Shown here one piece after another: positions 1-64,000 of a stretch of DNA of 64,000 nt. The notes under the pieces are model-generated. The model was not told the DNA's origin, searched no databases, and saw only the letters and a list, made by a program, of their open reading frames with translations. Source of the stretch: Heterostelium multicystogenum (lineage: Eukaryota; Evosea; Eumycetozoa; Acytosteliales; Acytosteliaceae); the NCBI GenBank assembly GCA_003667245.1, contig RCNN01000009.1, positions 1 to 64,000 on the forward strand. The letters run 5' to 3'. Position 1 is the stretch's first letter, and the number at the start of each line of letters is the position of its first letter. The translations under genes and the position numbers were made by a program.

Positions 1-485
1 AAATTATATTAGAAAGATCATTTTCAATATACTATAGAATAATACAACAAACAAACAAACAACAGGCAAATTGCAAAGCAAATAACAAAGCAATAGCAAC
101 CTTATTTATTCATACTTGCCACCCCACCCCACAAAAACACTCGCAATAACATCCAATACAACAGTAACATAATAGTTAGTGACAATCATTAGTAATATTA
201 ATAGTAAAAGGAAATATCTAAAGAATATTAGACAATAAACTAAACAACCAGTCACTATACTCTACCCTCATGAATAGGTTATTTATTTAAAAGCAAACAA
301 AAAAAGGAATCAACAACAGCAAATATTATTAATATATCAATATATAAATACTTATAATTATATATTAAAGTTAGTGAAAGATTCCACAGGTGTTGTGTTG
401 TTTTTCGATATTGTTTTATTTGAATCTAAATAAATAATAGAGAGTTAAAGATATATAGATATAGACATAGAATATAGATATAGAC
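1..485. other. AT-rich region upstream of the first gene
   Basis: No gene is visible here. The stretch is A/T-rich with A-rich tracts and short ATA repeats just before the ATG at 486, as expected for a dictyostelid 5' flank and 5' UTR. A promoter is inferred from position only; no specific factor site is recognised. Confidence 0.5.
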
Positions 486-3400
486 ATGAGTGAATCCTCA
501 TTCGGTCAATTAAAATCACACACTTCTTCTTTGAAAAGAAAATTCCTTCAAGACACACGTGAGTTATTATTGTCAATCAGAATTTTTGATTGTTTGGTAA
601 TGTTTTTTTGCTAACTCTGATTTTATAATGAGCAGCCGATGAAAATATTAGTTTTGAAAATCAAATTTACAAGGAGATCGAGGAATTAGAGAAAGAGGAT
701 GAGAACAAGCAGCATCACCAATCACTGATAAGCTTTGGTGGATTCTCTCAGTCTTCACCTTCATTGCCAAGATGGACTGGTGACCTCTCCGCCAAATGTT
801 GGATTGTCAAACAACAGCAGCAGTGGTAGTATAGGTGGAATTGTAACAATTTGGCAAATGGTGACGACGACAATATTCCAAATTCTCACAAGTCAACTCG
901 TTACTTCCCCACTAAAGGCAGCTCCAAGGGCACAAGCAGTGCCAATTCTAGCAACCAGAATAGCTTCTCGAATTATAATACTAAGCAGAGGCCACAGCAA
1001 CCATAGCTCAGCATCTAATTACAAAAATTTTTGGTGGTCCAGGAGGAGGTGGAAGCAACAACGGCAGTGCGTCTAATTACTCCATTTACAACAGCGCCCG
1101 GTGGCAGTAACAATGGAAGTTCATCGGAGTTTCAGTATTTTCGCAAATCATAGCAACAATGGCAGTGCATCTAACTACAGTGTGTTTGGTACACAACAAA
1201 ATCAACCCAATGTGAGGATCCACACACCTGCAGGAAGCAGCAACAGCAGTGCATCGAATTACAACGTTTTTTGCTACACCACCAAAATGCAAATGGTGGA
1301 AGTAACCAGTCGAGTTTCGTATAATTTGGAAACAACAGCAATGTAGGGAAGCAACAACTCGAGTTTCAGCAGCATTTGCTCCACCTTCCACCCCAATCAG
1401 CAACAGCAAACTCTGCAAGTCCTCAACATACCAATAATAGACCATTCACCCCAACTACTCTCATGGAAATTCTCCAAAAAACATCTGAAGAGCAATCACA
1501 CAAAAAAAACTCTTGGTACAACAGCAACTCGCTCAACAACAGACACAACAACAGGCAAAACAATATCTACTACAACAGCAACAACTGTTCCAACAACAGG
1601 ACAGCAATCATAATAGCAGCAGCTCTCTAGTCAGCGATGGTAGTAGGAGCAGCAATGAGCATTAACAACCTTATAAATCCAGACTCTGTTTTACTGCCGC
1701 CTCGCTCCGATTTTACATTGTCACCACAGTCCTCTCAGTCGTTACGATCCAACGGTGGTGGAAGTAATAATAGTAGTATGATTCTTACACATAAGCACAA
1801 CCAATAACACATTCAGCAATACCAGCAGTGTTGTGAGTAGCCTCTACACACGAGCAGTAACAACAGCAGCATTAATATGGCAATTGATGGTTTGCATATT
1901 TCAAATCACAGTGGTCAATACAGTGGTAACGTCAGTCGCGTTGGCAGTTGGAAACGTCACCAATATTCACAGTGGTCGTCGTCCACAGACCTTCCACATC
2001 GAACTTTATGAACTCGGCCAGTCTTACAAATATGCTAAAATGGTTGGGTATGGGTTAAGAATCGTCAATCAATTCTTATTATTGGTCCAAACGGCATTGG
2101 AAAGAGCTTCCTGCTGAATACCATCCTGAGATCTACATTCATTCCAACCGCATCCCCAATCTCGCCCAATCCTTGGTAGTCATCGTGGATTCACTGAAAA
2201 AGACTCTTCAATGATATTGAAACAAGTAACATTCCGATGTAATGGAGTATTCTAGCTACTTCCTTTTGAATCAGTTGAAGAATCATTTGAATCAAACAAT
2301 CGAATCAGGTCAAAATTGATCAGCGTTACACACTTGATAGTTCTTTCCATCAGTCTGTTGATTGGACCAAAGAGCGTGAATTGGAGATGGAGTCTATTTA
2401 CAAAACCAGCCAGTATATCCATACCAAGGTTTTCCCAGTGGCTCAATGACAACCCATACTTTTTTGTTGCCTCAAGGTAGACTTGGACCAGCTCAAATGT
2501 TTTAGATTCGCCTACGGTGCCCTCTGCGAGTTAGTAGTAGAGTTTATTTCAGAGTCTGATCTCAGACAGTGTCTATGGGAGTTGCATACTTATGAAGCTG
2601 ACAAGTCAGTTCCCATGAATCCTAAGCGTTTGGAGTTCCTTACTTGGACCTATGCTTCTGTAGTTGAGGGTGCAACAGCTTCCACTAGTGGTCGTACAAT
2701 CAACTTGATCTTGGACTGCAAAAATAGCTGGGATCTTCCACTCTCTGATAATGTGAGACAGCTTCTTGGCAAGACTGTACAGTTCAGTGGTACTGGAAAG
2801 GACCACAACGTAGATCGTATCTACATTCGTGAAAAGCTAAAAGAAACACTTGCGTGTTATGGTTATATCACTGGAAGCTTCTTCTTCCGTTTACCATGTA
2901 GTATTTTATTAGGTTCGTCGTGAAATCTCCATTCTCTCGGATGATACACGTCGTGGAAATGTATCAAAGTTCACCGCTACACGTATGCTTAACGACGCGG
3001 AGCAAATTTTGCTCGCATTCGACTATCGTGGTTTATCGGCTGACGTAGCAGACCTCCTCATCGGATCAAACTTTATGCAGAAGCTCTCCAACGAAGGAAC
3101 TGTCCAATTTATCGAACTTGTGAAAAGTTCCAAAACAAAACACCTTTATCCCAAGGGTATCTATAACTCCAAAGGACTGCTCATTACCCAACTAAAGAAA
3201 CTATATAGAAATTCAAGAAATCCCACTACCAATTTCGATCAAATACTTAATAATTTTTAAACTGTTACAATTGATGGTAAGTTTATTAATTCACTAATTG
3301 ATCAGCAACATAAATTAACTTACTTTATAATATTAGCCATTATTATATTTATCGGCTGAATTGAATAAGGCACTTCCATTGGAGTATTGCAAGCTCCATT

Positions 3401-6400
3401 GGATCACTGAAACAATTGAAGGACATTACAAACATTCCATTGTTGATACAGATTATTCATCAAGCCACCCACACCAGTTGGACAACTCAGCATAATCTAC
3501 TTGATAAATTCAAGGAGAATGTTTTCAAAAAGACAACTTTGTTGCATCAATACTTTAAGACCACAACTCAACCATCACAGCCACAGCAACAATCACTTCA
3601 ACTCGCTCAAAAACCATCAACGTTTCAAAATGCAACAAAGAAAGCACAAGATCAACCACAGAACACAAATACATCGACATCCAATTCAAATGTTTTGGCA
3701 TCGACATCGCCAAAACAACCAATTGTTATTAATTTAACTGGAAGTGGTGGAAGTAGCAATTCAATTGTTAGTCCACCAATAACAGAAACTCAGTCATCCT
3801 TCTCTCAACCAAGTAAGCCTGCAACTTCTCAGATTGTTGTTGCTCCCCCTAAATCACCAACCCAGATGATTATCGATGATAACTTGTCAAGCTCGTTTAA
3901 GGAACAACTCCAGTTGTCCTCCACACCCACCAGTGGAATCAGAAGCAACAACTGGCGTAGTCAGTATCTCCAGTACAAACAAGTAGGTTCAGTACCTGGA
4001 AACAACACAAGTGGAATGGACCGTATAAGCTCATCTTTCCGAACACGTTTTTCTGGATGGAAGAGAAAGCTATTGGCTTATATCAGTTCGGAGGCATCAG
4101 AGTCGGTCTTCCTCAACAAGGTGTCGGAGTGTGAGCAATTCGCCCGTGCCGAATGGGATAGATTCCGTGAGAACTCACCTGATCAAATTACTACCATCTC
4201 TGACATCTGCTCTAATCTCTACTCACTTTCATCCAGCTCACGTCTTACCAGTGGAAGCCACAATGTTGACTTTTACAATAACTATGCAAGCAATCCTGTG
4301 ATTTTGCTCTGCCGTACACTGATCCACTGGACACCGATATTCTGGCGTGAAAACGTTGTAGAACGCATGCCATTGTTGGAAGAAGAAATCATCCAATTCT
4401 CAAGAAATCTCCTCAGTGAGATTAGCAAGTTGCTTATAAATAAGGTAAACATGCCAGCCGAAGAGAAATTGCAACACACTAAGCTACTCCAATACTGCCA
4501 GTCGGCAACTGATCGTAATGTTCACAACAAGATTCAGTTTATCCAGAGTTTCTTCATTGGTCAAAACATGACCCAATTGTTCTACGCAATTTGTTTAGAC
4601 ACTCTCTGCTTCAGAGTTGACCTCAAAGACTGCAGCAGATCCCAAGCAGCCAATAAGATACCACGAATTGATTGAGATGTGCTTCCACAGTGCTCCCTTG
4701 ATGGCTGCATCTAAAATTCAGCAGAAACTCCTCGAAATGTTGAGAACAGCTCTCACCTATCTCGACTCCATCGAAAAGCATCTTGAACATACCATGCAGT
4801 ATCTTCTAAACTCACCATTCCGTATCAAACGTCAGATGCAAATGAAGCCAAAGATAGACTTTACACTCAATGTCATTGATAATTATATTAATTTAGTTGA
4901 TCCAATCGAGGATCCAAATCAACCAACCAACACTGTCAATTCACCTCTTTCCCCATCAACATCATCTTTAAATAATAGCAATAGCTCATGTAGTTCTAGT
5001 AGTAGATCACCATCGCCTCAGTCTTCCCCAAACATGGTATCATCACCCAACACCATCTTCCCCACAGGATAAAATGGAAGTAGACCTTGATGGTACTGGA
5101 TCAGCCAATCCACCATTTAACAAACGTATTAAGAAACCAACCACCGACACTTCCTATGCATCCGAATCCCAAGGATCTATTGTATATACACCCAAAAACC
5201 ATTTTAAATCCCCCACAAACACCTGCACCTTTACTTCAACTTTGTATTGCAAAGATCTGCCAACAAATCCATGCAATACGTAATGTTGCACTCCCAGAAG
5301 AGTTGCTTCAAAAGGTTATTACTCAATTCATCACTCAAGAGCCAATTAAGGGAGCAGGATCCTTACAGATTTCTCATCTGGACGATGCACTCTTAGTTCG
5401 TTTGCTGATCCCAGCACTACAGTCACTCGATCTTGAAGGAGCCAAGTATTTGTCTGCTCTTAGTATCCGTGCTATCGGAGCTACTTGTCCAAACTTGAAG
5501 AAGTTATCTTTGGCCCACTGTACCAATATTCCTTCAGAGTCTCTGGCTGCAATTGGAATTGCATGCAAACAACTGGAGTCTATAAATCTCAAGGGCTGTC
5601 TCCAAATGACAAATGTTGGATTGCTCAATGTAGTTCGTGGATGTCCCAATTTGACTAGTGTCGACCTGTCAGATGCATGAAAATCACAGACTCTTGCTAT
5701 CCATGAGCTTCTTCAAATTTCAAGACGTCTCCAAACTCTTGACCTTCGTCGTTGTCCACAACTGACTGATGCAGCCTTCCAATCATTCAACTTAACAACT
5801 CTTGTCAACATTGACCTCCTTGAATGCAGCCAAATCTCAGATGCAGCTGTTATCCAAATCTGTAATACTAGTAGATCACTTCAGTAGCATTAAACTGAGC
5901 AGCAAGAATATAACCGATCTATCTTTGAAGCGTATTGCCGCCAAGTGCAAGCAGTTGACTATCCTCGATTTGATTGCTTGTGAGAATATCACTGACTCTG
6001 GTGTTCAAGCTATTGTTCGTGCATGCCCTGATCTTATCTCACTCAATCTCTGCTCCTCAAAGAACATCTCAACTGCCGCTTTCCAGATTGATGAGGACCT
6101 AACAGACAGCAGTATGATGAGTACGAGTGACCATAATAGTAACTCAAGTATGGACTCATTAATGGCCGCTGCTGCCTCGACTGCCAACGAGTTGTGTCTC
6201 AAGAATTTGAAGAGTCTAGATCTCAACCGTTGTATCTCTATCACTGATACCTCCGTATTAACATTGACCATCCAAGCAAACAATGATCGAAACTATCAGT
6301 CTTGCCTACTGTGAGGATATCACCGATGAAGCCGTGATGACCATTGCCCAACGTTTGCATCATCTAAAGAACATCGATCTCTCCAAGTGCAAGCATATTA

Positions 6401-7170
6401 CTGATCAGTCTATCATCGAGATTTGTCAACAACAGAGGAAATGCACTTAACCGTTTGGTACTCTTTAGTTGTACTCAAGTCACTGATCTTTCCATTGTAA
6501 AGGTAGCATCAGTCTGCCGCTCACTGATCCATCTCGATGTTTCGCAATGTGAAAAGATAACAGATGCGTCACTAACGAAGATCTCACAGGGACTACCACT
6601 TCTCAAGGTTCTCTGTATGGAAGAGTGCGTTATTACAGATGTTGGTGTCAGCTCTCTTGGATCTACCAATGAAGGAATTGGTTGTCCACATCTTGAGGTT
6701 CTCAAGTTTGGTTATTGTCGTTTTATTTCAGATACTTCAATTGCCAAGATTGCATTTGGTTGTCCATTAATCGCATCAATTGATCTTTCTTATTGCAGTA
6801 ACTTAATAACCCAAGAGGGAATACGATCAGCCATCAAGATGTGGGCCAAATCTTCACACTCTACGTTTGAGAGGTTACAATTCACTTACCAATGAGAGTC
6901 TAATCGAAGGAGCACCCCTTAAACTAAAGTCTGTAAACCTTTCATGGTGTATCAATTTGGAAGACATTGCTCTCATTTAAACTTGCCAAAAGTTGCCAAC
7001 ACCTTGAAAACCTCGATATCTCACGTTGTCCAAAGATCTCAGACAACGCGTTGGAAACAGTCTTAGATTCATGCCCAACTATTCGTGTTGTAAATGTTGC
7101 CGGTTGCAAAGAAATCACAACCTTTACAATTCAAAAATTAGCATCTCTTGGAAAATCTATCTACAGATAA
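486..7170 (+). CDS. Very large P-loop NTPase / leucine-rich-repeat protein (many apparent frameshifts)
   Basis: I read this as one gene of about 2,000 codons. ATG at 486 opens a short exon, with an intron at about 559-635 and another at about 3277-3336. The N-terminal part (to about 1.9 kb) is Ser/Asn/Gly-rich with repeated NSSASNY-like units. A Walker A motif, IIGPNGIGKSFLLNTI, lies near 2077-2130. A helical region of unknown family (2.5-3.3 kb) and a Gln/Ser/Pro-rich linker follow, then from about 5.29 kb at least a dozen leucine-rich repeats of the AMN1/F-box-LRR type (C..ITD.s...ia..c..L..LdLs.C). The stop is at 7168. The reading frame changes many times, yet LRR spacing continues across each break, so the breaks look like indels and not decay. 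It might be two genes, but no AT-rich intergenic gap separates the halves. The function is unknown; the P-loop could be GBP/dynamin-like because of the SFLLN that follows it. Confidence 0.6.
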
Positions 7171-7362
7171 ATGAATAATAATAACAATAGCATGAACAAC
7201 AATAACACATAATAAAAACTTATGTTTTTAAGCTTCAACAATAACAAATCACAATTTGATCTTTCCAGTTTGCCATAACATCAAACAACAAGCAAAAAAC
7301 AAAATACTACTTGTATATAAAATTAATAAAATATGATATTTATATATCTACACTTAAAAGCT

Positions 7363-8960
7363 TTATTGTACTAAATTTATAATACACATCTTTGAGTTAT
7401 TGTTGTTATTATTATTATTATTGTTATTTTCATCATTGTTATTCTTAGTTTGATTATTATTGTTATTTGATGTAGTGTCATCGTCATTGCCGCTACTACT
7501 ATTGCGTTGGTCAATTGACATTCTTTGTTGCTCTTGTATATTTAAATTGTTCAATAAATCTCTCATTGATGGTAACTTATTTTCAGTAACAACAGGTTGT
7601 TGGGGAGGGTTCTGTTTGTGATTGTTGTTGCGGTTGATAGGATTTTTGGCCAATATGTTGATGTTGTTGTTGCTCACTAATATTTGACTTAGGTTGTTGG
7701 AAACTGATGAGGTGGAAATGATGGTGGAATGTTTCTATATACATGTGTTGAGTTATTAACATTGGGATGCTGATCATCATAGGGTTGTAGCATTGGAAGC
7801 TGACATCCTTCTTGTTGGTGCAATAGCAGATGTTTGAGTTGGCGAATGTTTAGTTGTACTGAACACTGGAGAGTATGGTGGCGATTGACCAAAAGGTGAT
7901 GTCATTGGTGAACCTGTGACAGAAGAGATTTCACTGCCACTGAAATGTTGGGGAGGAACCTCTGGAATTGTATCTAGATAAATATTTTTAGGAGTAGATG
8001 ACGACGACAGAGGTGATGAAGTGGAATATACGGCGATGCTAAATAGGGAGGATTTTGTGGTTGAGGTGGTGGAGCTTGTTGGATATGTTTGCTGAGGAGG
8101 CGGAGGGTAGTAATATTGTGGAGACAATGGTTGTGGTTGACCGTATGGAACATTAGGCAGAGACATTCTCCTTTCCATTCTTGTTTCAGATGGAGTTGGG
8201 CATGATGAATACATATCATATCTAGGCGATGTTGAGAGATTTCCTATGGAAGGCGCTCTAGGACGTCCAGAGTAAGGATGAAAATAGGTTGGAGAAATTG
8301 GTTTTTGTTGAAATTGTGGATTTGGAGGTTGATAATATTCCAATGGCGAATTATCTAATTCTTGTGAACTTATATTTAGAGAATTCAATCTCTTCATGTA
8401 CATTTGTTGTTGGTGATGGCCAATTAATTGTTGTTGCCTTTGTTGTTTTTGTTGAGCTCTTGGATCAAATTTCCAGTGAGTGATAAAATTACTCAGTTTG
8501 GGGTTGAGTTTCTACGACCCTTTTTTAAACTCTGGTGAGTTTGGAGTTTCTTGAGGAGAATCACCAGGGAAAGGGTTAGAGGTTTGGGGAGGTAAAGAAA
8601 CAGAGGCCGAAGGAGGAGAGCTATTCGGTTGGTGAAATTGTTTGGTTATTTGAATTATTGATGACTGGAGGTGGTGCATTGCCGCCCAGAGTCATATTAT
8701 TATATATATAAAGAGAAGCAAGAGAGGCATTAGGTCCTGGTTTGTATTTCCAGTGGGCCATCAGAGATTGCTTCTTTTTCTCATTTCATCATCTCTCTTT
8801 TTATCGTCCTGCTTGAAAGACTTTGGAGAATCGGATGAAGATTTAGGGGAATCCATTGGTTTAGGTCTGGATCATTTATTGGTTCCATTTCATTTGGGGA
8901 TTAGTATACTTCCAGGTTTAGATCATAAAAATTTAGAGGTTATTTTGTTGAATAACTAAT
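7363..8960 (-). CDS. Low-complexity Pro/Ser/Gln/Asn-rich protein with two HWK motifs
   Basis: This unrecognised protein is convergent with the LRR gene. The longest frame (8403 to 7777) is Pro/Ser/Tyr-rich, with repeated SP sites such as PYSPVF and TSPFGQSPP. Upstream it extends through a Gln-rich stretch and two related short motifs, LMAHWKYKP (about 8.74 kb) and FITHWKFDP (about 8.49 kb). Downstream, after frame changes near 7.78 and 7.65 kb, it continues into a conserved-looking segment, LPSMRDLLNNLNIQEQQR, and a poly-Asn tail ending at 7363. Composition suggests a disordered regulatory or nuclear protein with proline-directed phosphorylation sites, but that is inference. The start codon is not settled: the methionine near 8.86 kb is plausible but lies beyond at least one frame break. 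Confidence 0.5.
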
Positions 8961-11900
8961 TGGAATTGTTGATGTAACAATAACTCCTCTAAATTCTCTA
9001 TTAATTTGTAAGTGATTTGGAAGTGGATAATAATTGTTAATATATTATAATCAAAATTCCCATTTCAATTTTATTATTTTAATTAAAAATAACAACAACA
9101 ACTTTAAAGGATGAAGATGAGGGTGAAAAGTTATTTGGTAGAAGATTTATAATTTATAAACAAGTATAACAATAATAATAATTTTAGTGGTGGGCTGTTA
9201 TGATAGATTTTGTTGCTAACAATTGAGCTTGTATATACTAAAGCAGCAGGTTCAGTATCAACATCAGTAATCATGTATATTAAATTTATAATCGAATAAT
9301 AATAATATTGAATTGAATACCCATGAATGATTGATTTTTTAAACAACTCTAAGTTGTAATATTCATCTGGGGTTGTTGTTATGTTTGTTTTCTCATGTGT
9401 GGTTTGATATTGGTAGCAGTAGAAAATGAGGGTGAAGGTTGTAGTGAGATCACCAAAAGGGGTAGCCAACAGATACTGAGAAAAGTGTGAGGGTGTGCAC
9501 TTATATATCTTTTTGAGGATTGTTGTTTAATATGAAGTGTTGGTATTGGAGTAGCGGTATAGTATTGATTGAGTAGGGTTGATCTATACTATATATAACT
9601 GTCTCACTACCGGTGAAAGTGAATAGCGATTGCAATATGATTGAGGAGGGTGCAGTGGAACTTTAGTAGTGATTGATTGTGATGGGTAGCAGTGGCTGAA
9701 CAGCAACAATGATGTTATAAGATGATAAAGTTTATGATCAATAATAAAATATGGTACACTAGATCTATATTCATTTGGTATTGGAGGAGGTGATAAGAGG
9801 AGGTAAAACTATTTATAAATGAAATTCCAACCAAACATACAATTAAAATGCAATGCAAACCAAACCAAACCAATCAAACAAATAAACCAAAACAGTTAAA
9901 ATCCAAACAATACACATTAACAGCCAATAACTAACATCCAACGACTCATCATCTCCTCACCAAATCAATATTTGACGCTAGATGCTGATGATTTTATATC
10001 TTAACTCTTATCGACCAAAAAGAGGAATTAACTGATGTTAGAAGTTGTAACAATTTCACACTTGAAATTGTCATCAGGTGTTGGAAACATTGACATCTAT
10101 AAAGATATTTGAATGTATGTATATTACTGTACAACACTACACGTGGACATTGTCCTTTACAAAAACAAGACTACTTTAATATATAAATAGAAGTGATTGA
10201 ATTCGAATAGCATCAACAAACCTACTGAAAATAAATGACAGAAAATAGCAATAACAATGATTTATTACAGTGGAATTACTAGCGTATGAAATTACTGATG
10301 TTATAAAAATGAATGTTTTCTACTCTTTGTACTCCAACAATTGTTTAATAAATTTCCAGTGTGAGCATATTGATGCTCAACAACAATACCAATCGTCATT
10401 CTTTTGTCAGAGTAGGTAGATGTTGCTGGTTTAACCTATTTGTCCAGTAAAAATACCAAATCAACAAACTAAATCAAAGCAAAATAAAATATTTTGCCTA
10501 ACAATTTTAATTAATTTTTTTATTTGATCTAATCTAATCTGATTTATAAATTTGAAATAGATTTGATATATTTAATTACTATGGTTTCATTCGTAGAAAA
10601 CAATAATATTATTATGAATTGAAATGTTGGAATATAGACAATTTAGTAAAAACATACAAAAAAAAAAACTTATATAATGAAAAGAAAGTATTTTTGGAGT
10701 ATGATGATCATCAGAGTTCTTGTTGATCGAACCAGCAAAAAACCTATCATTAATTTATATCCATCATAAAATAAATATTTAATCCTCTAGTATTCTCAAC
10801 TTAGCTATTGATCCACCTGGTGAATTCTAGAAAAATTATTTAATAGAATAGCATTGTGATTGTTATGATTGGAAGAATGATCAAAGTTTAGATGACTAAA
10901 TTATTTGACATTTTCTGTATCTTGAATAATTAAATTTATTGATGGTGTTTGTTTGGTTCAGAATTACTAATGACAGAATAAATTTTGAATTATGATAATA
11001 AATTTAAAGTTGGTGGAAATACAATGAACTTTACATTGGATTGCATTGATGACATGAAGTTATAGCTCCTAATTAAATTGATTTACTGTTGATGTCTGAA
11101 CATCAGCATTCTTATTGAGTTGAAATTACAATATCCTTGGTTTAATAAATAATATTCATTCAGATTTGGGTCGAGATTCATTGATAGAACAAACAGGCAA
11201 ATTCATGTTTACATTGATTTGATTTGGTGTTTTTTTGGGAGACATTCATTATTTTCCAATTTTGGAAGCTGAAGATCATATACTGTTATTATAAAAGTTG
11301 TAGTTGTTGGTTATAAAATTTAAAACAAAATATAACCGCTTCGTATTTCTTCTCCTTATTAATGTGGGTTGGATGGATGGTTTCAATTTAACGATAGATA
11401 TTCTTTTCTTAATACAATACCATGATTCAAATTACTATTCTGCTATTATATGAATTCCTGATATTGAGATTTCAAAACTATTCTTTTAAAAAACGAGGAA
11501 GAGGAAATAAGAAGAAAAAAGCAGATCTGAACTGAATCTTTGATTTATGATATTTAAATTGAATATAAATAATTAATTCCTTTTATATATATTTGAAGTT
11601 ATTTCTTTCTGTATTTCTTTTTTCAGATTAACCCTTGACTTCTATCTGCTATCTATTCCTAAATTGTAAAAAACTTGTCTTTTGTTGTGGACATCACCAA
11701 ACTATTCAACAAGTCAACAAAAATAAAAAAAATATGACGATATTATTTTTGTTTTCTTTGCTTTTGCGCCTAGTCTGATGGTTGGTTTGGTTGATGGTTC
11801 AATAACTGCTATTTATAAACAATGTATTTAATAGATTTGGGTAAACAAATTTTAAAAAAAAATATATTAAACAAAACAAAAATAATAATAATAGAATGTG

Positions 11901-13612
11901 ATCTGCAAGTTCTGTTTTGTCTGTTTCCTATTTACTTACATGCCACTCCACTTAGTTCTACTCTTCTCTTCTTTTGTTTTGTGATTGATTTTTAATGTTT
12001 GAATTTTGATTGTTGAGTTGTAAGAAACTAAGTTAGCTGCAACAGCCCAGAATGGGGATGATTAAACAATACTGATGGTTCCTTGATCCATGGACTAATT
12101 ATTTTATTTTTGTTTTTTTTAAGTTACCTATTGCGAAAACCAAATAAACAACTACTAAGTTAACCACTTCTGCGCCAGAGAGAATTCATTTAATTCACAA
12201 CAGATTCTGAATTGGATTTGACTAATTTGGAATGTGTTTTTATGATCCTAAAGAACTTTATGTAAGTAGGCAGATTAAGTACAACAATAATATTGCATTA
12301 TTGAACCACAAACAATCATCTCTTCTCAATAAAACTTTCTTAATTCTAATACACAAGTGTAAGAAAATTAAACATCCTCTATTTTATTGTATCTTGTTGT
12401 TAGTTTTAAGAAAAACTCTAACAACGCAAACAATCTACCTAATCAAAAGGTCAAAGTGCTGCCCCACATTAATAGAAAATTTCTAATTAGAAATGTCATG
12501 GTCTAGGTCAACACTGAACAACATCTGCGGAGCAAATTACAACAACAGAGCAGTACCCAGTATTGATTCTGCCTCTGGAATCTAACCACAAAAATGGATT
12601 GTAAAAATAAAAGCAAATCTATTTTGAAAATAATAAAAGAAAATTACAACATCAAAACCTTCGTTTAGTTTATATCATATGGGTGGAGTGGAGTTTTATC
12701 GATATTGCATCAGGTCACTGTACAATATTTGTGCCATGATCACCTACCTATCGAGTAAACCCGCCTTTGTTTGAGCTAAAAACGATTAGGTTCTTAATAT
12801 AACACAATCTAAAATTGGAGATGGTAACTCTAAAAATTATTAAGTCCAAAATAAGAAAACGAACCATGTCTAGAAACCTCCAACAATGATATTATCAATA
12901 GTACAGTAAAAACAGTCTTGCCTTGTAAAAATTGATCAACTGTAGGAAAGGAAAAAGTTCTTGTTCCCATTTAACACAAAAAGGAGTGCTTTTTTTAAAA
13001 AACAACTACTTTTACCCAACTTTCGCAAAAATAACCCCCCACGTTGTCTGTCGAAGGCAATAAATAAAAAAAAGATCTACCCACTGCCCAACCAGTGAGG
13101 TTCACTATTTTTTGATAGATAAACAAATTTCTAAAAATGGAAATTTAATGTTGAAATGTGTTCGTAATTTTGAATTGTTCGTCATAAAAATACTGTTCTC
13201 CATTGATGAGATTATTTTTCAACCACAAGCTCAGTCACATCAGAAAAAAAATGGTTTGAACATCATCATTAGACCTTTTTCGATTTGGTTTGTTTGCAGG
13301 AGTTTTCTTTCTTTAAATGATTGTTTGCAGATTGTGATAGACACAACAGCAATGTGAATGCAGTATAATAAAATAGTCATTTATGGTGATTATAAAGATA
13401 TAATAATAGTGATTGTTACCTCAATGATTGGTTGATGGTTGCTTATATTGCTTAATGTGTAAAATTATAATTTAAATTAAAAATTATAATAGTAATTTAT
13501 TAAGTTATATGACTATTTGAGGTAAATCTAAATCAAATGGATGGTGGTCGCATTGGGATAACTTGTGCTTCTTTCGTCATTGTTGAAATTGTTATTTAAA
13601 ATGTTGTTTGAT
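8961..13612. other. Gene-poor AT-rich stretch of about 4.6 kb
   Basis: No convincing coding region is present. The few open frames (for example minus 9469-9131 and plus 12232-12486) are short, lack known domains, and are rich in the I/N/K/Y codons expected by chance in AT-rich DNA. The part near 9.0-9.8 kb probably holds the promoter and 5' UTR of the minus-strand gene ending at 7363. T- and A-homopolymers are frequent (for example about 10660 and 12112). I see no repeat family, tRNA or transposon, but an ncRNA would be hard to exclude by eye. Confidence 0.5.
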
Positions 13613-14027
13613 TCAGATGTAACTCAGATAGGGATAGGTGCGTTTTTCTTGGTAGTCTTCATCGCTCTGACAATCATCTTCATCACTATAAAAGTTGACT
13701 GGAGGTTCTAAGAATTCATCACTACTGCTGCTGTAGTCATCATCAATGCTACCAGTGGAATGATTTAATAAATTACTACTATTGCTGTTTCTTTGATTGG
13801 GTGCTAAATACAATTTAGAGAGAGGTGATTTGGAATGTTGCTGGTCGTGTGTTCTACTATTGCTAATATTATTATCGAAGTTATTATTATTGTCACTATG
13901 GTTGTTCACAATAAAAGAGAAATCTCTACTCTCTTTTAGTTTCTTTCTTGTTTGGAACTCCAAATTCTCAACATCACTAAGTCTCTTGTGTGCGGATAGT
14001 GGTGATATCGGTAAAGATTTATTTTTA

Positions 14028-14062
<35 letters not shown>

Positions 14063-15100
14063 TATTATTATTATTATTATTATTATTGTTATTATTATTA
14101 TTATTGCTATTGATACTATTTGCGTTTGTGGTTGTGGTTGTAGTTGTGGTAGTTGTGGTTGTAGTTGTTGTGAATATATTATTATCGGTATTATTGGTTA
14201 TTTCATTTTAATTCTTCGAGATAGTTCATTGATTGTAGAGGTTTGATCTAATCCTCGACTACGAAGAGTTGCTATTTCTTGTTTTAGAATCAGTATCTTT
14301 TGGGCTTCTTCTTCATTGAAGCCACCAAGATCCATAATAAATTGAATGTCATCTCTAGTGTGCTGTTTGTGTGAATTTGATATAGTTGGAGATGGTCCAG
14401 TTGAAGTCACTGATGTTTCTTTCACTTGAATCTTTGAAACCAATTTGTTGATAGCAGACTTTTTATCGAGTCCGTCTTTGCGACACAGTTTGTTGATTTC
14501 CATCTCAGTTGTCTCTTTAAAGTCAATGATAGCTTGATTTAATAGTCTATTTTCGACCTGTACAGTGAATTTAATCTTTTTATATGGTTGTTTGTCATTG
14601 TGAAGCTGACTTGGGTGTGATAGAGATTGATCAATTGAATACCCCAGTGTTGGTGATAATGACGACAGTTTGTTGGATAATAAACCATCAAATAGCTTGC
14701 TATTCTTTAAGATATTGCTTAAACTCTGACTACCGGTGCTATTGTTATTGGTATCATTTGAACTATCATGTTCATTTCTATTTCGTTTGCCCAGACTACT
14801 GTTGGTGTCACTATTTTCAATGTTGCGCTCCTTATTGAGAGCGTTGCCATTGATACCATAAAAATCGAACTGGTACAATGGACGAGCACCATATTCATGG
14901 ACTTCAGAGTTTTCTTCTTTCTCAGCATTATTATCAACACCATCATCATCATTGAAGTCGTAGTCTTCGTCATCTTCATCAACATAATTATTGCTGTTCA
15001 ATGTTATTAAGTCTCGTAGAGACGATGCAGATGATGACAAAGACGATGGACGATCATCCAAAGGAAGTGGTGGATCTAGTAGAGATCTACTCCCCATCAT
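13613..15100 (-). CDS. Unknown Asp/Asn-rich acidic protein with a polymorphic-looking poly-Asn linker
   Basis: The start is ATG at 15100 (MMGSRSLLDPPLPLDD). The first 300 codons contain a Ser-rich start, an acidic block (VDEDDEDYDFNDDD), and a lysine-rich segment KKIKFTVQVENRLLNQ followed by helical sequence, including a possible UBA-like helix pair around IQFIMDLGGFNEEEAQKI. The frame is lost inside an AAT/TTA repeat at about 14030-14110 and resumes as SAHKRLSDVENLEFQTRKK to a Ser/Asp-rich C-terminus ending at 13613. One irregular unit in the repeat (TAT-ATT) shifts the frame; this could be a sequence error or real length variation. I cannot assign a family. The location is probably nuclear or cytosolic, since no signal peptide or membrane segment is seen. 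Confidence 0.6.
14029..14112. repeat. (TTA)n trinucleotide microsatellite
   Basis: This is a run of TTA/ATT units with one interruption near 14060. On the minus strand it reads AAT, that is poly-Asn within the acidic gene. The interruption breaks the frame. Confidence 0.85.
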
Positions 15101-16647
15101 ATTATTATTCTTTATTGTTTTATAAATCTAAACAAACAATGCAACAGCAGAGTGGAATCATATAGTGGTTTGTGAGTATTAGCGTAAACTCACAAAATAA
15201 ATTGAAATATATACAAGATGTTTATAAAGCGACCAACGTGTAAGATACACTGGTTTAAATACAAACTAATAATAGTAATAATAGTAATAACTAACTAAAT
15301 AAAAATAAACTAAAAATTATCAATGATATTTAGATATTTATAAATAGTAATAATATATAGAAGTTATCAAAATAATTTGTTTGGTTAACTTCTTATAAGT
15401 GACTAGAGTTATTTAAATAAAGAGAGATATATATATACATAAAGATATTTAGCTTTTAAACTGTATACATAGATATATATATTAAATAAAGGGTAAACTA
15501 AATAGAAGTCTAGGTAGAGTATAGATTATATATTAATAATAGTATTTATGATTATTATATAGATGTAGATGACATGTATTTATTATTTAGGGTTGTTTAC
15601 TATAGTATTTGTTATTATTATTATTATTATTTAAATAGGATAAAAGAATGATGTCTATTATATTTGTTGTTTTTTTTGTTTTTTTGTTTTTGTTTACATT
15701 AATTTAATTAAAATAGGATAATTTAATTTTGTTGAAAATGTTTTTATTTAAAATTAATTCATCAATTGCCAATTAGTTATTGAATTGATTGATTAAAAGT
15801 TTATAATTGTTGACAATTGGAGTTTTGTTTGTTATTGTGAGATATAAAAAAAATGTAGAATGTAGATAATCTTTATAATATTATTACTATTGAGATATTA
15901 TATTTTTGATTATTGTATTTTAATATTTATATAAACAGTTATTACTTTTTTTAATTAGAATAACTAGTTTTAATAATAACATAAGTAAGGTATTTACTAC
16001 TTTAGATATATTTCTTTCTTAAAAGTTTAATGTTTATTATATATTATTATATATTTGTAAAAATAATAATAGGGATTATATCGAAAATAGATAGAGTAAT
16101 ACTAGTTATAGTATTGTGTATGATATCTGGATTTGTAGATGGGTATTTGATTTTTTATTTATTTTATTTTATTTTAATATTCAAAATCAACCTTTCCAAT
16201 GAATATGTATTTATATCCCACTTTCAAATCAATTAGTTTGAGTGAAATTAGTGTTTTTTTTAATGAGGTGATGTATCACGTGGAACCAGTGGTTAATCTA
16301 ACTTAATAAATACAATACTACAATGTGGATCTTATTTTGTTACTTTTAGAAGTGACTCTAGAACTTTTATATGTCTCCAATTAGACCTGTTCACAATGAA
16401 TGATCCCTTCAATTGGGTGTCCCAATAATGCTTCAATATTTGCAATGATGACTTCTTTCTTATTTCTGTCACAAGTGAATTAATAATGACTCATACACTA
16501 TGACATTTTGATATATGTGTCAGAAAAAACAATGATACACCAGGATGATTTGGCACCGCCGACTTTACGAAAATTTAAGAATGACTTGAAAGGTGGACTA
16601 TTAGTGAATTAGCTTTACCTTTATTTATAATATCAAATTATGCTGGA
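15101..16647. other. AT-rich intergenic region
   Basis: No gene is visible. The region is extremely AT-rich, with ATA/TAT repeats (15.4-15.6 kb) and short TTA runs. It lies between the start of the minus-strand acidic gene and the 3' end of the minus-strand DLD gene, so it should contain the promoter of the former and the terminator of the latter. Confidence 0.5.
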
Positions 16648-18413
<1,766 letters not shown>

Positions 18414-19107
18414 CTATTATTGTAATTGAGATATGATTTGATTAGTAACCTATTAATTTGATTGATTGTATTGTCCATTGTAGACAATATTCATGAAAGT
18501 CAATGATTTGTCGATTCGCAATGACCTGTCAATTTGCTGCAAATACCATATTCTCTGATATGATATGATATGATTTGATGAGTCGAATTGCATCTAACTG
18601 ATAGCACTGAAATGACTGATGCTATAATTAAACCTACATTTAATTGATTATATCTATAATAATATTAAATAAGAATGATAAATAAGTTCAAGAAAACTAT
18701 ATTTTATGATGTTTAGTAAGTTACAGTGCACTCTTTGTGGTTTGATTTTTAAAAAAAAACAAAAAATTTCCAAAATCCCAAATTAATTAAAAAAAATAAA
18801 AATAAATTAACACTGCACTCTGGAGAATTATGCAACCATACTGTTGTCACACCGAATCGAAGCTAGTCGTTTTACCAAAACTATAACAACACTATAACTT
18901 AACATTTCAGAATTTCACCACTTTCCAAATTAATATATAACTAGTATAATAGAGAACAACAACAATAAACAATAAAATAACAATAGTTGATAATAATTTG
19001 CTGTTTAATTAATAATACCTGCGTTGAATAATTCAATCTTAAAAATAAAAAAATAAAATAAATTCAATAAAACCAATAATAATAATATAATTTATAATCA
19101 TACATTA
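18414..19107. promoter_or_regulatory. Shared divergent promoter region (DLD / EXOSC2)
   Basis: About 690 bp separate the DLD start (minus) from the EXOSC2 start (plus). The middle is A/T-rich, with A- and T-homopolymers near 18.75-18.80 kb. No coding frame is credible here. A bidirectional promoter is inferred from gene orientation only. Confidence 0.4.
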
Positions 19108-20259
19108 ATGAATAAAGATAGTAATAGTGGTACTACGAATAACAGTAGTGGTAGTAGTAGTGGTAGTTCTAATGATGCCAATTACCTTTCTGAAATCAAT
19201 ATAAATATATTCTCACCAAATAAAAAGATGAGACTGATGCATGTCAATGGGCATGAGAACGGTGGTGGTGATTCAGAGACTAAAACAATGTCGCAGAGAC
19301 AGTTTGAGAGAAATTTGATGACTCCTGGTCAGACAATTTCGCGTGAGGGTGAGTTCTTGAAGGGTCACGGCACTTTCCATCATAAGAATGCTTTGCTTGC
19401 GAGCGTTTGCGGTTTGGTCGAGCGTGTCGACAAGCTGGTGTCGGTGCGTCCCTTCAAAGCTCGTTACCACGGAGAGATCGGAGACATCGTCGTTGGAAGA
19501 ATCACACAGGTCGGATCGAAGCGTTGGAAGGTCGATGTGGCTGCGCGTCAGGACTACATACTGATGCTGACTGCCATCAACTTGCCCGGTGGAATCCAGC
19601 GTCGTCGTACCTCGTCCGACGAGTTGCAGATGCGTAACTTCTTTGTCGAGAACGACCTGGTCTACGCCGAGGTCCAGGCCATCAACCAGGACGGATCGGT
19701 TGCACTACACACTAGAAATCAGCGTTATGGCAAGCTGCAGAACGGTACCTTCATGAAGGTGCCTCCCAGCCTGATCAAGCGTGGCAAGCTGCACTACCAC
19801 TCGCTCGAGTCGATTGGCGTTGACATCATCCTCGGTGTCAACGGATACATTTGGATTGCAGACACCGTGCAGCAGAAACAGCAGGCAGCACTGATACAGC
19901 AGCACGAGAAGGAGCACTACGACCAGCCGCTCCTCATTCCACAGTCAATCAAAGACATTTCTCGCGACTCTCGACTTAAAATTGCACGTGTTAGAAACTC
20001 TATTGAAGTGCTCAACCAGAGTTTCATGCTGATACATCCACGCTCAATCATGGAAATCTACCAGCTCTCAGAGAAGATGTCACTACCACTCAAAGAAATG
20101 CTTCATCCCGACAAAATCAAACAAATGATCACAGCTGTACATACAAACCTAACATCCAACAACACCAAGAGCGATAGCAAAGACGACTCTGACTATGACG
20201 AAGAAGATGATTTAAATGAATACAACGCTTATTATAATGATCAAATGAATACAGAATAA
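19108..20259 (+). CDS. RNA exosome cap subunit Rrp4 / EXOSC2
   Basis: This is an RNA-binding cap protein of the exosome, which processes and degrades RNA 3'-to-5' in nucleus and cytoplasm. After a Ser/Gly-rich dictyostelid extension (about 55 residues) comes the conserved N-terminal domain, with PGQTISREGEFLKGHGT and a following GLVERVDKLVSV strand. The S1 domain includes GEIGDIVVGRITQVGSKRW and VDVAARQDYILMLTAINLPGG. The KH domain has the motif DIILGVNGYIWIAD. The C-terminus is an added acidic tail (SDYDEEDDLNEY). At 383 residues it is longer than the roughly 290-residue human protein because of both extensions. The gene is a single exon. The conserved centre (about 19.35-19.93 kb) is clearly more GC-rich, with C- and G-ending codons, unlike its own ends. 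Confidence 0.95.
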   Translation: MNKDSNSGTTNNSSGSSSGSSNDANYLSEININIFSPNKKMRLMHVNGHENGGGDSETKTMSQRQFERNLMTPGQTISREGEFLKGHGTFHHKNALLASVCGLVERVDKLVSVRPFKARYHGEIGDIVVGRITQVGSKRWKVDVAARQDYILMLTAINLPGGIQRRRTSSDELQMRNFFVENDLVYAEVQAINQDGSVALHTRNQRYGKLQNGTFMKVPPSLIKRGKLHYHSLESIGVDIILGVNGYIWIADTVQQKQQAALIQQHEKEHYDQPLLIPQSIKDISRDSRLKIARVRNSIEVLNQSFMLIHPRSIMEIYQLSEKMSLPLKEMLHPDKIKQMITAVHTNLTSNNTKSDSKDDSDYDEEDDLNEYNAYYNDQMNTE

Positions 20260-20320
20260 ATACTAGAAGCAGAGAGCAACAAGCATTACAGAACAGATAC
20301 ATTGTATGGTGGTTATTATT

Positions 20321-20341
20321 ATTATTATTATTATTATTATA
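20321..20341. repeat. (ATT)n microsatellite
   Basis: A short ATT run lies in the 3' flank between the convergent EXOSC2 and SLC25 genes. Confidence 0.7.
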
Positions 20342-20348
20342 ATCGATA

Positions 20349-21924
20349 TCACTTGTTTGAAGGGAATAACATTAGAGCGATTTCGTATATACCAAAATTT
20401 AGACTAACTGTGGGGATTACCTTGGCGTAGGCCGGCTTGATTCCACGGTAGAGTGTACCAAAGCCTTCTTCTTTAACAATTACATACGCACAATGAACAA
20501 AGTTCTTAAAGACTTTGGGTTGATGGCTCATGCGTTCCAGCATCATTCTTCTTTTGATAACGTCGAGTGGATATAATATTGTCATGGAGAATGCGCCCGA
20601 TATTGCACCGTATATCGTTGCGAAATAAACAGGTGGTTGAGGTATTCTGTTGTGACTGCCATCGTTTTTGCTATTGTTGCTGTTGCTGCTGATGTTGCTG
20701 TTGTGATTTACATTGATGTTCTTTGTTTTTATAATATAACATATTTCCATATTTCTTGCAGGTTTCATAGGCTGTAAAGTTGATTGCTGAAAAAGGGCGC
20801 GATGTTGATGATGCCTGCTGGCAGGCCTCTAAACAGGCCCATTATGCCCTCGGCTTTGTAGATGGAGACCGTCACGCTTAGCAGAGATGAAACCTTGGCA
20901 GGACTGTGTGACGGCAGAGAGAGGTAGGTCTTTGCCACCTCCAGTGGGTAGGTCATCACCACCGATGTCACACCTGCACATGCACCCGCCCACAGTTGCT
21001 GTGTTTTCGTCAATTGGCCACCTGGTGAAATCATCTAATAATATAATATAGTAATCAAGCATTAACCACGATGTTAAAACTCATTCCATCATATTCAATC
21101 AATCAATCAGTTGTCATCAATAGACCATAGGCAACAATCATTACATTTTTAAATCCCTCATATGAGTAGAATCTAATCGCTGATTGCGGGCCAGCCTTGA
21201 GCACATTGGCACCATTTCCTTTGAACAGACCTCTAATGCCTTCTTCTCTATATATAGTTCTTATTCCACTTCCAATATTATCATATTTAGATCCATGTTT
21301 TAGTATTGGTGATACCTAATCAGCCGAATTGTAGTGATGATAATGATGGTGATTGATCATAACATAAGTTTGTGTTAGAACTAACTCAATGCATATTTTA
21401 TTTAAGATAGTTACTTGATTCAATATCTTTAGTCTTTCAAGTGGTGCAGTCATAGTTCTCGATACAACACCAGCAACACCACCGGCGTATAGATACTTTT
21501 AAATTGAATGAGTTCTTCTCTTTCTCACTCATTGATCGAGTCTATTTTGTAATGTTATCCAAATAAATAACTTGATGATTGATGACTATTTAATTAATGA
21601 AGTCTTGGTTACTGCAATCAGGTCATTCAAGAATGCAAAACTTAAAAAAGTACCCAAAAAAGGTCTCATAATTATTTGGCAAACAAGTCGACTTTTGATC
21701 TATTTTTTTGTGAGGACCCATAATGTATTATTAGATACTCAATTGGTTATCATCCTCCTCAATTACCTAAGACAGATTCGCTCAACAACTATCTACCACA
21801 AGGACAATCTTATTAAATAATTGAATATCCATTGCAGAATCTACATATATATATATAATAATAATAATAATAATATATATATACTTACACAAACCTATCA
21901 ATATTAAATAAATCATATCCCATA
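20349..21924 (-). CDS. Mitochondrial carrier family (SLC25) protein
   Basis: This is an inner-membrane solute carrier with three Px[DE]xx[RK]-type repeats. A likely first exon starts at 21924 (MGYDLFNID). The next exons carry [24 protein letters not shown] (first signature PLERLK), then [28 protein letters not shown], then the second repeat with [10 protein letters not shown], and lastly [15 protein letters not shown] followed by [20 protein letters not shown]. The pattern fits the ATP-Mg/phosphate (SCaMC-like) or CoA/ADP carrier branch, but no EF-hand domain is seen and the substrate is not determined. An Asn/Ser/Gln-rich insertion sits before the third repeat. Frame breaks near 20790-20794 (A run) and 20725 look like homopolymer errors. 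The proposed first intron (about 21.50-21.89 kb) is long for this organism and contains AT repeats. Confidence 0.85.
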
Positions 21925-22400
21925 GTTTTAATATAAATAGGATCATATGGAAATGAACAAAGTTAGGAAGACAGATTTACTGAGTACTCACTCACTCACA
22001 CAGTTTATTTTAAATAGCATTCAAAAACACACAAAGTAAAGTTCAGAGTGGTCACTTCCCTTATTTTAACAATCAGATCACACATCAAATATTTGTTCAC
22101 TGAATAATAGAAAGCTATCAAACTATAGTACACATATATTAAACGATACCGTGTGAATTCAAATTGATTTAAATCATTAAGAACAAAACACCACCTGTCA
22201 CATTCATATAGCAGAGAATCTATTAATTTAAATGTTGTAAAGTGAAGGCTGTTTGTTTATTAGGTTTAATTAATTAAACACAAAAATGTTGTTCTAATTT
22301 ATTATATATAAATGATAAAGTGATTCCATACATATCCATTTACCCTTTTTCTATTTCTAATTATTAGTGAATCAATACAAGAGAAGAGTAAAGAAGAAAG
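21925..22400. promoter_or_regulatory. Divergent intergenic region
   Basis: This AT-rich DNA lies between the SLC25 start (minus) and the Cys-rich secreted protein start (plus). It contains no credible coding frame. A shared promoter is inferred from orientation. Confidence 0.4.
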
Positions 22401-22973
22401 ATGGCAAAATATTCATTATTTTTATGTCTAATCATTGTTGTTGGATGTTTTTCTTACGCCTATTCCAGAGATTGTTATGATGTGAAGTGTATTGAAGATA
22501 TCTTGTTGAATCGTTGTTTTTCCTTAGGTGGAGTTATAGAAAAAGTGGATTGTTGTGAAAAATGTGTAGTAAACAAATGTGCACTGGTTTCATGTGAAAG
22601 TGTCGATTTTGGTGCTTGTGAAGCATCAGGTGGTGTCTATCAGTTGGCTAACTATACCAATGGTCAATGCTGTGATCATTGCTCTTGTGACAAAGCAGAA
22701 TGCAAGGATACTATCACCCAGAAAAAATGCGTCGAGAATAAAAATATTTGGCATAGCCAGGATATTGACAATGGAGTATGTTGTGACTGGTGTGATGACA
22801 CAGTAGACATATGCGCCGAAGTAGAATGTGAAGTCATCCAAAAAGAAGAATTCAAAACAAACGAAAAAGTTGAAGTTGTAAGTTTAAAATCAGATATCAT
22901 GTAGCCATGAAAATATCCAAATATTACCTCTTACTAATCCAATCAATCAATCAATCAGTGTTGCAAAACTTGA
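22401..22973 (+). CDS. Small secreted cysteine-rich protein with CCxxC modules
   Basis: MAKYSLFLCLIIVVGCFSYA is a clear signal peptide. The mature protein has about 25 cysteines in repeating modules, each holding a C-x(3-8)-C pair and then CCxxC: DCCEKC, QCCDHC and VCCDWC. A fourth module is recovered if GTAAGT at 22878 is used as a donor and the AG at 22957-22958 as the acceptor: this adds a mini-exon reading CCKT-stop (22959-22973). Without splicing the frame ends at 22904 with SLKSDIM. The regular disulfide pattern suggests an extracellular or spore/stalk-matrix protein. I do not recognise a named family. Glycosylation sites are few (one NYT). Confidence 0.7.
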
Positions 22974-23028
22974 TTCAAGTTTATCTCCTCCATTATTAGT
23001 AAATCCAAATGAAGTTTTAATAAATACT

Positions 23029-23054
23029 AATTTATAATTAATTAATTATAAATT
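23029..23054. repeat. 26-bp perfect AT palindrome
   Basis: A perfect inverted repeat made only of A and T lies just after the Cys-rich gene, within 60 bp of its proposed last codon. It can form a hairpin or cruciform and may mark the transcript end. In AT-rich DNA, chance is also possible. Confidence 0.6.
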
Positions 23055-23172
23055 AATTGTCTTATCTGTCTGTGTTAATTTATTTGTTTGTTGAAATCAA
23101 ATAACCCAATGAAATTATTTATATCTCTTTGATTTAACACCAATCTTATTATTATATTTATTAATTAGATAA

Positions 23173-23819
23173 ATGTATACAAATACAAGCAATCAACAAG
23201 GTTTACTTGTTGCTTTAATATTAATTGGTATTGTTTTCCTTAATAGTAGTTTGTTAATTGTTTGTGGAAGTAATGAGGAAGGACATCATGCATACTTTGG
23301 AGTGTTATTAGACAACAGTAATTCCTCAAAGATTTTTATAATTAAATTGGTAGATCACCATAAAATTCAGCATGCAAGAAATATACTAAGCGGAAAGCAG
23401 AATGAAAGATCACACATAGAGGGATATATCGCCAAGACTAAGAAACCTTACAATTTCAACTACAACTTTCATCTTGTACCTAAAACAATCACTTTTTTTG
23501 ATGAGAAAAAGAGATCATTGCTTGCCAGGTGTGACGTCAGTTCACATGAAGTTGAACAAAACCTTGAAGTTGCATGTGCAGAAATACTTCCATCTTGTCT
23601 TTGGTAAGTATGGAAATATCTGTCATACTGCTTTGTTTAGATGTCAAAAACAACTAACCCTCGATGATGAAATTATATTTTAGGTGCCCAACTACTTCGG
23701 TTTTGGAAGGTGAATACGAAGTTGAGCACATCGATAACCAAGCCATTATAAATAAACTCAATAGTCAGAGTAGTTTTATTGTTGAAAAGTACCCTTCAGT
23801 GTATGTCTGCCCTTTGTAA
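23173..23819 (+). CDS. Secreted BP74 N-terminal-domain-like protein
   Basis: Two exons join across an intron at 23604-23683. After an N-terminal hydrophobic segment (LLVALILIGIVFLNSSLLIV, signal peptide or anchor) comes one compact domain: AYFGVLL, then FIIKLVDHHKIQHARNILSG, a central NFNYNFHLVPKTITFF, and a C-terminal PSCLWCPTTS across the splice site. This order matches the N-terminal domain of the Dictyostelium calmodulin-binding protein BP74, from memory of the family and not from a search. The protein ends at VYVCPL, about 188 residues, with no further domain. The role of the domain is poorly known; secretion is inferred from the leader. The splice restores the tryptophan codon in LWCP, which supports the intron. 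Confidence 0.65.
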
Positions 23820-24266
23820 AATGGAAGGTGGTTGAGTTTTGAGATTCTTGACTTTTTGATGACACTTGTAAAATGAAAATGATATCTAGATACCACAAAA
23901 TATGACCTTCGATTTGAGAGCTTTTTATTTTACAAATTCCGATAAATCTTTTATTAACCACCTGCATCACTCACCTTTAACTACCAGTTTCAAACAACAA
24001 TGGATCTGATGGTTTTTTATGAAAGATCAATCCCAAATTAAAGTAGTGATGCTCCAACGTGATGATGTGTGAAATCTGATTTTTAGAAGATTTTTTACCG
24101 GTATAATTATGCTTTTCTACATTTGATGGATAACAACATTGCTTTGTTTTAAACTAATACTTGTTAGTAAATAGATCAATCAAATAAATAGATCACTTGT
24201 AAAAACAGATAAATTGTATAACCTATTTTGTCATTGAAGTTTGGTTGATCAGAAGTAGTATTAAAT

Positions 24267-24528
24267 ATGGGTAAGTATATATACTTTAATTGATTCTACA
24301 TAGAAAATACTAATATTAAATTTAGGATATAACAACTTCCCTCCAAATAGAAATGAACATAAACATGGAAGTGGATTCCCATTTACTAAACCAAAGGTAA
24401 ATATGAACAATTCTCAAACTACAATTCTCACTTCTTTCTAATTTCTTTAAATCATACATGTCCAGATCAATCCTTTTTCCATTAGAGACGATGTTAAAAT
24501 GTCCTATTCACCTTACTTTGCAAAGTAA
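24267..24528 (+). CDS. Three-exon microprotein, 45 residues
   Basis: Exons are 24267-24270, 24326-24396 and 24466-24528. The first exon is only ATGG followed by the donor GTAAGT. The 55-bp and 69-bp introns have GT and AG ends and dictyostelid length. The spliced product starts MGYNNFPPNRNEHKHGS and ends SYSPYFAK-stop. All three pieces join in one frame and their base composition is less AT-rich than the flanks. The protein is hydrophilic and Pro/Asn/Lys-rich with no signal or membrane segment. I do not recognise it. A small subunit of a mitochondrial or ribosomal complex is possible but unproven. Confidence 0.55.
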
Positions 24529-25025
24529 ACATTTCTTAGCAATATTCATATACTTATTCATAATCGTATTCAATACTTGCAATGTAAATTTCTTTTATTT
24601 AATCAACCAATCCAATTCTATGTACATATAAATATTTAAATGTAATTACAAATCATGAAAAGCACTGCACTTCCTTTTTGGCAATCGATCAAAGATAAGG
24701 CTAACGAACATAATAGTATCTTTGACTTCACATAAACCATTTTAAACAATAAATTTATCAAATTTGGTTAAATTGGTAAAGCTATCCCAGTCCTCCTTTG
24801 GTTTGTTTTTAGAAATAAATATATATATGATCATATAGATATTGTGATTCTATTTTCCTATTATCAAAAACTTAATATTCAATCATGAATGAACCAAATT
24901 TATTTATATAAAATATAATATCTTGTATTATAGTATTTTGGTTGGTATTATAAATATATATATAGAATCTATTGAAGGTTGTTGTTGTTGTATTTATAGT
25001 TTTTGATCTCTAAATAATTTTAATA
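24529..25025. other. AT-rich intergenic region
   Basis: This lies between the 3' ends of a plus-strand microprotein and a minus-strand small secreted protein. No coding frame or structured element is seen. Confidence 0.4.
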
Positions 25026-25232
25026 TTAAACGCTGGCGGATCCACTTTCGGAATAGCTGCTTCCGGGTGTCATGAAGTCGTTGGATGATAATGACTGGGA
25101 GGACACTAACACATCGGAAGAACCTAAGATCTCTGGACCCGATTCAGTAGAAGTGGTCTGACCACGGACAGCCATCATCAAAAATACTGAGGCAATGAAG
25201 AATGCAATTGAAAGAATGAAAAGCTTTGACAT
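25026..25232 (-). CDS. Small Ser-rich secreted protein (68 aa)
   Basis: The frame starts with a strong signal peptide (FILSIAFFIASVFLMMAV, cleavage probably near VRG-QT). A 40-residue mature part follows that is nearly all Ser, Thr, Gly and acidic residues, ending SYSESGSASV. There are no cysteines and no hydrophobic tail for a GPI anchor. It is the typical size of small developmentally regulated dictyostelid secreted proteins, but no family is assigned. The composition fits O-glycosylation. It is a single exon, with AT-rich DNA on both sides. Confidence 0.6.
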   Translation of the reverse strand: MSKLFILSIAFFIASVFLMMAVRGQTTSTESGPEILGSSDVLVSSQSLSSNDFMTPGSSYSESGSASV

Positions 25233-25426
25233 TGTTGTTTGAAAAATTTAGTTTATTAAAAGATAATGTATAGCAGTATGTATTTATGTATGTATGTATT
25301 TAATAATAGTTTGTTGAATGACTTATTGACATCATTGTTGTTGTCGTTTAAATACTTGATTATTGCTTTGTAGTGATGTTTGACATGTAAACTTGTTTTA
25401 AGTAGATTGTATAAATATAGTTGTAT

Positions 25427-28400
25427 TTACTTTATCCAACTTAAGCTAGAACTCTTAAATTTGTATTCATAGCCATAAAAGTCATCATCATAGTCAGATG
25501 CACACTCTGACTCTACATTTCCATCGTCTTCAAATTCTAGATCGGAATTAGTGTCAACGATTTCATCATCAACATCATTATGATTATAATAATGGTCAAC
25601 ATTATCAGCACTACTCTGATTGTAACTGTAAAAACTGTCATTTGTATGAATGGGCTGAGATAGTTGAGTTGAATCATCATAACAATCATAATACTCTGAG
25701 TCTGAATAATAATAATCAGAGTTTTCACCATCATTGTCATAACCATCTGCATAGGCATCGTAAACCATGTCGAAGGATTCTACGTCTTCTCTTTCTTCAT
25801 AATCATCACCATCTTCATAGTCATCTGCATCTGATTCTTCTGTTTGGTCTTCATTCCTATAGACGAAAGAGCCAAGTAATTTTTCTAAACTAGATGATGT
25901 ATTCTCTTGACAATAATCAAAAACTGATCGGCGGAGATTCTCTTAAAATAGTCAAGCAACCTTGTAATTGTACTAAACTTCGTAATCTTTTGGTCGACCA
26001 GTATAAACAAGATATGCATGACAATCTTTTGACTTTTCATAGTCTTTGTAATCTAAGCAATATACAATCTCTTCAATGAAATCATTCTACATGGTTTTAG
26101 TATAGATAAAAGTCTTGTTTGTGATGAGCTAATCTTACATTGAATATCTTTTCAACCTTTACTTGAAGTTGTGGATTCAAGATGTTGATTGTAAAATTGG
26201 AAAAGTAATACATTGATAGGTATTCTGAGAGCTTGGTGTAGCAGTGTGATGTAAGGGTAAGGATGGTTTGGATTCTCTGGAGGTGGGACTTGCTTGGATT
26301 CTCAGAGAGATAGAAGAGAATTATTTGGATGATGGTAAACATTTTGATTGATAATTTCTTATTGTTTTTGGTCTTGTTACTATCATCTTTGACCCAACGG
26401 AGTCTGACGATTTGGTTGATCAAGCTGAAGTCAGTGTTGAACTGTACGACAAATACAACCATTTTGTCGCCACTGTCAATAAGTAGATAGGAAAGAGAGT
26501 CCAGATATACCTCAATCTCTGTGGATAGTTCTGCTATTCCAGTGAATTTGTCAAGCAACAAGCTCAACTCAATCAAGAAATTCTTAGCACTTGTTTCTTT
26601 AAATGGCTTTCTATTTAGCATAGCTACGGTTGATCTCTTTGCTTAAGGCATCGAGAGTAGGACCCTCTTTTACCTTCTCAGAAGTATCCATCATTTACAG
26701 AAATGCTTTCTTCATAGCTAGGAGGGTGGAGAGGACGTGGTATATTGGTCATATGAGTACTAGAGTTAGAATGGCTAGATAGGAAAGTTCCCGATCTTTT
26801 AAGGTCTAAATTCATTAAAAGGGAGGTAAATCCGATTCTATCAATTTCATTATAGAGTTGTGAACCTGGATCATAGGACCCTGTCAGGTCTACACAGGTT
26901 GCAAGCTGTAGATTATTTTTGGTCAACAACCTTCTCATGATTTCATCATCTTCTGTTTCAAAGTACTCCCATCTTTCTCTCTGGAAAACCAGTCAATAAG
27001 TATTGATGACTATTTGAGGACTGTAAATCTTGAATGAGAAGTGGCTTCTCATACTCAAATCTATTCCAATACACTAGGTTAAACTCAAACTTAACTAATA
27101 TTAGTATTATTATACCAATAGTGTGGTGGTTTCCAACTTACATTCTTCTTGGAATACGAAAGTGTTATGCTATGAATATCATCCTTCTCTGAATTCCACA
27201 AACCTGGCAGATTTTTACAAGCTGCTTCATTAGCCTTACTTGGAAAACCGTAATGTCTCGTCATAAAATACATAATATGCTCATGCAATAGCATTTTGCA
27301 CATGTTGCTCATATTGGGGTCGATATTCATCTCATGGTCTGGCATGGAGTAGTCCACAATCTCATATGTGTAACGACCTGTCAGCTCATTTGCATTTGGA
27401 ACTTTGTTTGAAAATTCTGGATTTTCATTTATACATTTCAAAACAAAATACAATAATGAATGATATATTTCTGAAATAATAATAATATTAAGCGATATGT
27501 TAGTTGAATTGTATAATAGTTTCAATAGTAAATATTTGAAGAAATACCAGTTGAGAGTTGATTTGCTATGGAAAAAAGTCCATTTTCATCATAGTTCTTC
27601 AGATCAATTGATAATTCGAAATGAAGATATTCTTGAGCTTTTTCTATCACCTCAATCATTGAGTTGGCCTTAGTTAATCCTGTTAAAATTGCCAAACTGT
27701 CCAGTGTTTTTAAATATTACTTTAATACTGTATTCATCACTTATAACTTTACAAATTAATGACTTATAAAACATAAGTATTTATTTGAGTAATTTAAAGA
27801 TTTAAATATTTACTTACCAAAAAATATTTCGAATTAGATAATTTGTATACAATTGATTGATATTGATTTGCTCTTTCATAGAAAAAATGACTTTAAAAGA
27901 AAAAGTTAGATTGGACCAATGTCGTTAAAACTGATCTTATCCATCCTACTTACATCTTCATATCCGAAAATGTTAAATCTAATTGAAACGGTATCTGAAT
28001 TGATGTTATTTATTGTATAAATAGTATGGCATCTCTTGGTTGAAATATTTTGTTGAGTCATCTGTCCATTTTTATTATTATCATCAACACAAACAGTGGA
28101 AGTAAATATATCTAACAACTCTATACAATCATTTAAACATTCTTGTTTGGTTTTCTATAAATAAATATATGAAAGTTTTATTAGATTACACTACTTTTAT
28201 TAAATAAAATATTATTATTACATTAGATATTAGAGATTTTAACTTCAATCTTAATACATTTGATTTAAATTTAGAAGTCTCTCCAAATAATATTAAATTG
28301 TTGTTTAATGGATATTTTGAGAAGATTTCGGGTAAAGTATCATCAGATGGACTACTATTTTTTAATTAGAAGATAATTAAAATTATTCTTTAAAATATGA

Positions 28401-28455
28401 ATTCCACTTGATTTGAAATCGACCGTAAACATTGAAGACAAATCAATAGTTTCCA
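25427..28455 (-). CDS. Large protein of unknown function with an acidic Asp/Tyr-rich tail
   Basis: ATG at 28455 (METIDLSSMFTVDF) starts a multi-exon gene with introns near 28.15-28.22, 27.70-27.90 and elsewhere. Visible pieces are FGETSKFKSNVLRLKLKS; a segment with RYTYEIVDYSMPDHEMN and HEHIMYFMTRHYGFP (27.1-27.5 kb); a region around VDLTGSYDPGSQLYNEIDR (26.8 kb); helical repeats at 26.1-26.6 kb resembling an armadillo/HEAT-like solenoid (QRIQTILTLTSHCYTKLSEY); and a tail of about 130 residues rich in Asp, Glu and Tyr ending FKSSSLSWIK. Frame breaks near 28375 and 25918 fit single-base homopolymer errors. No catalytic motif is seen. Exon limits are approximate, and I do not recognise the family. 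Confidence 0.6.
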
Positions 28456-29247
28456 TTATTATTAAATAGAGAGCAAGTAATTGTATTGTAATAATGATTG
28501 ACCTTTATTTGATTGACACAAGTTCACAAAGAAAATAAATTTCATTTTTATTGGTCATCTAAATCCTCAAAAACTTAATGTTTGTGAATTTTCCATTCAT
28601 TTATGGACATAGAGTTTTAAGAGCAATGTGTTAAACAGAAAGGTTTTTTATTATTGATTTAAGTGCCCTTTTGAAAAGTTTTTGATTCGTTAGATATTTA
28701 ACATCAATTTTGTTTTTTTAAAAATTTACAAAAAAGTCAACAATCTTTTGAAATGGGCAAAAATAATAACACAGAGATAACACTTTCAAATAATACTAAT
28801 TTTATGAGAAATAAACTAAATACTAAACATATTATAAGAAATAAATAATTATTTGTTTATTTGATTTTACAATAATTTCAACCAAATAAATAAGATGAAT
28901 AATATAACCATTTAGAGAGCGATAGAAAAGACTTTGGTATTTGAGTTTCGATGTTTATTTGCATATATTGGTGTGATACAGATTTTGGGAAATGGATTGG
29001 TGTAGGTTAGAATTAGATCAAAACAGATGACTCCCCATTAAAGTTAATACTGTGGTCTGAAGTTATCAGCTTTTTAATATGATGGTTACCTAGGTTACCT
29101 AGGGATCCCTAGGAATGGACTTAGAAATTTGATTTATACACCCAAAATGGTGTTAGTGTTTTTATATTTGTTGTCAGTCTGAATAAGTTGAAACTTTAAT
29201 TTATTATTATTATTATTTTATTAGCTAGTAATCAAAGCATTACCTTA
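28456..29247. other. Intergenic region with a GC-rich palindrome
   Basis: No gene is visible between two minus-strand genes. The region is AT-rich except for a compact hairpin-forming stretch at 29085-29113, listed separately. Confidence 0.45.
29085..29113. repeat. Tandem GGTTACCTA plus 16-bp perfect palindrome
   Basis: Two copies of GGTTACCTA in tandem run into CCTAGGGATCCCTAGG (29098-29113), which equals its own reverse complement. The stretch is GC-rich in an AT-rich background and lies about 135 bp downstream of the cupin gene stop codon. It could be a transcript-end hairpin, part of a small RNA or a protein-binding site. Confidence 0.75.
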
Positions 29248-29695
29248 CTACTGATCAAAAAATAGTGCTAGCCATATTGTTTGCTGATGTTCATCAGTCT
29301 TGGAAACTCTGTGTTTTTTTGTGAGCTGGGATTTGAACGTATGAACCTGGAACTAAATCTATCATTCTTGTTTGCGCAACAGCAGAGCTTTTATCGCAGA
29401 TGCATTTGGTGCAACCTGCAACACTCTCTTCAATCTCTATAGTAGCACTTCCTTTCATGAGAAAAACCCATTCTTCCTGATCTTGGTCGTACCAAAAATC
29501 CAGGCGGCGATGCCTGTCCATTTGATATGATTCTTTCTATCTTTACACCTTTCTTCTGAATCAGAGTCTCAAAGACTTCATCACCGTCTCGCTTCACTTC
29601 AGGACATGTTCAAGTAGGTTTCCACTGCAATAGTCATCATCATCATGACTCTTAGGAGTCGATGTCAATGCTGATGTTTCTTTTTCCTTATCCAT
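29248..29695 (-). CDS. Small cupin-domain protein
   Basis: The start at 29695 is MDKEKETSALTST. The conserved core is WYDQDQEEWVFLMKGSATIEIE, then IDLVPGSYVQIPAHKKH and a C-terminus reading TIWLALFFDQ-stop at 29248. This is the two-motif single cupin barrel of about 140 residues common in bacteria, with the PPGFWYDQ..EWV and PAHKKHRV signatures; such proteins bind a metal, but the substrate is not known. The sequence needs three homopolymer corrections (near 29604, 29494-29498 and 29324-29330); uncorrected, the frame stops early. Every correction restores a residue expected for the family. The close match to bacterial single cupins makes ancient transfer from bacteria possible. Confidence 0.75.
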
Positions 29696-30382
29696 TGCAA
29701 GAACTCACTGGTTACATTGCAAAATTATGATCATATCAAAGCATAACACTTCATTTCAGCATTTTTTTGTTTTATTTTGCAATATTTGTTTTTTTTTAAA
29801 ATGTTTATATTAAGGTTACAACAAGGTAATCTTTATAGGGATAAATATGACTCACATAAATATAAAAAAAATAATGATGTGTTGTTCAACGATAAGTTGA
29901 ATCAAATGAACAGTAGTGGTATATTTATTTATTTATTTAATTATTTAAATTTAAAAATTATAAAGAAAGGAACTTAAATTCGTGAGTTCAAAAAAACAAC
30001 AATAAAAACCAAAAATCAAAAATTAAAATTTTAGTTCACTTTATCATTATTTATTTGTTATTAAATATATTATATATCTTGTATAGTAAATATATTTAAA
30101 CATTATATTGCTTAGCTTCTTCATCGACTTTCCTTGCAATAGTAGCTAAGTAATATATTGCATACAAATAAATAATCATCCGCCACGATTAGAATTGAGG
30201 AAAGCACATTCAACCAACCACAAATGTTTATTGATACCCATCTACGCCCATACAAAAGTTTAATTATAAAAGTAGTTATTGCAAAAGTGCATTTCAAATT
30301 CATACACTTATATACTTACTAACATGAAATGAACCAATCATAGAGTAATATTATTACATAAAAATTTATTGAAACCCCCTTA
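29696..30382. other. AT-rich divergent intergenic region
   Basis: This lies between the cupin start (minus) and the B-box/kelch start (plus). Only short chance frames are present. A promoter function is inferred. Confidence 0.4.
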
Positions 30383-32188
30383 ATGTCCTTCACAGAGTTT
30401 TGCCCAGTGCACAAGAAAAAAAAACAAAAATATCTCTGTGCTGATTGCAAGGTTATGGTATGTGGTGCCTGCATCACTCTTCCTGTACACAAGGGACACA
30501 TATTCGAAACTCCCCCATCTATCCCCTCTCAGTATATATCGAAACTTGTTGAGCCTTTCGAAGTGAATTTCCAGCGGGCAAAAGAGCTTGCCGTCCACAT
30601 CAAAGCAGCAAATGCAAAGATCTCGGAAATCAATCTATTCTTTGCAAAGTACCATGAAGCCATAATGAACGAGGAGCACAAACTCATCAAGCCAATCGTC
30701 GAGTATAAAGAGGAGCTCAGTGAAGCCGTCGCCTCCTATCTGAATCATATATCCAATCAATACACACTCTTTAAGGCTGTAGAAGATATTCAAAACTCTG
30801 GGTCATTCAGCTCATCCGAAGAGGATCAAGGCTTGATCAATGATGTCTCCAACTTTGACGAAAAAGAACAAGTGAGTGATCCGAAGTACGAAAGTATCAC
30901 AAGCATGAAGTTCTCCTACATCAAGCCATTGGCTGTTGAAGAATTTATTGAACTTGCTACCGAAACCAAGACACCAAACGATTTTCTTGACAATAAGGAT
31001 TTACTAGAGATTCCCAGGACTAAGATGGGCAGCGATGAGTTAGTTCGTTGCATAGGTCTCGCTTTGGAAGACAATTCAAAGATGACTGCCGAGATGGAAA
31101 CCAAAATGAAAAATCTCCTTTGTGAAGTCCAATTTAAATTTGAGGTCAATAGAGCAAAACAAGCCAAATCCATTGCAGAGATTAAAGAGGTTTACAATCT
31201 TACAAAATCTGTTTCTAGGATCACAGAAAATAGCCAAAGCACAACCAATGACCCAGCAGATACTGAAATCAAAGAGTCCACAATTACCAGTCTTGGAGGG
31301 TACATGAAGAGATATATTGAAGAATCAACCATCTTCTATATATATGTTGTAGGTGGAATGGAATCAACTCAGCATTTGTCCACAGTTGAAGTATATGACT
31401 TGAAGAACGACCGTTGGGGTATTGTAGAACCCCTTAGAATGAAACGTGCTTGCTCTTCCTCCTCTGTTGCTTGCACTAATGAACACATTTTCATCTTTGG
31501 TGGTAACGATACACTCAACACCTTTGAGCGTTTCAATATCAGCACCAGAAAATGGGATTGTCTTGATAGCATCCCAACAAAAGGTGGTTCTTCTCTTGCT
31601 TGCTGTTATGACAATGGTAGATATATATATCTAGTTGGAGGTATCCAAAATAATAATACCATGGACCGTATTGACAGATTTGATATCGTGACTGGAAAGA
31701 GTGTCCAAGTTGGAAAACTCTGCCACCCTCGATACTACACCTACTCCTGTTTTTATGACGATATCATTTACACCGTCGGAGGTACATGTAAGGAACCCAC
31801 ATCTCCCTACACTCTTGTTAACTCGATCGAATCATTCAACACAAAAGACCCCAACGCAACTTCCACTATCCTAATCAATTTTGGAGGAAATGAAAGAGTC
31901 GAAGCGTGTACCTTTGACAAGCGTGAGTTCATTTACTTTATCACATCCAATGTCTTTGCAAGATACTCGATCCTCAGTAATGAAATTGATAAACTCGAGA
32001 ATCCTCCAATCAAAGAAGGCAAGTTTGGTATGGCAATGGTTTTTGGATATTTTGACAACGATTTCAAGGTCTTTCTTGTTGGTGGCAAAGAAGAAGTTCA
32101 ATATTGTTACTCAATCACCAAGAACACTTGGTCTCCTTTTAAAAAAAAATCAAAATTCTCTTACTTCCATGGAGCTGTCCGCAGTTAA
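30383..32188 (+). CDS. B-box zinc finger / kelch-repeat protein
   Basis: This is a single exon of 601 codons. Residues 8-45 form a B-box zinc finger (CPVH, CADC, CGAC, HKGH). A helical coiled-coil-like region follows (about 60-300). The C-terminal half holds about five kelch repeats marked by YVVGGMES, FIFGGND, YLVGGIQ, YTVGGTC and FLVGGKE, probably folding as a beta-propeller. The arrangement resembles TRIM proteins without the RING, so it could be a scaffold or substrate adaptor and not itself an E3 ligase; that is inference. Such B-box/kelch-like proteins form a large family in dictyostelids. A second member lies at 41.5-43.4 kb. Codon use is less AT-biased than in the flanks, consistent with an expressed gene. 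Confidence 0.85.
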   Translation: MSFTEFCPVHKKKKQKYLCADCKVMVCGACITLPVHKGHIFETPPSIPSQYISKLVEPFEVNFQRAKELAVHIKAANAKISEINLFFAKYHEAIMNEEHKLIKPIVEYKEELSEAVASYLNHISNQYTLFKAVEDIQNSGSFSSSEEDQGLINDVSNFDEKEQVSDPKYESITSMKFSYIKPLAVEEFIELATETKTPNDFLDNKDLLEIPRTKMGSDELVRCIGLALEDNSKMTAEMETKMKNLLCEVQFKFEVNRAKQAKSIAEIKEVYNLTKSVSRITENSQSTTNDPADTEIKESTITSLGGYMKRYIEESTIFYIYVVGGMESTQHLSTVEVYDLKNDRWGIVEPLRMKRACSSSSVACTNEHIFIFGGNDTLNTFERFNISTRKWDCLDSIPTKGGSSLACCYDNGRYIYLVGGIQNNNTMDRIDRFDIVTGKSVQVGKLCHPRYYTYSCFYDDIIYTVGGTCKEPTSPYTLVNSIESFNTKDPNATSTILINFGGNERVEACTFDKREFIYFITSNVFARYSILSNEIDKLENPPIKEGKFGMAMVFGYFDNDFKVFLVGGKEEVQYCYSITKNTWSPFKKKSKFSYFHGAVRS

Positions 32189-33610
32189 ATAAGTGGTTAT
32201 TCAATTGCATGATTTTTTTTTTTTTAATACTCTCAATAAAGATTACTAATATTTTAATTTCCATTGCCACTTGTGTCATATTGTTTCAGACAACTTTCAA
32301 AGTCTTATCATAAATTAGAATATTGAATCAATGATCTTAAATTTAATATACCCCTCAATTCTGAATATATGATCCTTGTCTATTTTAGAACCCTAAGGGC
32401 TTTTATACTGTAAAAAAACAAGATCATTCATTCATTCTCCGTCTTTTGTGACCTATCTCATTCAATTATACAAAGACAACAAGCTTCTATTAAATTATTT
32501 CACATCTTCACATTAAATTAGACACTAGCTTCTATATCATTACCATCCTATCTCTCATTCAAATTTATCATAACTCAGAGTGATCATCCAATTCTCCTTC
32601 AATCAACCAACTACCCATTCATTCACAATCATATTTGGGTCAGTTGTTGCTTTCACATTCAGCTTGGAAAGAGATGATTACATTTTCATTCAACATATAA
32701 TATATTAAAAATTATAGTACAAACAACAAAAGTAACAACATACACTTACGAGTAATAATACAAAGTTATTTGTTGTATTATGCAATGTCTAGACTCATTT
32801 CATGAAGAGAGTAAACAAAAAATAATTAAGAGTCATTCATATTAAACCATCAAAAATGATTAAAAGTCAATGGAGTGGGGAATATCAACATATTAAAGCT
32901 TTATTGGTTCAACCACTGATAGATCTATAAATAGTATGAAAGAAGCATCATTGCATAGAGGTATATGATGATGATGATATTAACCTTTTATAAATAGAAA
33001 AAAACTGTGTCAACAATGCATAGAGATACATAAAAGATATGTATATTGAACGTGATCCTTTTGTTGTTTCAATTATTAAATTGTCAAAGAGTGTTAGCGA
33101 TTGTGTGTATATGTGTGATTGTGTGTATATATGTTGTTATTAAGTGTGTGTGGGTGTGTATATAGGTATAAGTATTTTTATGTAAGAGTTAATTATGTGT
33201 GTTTTTGTGTGTATGTGTGTGATTGTATAAGTGTAAGTGTAAATGCTATGTGAAGTGCGAAGAGTTTCTAGTGAGTTTTAGTTTAGGGGTTTGGAGTTGA
33301 ATGATTCAGAGCTTTATTTATACATAAATATAAAATATTCCCCATTATTATAAATGAATGTATACATGAATCAAATAAAATAGAACACAAAAGTGAGTGC
33401 GATTTGGAGTAAGTACAATAATTTAAAGGTATTTCTCCATTTTATGTATAGATTGAACTAAAACATATTTCAATGATCACTAAAATAGAATGAGAATTGA
33501 CCTTTAATGTTATTCACACCTTTGACACTTGAATTGGATAACACAATTCCCACTCATCAAATATGAATGGTGAATGCTCTGATTGATTGGAATCAAGTGA
33601 ATGTCATGAG
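32189..33610. other. Intergenic region with GT-rich tract
   Basis: No gene is visible. At about 33090-33240 there is a purine/pyrimidine alternating TG-rich tract (GTGTGTATATGTGTG and similar), which could adopt Z-DNA. The remainder is AT-rich. Confidence 0.5.
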
Positions 33611-36600
33611 CATTTGGTGGTAAATGTTGTTACTTTTGCTTATTAAATTTCATTTGGAAGATCAAATGAGTGTGTTTGAACTTAAAACAACACATTCATA
33701 TTACTTTTATATTATTTAAAAGTCTTATAGCACTCAAGTGTGTTTATCATTTACATTGATGGTGGTTATATACTCTACAAATGAGTCTATTATCTATTGT
33801 TTAATCTAGTGGTTATCCCTCCTAAATTTGTTTGCTTGATTGTTGTCTTTCAATGACAATAAAGGTATATTTATAATTGTTGAGGTATAGGTAATTCAAC
33901 TCAATCAATAGTGAAATAACTTCATTCTATTTTAATTCAAACATATATAAAGTGAATCATTTATTATAATTTGATAATGGCACACATTCAATCAGGTGTA
34001 ATTTATATATCTCTAATGAATCTCTAGGTATTGGTGTTACTGTGATATAAATGAAACCACTTCATTGATGTGAATTACAATTTTGATGGTTTAATTTGAA
34101 GTCTAATTAATTATTTATTTAAGAATACAATAGAATAAAATAAATAAGCATAGATCAATTGATCACTAACTATACCAATAGAATTATTATACTCTGTTTG
34201 GAATCAATGCTTAATTATAACTTCATTAATTATATATTTCATTTTTACAATCAATATTTTTTACATAATAACTTTATTTCTATATAAATAAAAATCATTC
34301 AACAATGAATACGATTATATATATGCTTTCTGTTCTGGTAATAATGCATTTGTGTTTTGTTGATGGTATGATTATAATCAAATCCAATATTTTTAAATGA
34401 GTTAATTATTAAATTCATTAAACTTCAATTTCCATAGGTCAAATAGCAACTCTTAGCAACTACAGTTATAATAATGAAAATATCACATTCTTTGGTAGTT
34501 TTGATGTTGAAAAAGAATTTACATTGTATTTTCGAGCAGGTGGAGAGTCTGCTCATAAAAATATTGGTTTTCCAATCAATAATTCAACATTTGTTTATCC
34601 CATTGCCAACATTATACCTCACCAATTTGTCTTCTCATCATCAGTTCAAATATGTACAGAGATATCTATAAATAATTCACACAACTTTATTTGTTCCAAT
34701 GAAATTGAGATCCAATTAATCAGATTAATCCCCAATGATATATATCTTCCAACCTATGAGTCCAATATCACAGTCACAGAACATTCTTTAAATCACTCCA
34801 CAAAGAAGTGTTAAAAATTTGATTTCGGAAGTGAAATCAAATTAATTAATGACTCTCACGGTTATTTCTCAGTTAATCAGAGCTTTATTGAAATGAATAT
34901 TGGAAAGTCATCAATGTCTCCAGAACTAAGAATAGCAAACTTAACATTAAATCCTATGCTTTTTTGGGAGAGTAAGTCTTGATTTCTAATTATTAATCAT
35001 CATTTATTTACATTTTACTTTTTAATACAATATAGATCCACAGATATTTAATGTTACTCAAAGTAATAATTCATTAACCATTTATGGAGCAAATTTTGGT
35101 TTCAATCCCAATGAAATATATATCAAATTGGATGGAAGAGAAAGGTCTAATAAGATTTCAATGCCTATAAACAATACTCAAATCATAATTCCAATATCAA
35201 AACCAACATTTAATTTAACTATTGGTCTCTATCAAGAAATACTTCATTATTCCAAATAGTTAAAAGTATGTCATTTGATTTTATTCAAATATAAACATCA
35301 AAATACTGACAACTTTTTACACTCAAGTTGATTCCGTTCAACGGAACTCATATAGCTATTTTTTCGATCAAGATGAAAGGTGTATTTCCTGAGATTACTG
35401 AAGGAACCATTATCAAATCTATATTTATGGAAGATATCCCATGTTTAAATATCAGTTTCGATAGAATTGATACATTTACATGCAATATGATTTCAACCAA
35501 TTTGAATGGAAGTTTGGAATACACTCCGAAAGTTAGATTGGCCAATAATGTTGAATTATTTGGAATGGTTCAGACAATTCCATTGATAATCAACAATATT
35601 TCACCATTTGATAGTACTGTTATTAAATTTACATTGTCCAAAGATATTCCAGATGTGATTGAGAATGATTTCCTGATCACATTTGGTGGAAGTGTTTGTG
35701 TCCCTAATTTTAGTATAAAAAATAACGTCTTCATATGTAGTAGAAACCAATCGAATTTAATAAGTCCTTCAAATGATATTAACATTGTCTTTAAGTTAAT
35801 TCAAATTAATTTGAGTAAGTAAATTAATAAATTAACTGATCTATCGAGCATTATACACTTATAAATTAAATTAATATGATATTATTCTTCCATAGATATT
35901 ACTTTTATCTATAAAGTAGAATATTCAGGTGAAAGTGTTATTGTTTATGGAAAGAGAATTACTGAACCTCAAAAATTCCGAGTAGGAAGTACAACCTGTG
36001 ATATTACCAGTTTTACAAATGATAATTTAACATATCATTGCAACAATATAAATACAACTATTCCCAACGATTATATCCTTACTTTAAAGAGTGGTGATAC
36101 TTATAATGGAATTTTAAGTGCACAGATTCCAACAGATGTGGAAACAAACAACAAAGATAAAGGTAACTAATTTATCAATTTCAAAACAAAGCAAAACATA
36201 TTTAATACTAATATTTATTGATAACATATAAAGATAATGACACCAAATTGGTAACGATTATTGTTCCATCTGTTTTCGGGGCTATTTGTTTAATAGTCAC
36301 AATAGTATTCATTATAAGAGAGTTCATTTGGAAAAGATTTTATAATCAGAGAAATCCTCAACCTGATAATGCCGATGGAATTGAACTAGCTCCAGTTGTT
36401 AATCACCCGCCAGATCAAAACCAAGGAAATAATATTCAACCAAATAGAAACCAAGAATCCACCAACCTCCACCAAATGACAATGCAATTGAAATAGTTCA
36501 AAATGGGGACCAACCTCAAGAAAATCAGCAAGTTGTTGCTAACAATATCGAACAAGATCAGGGTGCTAACTTACCTCAAGGAAATGAACAAGATGCTCCT

Positions 36601-36958
36601 AATGAAAATAATGAAGATAACCAAGTTGGTAACGAACCACCTGTGGAAAATGAAATTTTTTATCATCCGATATTTGCACCTCGAAATAGAGATCCAGTTT
36701 ATAAACGACCACTGGATGCTCATGCCTTCCAAGAACCAGCATAATTCCTCAATATTCGATGTTTTATAGAACCTATAATTATTTATTTATTAATTGAAGC
36801 TTATTCACTATAGATCTTAATTTGGGATATCAAATTTATAATATATTGTTTTCTAATATAATTTATAAATACAGAAGAAAGGAATCATAAAGTATTAGGA
36901 ACAAAGACAGTTCAACATATAATTCATTATTATTAACGACATGGAATGTATAGGTTTA
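33611..36958 (+). repeat. Tandem duplication, copy A (about 3.35 kb)
   Basis: The sequence beginning GCATTTGGTGGTAAATGTTG at 33610 recurs from 36957. Similarity covers about 700 bp of upstream DNA, the coding exons, intron sequences and the intergenic DNA. Small indels and substitutions separate the copies, so the duplication is recent but not fresh. Confidence 0.9.
34305..36744 (+). CDS. IPT/TIG-like type I membrane protein, copy A (long tail)
   Basis: The signal peptide is MNTIIYMLSVLVIMHL. An intron at 34366-34437 follows, absent from copy B. The ectodomain is rich in N-glycosylation sites (NNST, NYS, NITV) and has immunoglobulin-like IPT/TIG-type strands such as SLTIYGANFGFNP and later VEYSGESVIVYGKRI. 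A transmembrane helix (IIVPSVFGAICLIVTIVFII, about 36.25 kb) leads to a cytoplasmic tail of about 140 residues rich in Asn, Gln, Pro and Glu, ending at 36744. The layout recalls the Tgr (Tiger) cell-surface proteins of Dictyostelium, of which TgrB1/TgrC1 mediate kin recognition; orthology is not shown. Comparison with copy B exposes single-base frame breaks (for example CACAGAAC against CACAGGAAC, then AAAAA against AAAA 50 bp later), so the gene is probably intact. Confidence 0.7.
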
Positions 36959-39530
36959 GCATTTGGTGGTAAATGTTGTTACTTTTGCTTATTAAATTTC
37001 ATTTGGAAGAACAAATGAGTGTGTTTGAACTTAAAACAACACATTCAAATTACTTTTATATTCTTTAAAAGTCTTATAGCACTCAAGTGTTGTGTTTATC
37101 ATTTACACACATGGTGGTTATATACTCTACAAATGGGTCTATTATCTATTGTTTAATCTAGTGGTTATCCCTCCTAAATTTGTTTGCTTGATTTGTTGTC
37201 TTTCAATGACAATAAAGGTATATTTATAATTGTTGAGGTATAGGAAATTCTACTCAAATATTGGTGAATAACTTCCAAATCACCTCAAAAGTCTATTTTA
37301 ATTCAAACACATAAAGTGAATCATTTATTATAATTTGATAATCGCACATTCAATCAGGTGTATTTTATATCTCTCTCATATTTCTCTAGGTATTGTTGTT
37401 ACTGTGATATAATTGAAACCACTTCATTGATATGAGTAACAATTTTTGATGGTTTAATTTGAAGTCTAATAAATTATTTAAGAATACATAATAATGGAAT
37501 AAATAAGTATTGAATCGATCACAAACCATAACTTCATTAACTATATTAGTTATAATAATATATCTATCTATCTTTAAAATATAATCAACAATGAATACAA
37601 TTATCTATATATTTTCTATTCTAGTTATCTTCAATTTTTACATTTCGAAAAGCATAAGTCAAACACATTTGTTAAAACCTATAGTTATAACAATGAAAAT
37701 ATCACATTATTTGGTAATTTTGTTGTTGAAAATAATTATACTTTGGGATATTACTTTCATCAAATTTTATCTTTTCAAAGTTTGATTCATCCAATTAATA
37801 ATTCGACATTGGTGTTTCCAATTGACCTTACTTTAGTCATCTCACCATTTGTTCAAATATGTTCAGATAAATACCAACCTACCTGTTTCCAACAAATTGA
37901 CATCCAATTAATCAGATTAATTCCCAATGATATATATCTTCCAACCTATGAGTCCAATATCACAGTCACAGGAACATTCTTTAAATCACTCCACAAAGAA
38001 GTGTTAAAATTTGATTTCGGAAGTGAAATCAAATTAATTAATGACTCTCACGGTTATTTCTCAGTTAATCAGAGCTTTATTGAAATGAATATTGGAAAGT
38101 CATCAATGTCTCCAGAACTAAGAATAGCAAACTTAACATTAAATCCTATGCTTTTTTGGGAGAGTAAGTCTTGATTTCTAATTATTAATCATCATTTATT
38201 TTACATTTTACTTTTTAATACAATATAGATCCACAGATATTTAATGTTACTCAAAGTAATAATTCATTAACCATTTATGGAGCAAATTTTGGTTTCAATC
38301 CAATGAAATATATATCAAATTGGATGGAAGACAAAGATCTAATAAGATTTCAATGCCGATAAACAATACTCAAATAATTGTTCCAATATCAAAACCAACA
38401 TTTAATTTAACTATTGGTCTCTATCAAAGAAATACTTCATTATTCCAAATAGTTAAAAGTATGTCATTTGATTTTATCCAATGTAAAAATCAAAATACTT
38501 ATAACTTTTTACACTCAAGTTGATTCCGTTCAACGGAACTCATATAGCTATTTTTCAATCAAGATGAAAGGTGTATTTCCTGAGATTGTTGAAGGAACCA
38601 TTATCAAATCTATATTTATGGAAGATATCCCATGTTTAAATATCAGTTTCGATAGAATTGATACATTTTCATGCAGGATAGCTTCAACCAATTTGAATGG
38701 AAGTTTGGAATACACTCCGAAAGTTAGATTGGCCAACAATGTTGAATTATTTGGAATGATTCAGACTATTCCATTGATAATCAACAATATTTCACCATTT
38801 GATAGTACTGTTATTAAATTTACATTATCAAAAGATATTCCAGATGTGATTGAGAATGATTTTCTGATCACATTTGGTGGAAGTCTTTGTGTCTCCAATA
38901 TTAATATCACCAACATCAATCGAATTTAATAAGTCCTTCAAATGATATTAACATTGTCTTTAGGTCAACTCAAATTAATTTGAGTAAGTAAATTAATAAT
39001 TAACTTATCAATCCAACATTATACACTTATACATTGAATTAATATGATATTATTCTTCAATAGATATTACTTTTATCTTTAAAGTAGAATATTCAGGTGA
39101 AAGTGTTATTATTTATGGAAAAAGAATTTCAGAGCCGGAATCATTAATGATTGGAAATATACTTTGTAATATTACAAGCCACACAAATGATAACATGACA
39201 TATCAGTGCATTAATATTAATTCCAACGAATATATACTTACTTTAAAAAATGGAAATAATTATAATGGTATAATACGGGAACAGAAAATAAACCCTATAA
39301 CAATATCAAAAGGAGATGGTAACTATAAATCATAATGTTTTTTGATATAATCTAACATTTTTTTAACTTGTTAAGATATTGACTCTAAAAAGGTTGCGAT
39401 TATTTCTACACCAGTGTTGGGAGCTATTGGATTACTCATCGGAATGGTCATCTTTATCCGAGTATTAATAAGGAGAAGGAATCTGTGAAAGTTCTCAAAT
39501 GCACTTGAAATTTAACCAAACCAAGTTCCT
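36959..39530 (+). repeat. Tandem duplication, copy B
   Basis: This is the second copy, directly head-to-tail. Upstream DNA and exons align to copy A throughout; divergence is highest in the first exon and in the cytoplasmic tail region, where copy B is much shorter. The distal boundary is approximate. Confidence 0.85.
37591..39488 (+). CDS. IPT/TIG-like type I membrane protein, copy B (short tail)
   Basis: This is the paralogue of the gene at 34305. The signal peptide MNTIIYIFSILVIFNFYI runs directly into the ectodomain with no intron. Conserved blocks shared with copy A include RLIPNDIYLPTYESN, HGYFSVNQSFIEMNIG, MKGVFPEI and PFDSTVIKFTLSKDIPDV. After an intron near 39.32-39.38 kb comes the membrane helix (STPVLGAIGLLIGMVIFI), and the protein stops nine residues later at RVLIRRRNL. 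Copy B therefore lacks the long Asn/Pro-rich tail and may act as a ligand-type or decoy partner; that is inference. Single-base breaks (near 37676, 38310 and 38925) can be repaired by comparison with copy A. Confidence 0.7.
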
Positions 39531-39733
39531 ATGAAGAGTTCTTAATCCATTTCCACTCCACAACATCCAGTTTCAGTCGACCAATTGGTGTCATATTTAC
39601 CGACAATAAATATTGTAGGAACAATCCATAAAGAAAAAACAATATTATATTATCTGAATAAACTGCAATATGAGTTGGATTTGAAAAAATGTATTTATTT
39701 AGAATTACATAAGTACTTAAACTTTATGCTTGT

Positions 39734-40748
39734 TCAGTAGTTTTTGGAGAATCTGTTTTTGGTTTCTGGAAGTTTGGCGGTTGGCTCTGGCAAACCGAGT
39801 TGCTTACGTTTTGCCTCCCATTCGTCGGTTTCACGTTTGTTGGTGGTGTTCAATGGTGTTCCGTTACGGATAGCTTCAATCTCCAAACGAGTCAGCTTGA
39901 TAGACTCGAAAGCATAGTCAATGAATGCTTCACAGGCAACTGGTACGATTGGCTTAATGAGGGCAAAGATGGTGTTTGCATAGTCACGGATTTCCTTTTG
40001 TGAGTGTGAGTCCATTCTGAGTCTGAGGAAATGGAAAAGATTGTGAAGATCGATCTTCCAGTACCACTCTGTGTAGACAGAGACTGGCAAACCAATACGA
40101 GCCAACTCACGTGAGACACCCTTGTCGAGCAACTCGGCATAGGTCTTGTAGTTGGCCTCGACTTGATCGAGATAGTCTAAGAACTCTTGAGCAGTCTTGG
40201 CGTCGGTAGCATCTTCACCACCTTGACGGTTGGAGGTAGATTGCTTACGAACATCGTCGGCTGATGGGTGGTAGAATTTGTCTGGCATGACTGAGTATCT
40301 TGCGCTGTACTCATTGACGTTGGCTGTTCTGTGTCTAATCCATTGTCTGGCAATGAATACTGGCATGACACAGTGGAATTTGAACTCAATCATTTCAAAT
40401 GGCGAAGTGTGTTGGTGTCTGTAGAGGTAACGGATCAAACCTTTGTCCTCGGTGACCTTCTTGGTTCCGGCACCATATGAAACACGAGCGGCTTGGCAAA
40501 TAGCAAAGTCAGCGGTTTGGCCGACTGGTGCAAGTCTTGGCATAGCATCAACCAAAGCAACTCTAAAAGAGCCCATCAAATCATTAGTATCAATGTAGTT
40601 TCGAACAAAATCAGTAGCTATGTTGAACATACTTTCCGTGGTCGTGTACCTTGACTTCCCAACGGTGACTTCCGTTCATGACATCATAGTATTCAGTCTC
40701 TGGTTGTACCTTTGTGATTTGAATTTGATCAATACCCAATGAGTCCAT
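39734..40748 (-). CDS. thyX: FAD-dependent thymidylate synthase ThyX
   Basis: This enzyme makes dTMP from dUMP using methylene-tetrahydrofolate, with FAD and NADPH, in place of the classical ThyA enzyme. Exon 1 (40748-40633) begins MDSLGIDQIQITKVQPE, and an intron at 40632-40563 joins HDHGK to VALVDAMPRLAP in frame. The diagnostic ThyX motif RHRTANVNEYSARYS is present, as are the conserved DLHNLFHFLRLRMD substrate-binding segment and RQWIRHR. Length is about 315 residues. Dictyostelids are among the few eukaryotes that use ThyX, thought to come from bacteria by transfer. The frame is intact, which makes it a useful contrast with the broken genes nearby. Confidence 0.95.
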
Positions 40749-41534
40749 TTCTTCTATTATTATTATTATTATTTATAAGATTATAGTTCTTCTTTTGAAA
40801 GTATCTTTGTCTTTCTTTGTTTTGATTAATTAGTCTATTTGAATTGATTTAGTTTGATATTTATACACATATGAATGAAATATATATTACAAAATATCGA
40901 ATATCTAACTATATTTGAAATTCTACTAAATACTGTAGTACCAATAAATTTAGATATATAGGTGTAGTGTATGTTGTGTGATCTGATAATGAATTTATTG
41001 GAAATGTAACATTAGTTCTATCTTATCATACAATGACACACAAATTAATTTAACCGATTAAAAAATTCAAAAAAATCTTAAAAAAGGCGGCAAAATTTAA
41101 AATAGTGGGTAATAAAAAACTGTCATTCTCATTTTTTGCTGTCAAAGAATTTCCAAACAGAGCAAATGAATGTGTCATTGAGAGTGAGGTGTGATCACCT
41201 TCTAACTTGATCACAAACCAAATGAAATTATATTAAAAGTAATATTGATTGTTGTATTTTTTTCTTTATAATCAAAAATATTTTATTTCTTATCTTTATT
41301 TATATGATTGATATACTGATTGTTTGATTGTTGTTGTTCAATGTCATAGTTGGATAAAACACTCACTCCTATGACCTATTATTATTATTTCTATGTTATG
41401 TATATGTTGCTGGTATCCTGTTAAATTTTTTGAACCCAAAAATTTCCAGCTGTTGGGCAATAGTTTAGAAACCACATGGGAGCAATGTTTTGAATTAAAA
41501 AAATTGAATAATAAAATAACAAAGTTAATTTCCT
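40749..41534. other. AT-rich intergenic region
   Basis: This is DNA upstream of ThyX and downstream of the minus-strand B-box gene. An ATT run lies at about 40755-40772. No coding frame is credible. Confidence 0.45.
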
Positions 41535-43385
41535 TTACAATGAATAAATGATAGATGCACAATTGGTTCTTATTGCATTATCATTTGTTAATATTTGCTC
41601 CCAAACGTCGCTTTCAATTGAATATACATAGTTGTTAGGACCTCCTTGGATCGAGTAGATATACGACTCGGTGGGTGATACCTGGTGGAAGATAAGACTA
41701 CTGTTGGATTCTTTCACTGAAATCCCCTTCAGTTCAACTATGGTTTCGGGGCACAGGATATTGAATCGGTAGAATTGTTTCGGTGTGAGGATGTAGATAT
41801 TTCCTTGGTTGTCTGTGCAGGTGGAACTCTTGAGCGGAATAGTATTTGGTTGAAGCTGTACATCCGACACCTGTTTGTCATGTGGGTTAAATTTCATAAT
41901 ACGGTGCTTTGATGGCATTATAGTATAGACATGGTCCTTGAAGTAAAACGCAACATGAGGGTAGGTTGTCTTTTCGATTACAGAGTAATTTTCAAGGTGT
42001 TGGTCTCGACATTGTACCTTGTGATACCAGTGTCATTTCGCCAATTTCCATCTATGATATAAATATACAAGCCATCATCGTAGCACACAGCCGGATAGCT
42101 GCAAGGCTCCACTCCTGTCATCTCTCTATCAATGTCTATGGTTTGGGTAGCTATTGAGAATCTTTGGTATCTGTTGGACTTTGAGTCACCACCGAATCGA
42201 TATATAAAGTCACCGACAAGGATGGTCGAATTATAAGCCCAGATATCAGACACCGCGGAGTCCAACTCAACGATGTCAGCCGAAGCTATTGAATGTCCTC
42301 CGGTAATATCGAATATTGATATCTTATGGTTATTCTTTTTAAATTGTGTCGAGAATAGATAGGTTGATTTCTTAAGAGGCTGTCCAATGTCATTCTTGAT
42401 AATGGATTTCAGAGTAAATGATTGGCTGACCAGCTTCTTTATATTTTTTGAGTGTATTGGAATATGCAATCAACTTGTGGGTTATGTAGCCTTCCTTTTT
42501 CAAAGATTGTTGTTGGCCGTCAAATGATTTGAACTTTCGATTATGTTTAATAATTGAGTCCAGTATCAAGCAGTCCCTGTTGCAGCTATCATATATTGAT
42601 CTTTCATTGCCTTCGCTGAGATAGAAAGAGTTGCTATTTTCTTTGATGAACTCATCAAATGTATTCAAAGATTTAATGGATGCAATGATGCTTGGTAGAT
42701 TATGCCTCCCTGTGGAGTCCGCACCTATACTGTCATTTTCAATATCAATCTCACTTCCATCTTTGTTGTTGCTATTGCTATTGTTGTTGTTGTTATCTGT
42801 CTTTGTGCTTTTCAGCTCAAATTCTATTAGCTTTAGTATTGTATTATAGGATTTGATTTCTGAAAGATATTGCTCAAATAGCTGTAGTAGTTTATCTCGA
42901 TCAGAGGCGATTGGTTTCTTCAGTTTGTGCTCCTCCACAATGAGGTATTGGTGTAAATCATGAAAGTGGTTTGATATTTCGTCTTCAACTGACTGGAGCG
43001 AAGAGTATCTCTCGGCCTGTATCTTGCACTCATTCCACAGTCGTTCCATACTTGCTTTAAAGTTACAATAGCCAAGGTGTTGATCAACCGACATACCTAA
43101 TTGACTTTCATTCAAAGTAGTACTCTTATCATGATGGTCACTCGCCAACAGAACGCCGCCGTTGAGCGATAGGCCCAAACTGCTTTTTATCTCCTCGATA
43201 TGGTCCAATACATGAGCAGGATGCTTAGAGGTGCATCTCGAGCAAATCAAAGTATTACAAGTGAAGCAGATCAACTTGATTGATTTCTTATGGGTAGGAC
43301 ACTTTCCTGCTGTATCTAGAGGTATTATTTGTTCTTCCATATTCGATTGGAAACAACCCGAATGAATTGAAGTGAATTCATTCAT
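41535..43385 (-). CDS. B-box zinc finger protein with degenerate kelch-like repeats
   Basis: The start is MNEFTSIHSGCF, or the internal methionine before EEQIIPLDTAGK. The B-box is CPTH, CFTC, CSRC and HPAH (about residues 29-60). A helical region follows with a short Asn tract (NNNNNSNSNN), and the C-terminal half has beta-propeller-like repeats (TILVGDFIYRFGGDS, DGLYIYIIDGN, GNIYILTPKQFYRF). It is a paralogue in domain order of the gene at 30383. Two frame breaks fit homopolymers: one A too many at 42444-42449 and one too few at 41989-41992. Repaired, the protein is about 615 residues. It lies 200 bp downstream of the OAS-like gene on the same strand, each with its own short AT-rich spacer; no functional link is proven. 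Confidence 0.75.
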
Positions 43386-43582
43386 TTAAAAGACAAGATT
43401 CAGAGATGGAACCATCCTCAGTGTATGTACACGACCATGGTTACATGGTGCCTCAAATAAATTAAAAAATTAATTTCAAGAAATTGAATTGAAACATAGT
43501 TGAGAAAAATCATCTAAAAAACAACAAAGAGTTGAACCAGGCACTAATTATAAGTTCTGTTCTGTTCTGTTCTTATTATAAA

Positions 43583-44689
43583 TTATTTACAAGTTGAAGA
43601 TAGTTTATTTATATCTATCAGCAATTTATCTAAAAGCCTTAATAGACTTGATTGTGTTGATTTTAAATGGTGATTGTTTTCTGGTTGAAATCGTGCAACC
43701 TCGTAGTCTATATATTCACTTCTGCTATCGTATAAGGGCGAGCTTGGCTCTTCTATAATCTTGGATAAAAGATGTATGCTTTCAAAAGACATTCTATTAT
43801 ACTCTTCATATATCCAATGACACTGCTTCTTGAAAAAATACTCTGACGTTTGTGGAGTGTGTCGCAGGCTGCTTTTCATGAGTGTCTGCTAAGAGTTGGA
43901 GAAGAATCTGATGTTGACAAATTGCTTTGTGATATTCTATCCATAGCCAATACCATGTGGTAGCCTTTGAGGATAGACATTTCATTAGGACACTGTGACT
44001 TCATATCATTCTTCCACAGCTTCAGTAAAAGAATGGCACAAAGCTGGGCATCGTTAAATTTACATGGTGTGTTTGGAGAAATAGGTCTCATCTCTGGTTG
44101 CTGCTGCTGCTGCTGTTGGGGAATAAAAATCGATGATGTGAGCCACTCTCTTGATTTGTTCTCTTGTGTCGGTGTTACTGAGTAGATTCTTCCGTTCTGT
44201 CCTATCATTTTGGGAAAGAGGTCCACTGGGACCGCAATGTTCTCCACCACTATATCAAATGAGATGCTTCTGGTGTTGTTGGTCGATACTTTTCTAACAC
44301 AATCCAGTTGCTTCGTTAGTATTTTGGATAGAACATTAACTAACTTTGGGAAATCATTGGCCGTCATTTGTTCTGGGGTCACAAAGGAACGAGGCAGTAT
44401 TAAGTCTATATCCAGATCGAATGTGCCTTTTAAACCTGTTTCCAGAATGAATGAACCAATGGGGATAATTATCGATGATTTAAAACACTTTGATAGGCCA
44501 GCCTGGAGAACAGCCAAGCAGTGTGCATAGAAGTGATAATCCACCTGGATCGAGCGATAGAACATATACAGTGACTCATCAGTTTGGAAATCATAAATTT
44601 CTTTAAAACTTGGCTCAACTGGATTATCATTTGAAATACTTTCTAGCTCAGACAACAAAGAATCAAAACTATTACTTTGAAGATTATTA

Positions 44690-44742
<53 letters not shown>

Positions 44743-44871
44743 TGTAAATTCAATTATAGGTATAGTTTTAATTATATTTAGCATATTATTATTATTGTTT
44801 TTCTCTTTTACATTAATATTATCACTACAAGTAGTGACCAACTTTTTATCAGGTAATAACAATTCTTGCAT
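43583..44871 (-). CDS. OAS/CD-NTase-like nucleotidyltransferase
   Basis: The start is ATG at 44871. A poly-Asn tract (about residues 44-62) precedes the fold. Residues 139-156 read GSFILETGLKGTFDLDID: the GS motif, T145, L147, G149 and catalytic D152/D154 have exactly the spacing of the 2'-5'-oligoadenylate synthetase active site (GSSGKGTTLRGRSDAD). A block NTRSISFDIV is followed by VPVDLFP, where D217 would be the third metal ligand, like the NPRALSF..FDVLPA pair of OAS. Later, LCAILLLKLWKND matches the conserved helix after the active site. These enzymes make 2'-5' or cyclic oligonucleotide messengers in immunity. The frame breaks near 43876 and resumes in an overlapping frame to 43583, giving about 430 residues. 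No other domain is seen. Assignment rests on motif spacing only; a non-canonical poly(A)/TUTase is the main alternative. Confidence 0.6.
44690..44743. repeat. (ATT)n microsatellite coding poly-Asn
   Basis: About 16-18 ATT units, read as AAT on the minus strand, form the poly-Asn tract of the OAS-like protein. Confidence 0.9.
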
Positions 44872-45321
44872 TTTCTAGGTTTGAATAGAATTATATATAA
44901 GTTTGAAAGTTTGCTTTGGATTAGTTTAGTTTAATTTATAGTTATTATGATTAATCAATTAATTATAAGCAATTAAGACAAATTTAAATGCACTGACTAA
45001 TCAAATTAAATTCAAAATCAGCACATAAATAATATATCTCACTAAATCATTGTGTAGATGACACACAGATTCTCAAAATATTTTTATAGTTGTCTCAAAC
45101 TTTGTTATCATAATGCATGTTCTGATGTGACCACAGATACCAAAAACAATCCCAAAAAAACAACACACCAATGCAAAAAACAATAATTTTGGTAAAATAA
45201 GAATGTGCGCAACCCCTAACCAAACCACCAATTCGAAAACTCACTTCTCTGTTCCAACAAAATCAAAATTAAAACTCTGAATCAGAGTGAGTGTCGACTC
45301 AACCCACCACCCAAATCCAAG

Positions 45322-45360
45322 TTTTACATTTTTTGTAAAAAGAATTTTCTTGCAAGAAAA
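45322..45360. terminator. Two adjacent hairpins downstream of the ComC-like gene
   Basis: TTTTAC/GTAAAA with a 7-base loop (45322-45340) is followed by the perfect palindrome TTTTCTTGCAAGAAAA (45345-45360). They lie about 50-85 bp after the minus-strand stop at 45407. A role in transcript termination is inferred from position only. Confidence 0.4.
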
Positions 45361-45406
45361 AGAGGCAGATGACGATGGTGATGACAGTCAGCACAATTAA
45401 TTCATT

Positions 45407-48400
45407 TTAATTACCAGTTGACATTTTCTTTAGTCTTGATTGCATTCTTAGTGATTCTCTGATGTATTTGCTTCGTTTCACGAGATACATGGTGGTACCC
45501 ACCACGATTGCAACAAAGACCACACCACCGACCACAATTCCAGCAATGGCAGCGTTGCTCAGTTTCTTTGATGATTTGTTGCACATGAATGAAATGGAGT
45601 CGTCGTTTTCGACATCGATCAAGTTTGAAAAGTCTGGATCAAGGAAGACCGAGTTTTGATAGGGTGGAATTGTGATTCCGACCTTGATCGAACGGAACTG
45701 TGTTGTGTCTGCTTCTTCGTTGTCCTCTAGGATGACGTTCTTGATCTTTGCTTGGGCATTGTCAATGATACCAAAGTCAATGAATCGACCATACAAACTC
45801 GAGTCATCAATGTTCATTTTAATCCATTGCACGTTGGATTTAGAGTCGGTTCTACTACCATATTGGGAGGCGGAGCATGCGTCTTCCTTGGTACCTCTAA
45901 TCGAAGCTTCCATGACAACTTGCAAAGAGTTTGTAAGTTGTTGGAATTCGTATTTCGAGATGTTGATCGTGAATTTGATTGACGACGAAGTCATGTTGAG
46001 AATGGTATCTCCAAATTGAATGGAGGTTTCATTTTGGAAATAAATAATGGTAACGTTCAGATGAGTGGATATCGATCCAAATTTGGCGGAATATTGGTAG
46101 GTAGGGTTGGAGCCATTGATTGAGTTGAATGCCCAATCTTTGATTTCATATTTCTGCACTAAATTATCTAACTCATCGATTTCTCTGATCTCCACAACCT
46201 GGATGTTGGAAACAACTGTGTTGTTTGTAATGTCAGTAATGTTTGTTCCTGTTGTAGGATTTGGTTGCGGCTCTGGTGTTGGGATGATGATTACTTCAGA
46301 TGAACATGTTGGTCCATAATATGGTGGAGAACATTCACAACCATCGGGTTTACATACACCACGGTTGTTGCAAGGTGGTTCTCCTGGACAAAGTGTTGCT
46401 GGGGTAGATGGAGTTGGAGTTGGAGTTGGATTAGTGGGAGAAGGAGTTGGATTAGTTGGAGTTGGAGTTGGATCGGTTGGAGTTGGAGTTGGATTAGTTG
46501 GAGTTGGAGTTGGAGTTGGAGTAGGCTTAGGAATTGCAACATATGGTACAATAGGATATACTTGAAGCACATTTGACTCAATACCATCAACTCTGATTTT
46601 AATATTAATATAATCTTGAGTTATTCTGTCAATACTTTGATAGGTATTCATTACTCCAGATCGATAGGAAACTTCAATTTTTTGATATCCAGAACCATTA
46701 CGATAGTCAATGAATGTTTCTAAGGTTGTATTTGGCAAACCCATAGCTTTTCCATAGATAAACAGGTTTCCACCATATTTGCTTATAGATGATGAGCTTT
46801 CGAGACATGGGATCGTAAGGTCGAACTCACGCTTCATATAATATGGTAATAATTGTAATTTGATATCATATGGAGAAAAAGACTTATAGTTGTGTCTATT
46901 GTCACTGACACCGATAACAGAAACAAAAATCACATTGAAACCAAATCCAAATCGAATTTGACCTTTAGCAACATATTTGAAATTTGCGGTGCTTGAATCC
47001 AACAAAATACTATCGATATGTTGAACATCACCATTTTCAGAAGTTAGTTGAATTGTTGGGAGATGTCTTGCATTAATTCCAGAATCAGCATCAGTTGTAG
47101 TGAAGTGGATTTTCAACAGTTCTGTTGTATCCTCCAACCTGGACGACAGGATCAAAGCTAATATCTACTAAAGTAGGTGGTACTTCATCAGTGGATCCTA
47201 AAAACCGAATATTAGTTATAAATCTTGATACGATGAACCAAAGAATACTTACCAGTACATGCTCTATATATTTTAGTTTGATTCTCATAAGATGTTCCAT
47301 AAATAGTCAAAAATGAATTAAAAGGTAAAAGTTTTGGTCCACCATTGCTGAGAACGAATGAGAGGATACCATAAGTTTGACTTCTGCAATTGGTTGATGG
47401 TACTTTAATGCTGAAGCTATAGGTACCAAGTGTGCTGTTTCCACTAACCAAGTTGTCGGAACTAATTGTTGCGATATATGGAACAGGATCAACATCGGAA
47501 ATGATTTCCACTGTTCCTGTTTGGAATCCAATATGATCTGAGATTGTTACATCCCATGTGATAGAAGTATCATTTTGAGAGACAACCAAGTTGGTTATGA
47601 TTGGAGTGAATATATAGGCATCTAAAATAAACTAATGGTTAAATATTTAATCTGGTTTCCATGGAATTATTAACATACTTTGATTTTTAATTGTAAATGA
47701 TGAATTTGGTTGGTTGAGATATCCAATCAAATTTTGTGAATTAAAATTGAGTGATAAAATTCCATTTAGATCAGAGATGAGGAAATAATCTGGATCGGTT
47801 ATTGTATTGTCAACCAAGAAATCAATGACAAAGAGTTGTAAATCATAATTATACTCTCCTTGGTATTTGGTTGCATTAGAATAGGAGAACACTAGAAATG
47901 GCTTAATATCGGGTAGGAACTTTGTTAAATTAAAATACAAAGTGTTATTGACTGGACCATCAGACAAATCTACTTCACTCATATTGAATCTAAAAATATG
48001 ATAAATCATCTAAGAAAATAATTTCTAAACAAGCCAGTGAATGCTAATTAGTACAAGATAGAGTAGATAGTTCTTTAGAAACTTACTTGAAATATCGGGT
48101 ATTATCGATGGGAAAATATCACCTTGGGCATTGTATGCCCATCCTTCAACAAAATCTTTTGGTGTTTAAATCTCCATTGGATATTGTCAAAGACATTTTA
48201 ACTGCATTATTTGATATCAAATAATTCACAAACCCTTGATATGTTCCGCTATACTCGTTTCCACTGATAAGATGTGATGAATTCAATGCCTGACCCATTT
48301 GGAATTTTAAATCTGAGATTGGAAACTTCGATGATATTTGAACAGTAATAATGATATTTCTACCCAATCCCCATTCGACATTGATATATTGTATCAATGG

Positions 48401-50037
48401 ATTTGAGGCTATTTGAAAAATATTAGTGAAAATTTCGTCAGTGAGCTTTTAAATTTTGCAAACTTACCAGGGTTGGCTCCACCCCACAATAAACTAGCAG
48501 TGTTGCTACTAAATGGACTAAAATTTGCTGATGTTGTACCTCTGAAAACCTGGTTAACTGGAATCATTACATTGTATTGGAATTTAGAGGAGGAATAATC
48601 TGATAAATATGGTTGCCAAAGAGCAAAGGAAAGTTGTTTAAGGAGAGTCAAGAAACAAGTATATTGACGGATGTATTGAGTAGAAAACTGAAGGTCCAAA
48701 AAAGTGATGTTGGTAACTGGATCAAAGTAGGTGACATTTGTAGTCATTGAACTATAAGAAATAGTAACTGTTTCTGCTGAGGAAAAGTTTGAAAATATAT
48801 AATTCGTTTGATCTATCATTTCCAGTTGACTTGAAGGGTTATTCAATGAATAAGGCATGACTAACTGAGTAAAATTAGAAAACTTTCTCGAGATATAAAA
48901 GGTAGACATAAGAGAATTCATATCTTCAAATGAAATCAAAGCATATCCATTATAGATAGATGGTCTTAAAGGTCCATAAGTCGATAGAATAAAACGGAAA
49001 TCTTCGGTGAGAATAACATTATTGGTGGATAATAAATTATTTCTTTTACAACTGATGTTCTTGTCACTAAAGATTTACTAGTTAATATCCATTTGAAGCC
49101 CATATAGTAGATCTATAATTTTTCTCTCCTTACCATTGAGTGGAATGGATTATCAATGATTGTCCATGTAGAATAATTGATAGTTGTACCAATTCTAACA
49201 TTAAATGTAATATTCAATGTAGGAGAAGTATTTTCAAATGGTGAGATTGGATATATTTGAATTGTTCTGGCGTTGGGTGCTTCTACAGGTTCTGAGGTAC
49301 AAATGAAAGTTCCATTCACTTGACAAGATATAGCTACAAAACCAAATACATTGTAAAAAGTATTACTATCAACATTGAACACAACTGAAAACTTTACAAT
49401 TGAATTATATCCAACCATAGTAGGTTTTAGTAGTCTTAAGGACTGTAAAATTAGATGGTTTGAAATCTAAATTGATACATCATTAAGAATTGAATATTAA
49501 TACCAATATCATTCGTTATATTGTTTGCTCTACATCTATATTACCTGGACACATTAAACTATCATTTAGTACGAATGTCTGGTCAAAACCAGCACCAGTG
49601 TTTTTAATTCTCATGGTATAGTTTTGTTTGCCAACGACAGTTGCAGCTGTCAAATACCAAATGTTGATTGTTTGAAAATTGTAGGTTCCATTCAGTATGT
49701 TATATTGCGAGTTGGTATTGGCTACAAGTCCTGCTGGTGTAGGTATAAAGTCAGTTGTTGGAGCAAACAGAGTGGTTGTATTCAATTGAATTGAAATGGC
49801 ACCAGAACACTTTTCAGGGGCTGGTGTAGCGGTATAATATTTTCCAGGTGGAGAAATTGTTGCTCTCTTTAATTCTGTAAATCCTTCAATACCTAATTCA
49901 AAATTAATATATATATCTACATTGGGTTTAGCCCTATATGTTCAAAACTTACAATTAATATTTATAATGGAAATTAGTAATATACACAATAATATATATT
50001 TTGGAAATATATTGGAAATCACCATTTTGGACTTCAT
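45407..50037 (-). CDS. ComC-like EGF-domain type I membrane protein
   Basis: The start is MKSKMVISNIF at 50037, with a hydrophobic leader YILLCILLISIIN. About nine short introns (for example 49952 downwards, 47252-47200) separate exons coding a large Asn-glycosylated ectodomain of beta-sandwich repeats. Near the C-terminus come a proline-threonine stalk (PTPTPTNPTPTPTDPTP), one EGF-like module (CPGEPPCNNRGVCKPDGCEC..YYGPTC), a final domain of the ComC type with a conserved Cys, and a membrane helix (AAIAGIVVGGVVFVAIVVGT) with a short basic tail. This order is that of the Dictyostelium EGF-like protein family that includes ComC, implicated in development and cell contact. A frame break near 47140 (GG read for G) and others upstream look like sequence errors. 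Length is about 1,350 residues. Confidence 0.75.
46420..46536. repeat. Pro-Thr coding minisatellite
   Basis: A six-base GTTGGA-type repeat encodes the (PT)n stalk of the ComC-like protein on the minus strand. The opposite strand reads as a meaningless Gly/Val repeat. Confidence 0.8.
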
Positions 50038-50961
50038 CCAATAATTAGAGATCAACCAATGATATATAATTGTTTATATCTTTAAACAAATCAAATAATT
50101 ACTAAATAATTGAATTTCGATATCTAATTATTAGATTGATTGATTGTGAATGATTGATTATTTGATGATGACGATGATGATGATGATGTGTTAAAAAACG
50201 ATCGATTAAAATTAAAAGTAGTAAGTAGTAAGAAGTAAGTAGTAGTTATAATTTTATAAAATATTTAAAATAATTTAATAATTTATTTGATATCGATAAT
50301 ATCCATCATGATTTTTGTAAATTACGAGCTCTAAACCCTTATCATTTTTGGTTCCAGAAAATACCATCAAAGCCCACTTTTAAATGAGGATGACGGTTTT
50401 TTTTAATTTGATTTTGAAAAGATTGCGACCCAAACACCATGATTTAGCACACGAAAATTGATAAAAAAAAGAAGATTACGTGCCACTTAAAAATGTCACA
50501 ACCCAATCATCAACGAATCTAAAACAATAACTAATAAGCTCGATCTTAAAAGAACTTTAAACCTTCACCAAAAGACTAAAAGCAACCAGACTACCAGTAA
50601 TAATCAAACTTTAGATTGATGATTCTCTGTGTGTCTTTTAAATAGAGATTCGATAGACAAAATTTGCTAGTTTAACAAATACTAAATCTATCATATCATA
50701 TCTTCCAAGCCATTGTTGTCGACTATAAAGTGATAATAACATCGTTAGAGTTTGGAATATATAGCACTGTGTGTTGTTAACTGTTATGGTCAATACAATA
50801 ATTTGAGTACAATTGATTCTGTCTTATTATGCATTTATTTAAATATATGAGTCAAGTGTCAAATATAGATTATTTAAAAAGAAAACTAACTAGATTATAT
50901 GATGAAGTCTAATTAGACTAATCTTTTTAACTTTTAAGCTAAAAACTAAAACGAAGAATTG

Positions 50962-51022
<61 letters not shown>

Positions 51023-51301
51023 CCTTAAGTGATTGGTAATAACAGTGTTGTAATTGTTTTGTTTTGATTGACTATCCTTTATTAGAAAGAAGTGAATGAT
51101 GATCAAACTGCTCATCCATTACCAAAAAATCAAAATCTAAAGTAGATATTTATTTTCATTAATTTCAAGGTTAAAGATTTTTGATGTGCTGTATCCAATT
51201 CAACCATGTTAAGTTGAAATTGAAAATAATCTTACATTTGTGTTGTACTTGTTGTTCATTCACTATTATTATTATATTATAGTTTTTCACAAACAACAAA
51301 A
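50038..51301. other. Divergent intergenic region
   Basis: This lies between the ComC-like start (minus) and the amylase start (plus). It contains a GATGAT run near 50170 and the TATC microsatellite. No coding frame is credible. Promoters for both genes are expected here. Confidence 0.5.
50961..51022. repeat. (TATC)n tetranucleotide microsatellite
   Basis: About 15 tandem ATCT/TATC units with no interruption lie in intergenic DNA. The tract is likely length-polymorphic. Confidence 0.95.
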
Positions 51302-53022
51302 ATGAAGTGTGTGACAGAGCAATATTGCTTGTTTGCTTTGTTTGTAGTATTTCTAACAATGTCTGTATCGACGACTGTTGTGAAGTCTGAGGTGCCAAAT
51401 GGTGGTATGATGATGTACGAGCTCTCGACAAGACCATGGCTATACAATCTATCACAGCAATACAATCAAAACTTTACACAACTCTCACGTATGTATTATT
51501 ATTAGCTTTCAAGTGATCTTTGGCAATATTCTATTTGAAACTATTCATTGATCCACTAGAGGGCAGATAGAGAGACCTGCATAAGTAAACTAAACTATCA
51601 ATCAAATTTGATGATCAATTCTTTATAAACATTGTTTCTAGAAATACCGATGGTTGAATTCCAAAAGATCAAGGCAATGGGTTTTGATATGGTTTGGCTT
51701 ATGGGTCTGTGGGAGCTGGGTGCTTATGGTTTGAACTACGATCGTACCAATCAGCCTTTGCTTCAGCACTACGCACAAGTCCTGCCAGGATACACCGTTG
51801 ATGACATCATTGGATCACCTTATGCCGTTACAAACTACACATTGAACCCTCAACTGGGCTCAATGGCCGATCTTGCTGTCTTGAGAAAGCAGCTCAACGA
51901 TATGGGATTGCTGTTGATGGTTGACTTTTGTGCCAAACCACTCGGCAGTCGACTGTCCATGGACAACAACTGATCCAGATTACTATATTCGTGCACCACA
52001 GGGAACAAATCCTCCCTATGATCCAAATACCTACTTGCCCAATGGTATTGCCTACGGAAGTGCTGGATGGGGTGGAGCATGGCAAGACACTGCCCAACTC
52101 AACTACTGGAATCCAACACTGGTCAAAGCTCGTATTTGCTCAGCTACTCGAGTTAGCCTCCGTAGCCGATGCAATTCGTTGCGACATGGCCTACCTCTTG
52201 TTGAATGAACTCTTTGGTCAGAACTGGCAATCACAACTTCAATCATGGGGATATACTCAACCATCAACTGAGTTTTGGGAACAAGCAATCCAAATTGTCA
52301 AGGGAGAATTCCCCGATATTATATTCCTGGCTGAGGTATACCACCCATGGGAATCTCAGCTTCAGCAACTTGGATTCGATTACACCTACGACAAGATGTT
52401 GCACGACTATTTGGGTGGAGGAAATCTAGATCAAGTCCGTGGCTGGATCTCTGGCAATACAATTCAATTTGCTCAACACTCTGCACACTTTTGTTCAAAT
52501 CATGATGAGCCACGTGCAGCTAATTTCTTTGGAAGTTGGTGGCGTGCCGATGCAGCTGCTCTTGTCACCTACACCATGCCAGGATTAAGATTCTTCTGGT
52601 GGGGTGACTTTGAGGGTTACCAAAATCAACTTGATGTACATCTTCGTCGTGAAGAATCTGAGGCTGCAGTTGACACTGTAACCCAATTCTATCAAAATCT
52701 AACTTCAATTGTCTCGGACCCAGTATTCAAATATGGTACATTCGAGTATCTTAACGTTACTGGATCCAACACCGAATGGACTTTGATCGCTTACAAATGG
52801 ACTTACCAAAACGAAAAGCGTCTTTGTGTCATAAACTTTAGTGAAACACAAGGATCTGGATCTATCATCTTGAGCGACGCCGAACCAATCAATGGAAACG
52901 ACACCATTCCAGTGACAGACTTACTCTCTGGTACTACTTATTTCAGATCAGCTCAACAAATGAGAACCACCGGTTTGTTTGTAGTTGTAAATACATGGTA
53001 TGGTCAAATATTCAAATATTAA
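51302..53022 (+). CDS. Secreted GH13 alpha-amylase-family glycosidase
   Basis: Exon 1 (51302-51488) carries a signal peptide (LFALFVVFLTMSVSTTVV); an intron at 51489-51641 leads into the barrel. Conserved regions appear in order: region I DFVPNHS (once the frame is repaired), region II ADAIRCDMA with the nucleophile Asp, region III FLAEVYHP with the acid/base Glu, and region IV CSNHDEPRA with the transition-state Asp. All three catalytic acids are present. C-terminal beta-sandwich residues end at 53022; total length is about 500 residues. Two single-T excesses (51926-51929 and 52135-52137) break the frame, each repaired exactly at a conserved motif. The likely substrate is alpha-glucan, in food-vacuole or extracellular digestion; specificity within GH13 is not determined. 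Confidence 0.88.
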
Positions 53023-53094
53023 ATAAATATGTAATTTATATAAACACACTATACAATACTCTAAATTTATTTATAATTCTAGATTCTAGGAGAT

Positions 53095-53746
53095 TTAGAA
53101 GAACTCCTCTTTGATGACTTTGGAGTCGAGCCACTCTTGGAAAGCCCATTGGGTCTTCTGAACCCTGTTGCCTGCATAGTCGAAATCCATATACATTTCA
53201 TAGGCTGTATTATTACCATCGACAATCATCTTTAATACTCTAGCTTCGTGGATCACTGCATTGGCCACAAAAGACTCTTCTGCCTTTCGGTTAGCATCGA
53301 AACCAACTCTGTTGGTTGAGTCTCCTTTTTCGTACATGACTACATCTGGATGGTAGTACTTGTCAAAAACTTCGAGGATTTTATTTTCTTGGATACCTCT
53401 AATAATATCATCCAATCTCGCCTTGTTTGGGTTGTCACAGTTTGGTGCAGTGATAACTATGACACCTGTGTTTTCAGTGGATAACTGATTATTTACTGGA
53501 TTCTCTTGGGTATGGGAAACCTTATCGATATCTGGTGAATTAATAGTTTTTTGTTGGAGTTTGTTCTTTATATGTTGGAATTGGTGACTCTGCAGGTTTT
53601 AGATGTTCATTAGAAATTTGTGGATGACTACTTTCTTTTTGATTACTTTGGTAGTGTTTATTATGAGATTTTGAGTCATGGTGGTGGTGATGATGGAAGT
53701 GAATTCTACCAATTGATTTGTCATATATATTTCTTAAAAATCCCAT
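53095..53746 (-). CDS. SnoaL-like domain protein with an N-terminal histidine run
   Basis: The start at 53746 is MGFLRNIYDKSIGRI, followed by HFHHHHHHDSKSHNKHY, a natural run of six histidines. A disordered linker with Lys/Pro/Thr leads to a compact alpha+beta barrel: ILEVFDKYYHPDVVMYEKGD, VANAVIHEARVLKMIVDG and YEMYMDFDYAG..VQKTQWAF. This is the SnoaL/NTF2-like fold of about 110 residues, whose members are cyclases, isomerases or ligand carriers; no reaction can be named. An extra A in the run at 53547-53552 breaks the frame between linker and domain. The His run could bind metal, but that is inference. No signal peptide is seen, so the protein is presumably cytosolic. Confidence 0.72.
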
Positions 53747-54432
53747 TATTTATTTATTATTATTGGCTAATATTGATATACCAAAAGAAAAAGATATTAT
53801 TATTAATATTTTAAAAATATTTTATTCTTTTAAGATGATTAGATAAATATTTATTTAATTAAATAATTATTAGGAGTTTAATATTCTTTGAATGTTTCTA
53901 ACAATCGATTGATTTTCATATTTATAGAGTAGTATTGGAATCTGATCAGAACAAATTTATTCCGGAGGTAAAATGTTGGAACTTTGAACAACAATCCGGA
54001 AAAAATAGTTTTCATTTTAAAAAGGTTTGGAACACAATTTTTCCTAATTAGGAAATTCATGAATTTTAATGTTTAAAATCTAAATTAAAATAACACAGGG
54101 ACCAAAAGAATTTGGTTCTAAAAAAAAATGAAATCGGAGAGTGATTAATAAAATAGAGGTTATATTATACAAACTCAAATATTTAAATAAAATTGTTTAT
54201 TTTTTATTATTTAGATTCCAAAATTAGACTTCTTTCAAGTATTATTGATGATGAGAAATAAATAAATGATCGATCATCTATTATTTCTTGGTTCAAATGT
54301 GTTCTTTTTTTTGTTTTTTGTTGATGTTCATAGAGAAGTTGAGATAATAATATTAATTAAGTATAAATTTTGATTTTTGAACATTTTGGATGGACCTTAT
54401 ATTTTGAGAAAGGTTTCATCATCACTGTGTGG
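53747..54432. other. AT-rich divergent intergenic region
   Basis: This lies between the SnoaL-like start (minus) and cyclin L (plus). The short frame at 54060-53878 (minus) shows no domain and is taken as chance. Confidence 0.45.
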
Positions 54433-55438
54433 ATGGACGACGATGATATTCACATCGAATTTGTTATTTACAGCTGAAGAGATTGCTAATTCACCATCTA
54501 GAGCTGATGGCATTGACTATGAAATCGAAGACAATCAAAGAAGATATGGTTCACATATCATACAGGAAGCTGGTATCCTGTTGAAACTGTATGTTACAAG
54601 CTAGCTGAATAGATAGATAGCTATCCGTCTTACCGACATAGACTAATACTTACTGACAATCCCTAGACCACAAGTAACCATTGTTACATCACAGATCATA
54701 TTTCATAGATTCTACTGTCGACAATCGTTTAAAGCATACGATGTAAAAGTAAGCTTACTACCACCTTTTCTACTGTGACATTACCTTGCTAATAGCTTTA
54801 ACTCTTGAATTGCTATATTATATCATATATATTATATTAGAATATATGTATGGGGGTTGTACTTATTGCTATAAAGTTTACCGAGGTGAAGAGAAGAGTG
54901 AGAGATATTGTTAACACATTTACCTATATATTCCAAAGATCGGAGGGCTCCAAGATAGAGTATCTCAATACACGTGAAGAGCTGTATTGGCGGCTCAAGG
55001 CAGATGTAATCGATGCAGAGATGACGGTTTTGAAAGAGTTTGGATTTCTCATGAAGGTCGAACCTCCTCATATGTTTATTTTTGAACTATTTGAAGCTGC
55101 TCGAAAAGAGTAACGACGTTGCACAAAAGGCGTGGAACTTCCTCAATGACAGCATGCGAACAACCCTATCTGTACAGTATAAACCAGAATCAATTGCAGC
55201 TGCATCCATATATTTAGCGGCTAAAATGCTCAAGGTACGACTTGTCGAAGAACCTTACCCATGGTGGGAGATCTTTGACACAACAAAAGAAGAGATCACC
55301 GCCATCGAAGAGGAAATCAATAACTTTTACACAAAACCCAAGCCTTTTTATATAGATATAGAGAAGTTCTATGCAATACCAATTGCATCTACCTCGACTA
55401 CCTCTACCTCGACAACTGCCACCTCAAAAGCAGACTAA
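54433..55438 (+). CDS. Cyclin L (transcription/splicing cyclin)
   Basis: The start ATG at 54433 gives MDDDDIHIEF. Exons are about 54433-54588, 54667-54748 and 54841-55438. The cyclin box runs SRADGIDYEIEDNQRRYG, IIQEAGILLKLPQVTIVTSQ and FHRFYCRQSF, then MGVVLIAIKFTEVKRRVRDI. The second fold has KAWNFLNDSMRTTLSVQYKPE and AAASIYLAAKMLKVRL, then TTKEEITAIEEEI. This order matches cyclin L, the partner of CDK11 in pre-mRNA splicing and transcription. The Arg-Ser tail of animal cyclin L is missing; the protein ends in a short Ser/Thr tail. Extra T bases near 54470 and at 55079-55083 break the frame; the latter repair gives ILNYLKLLE exactly as in the family. Confidence 0.88.
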
Positions 55439-55681
55439 CAGAACACACAGAGAACCGCCAACTCTACACCGACTTGGTGATAGATTGATTTAAGAAGAAA
55501 ATAAAAGATAGATACTTAATATTTTATTAATTATTCTATTTACAGTGAAAGATATATAATGTATGTATATTATATTGAATCTGTTGGTTAGATTAGTGAT
55601 TAAAATGTCGACCTGTTAGTTCAACATCTTAATAGGTTTGTTTGACTATGTACATGTTAGGCTGATTTAGGTTTGGACCTC

Positions 55682-57243
55682 TCAAAAACATGTACCAGTG
55701 GTTGGGCTACCGGTAGTTGGATTACCAGTGGTTGGGTTACCAGTAGTTGGGTTTCCAGTGGTTGGATTTCCAGTAGTTGGGTTACCAGTGGTTGGGTTTC
55801 CAGTGGTTGGATTTCCAGTGGTTGGGTTTCCAGTAGTTGGGTTTCCAGTAGTTGGGTTTCCAGTAGTTGGGTTTCCAGTAGTTCCTGGTCCACCAGAGCT
55901 TGATGTTGAACCAACAATACAAGTTGGAATACCGTTGTCCCACATTACACTACCATCACATGAGCATTGTGGATATTTGAATCCTGTACGGCAGGTACAG
56001 TTACCAACATTACACAAAGCATATGGAACATAGAGACATTCATAATCCTAATCAAAATATTAATAATTTGTATAAGATATATAAGAAATTAGATAAATTT
56101 ACATACTTGGATACAGGTAGTTGGTAAACCGTTGTCGAGCAATTTGACACATTGTGGAATTCCATCATTCCATCTTACGATACCGTCACAATGAGCGCAT
56201 CTATCACCAGTAAATCTATCAGCACAGGCACAACGACCGAGAGTAGAGTTGGAATCAGATGCGTTGTACAAAACGGTTGGCTTGAAGTCGGTGAGATTGA
56301 CAGCCACAACTTCATTGTCTGAAGTTGAGAAATACAACATCTTTTTAGTTTCATCAACAACAATGGAACGGACATTGGTTGCGTTGGAGACGGTCTTGGT
56401 TTCATTGAGAGCACCCGAGAGTGGAATGGAGAAGATACCAGTTACATTTTGTCCAGTACGATTGTGGGTACCAATGTAGAAGGAATCGTTGGTTACAACA
56501 AAGACGTCAACGAGATAGTCAACACTGAATACCTTGGTTCTATTTTCAGAAGTACAGTTGGAGCAGTCCAATGAGATGTTGTAGACAGTTGACATGTTGT
56601 TTCCGGTCATCTCAAGGAAATAAAGAGATTGGTTGGAGTGGCGGACAAAGTCACAACGTTGGTTTTGGAGAATGACTTTGGACTCAGTTTCGTTGAACTC
56701 TTCGAGGGTCAAAGGAATCTTGGAGTAGCTACGAAGTGCAGAATCACAGTAGTAGGTAACACTCTTTTTCTCATCAAGGTCGATGGCGAGACTACCTTTG
56801 ATTCCCCAGATCTTAGTGAAACGACCAGTATCAGGATTGTATGGACCGTAGGCAGGAGAGTATCTTTGGTTGACCTTCAAATAAGTTAGATTCTTGGTAC
56901 TGAGGTAGGCAAAGAGTTCAGTGGCCATTGAGAATCCTCCTCCGGCTGGAATTTCATTCTCGATGTCAAAGAGGTTCTCCAGCTGACCGCTGTTGTTTGA
57001 GGAGAGATCAGTGCTCAAACTAACGATCTTGGGGCTTCCGAAGAGTCCTTGGGTGCTGTTGTATTTTCCAAGCATAATCAAGTGCGATCCGTTGCTAGAC
57101 AAAGCAAGACCTGGATAAACATTGAAGTTCTGGAGACATCCAGAGTATGGAACATTTCCACATTGCCAGTCTCCCACACATTCTTTTTGGGACAAGACCA
57201 ACAATGGCATTGCCATCAATAAAATTAAACTGAAAATTTTCAT
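55682..57243 (-). CDS. Secreted Cys-rich protein with beta-propeller-like body and Thr-Gly-Asn-Pro stalk
   Basis: The start MKIFSLILLMAMPLLVLS at 57243 is a signal peptide; the upstream in-frame methionine at 57279 would lengthen it unhelpfully. About 330 residues of repeating strands with many NxS/T sites follow, ending in EGF/laminin-like CACADRFTGDRCAHCDG. After an intron at 56106-56048, a second small Cys motif (CNVGNCTCRTGFKYPQC) precedes about a dozen TTGNP units and a final TTGTCF-stop. The mucin-like repeat probably carries O-sugars and acts as a stalk or cell-wall linker. No membrane helix follows, so it is secreted or lost a GPI tail through an error. Family not recognised beyond similarity to dictyostelid EGF-like secreted proteins. 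Confidence 0.75.
55694..55884. repeat. 15-bp minisatellite (TTGNP units)
   Basis: About twelve imperfect copies of CCAGTAGTTGGGTTT (plus strand) encode the TTGNP stalk on the minus strand. The unit alternates among a few variants, which suggests past unequal exchange. Several other frames are also open. Confidence 0.9.
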
Positions 57244-58501
57244 TGTGTCACAACAAAGTGGATTGGATGGATGAATCAAGTTTACTTTTGGAATGGAAAT
57301 TGATGTTGATGATTATGATGAATACTTTATAAATAATTTAATAAATAAATAAATAGAAAACCAAATAGACTGAACAAATAAATCTAATAATAATATTCAC
57401 TTCTGATTATTACTATTAATATTATATGTTTTTGTTTTTGATGAATTTGATTTGGAAAATGATGGAAATGCTGTTAATTTATAGTTTCTCAAAACTCTGC
57501 ATTGTTGGGAGTAGAGAGGAGGTTATAGAATTATTTTAATGTCGAATTTAGGAAATCCTAGAGTGAATCGTTTAGTTGAGTTGTAAAGATCTGTAAATCA
57601 ATGTCTTAAATTACAATTTATATAAATTTGTAAAGAAACCGTCTTTTTCATTGCTACACTCATTTTTGGAGACATTCATGAATTTCATTTAAAATTAAAT
57701 CAATTATATGTATACATCCATCCCAAAAGTGTAAAATATTATTTGTAACCATTATACTCACTTTAAACTCTAAAAACAACAACTACAACTACTACTACTC
57801 CTCTGAGTACACACAGACCAAGTCGTCTTGTTTTTTGACTTTTTCCTATCTTTATTATTCACCCATGTTATAACTTCACTTTCATATGTAGCTTGGTGCA
57901 GGTAAGGGTTATGAAGGTATTGGCATACAAGTAGGGTACCCTACTCATTGCTTACCAAACACAGGTGTGTTTCAACTTCATATCGTTGTCACCCCATACC
58001 CAGCCACCCACATCACCCACTACTTGAAAAAACAAAATTCAATCTATCTCTTTAAAAAACAAAAAGATTAAGAAACACATAAATGAAACAAAATTGGAAA
58101 TAAATAATATATATTAATTGAAGTGAAACTTTTTGTATTTCCATTTTTGTATTCCACATATAAAATATACAAGATTAACCATAAAGAGATACATTCATAT
58201 AGATTTAAATAATAATTATATCCAAATACACATGTATCATTAATACCACCTGAAAGATTAATTTACCTAAAACAAGTTATTATTTGATAAATATTAGAAT
58301 AGAAACTATATTATAGTAAATCATTTATATATATATATATAGATAATGATTATAGAATATAATAAAAATAAAATTTGATTTAGTATATCGGTTTAATTAA
58401 TTTACTCATTAAATTTATTTAAATTACATCCATGTAAAAAGTTTTGTTAGTTAGTGTTTAGTGTTTGTTGTTGTTGTTGTTATTGTGTTGTTGTTGTGAT
58501 T
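57244..58501. other. Intergenic region with a GC-rich hairpin
   Basis: No gene is visible. The 57.9 kb part has a structured, GC-richer segment, listed separately; the rest is AT-rich with a TA run near 58330 and a TTG run near 58465. Confidence 0.5.
57901..57956. other. Possible structured RNA or hairpin element
   Basis: GGTAAG at 57901 pairs with CTTACC at 57951. Inside is the perfect palindrome GTAGGGTACCCTAC (57931-57944). The segment is markedly less AT-rich than its neighbours. It could be a small ncRNA or a binding site; no family match is claimed. Confidence 0.35.
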
Positions 58502-58945
58502 TTATTTCAAAAGATCGTAAGCAATGACTGCTCCACCTGAAATGAGTGAACCGGCTGAAATCATCTTGGCAGTTGGGACTCCAAGTGCTGAACCAGCAGC
58601 GAAACCAATGACGACTGGGATCAAACCAAGAATAATTGGGAAGATTCTGTCAATACCGATTTTAGAATTTAAAATCTTTCCACCAACAACCAAACCAGCA
58701 ACCAAGAGGGAAGCTTGGGCAAATCCTAAGTTTAATGAATTTGGGAAATAGATATTCTTGGCAATTGATGCCAAACTACCAACACCAATAGCAATCATTG
58801 GGAAACCGTAAAAGGCAGCCTATAAAGTGAATAACAATTAATTGTTAACAATTGATGCTGATCTTTCACACTTTAAACATATCTACTACTATGAATATTC
58901 ATTTATACATACCAACATTCCTCTACCAATATTATCTCTTGCCAT
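58502..58945 (-). CDS. Small multi-pass membrane protein
   Basis: Exon 1 (58945-58913) encodes MARDNIGRGML, and an intron at 58912-58820 joins it to AAFYGFPMIAIGVGSLA in frame. The 116-residue product has about three to four hydrophobic, Gly-rich segments (IAIGVGSLASIA, ASLLVAGLVVGGKI, FPIILGLIPVVIGFAAG and ISAGSLISGGAVIAY). Size and Gly-rich helices recall TMEM14-type or mitochondrial inner-membrane proteins, but I cannot assign it. There is no signal peptide. The frame is clean, and codon use is less AT-rich than the flanks, which suggests good expression. Confidence 0.75.
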
Positions 58946-61139
58946 TATTTATTATTTATTATTTATTCTTTGTTGTATATAAAATATAGTTTAAACTAGT
59001 CTATATTTTGATTTTATATAGAATAGACAGACTTTAGAAATTTTTAAATTCGTTTGATCTACCTCGAAAAAAATAGATTTTTATGTCCTGGTTCCAGCTC
59101 ACCAACAAAAATCTTCTTTAAAATTAACATCAATCTATTTGATCTTTGCATTGAAGTTTAAAAAAATCGAGTTCAGATTGATGATATGGTGTTTCAACAC
59201 ATTATAATTATCAGAATTTATTATAAAATTGGTACAACGATGACGATGAAAAGTATGAATTTCTATATTTGATCAAATATATGTCAATGTTTCATGAGGT
59301 GTCGTTTCAAAGGTCGATTTCTGTTAATAGATGATGTATTTGGTATTTGTAAAAAAACCTAGAAATAAACTTGTACCATTAAGTTCATTGATCCAAATCC
59401 AATAATGATGTAATATGTTATACATATTCTTTTTAAACTAAGAATATTAGGGTTTCAGTAAATCAAGTTGACTAACAATATTGATTTGTCAAGTTTTGAT
59501 GATGTATTAGGTTTTACTGGTCCGTTTTTAGTTAGGTTTGTTAAATGATATCATCAATCAACAACTCTACTACTTTGACAAGTCTTATTGATTGAGTATG
59601 TTAAGATAATCGAAGAATAGATTGTAATAAATTAGATAATATTAAATATGAAAAAAAAATTAATCAAAGAGGTTCTTTTAAGTCCTCTGAAGACCTCTAG
59701 TAATTCCAATCTTCTTGAGAAATAACTCTTCTTTAAGATGTGAAGTGTGATATTTTTAGAATTCAGTGTATTCCAAAAAAGATTCCGATGGCTATTCTAG
59801 AAGAGAAGACTGATCCTTCATTATGGATTATACCCTCTTAAGATGATATGATAATATAGTTTTTGAGATATTTCACAACCTTTGACATCATCCAAACAAA
59901 CACATCTGATGATACAACAGAAATTAAAGTAAATTGTAATAATATCTAGAATAGGAGGAGTTCCAATAAAGTATATTTGACATTGTAAAAGTTGAAAGAA
60001 CTTTGCTTGGGATTCAAAAAAAAAAAAAAATAAAATTTAAAAGGCATTATACTTATGAAGAAGAGAATACATCAGTTTCGAACGGAATCTTATGGCACAC
60101 CACCTGAATTGCCAAAAGAAAGAAAGATTGTAAAACAATCATTTAATTTTTAGAAATTTTGTAAAAAAGATGATGGCTGATGGGCATAGTTTCCAATTAA
60201 CTTAGGTCTTCGTTTTTGTGTAATTGTTGTTTTTTTAAATTTAATTTTTATATTTTTTGGGATTTCAATCAAACAAACAAAACAAACACTGGTTTGGTTT
60301 CAAACTAAATTTGAAATCAAATTATCTTTTCTCCAATCTTTTGACTATCTATTCAAATTTGGATTTCTAATTCCTAAATGTAAGTTTCATTTATCCAATT
60401 CCATACATATATTAGTATTAGTATTTATTTCAATTCATTGAAACAAGTCAAACTCCAATGAGTAAATTCATCTCATCATTGAATTTGATAACTTATGCAG
60501 CAATCATTGCAAAAGCAACTAAAGAATGATATTGGCCAAAGCAACCAATAAAACCAATCGAAAAAACAAAGAAAAGCAATTGCTTCAATCAAACAACACA
60601 CAATTTGCTTTTGATGGTTTGTTTTATAAAAAACTAACAAACAAACCCCAACAAAACACACAAACAAACCAACCACCTTTTGATTGACATGTGCTTGCCA
60701 ATAAATTATCTAATCTACCTTTCTTCATTTTGTGAGAGAAAGAAAACTCACATGATTTTGATGTGAGGAGTGAGTGCAATTTAATAATCACACAACAACA
60801 ACCTATCCTTTCCTTTCCTTCATTTCCTTCATTTCCTTTCAATCAATCTAATCCCATTATTTTATATAAATTTTATTCATTTTTTTGATTCGAAATTCCA
60901 AATATTTATAATCATCAATTAATATTACCTATATATTTCAATCTAAAAGTTAGTTCGAGTTGGTTAGTTAGAATTAGTTATTTAGTTAGTTAGAATTAGT
61001 TGTTTATTATATATCTACCAACTACGACTATACTACTAATACAATATCTGCCACTATCTATCACATTAATATTAATATTAATATTATAATATTTATTGTA
61101 TTCCTATAGAGATTTTTAAATAGATAAACGATACTAAAA
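58946..61139. other. AT-rich divergent intergenic region of 2.2 kb
   Basis: This lies between the small membrane protein (minus) and the MFSD1-like gene (plus). Homopolymer A and T tracts are common (for example 60019-60031). No frame with domain content is seen; minus 60842-60476 is low complexity. Nothing else is supported. Confidence 0.5.
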
Positions 61140-61686
61140 TGTCAGAAGTAAAGTCCGGTATCTGGGATACCCTTTTCCGTTTTTGGGTCTGTTTTTCATC
61201 TGTGTGATGACATTTGGTAGTTATTATATTTATGTAAGTATTGATCTCTTGGATCTTCTGCTCAAAGAGCCGAGTTAGCTAACTAGACTTTCTTCAATCT
61301 TTTTAGGATATCCCATCTGCCATTCAACCAAAATTTATTGATCCTGTAAATATACTATTAGCAACCAACCAATATATATACACAATTCAATCATTTTAGA
61401 GCTAGTAACAGATATAACTTGACAGATAGATTGGAATATCAATTGTAATCATCGGATTCAACATCAAATTTGAGAAGCAAGGACTCGGAGTCAATCCATT
61501 AGGAATAGACGTATCTAAACATTGATCATTGATTATTAGGAATATTAGATAGAAATATTGGAGGAATATAGATATAGCGTTTAATATCATTATCTGCGAA
61601 ACTTAGCTCTAGTTTTTGATTTGCGTTTAAATTGGCGATTTAGAGAATGGAATCAAAAGAGCGACAAAAACTAACATTGACTTGTA

Positions 61687-61717
<31 letters not shown>

Positions 61718-63003
61718 GTGGTATGATATTAAAGAGATTAAATATTCATTGTTGTACGCAGTGTACAACTTCCCAAACATGGTTATTGTATTCTTTGGTG
61801 GATTTTTGATTGATACTGTTTTCGGTTTGAAGTGGGGATCCATCTTTTTCTGTATTTGTGTATTTGTTGGACAGATCATCTTTGCGATTTCCACCGACTC
61901 CAAGACCTTCTGGTTGGCCTTGCTTGGTCGTACCATTTTCGGTTTGGGTGGTGAGTCACTCTCTGTCGCTCAGTCCACTTTCTGCGCAACATGGTTCAAT
62001 GGACGTAGCGATTTGAACTTGGCATTCTCGATTACTCTTGGTTTCTCTCGTATCGGTAGTGCCATCAACTTCCAAATCACCCCAGCACTCATGGACAAGT
62101 ACAGCATTCCAGTCGCCGTCTGGTTCGGTGCTATCTGCTGTGGTGTCTCGTTCGCCGCAACCATCATTCTCTGCTTCCTCGACATTGCCCGTGCAAAGCG
62201 TGACGCTGGAACCGATGTCGTCAAGAACGACCCAGTCTCAATCAAGGATATTGCCAAGTTCCCAAAGATGGTCTGGCTGATCTTTGCTCTCGTCGTTTTC
62301 TTCTACGTTCCACTCTTTGTATTCGTCTCAATCGGTGGACAGTTCTTCTCCACCAAGTTTGGTGTATCAACCAACGCCGCCGATACATTGACCAGTATTC
62401 CTTACTTCACTGCTGCACCATCACCAGTCATTGGTTTCGCCATTGATCGTGTTGGTCACAATCTCACCTGGATGGCTGGTTCCATGGTCTTGTTGGTCGT
62501 TTCTCACTCCATTCTCGGATACACCATGGTTAACCCACACGTCGGTATGATCATGATGGGATTCAGTTATGCTATCATGGCCGCCTCCATCTGGCCAACC
62601 ATTCCAGCATTGATCCCATCATCTCGTCTCGGTACAGCCTATGGTCTTGCCTTTGCTTTCCAGAATGCCGCCATCGCCCTTTCAGGTCTCGCCATCAATG
62701 CCATCCTTGAAAAGACAAACAACAACTACATGTAAGTTCGCAGCCATCATCGCTTGCACACAACCTAGCTAACCTCCTCTCCTTATCTCATCATACAGGT
62801 ACACTCAATCAATTTTCGTAGGTGTTGCAGGTGTAGGTTTGATTATTGTCATCCTCTTGATTTTGATCGATCTCAAGGAGAAGAAGATCAACATTCCATC
62901 ACAACAAATGAAGGACAATATGAAGAGATTGAACGAGCAATCCGAACCATTGCTCTCAGAGAACTCTTCCATTAACAACAACAGCCAAGAAGTTGTTTTT
63001 TAA
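61140..63003 (+). CDS. MFSD1-like major facilitator transporter
   Basis: Exon 1 (61140-61233) starts MSEVKSGIWDTLF. Exon 2 (61307-61345) reads DIPSAIQPKFIDP. A short, uncertain exon near 61.40-61.45 kb comes next, then the main exon through 62731 and a last exon from 62800. Twelve hydrophobic helices are expected. Family motifs include FFGGFLIDTVFGLKWGS, LGRTIFGLGGESLSVAQ and FSRIGSAINFQITP, which match MFSD1, a lysosomal dipeptide exporter in animals. The C-terminal tail carries SEPLLSEN, a dileucine-type sorting signal, which fits endolysosomal location. One T is missing in the run at 61190-61194, so exon 1 as written stops early. Codons are strongly C-ending, consistent with high expression. 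Confidence 0.85.
61687..61718. repeat. (TTA)n microsatellite
   Basis: An ATT/TTA run lies at the 3' end of an intron of the MFSD1-like gene, next to the acceptor AG. Confidence 0.8.
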
Positions 63004-63122
63004 ACAATAATAATAATAATAATTAATAATAAATAGTATATTTTTTAAAACTCGAAATAGATTGACAGAGATCTCTTGTTCTTTGGTATTCATTCATTGA
63101 TATCATGATGATAATAGATATG

Positions 63123-64000
63123 TTATAATTCATTTATTGGCTCTAATCTTTCATTATCAAGGTCATCTTCACCAATATCTTCGTCGCTATCATCTGATTC
63201 TATAATGGATGATAGTTTATCCATAATTGATATTTTGCTATTACTACTATTTACATTGTTGTTGCTATTGTTGCTATTATTATTATTATTGATATTTGCA
63301 ATACTGTTCAAAATAATCGATTCATTTATATCTAAAACTGTTGTTGTTGATGTTGATGTTGTTTCCATTGGATCTAGTGATTGTTGTTGCTGTTGCTGTT
63401 GTTTCTTTTTATTCTTCTTCTTTTTCTTTTTATTCTTATTATTATTATTGGAATTCGTTGAAGTAGAAGGTATGATCAATGTATTTTCATTCAACTCTTC
63501 TTTCTTCTCTAAAATACCTAGTGCAAGGTTCTGTTTCAAATGATATTGTTAGTTACACATCTCATTATTATTATTCATTTGATTTTCAAGCAAACTACTG
63601 CTCAGGAAAGACACTTACCATCTCTATATATTGTTCACCATCTTTAATATTCTCTATATTGACATCTTCATTGTTGGCTATTTGTTGATTCAGTTGTGCA
63701 TTTGCTTCTTTTAACTTTGGCAAGAAATCTTTGACTCGATCTAAAACTACATTGATAGATGAACGAGTCCGACAATATGTAAGTATTCTTGGCTCACATG
63801 AAAAATAAGTTTCTAAATTATAATTATATGTCTGGTTGATAAGTACCTGAACTTGGTGGTAGTCTACTAAAGTTTGGCTTTGTAAGAGGTCTATTGGGTG
63901 TAGATGTATTGTTGGTGGTAGAAGAAGTAGGAAATGTAACATTTAACAATGAATCTATACCACCACCACCGCTACCACCGCCATCTAAATGTAATAAATC
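63123..64000 (-). CDS. NOPCHAP1-like (DUF4598) protein, 5' part beyond the window
   Basis: Exons (minus) are >64000-63847, 63746-63619 and 63530-63123. The conserved block spans the first splice: VLDRVKDFLPKLKEANAQL, then NIENIKDGEQYIEM joined to NLALGILEKK. This matches the short conserved domain of human NOPCHAP1 (C12orf45), a chaperone that hands NOP58 to the R2TP complex during box C/D snoRNP assembly; assigned from memory of the family. The C-terminal third is low complexity: a Lys-rich stretch (KNKKKKKKNKKK, probable nuclear signal), poly-Gln, poly-Asn and an acidic end (SDDSDEDIGEDD). The start codon lies outside the window, before a Gly-rich segment. Both splice junctions keep the frame. 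Confidence 0.7.

What the first reader, a model, noticed from the sequence alone, without database searches (positions are those of the whole stretch)
43583..44871. OAS/CD-NTase-like enzyme in a social amoeba
Residues 139-156 have GS..T.L.G..D.D with the same spacing as 2'-5'-oligoadenylate synthetase, followed by an N-x-R-x-x-SF block and a third Asp in VPVDLFP. This suggests an active nucleotide second-messenger synthetase, and hence a possible immune or stress sensor in an organism that preys on bacteria. The poly-Asn N-terminus is dictyostelid-specific, which argues for a resident gene and not contamination. No known effector is seen next to it; the B-box neighbour is only a candidate partner by position. 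The superfamily is known from established work; the assignment is mine.
Basis: partly seen in the sequence, partly recalled or inferred. Interest (0 to 1): 0.8.

Follow-up and report, generated by a model that had tools for sequence, protein, structure and literature searches.

The report
Divergent cGAS/OAS-type enzyme, social amoeba

Summary
On the minus strand (44871 to 43583) lies a gene with poly-Asn, GS-x11-DxD (residues 139-154), an N-x-R-x-x-SF block and a third Asp in VPVDLFP. Its loose motif occurs once in 1,421 translated peptides from 264 kb of this genome, in this gene; with the third acid it occurs in 0 of 200,000 shuffles. The G-to-first-acid spacing equals that of OAS1, cGAS and cGLR1 and differs by one from two of this genome's poly(A)-polymerase-type loci. 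The frame break is best explained by a 65-base phase-0 GT-AG intron, 43889-43953. Splicing creates a cGAS/Mab-21 signature across the junction (YHMQT...PQTSEY against YHVKT...PQDSQW); a four-sequence profile of that region ranks the spliced product first of 870 peptides. The C-terminal half thus looks cGLR/Mab-21-like, not OAS-like. No homologue was found by sequence, no Pfam hit passed its cut-off, and no usable structure was obtained. Verdict: probably a divergent CD-NTase with an intact triad; OAS membership is not supported; product, trigger and immune role are untested.

The parts
43954..44871 (-). Exon 1, residues 1-306: poly-Asn N-terminus, predicted long helix, nucleotidyltransferase core, start of the C-terminal half
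   Evidence: ORF listing and translation; intron model
43889..43953 (-). Candidate intron, 65 nt, phase 0, GTATTG...CTCTTAG with a pyrimidine-rich 3' end
   Evidence: Frame logic. A transporter-like gene in the window has a similar short intron, 67 nt, 62732-62798. The spliced product gains a cGAS/Mab-21 signature
43583..43888 (-). Exon 2, residues 307-407 and stop codon
44692..44742 (-). Poly-Asn tract, residues 44-60
44404..44457 (-). GSFILETGLKGTFDLDID, residues 139-156: G-S and the first acids (D152, D154; D156 follows)
   Evidence: spacing compared with OAS1, cGAS, cGLR1 as printed and with two own PAP-type loci
44257..44277 (-). N199-x-R201-x-x-S204-F205 block, aligned with N-x-R-x-L-S/T-F of mammalian OAS
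44212..44232 (-). VPVDLFP, residues 214-220, third acid D217
43838..43962 (-). YHM|QTLMKSSLRHTPQTSEY, residues 304-323, across the intron: cGAS/Mab-21-type signature

Best explanation
A resident dictyostelid gene with one short intron, for which no second copy was found, encodes a 407-residue, highly diverged CD-NTase-type nucleotidyltransferase. Shown at sequence level: the GS and three-acid motif set in the right order with CD-NTase spacing, and a cGAS/Mab-21-like signature in the C-terminal half that appears only when the intron is removed. Inferred: it binds two metal ions through D152, D154 and D217 and joins NTPs into a linear or cyclic oligonucleotide. Also inferred, and weaker: a ligand on the C-terminal half switches it on, and the product acts on an unidentified effector. 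The cGAS zinc thumb is absent, so a cGAS-like DNA sensor is not expected.
For: Motif set and rarity. First acid at position 14 counted from the G, as in OAS1, cGAS and cGLR1, against 13 in own PAP-type loci L008 and L009, the 2 of 5 examined (of 8 loci) in which the motif was found. Collinear MAFFT alignment with 16 mammalian OAS, 23-26% identity; hhalign places GS, N.R..SF and VxxD on OAS in order, but not significantly (P 0.59). cGAS/Mab-21 C-terminal profile: spliced 11.1-11.6 bits; reached by 12 of 20,000 shuffles and 6 of 10,000; rank 1 of 870, next at 5.2 bits; hhalign P 0.011, though probability only 3.7%, at the same place. Unspliced: 2.2-3.5 bits. OAS N-core profile: 47 of 10,000 shuffles. 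Low-confidence model with a fitting order of elements.
Against: No homologue in the protein database, PDB by sequence, viral or prokaryotic contigs. No NCBIfam or PADLOC match. For the spliced protein the best Pfam hit is a PAP-type palm, MTPAP-like_central, E 0.022, 15.3 bits against a cut-off of 27. The cGLR N-core profile does not match (3,886 of 10,000 shuffles). With real ORFs as decoys the OAS N-core profile ranks it only 21st of 608 scored and the full OAS profile 66th of 486. Pairwise scores against human OAS1 and cGAS are not above shuffles (Z -0.80 to 1.01). Models have mean pLDDT 38.5 and 50.0. The cGAS/Mab-21 likeness was noticed by eye before the profile was built.
Confidence: 0.62

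Rival explanations
1. A divergent poly(A) polymerase or terminal uridylyltransferase-type enzyme acting on RNA ends.
For: The only Pfam nucleotidyltransferase signal is MTPAP-like_central, E 0.022 and 0.029 for the core alone. Own PAP-type profile: 223 of 10,000 shuffles. The genome has such enzymes.
Against: 15.3 bits is under the cut-off of 27. GS-to-acid spacing is one residue longer than in own PAP-type loci L008 and L009. hhalign needs a gap between GS and DxD. Against real ORFs the PAP-type profile ranks it 57th of 564 scored. The C-terminal half resembles cGAS/Mab-21.
Confidence: 0.15
2. A Mab-21-like or MiD51-like protein that keeps the fold but has a non-signalling role.
For: The C-terminal signature is of the cGAS/Mab-21 type. 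Many members of that superfamily in animals are not known to be sensors (recalled).
Against: GS and all three acids are present; MAB21L1 as printed lacks the GS and the third acid. The cGLR N-core profile does not match.
Confidence: 0.13
3. A frame-broken gene: pseudogene, or an assembly error that splits an intact reading frame.
For: Two other genes in the window show frame breaks in T runs that look like assembly errors. Donor GTATTG is not the commonest form (recalled). Codon scores did not decide.
Against: A GT-AG intron of a size also seen in a neighbouring gene restores one frame exactly and creates a family signature across the join; two alternative frame readings score 0.9 and 2.6 bits against 11.1.
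Confidence: 0.12
4. Another nucleotidyltransferase-fold protein or a chance likeness.
For: Absence of homologues and of a usable model.
Against: Two separate motif regions in the right order; shuffle counts.
Confidence: 0.1

Closest known systems
2'-5'-oligoadenylate synthetase (OAS1; PDB 4ig8, 1px5)
   Same: GS-x11-DxD spacing, T, L and G at the same motif positions, N-x-R-x-[LI]-SF block, third Asp followed by [LV][LF]P; collinear over exon 1
   Different: No OAS1_C match; the C-terminal half does not match an OAS profile; poly-Asn N-terminus
cGAS / cGAS-like receptors / Mab-21 (PDB 5v8o, 8gjy, 5eog)
   Same: YHx[KQ]T-x9-Px4[WY] signature at the same spacing, after an LK helix and a preceding W
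   Different: No Mab-21 Pfam match; N-core profile not matched; no Cys/His zinc thumb in the corresponding loop (read from the translation)
eSMODS and bacterial CD-NTases
   Same: eSMODS are a eukaryotic CD-NTase class reported from Amoebozoa among others (PMC10732462, passages)
   Different: PMC10732462 says all eSMODS were predicted to have PF01909; this protein has no such hit. SMODS was not found in the genome. No bacterial CD-NTase sequence was compared directly
MTPAP-like poly(A) polymerases / TUTases
   Same: Weak Pfam signal on the palm
   Different: Motif spacing differs by one residue from two own loci

Membership tests
CD-NTase superfamily | GS motif and [DE]xD with CD-NTase spacing | tested here: met
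   comparators as printed
CD-NTase superfamily | Third acid on a following strand | tested here: met
   D217 in VPVDLFP aligns with the third Asp of OAS; the strand itself comes from a low-confidence model
CD-NTase superfamily | Nucleotidyltransferase fold with helical C-terminal domain | tested here: inconclusive
   Models of exon 1 only, pLDDT 38.5 and 50.0; fold searches not meaningful at that confidence
CD-NTase superfamily | Synthesis of a nucleotide second messenger | not testable with these tools
   Needs biochemistry
OAS | OAS1_C domain | tested here: not met
   No Pfam OAS1_C match for the spliced protein at E 10; own C-terminal OAS profile 3,805 of 10,000 shuffles, mammalian sequences only. 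Genome search also empty, but its controls were silent
OAS | dsRNA-activated 2'-5' linkage | not testable with these tools
   Needs biochemistry
cGLR / Mab-21 | C-terminal YHxKT signature region | tested here: met
   with K replaced by Q and W by Y, and only if the proposed intron is spliced
cGLR / Mab-21 | Mab-21 Pfam match | tested here: not met
   No match at E 10 for the spliced protein or three pieces of it
cGLR / Mab-21 | Core resembling cGLR core by profile | tested here: not met
   3,886 of 10,000 shuffles reach the score; profile built from four sequences only
cGAS proper | Zinc thumb (Cys/His cluster before the YHxKT region; recalled) | tested here: not met
   One Cys between W243 and the LCAILLLKLW helix, by reading the translation
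PAP/TUTase | GS-to-acid spacing of that class | tested here: not met
   two own loci as yardstick
PAP/TUTase | Pfam palm model over cut-off | tested here: not met
   15.3 bits against 27

The most novel reading that the evidence does not exclude
A catalytically intact, so far unrecognised CD-NTase lineage of social amoebae that joins an OAS-like active-site block to a cGLR-like C-terminal half and makes an oligonucleotide signal during bacterial or viral infection, possibly acting upstream of the amoeba TIR NADases.
Probability: 0.18. Interest if true: 0.85.

Novelty: new variant of a known kind. Interest (0 to 1): 0.5.

Why it matters
A 2023 survey found the cGLR superfamily almost entirely in animals, with a few homologues in Amoebozoa, choanoflagellates and others. 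[quoted passage not shown] A diverged dictyostelid CD-NTase that family profiles miss would question such absence calls. A 2026 preprint reports that Dictyostelium amoebae carry highly active TIR NADases related to bacterial TIR-STING, at loci without known regulatory domains (PMC13142454, abstract and passages), so a nucleotide-signal enzyme in the same group would be a testable candidate in amoeba immunity. The link between the two is inference only.

Tried and rejected
Homology: two database searches with the ORF (796 candidates, none at E 1, residues 84-318, 423 candidates, none at E 10). The database includes eukaryotic sources (EukProt, nr), but the search needs shared five-residue words, so orthologues under roughly 45% identity can be missed (my estimate). 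Viral and prokaryotic contigs: nothing. Own genome: no second copy; the six other hits all cover the Asn-rich part.

Structure: single-sequence model of exon 1, pLDDT 38.5; with 16 OAS rows 50.0. Foldseek on both models (50 of 179 matches listed, all 49) and VIA-align on the second (23 rows listed) gave only weak matches to unrelated proteins; no nucleotidyltransferase was among the rows listed. Uninformative at this confidence.

Pairwise Smith-Waterman with 300 shuffles each, Z with BLOSUM45 and BLOSUM62: human OAS1 -0.80 and -0.42, mouse OAS1 0.55 and -0.30, pig OAS1 -0.21 and -0.25, opossum OAS 2.73 (5 of 300) and 1.34 (34 of 300), human cGAS 0.17 and 1.01. Codon scores did not decide the intron. 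Effectors: STING models found nothing, but their controls were silent too; TIR (PF13676) and Mab-21 N-terminal (PF03281) searches did not complete. Operon-like link with the B-box gene: rejected as unsupported; a second B-box-type gene lies at 30383-32188 (by reading).

Full report
Gene and coordinates. The gene runs on the minus strand. ORF1 spans 44871-43876 (331 aa) and ORF2 43879-43583 (98 aa), in different frames. Residues counted from the ATG at 44871: poly-Asn 25-29 and 44-60, GS 139-140, D152, D154, D156, N199-x-R201-x-x-S204-F205, D217, W243, poly-Gln 252-258. The window lies in an unnamed 29.7 Mb, 528-contig genome. That it is a dictyostelid is my inference from poly-Asn and gene content, not a taxonomic test.

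Is the motif more than chance. In 264 kb of this genome (the window plus 20 stretches of 10 kb), 1,421 six-frame peptides of 60 aa or more hold one match to the loose GS...[DE]x[DE] pattern, the gene itself. Shuffling residues 85-306 gives 71 of 200,000 for that pattern and 0 of 200,000 with the third acid added. The patterns were written with the answer in view, so the counts flatter the match.

The frame break. I listed GT-AG pairs that join the two ORFs into an open product of at least 395 aa. Four exist in the range scanned: donor 43953 with acceptors 43889 and 43886, and donor 43918 with acceptors 43872 and 43869. The first pair is 65 nt and phase 0, with a pyrimidine-rich 3' end, and yields 407 aa. 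A transporter-like gene in the same window has a 67-nt intron with 52% AT, so short introns that are not very AT-rich occur here; the candidate has 65% AT. Against this, two other genes (lipoamide dehydrogenase-like near 17475 and amylase-like near 51920, names by recall) have frame breaks in T runs, so assembly errors are also possible. Codon scores were indecisive.

What the splice creates. The spliced sequence reads LKGYHM|QTLMKSSLRHTPQTSEY. Human cGAS reads FSSYHVKTAFFHVCTQNPQDSQW and MAB21L1 NNYHMKTLVSYECEKHPRESDW, ungapped from the Y on. In the four-sequence alignment A2 the columns Y276, H277, K279, T280, P290 and W295 are invariant; the amoeba protein has Y, H, T and P, with Q for K and Y for W. 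I noticed this by eye, then built a profile from human cGAS, a second cGAS (mouse, recalled), cGLR1 and MAB21L1. Spliced product: 11.1 bits, reached by 12 of 20,000 shuffles (19,899 of them scored), against 2.2 for ORF1, 0.9 and 2.6 for two alternative frame readings, and no score for ORF2. With another shuffle set: 11.2 bits, 6 of 10,000; unspliced 3.5 bits, 710 of 10,000. Against 869 genomic ORFs of 80 aa or more (ORF1 and ORF2 among them; 617 of the 870 scored) it ranks first, at 11.6 bits, the next at 5.2; ORF1 alone ranks 9th at 3.4. hhalign finds the same stretch, 26 columns, with P 0.011 but a probability of only 3.7%. The evidence is modest, but it supports the intron and the family together. 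An OAS C-terminal profile does not match: 3,805 of 10,000 shuffles, rank 109 of 590 scored.

The catalytic half. The position of the first acid, counting from the G, is 14 in the query, OAS1, cGAS and cGLR1, and 13 in the two own-genome PAP-type loci where the motif was found, of five loci examined out of eight. By profile the core is nearest OAS among three tested: OAS 47, PAP-type 223, cGLR 3,886 of 10,000 shuffles. Against real ORFs, however, the OAS core profile ranks it only 21st of 608 scored, the full OAS profile 66th of 486, the PAP-type profile 57th of 564 and the cGLR core profile 334th of 540. hhalign lines up GS, N.R..SF and VxxD with OAS in order over 90 columns at 29% identity, but with P 0.59; with the PAP-type pair it aligns 19 columns with a gap between GS and DxD, P 0.39. 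So the core is CD-NTase-like by motif, and its nearest family is open.

Negative results. Pfam gave MTPAP-like_central at E 0.022 for the spliced protein (0.029 for the core alone), below its cut-off, and families that I take as unrelated; NCBIfam and PADLOC gave none; PDB by sequence gave five weak matches, mostly to the Asn run, for ORF1 and none for the spliced protein without it. No relative was found in 5.8 billion proteins, viral contigs or prokaryote genomes. OAS1_C, Mab-21_C and SMODS were not found in the genome (the OAS1_C controls were silent, the Mab-21_C control rang in one genome below cut-off, SMODS in three). AlphaFold models are weak and fold searches uninformative. In the second model (its residue 1 is protein residue 61) the elements are helices 6-19 and 41-69, strands 73-85 and 89-100, helix 113-134, strands 143-149 and 152-158, helices 214-229 and 236-245, an order that fits a CD-NTase; but its alignment held OAS rows, so this is partly built in.

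Mechanism. Most likely the enzyme binds NTPs and two metal ions through D152, D154 and D217 and makes an oligonucleotide; the GS loop would hold the triphosphate (established for this superfamily, recalled). What activates it is unknown. The cGAS zinc thumb is missing, so DNA sensing of the cGAS kind is unlikely. No effector was identified: STING searches were empty with silent controls, and the TIR and Mab-21 N-terminal searches did not complete.

Literature. A 2023 survey reports a few cGLRs from Amoebozoa, eSMODS in Amoebozoa among others, and OAS-like homologues in 8 of 12 supergroups (PMC10732462, passages); the search term Dictyosteli has no occurrence in its main text. In a 2025 preprint on choanoflagellate cGLR-STING the two passages with Amoebozoa concern STING (PMC12424679, passages). 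A 2026 preprint on Dictyostelium TIR NADases mentions CD-NTase once and cGAS once (PMC13142454, abstract, outline and passages). In a review of the Dictyostelium infection model cGAS occurs in one sentence on xenophagy and in a reference (PMC11552500, passages). My six searches listed, in titles and abstract starts, no paper on a dictyostelid CD-NTase; two of them listed only 15 of 95 and 12 of 99 papers, one 10 of 11, and supplementary tables were not read.

Noticed in passing
window 16648-17980 and 51500-53022: A lipoamide dehydrogenase-like and an amylase-like gene (names by recall) each break frame in a run of T, which looks like assembly error and not introns.
   Followed up: partly
window 30383-32188 and 41535-43385: Two B-box-type genes with kelch-like repeats (by reading; Pfam B-box tested only on 42390-43385); the second, next to the finding, is split over several frames.
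   Followed up: partly
window 35328-35822 and 38468-38929: Two ORFs with 110 of 121 aligned residues identical, probably a recent tandem copy; function not tested.
   Followed up: partly
window 39734-40630: A ThyX-like (flavin-dependent) thymidylate synthase gene, name by recall, on the minus strand near the finding.
   Followed up: no
window 62732-62798: A 67-nt GT-AG intron with only 52% AT in a transporter-like gene (name by recall); splicing joins the reading frame.
   Followed up: yes
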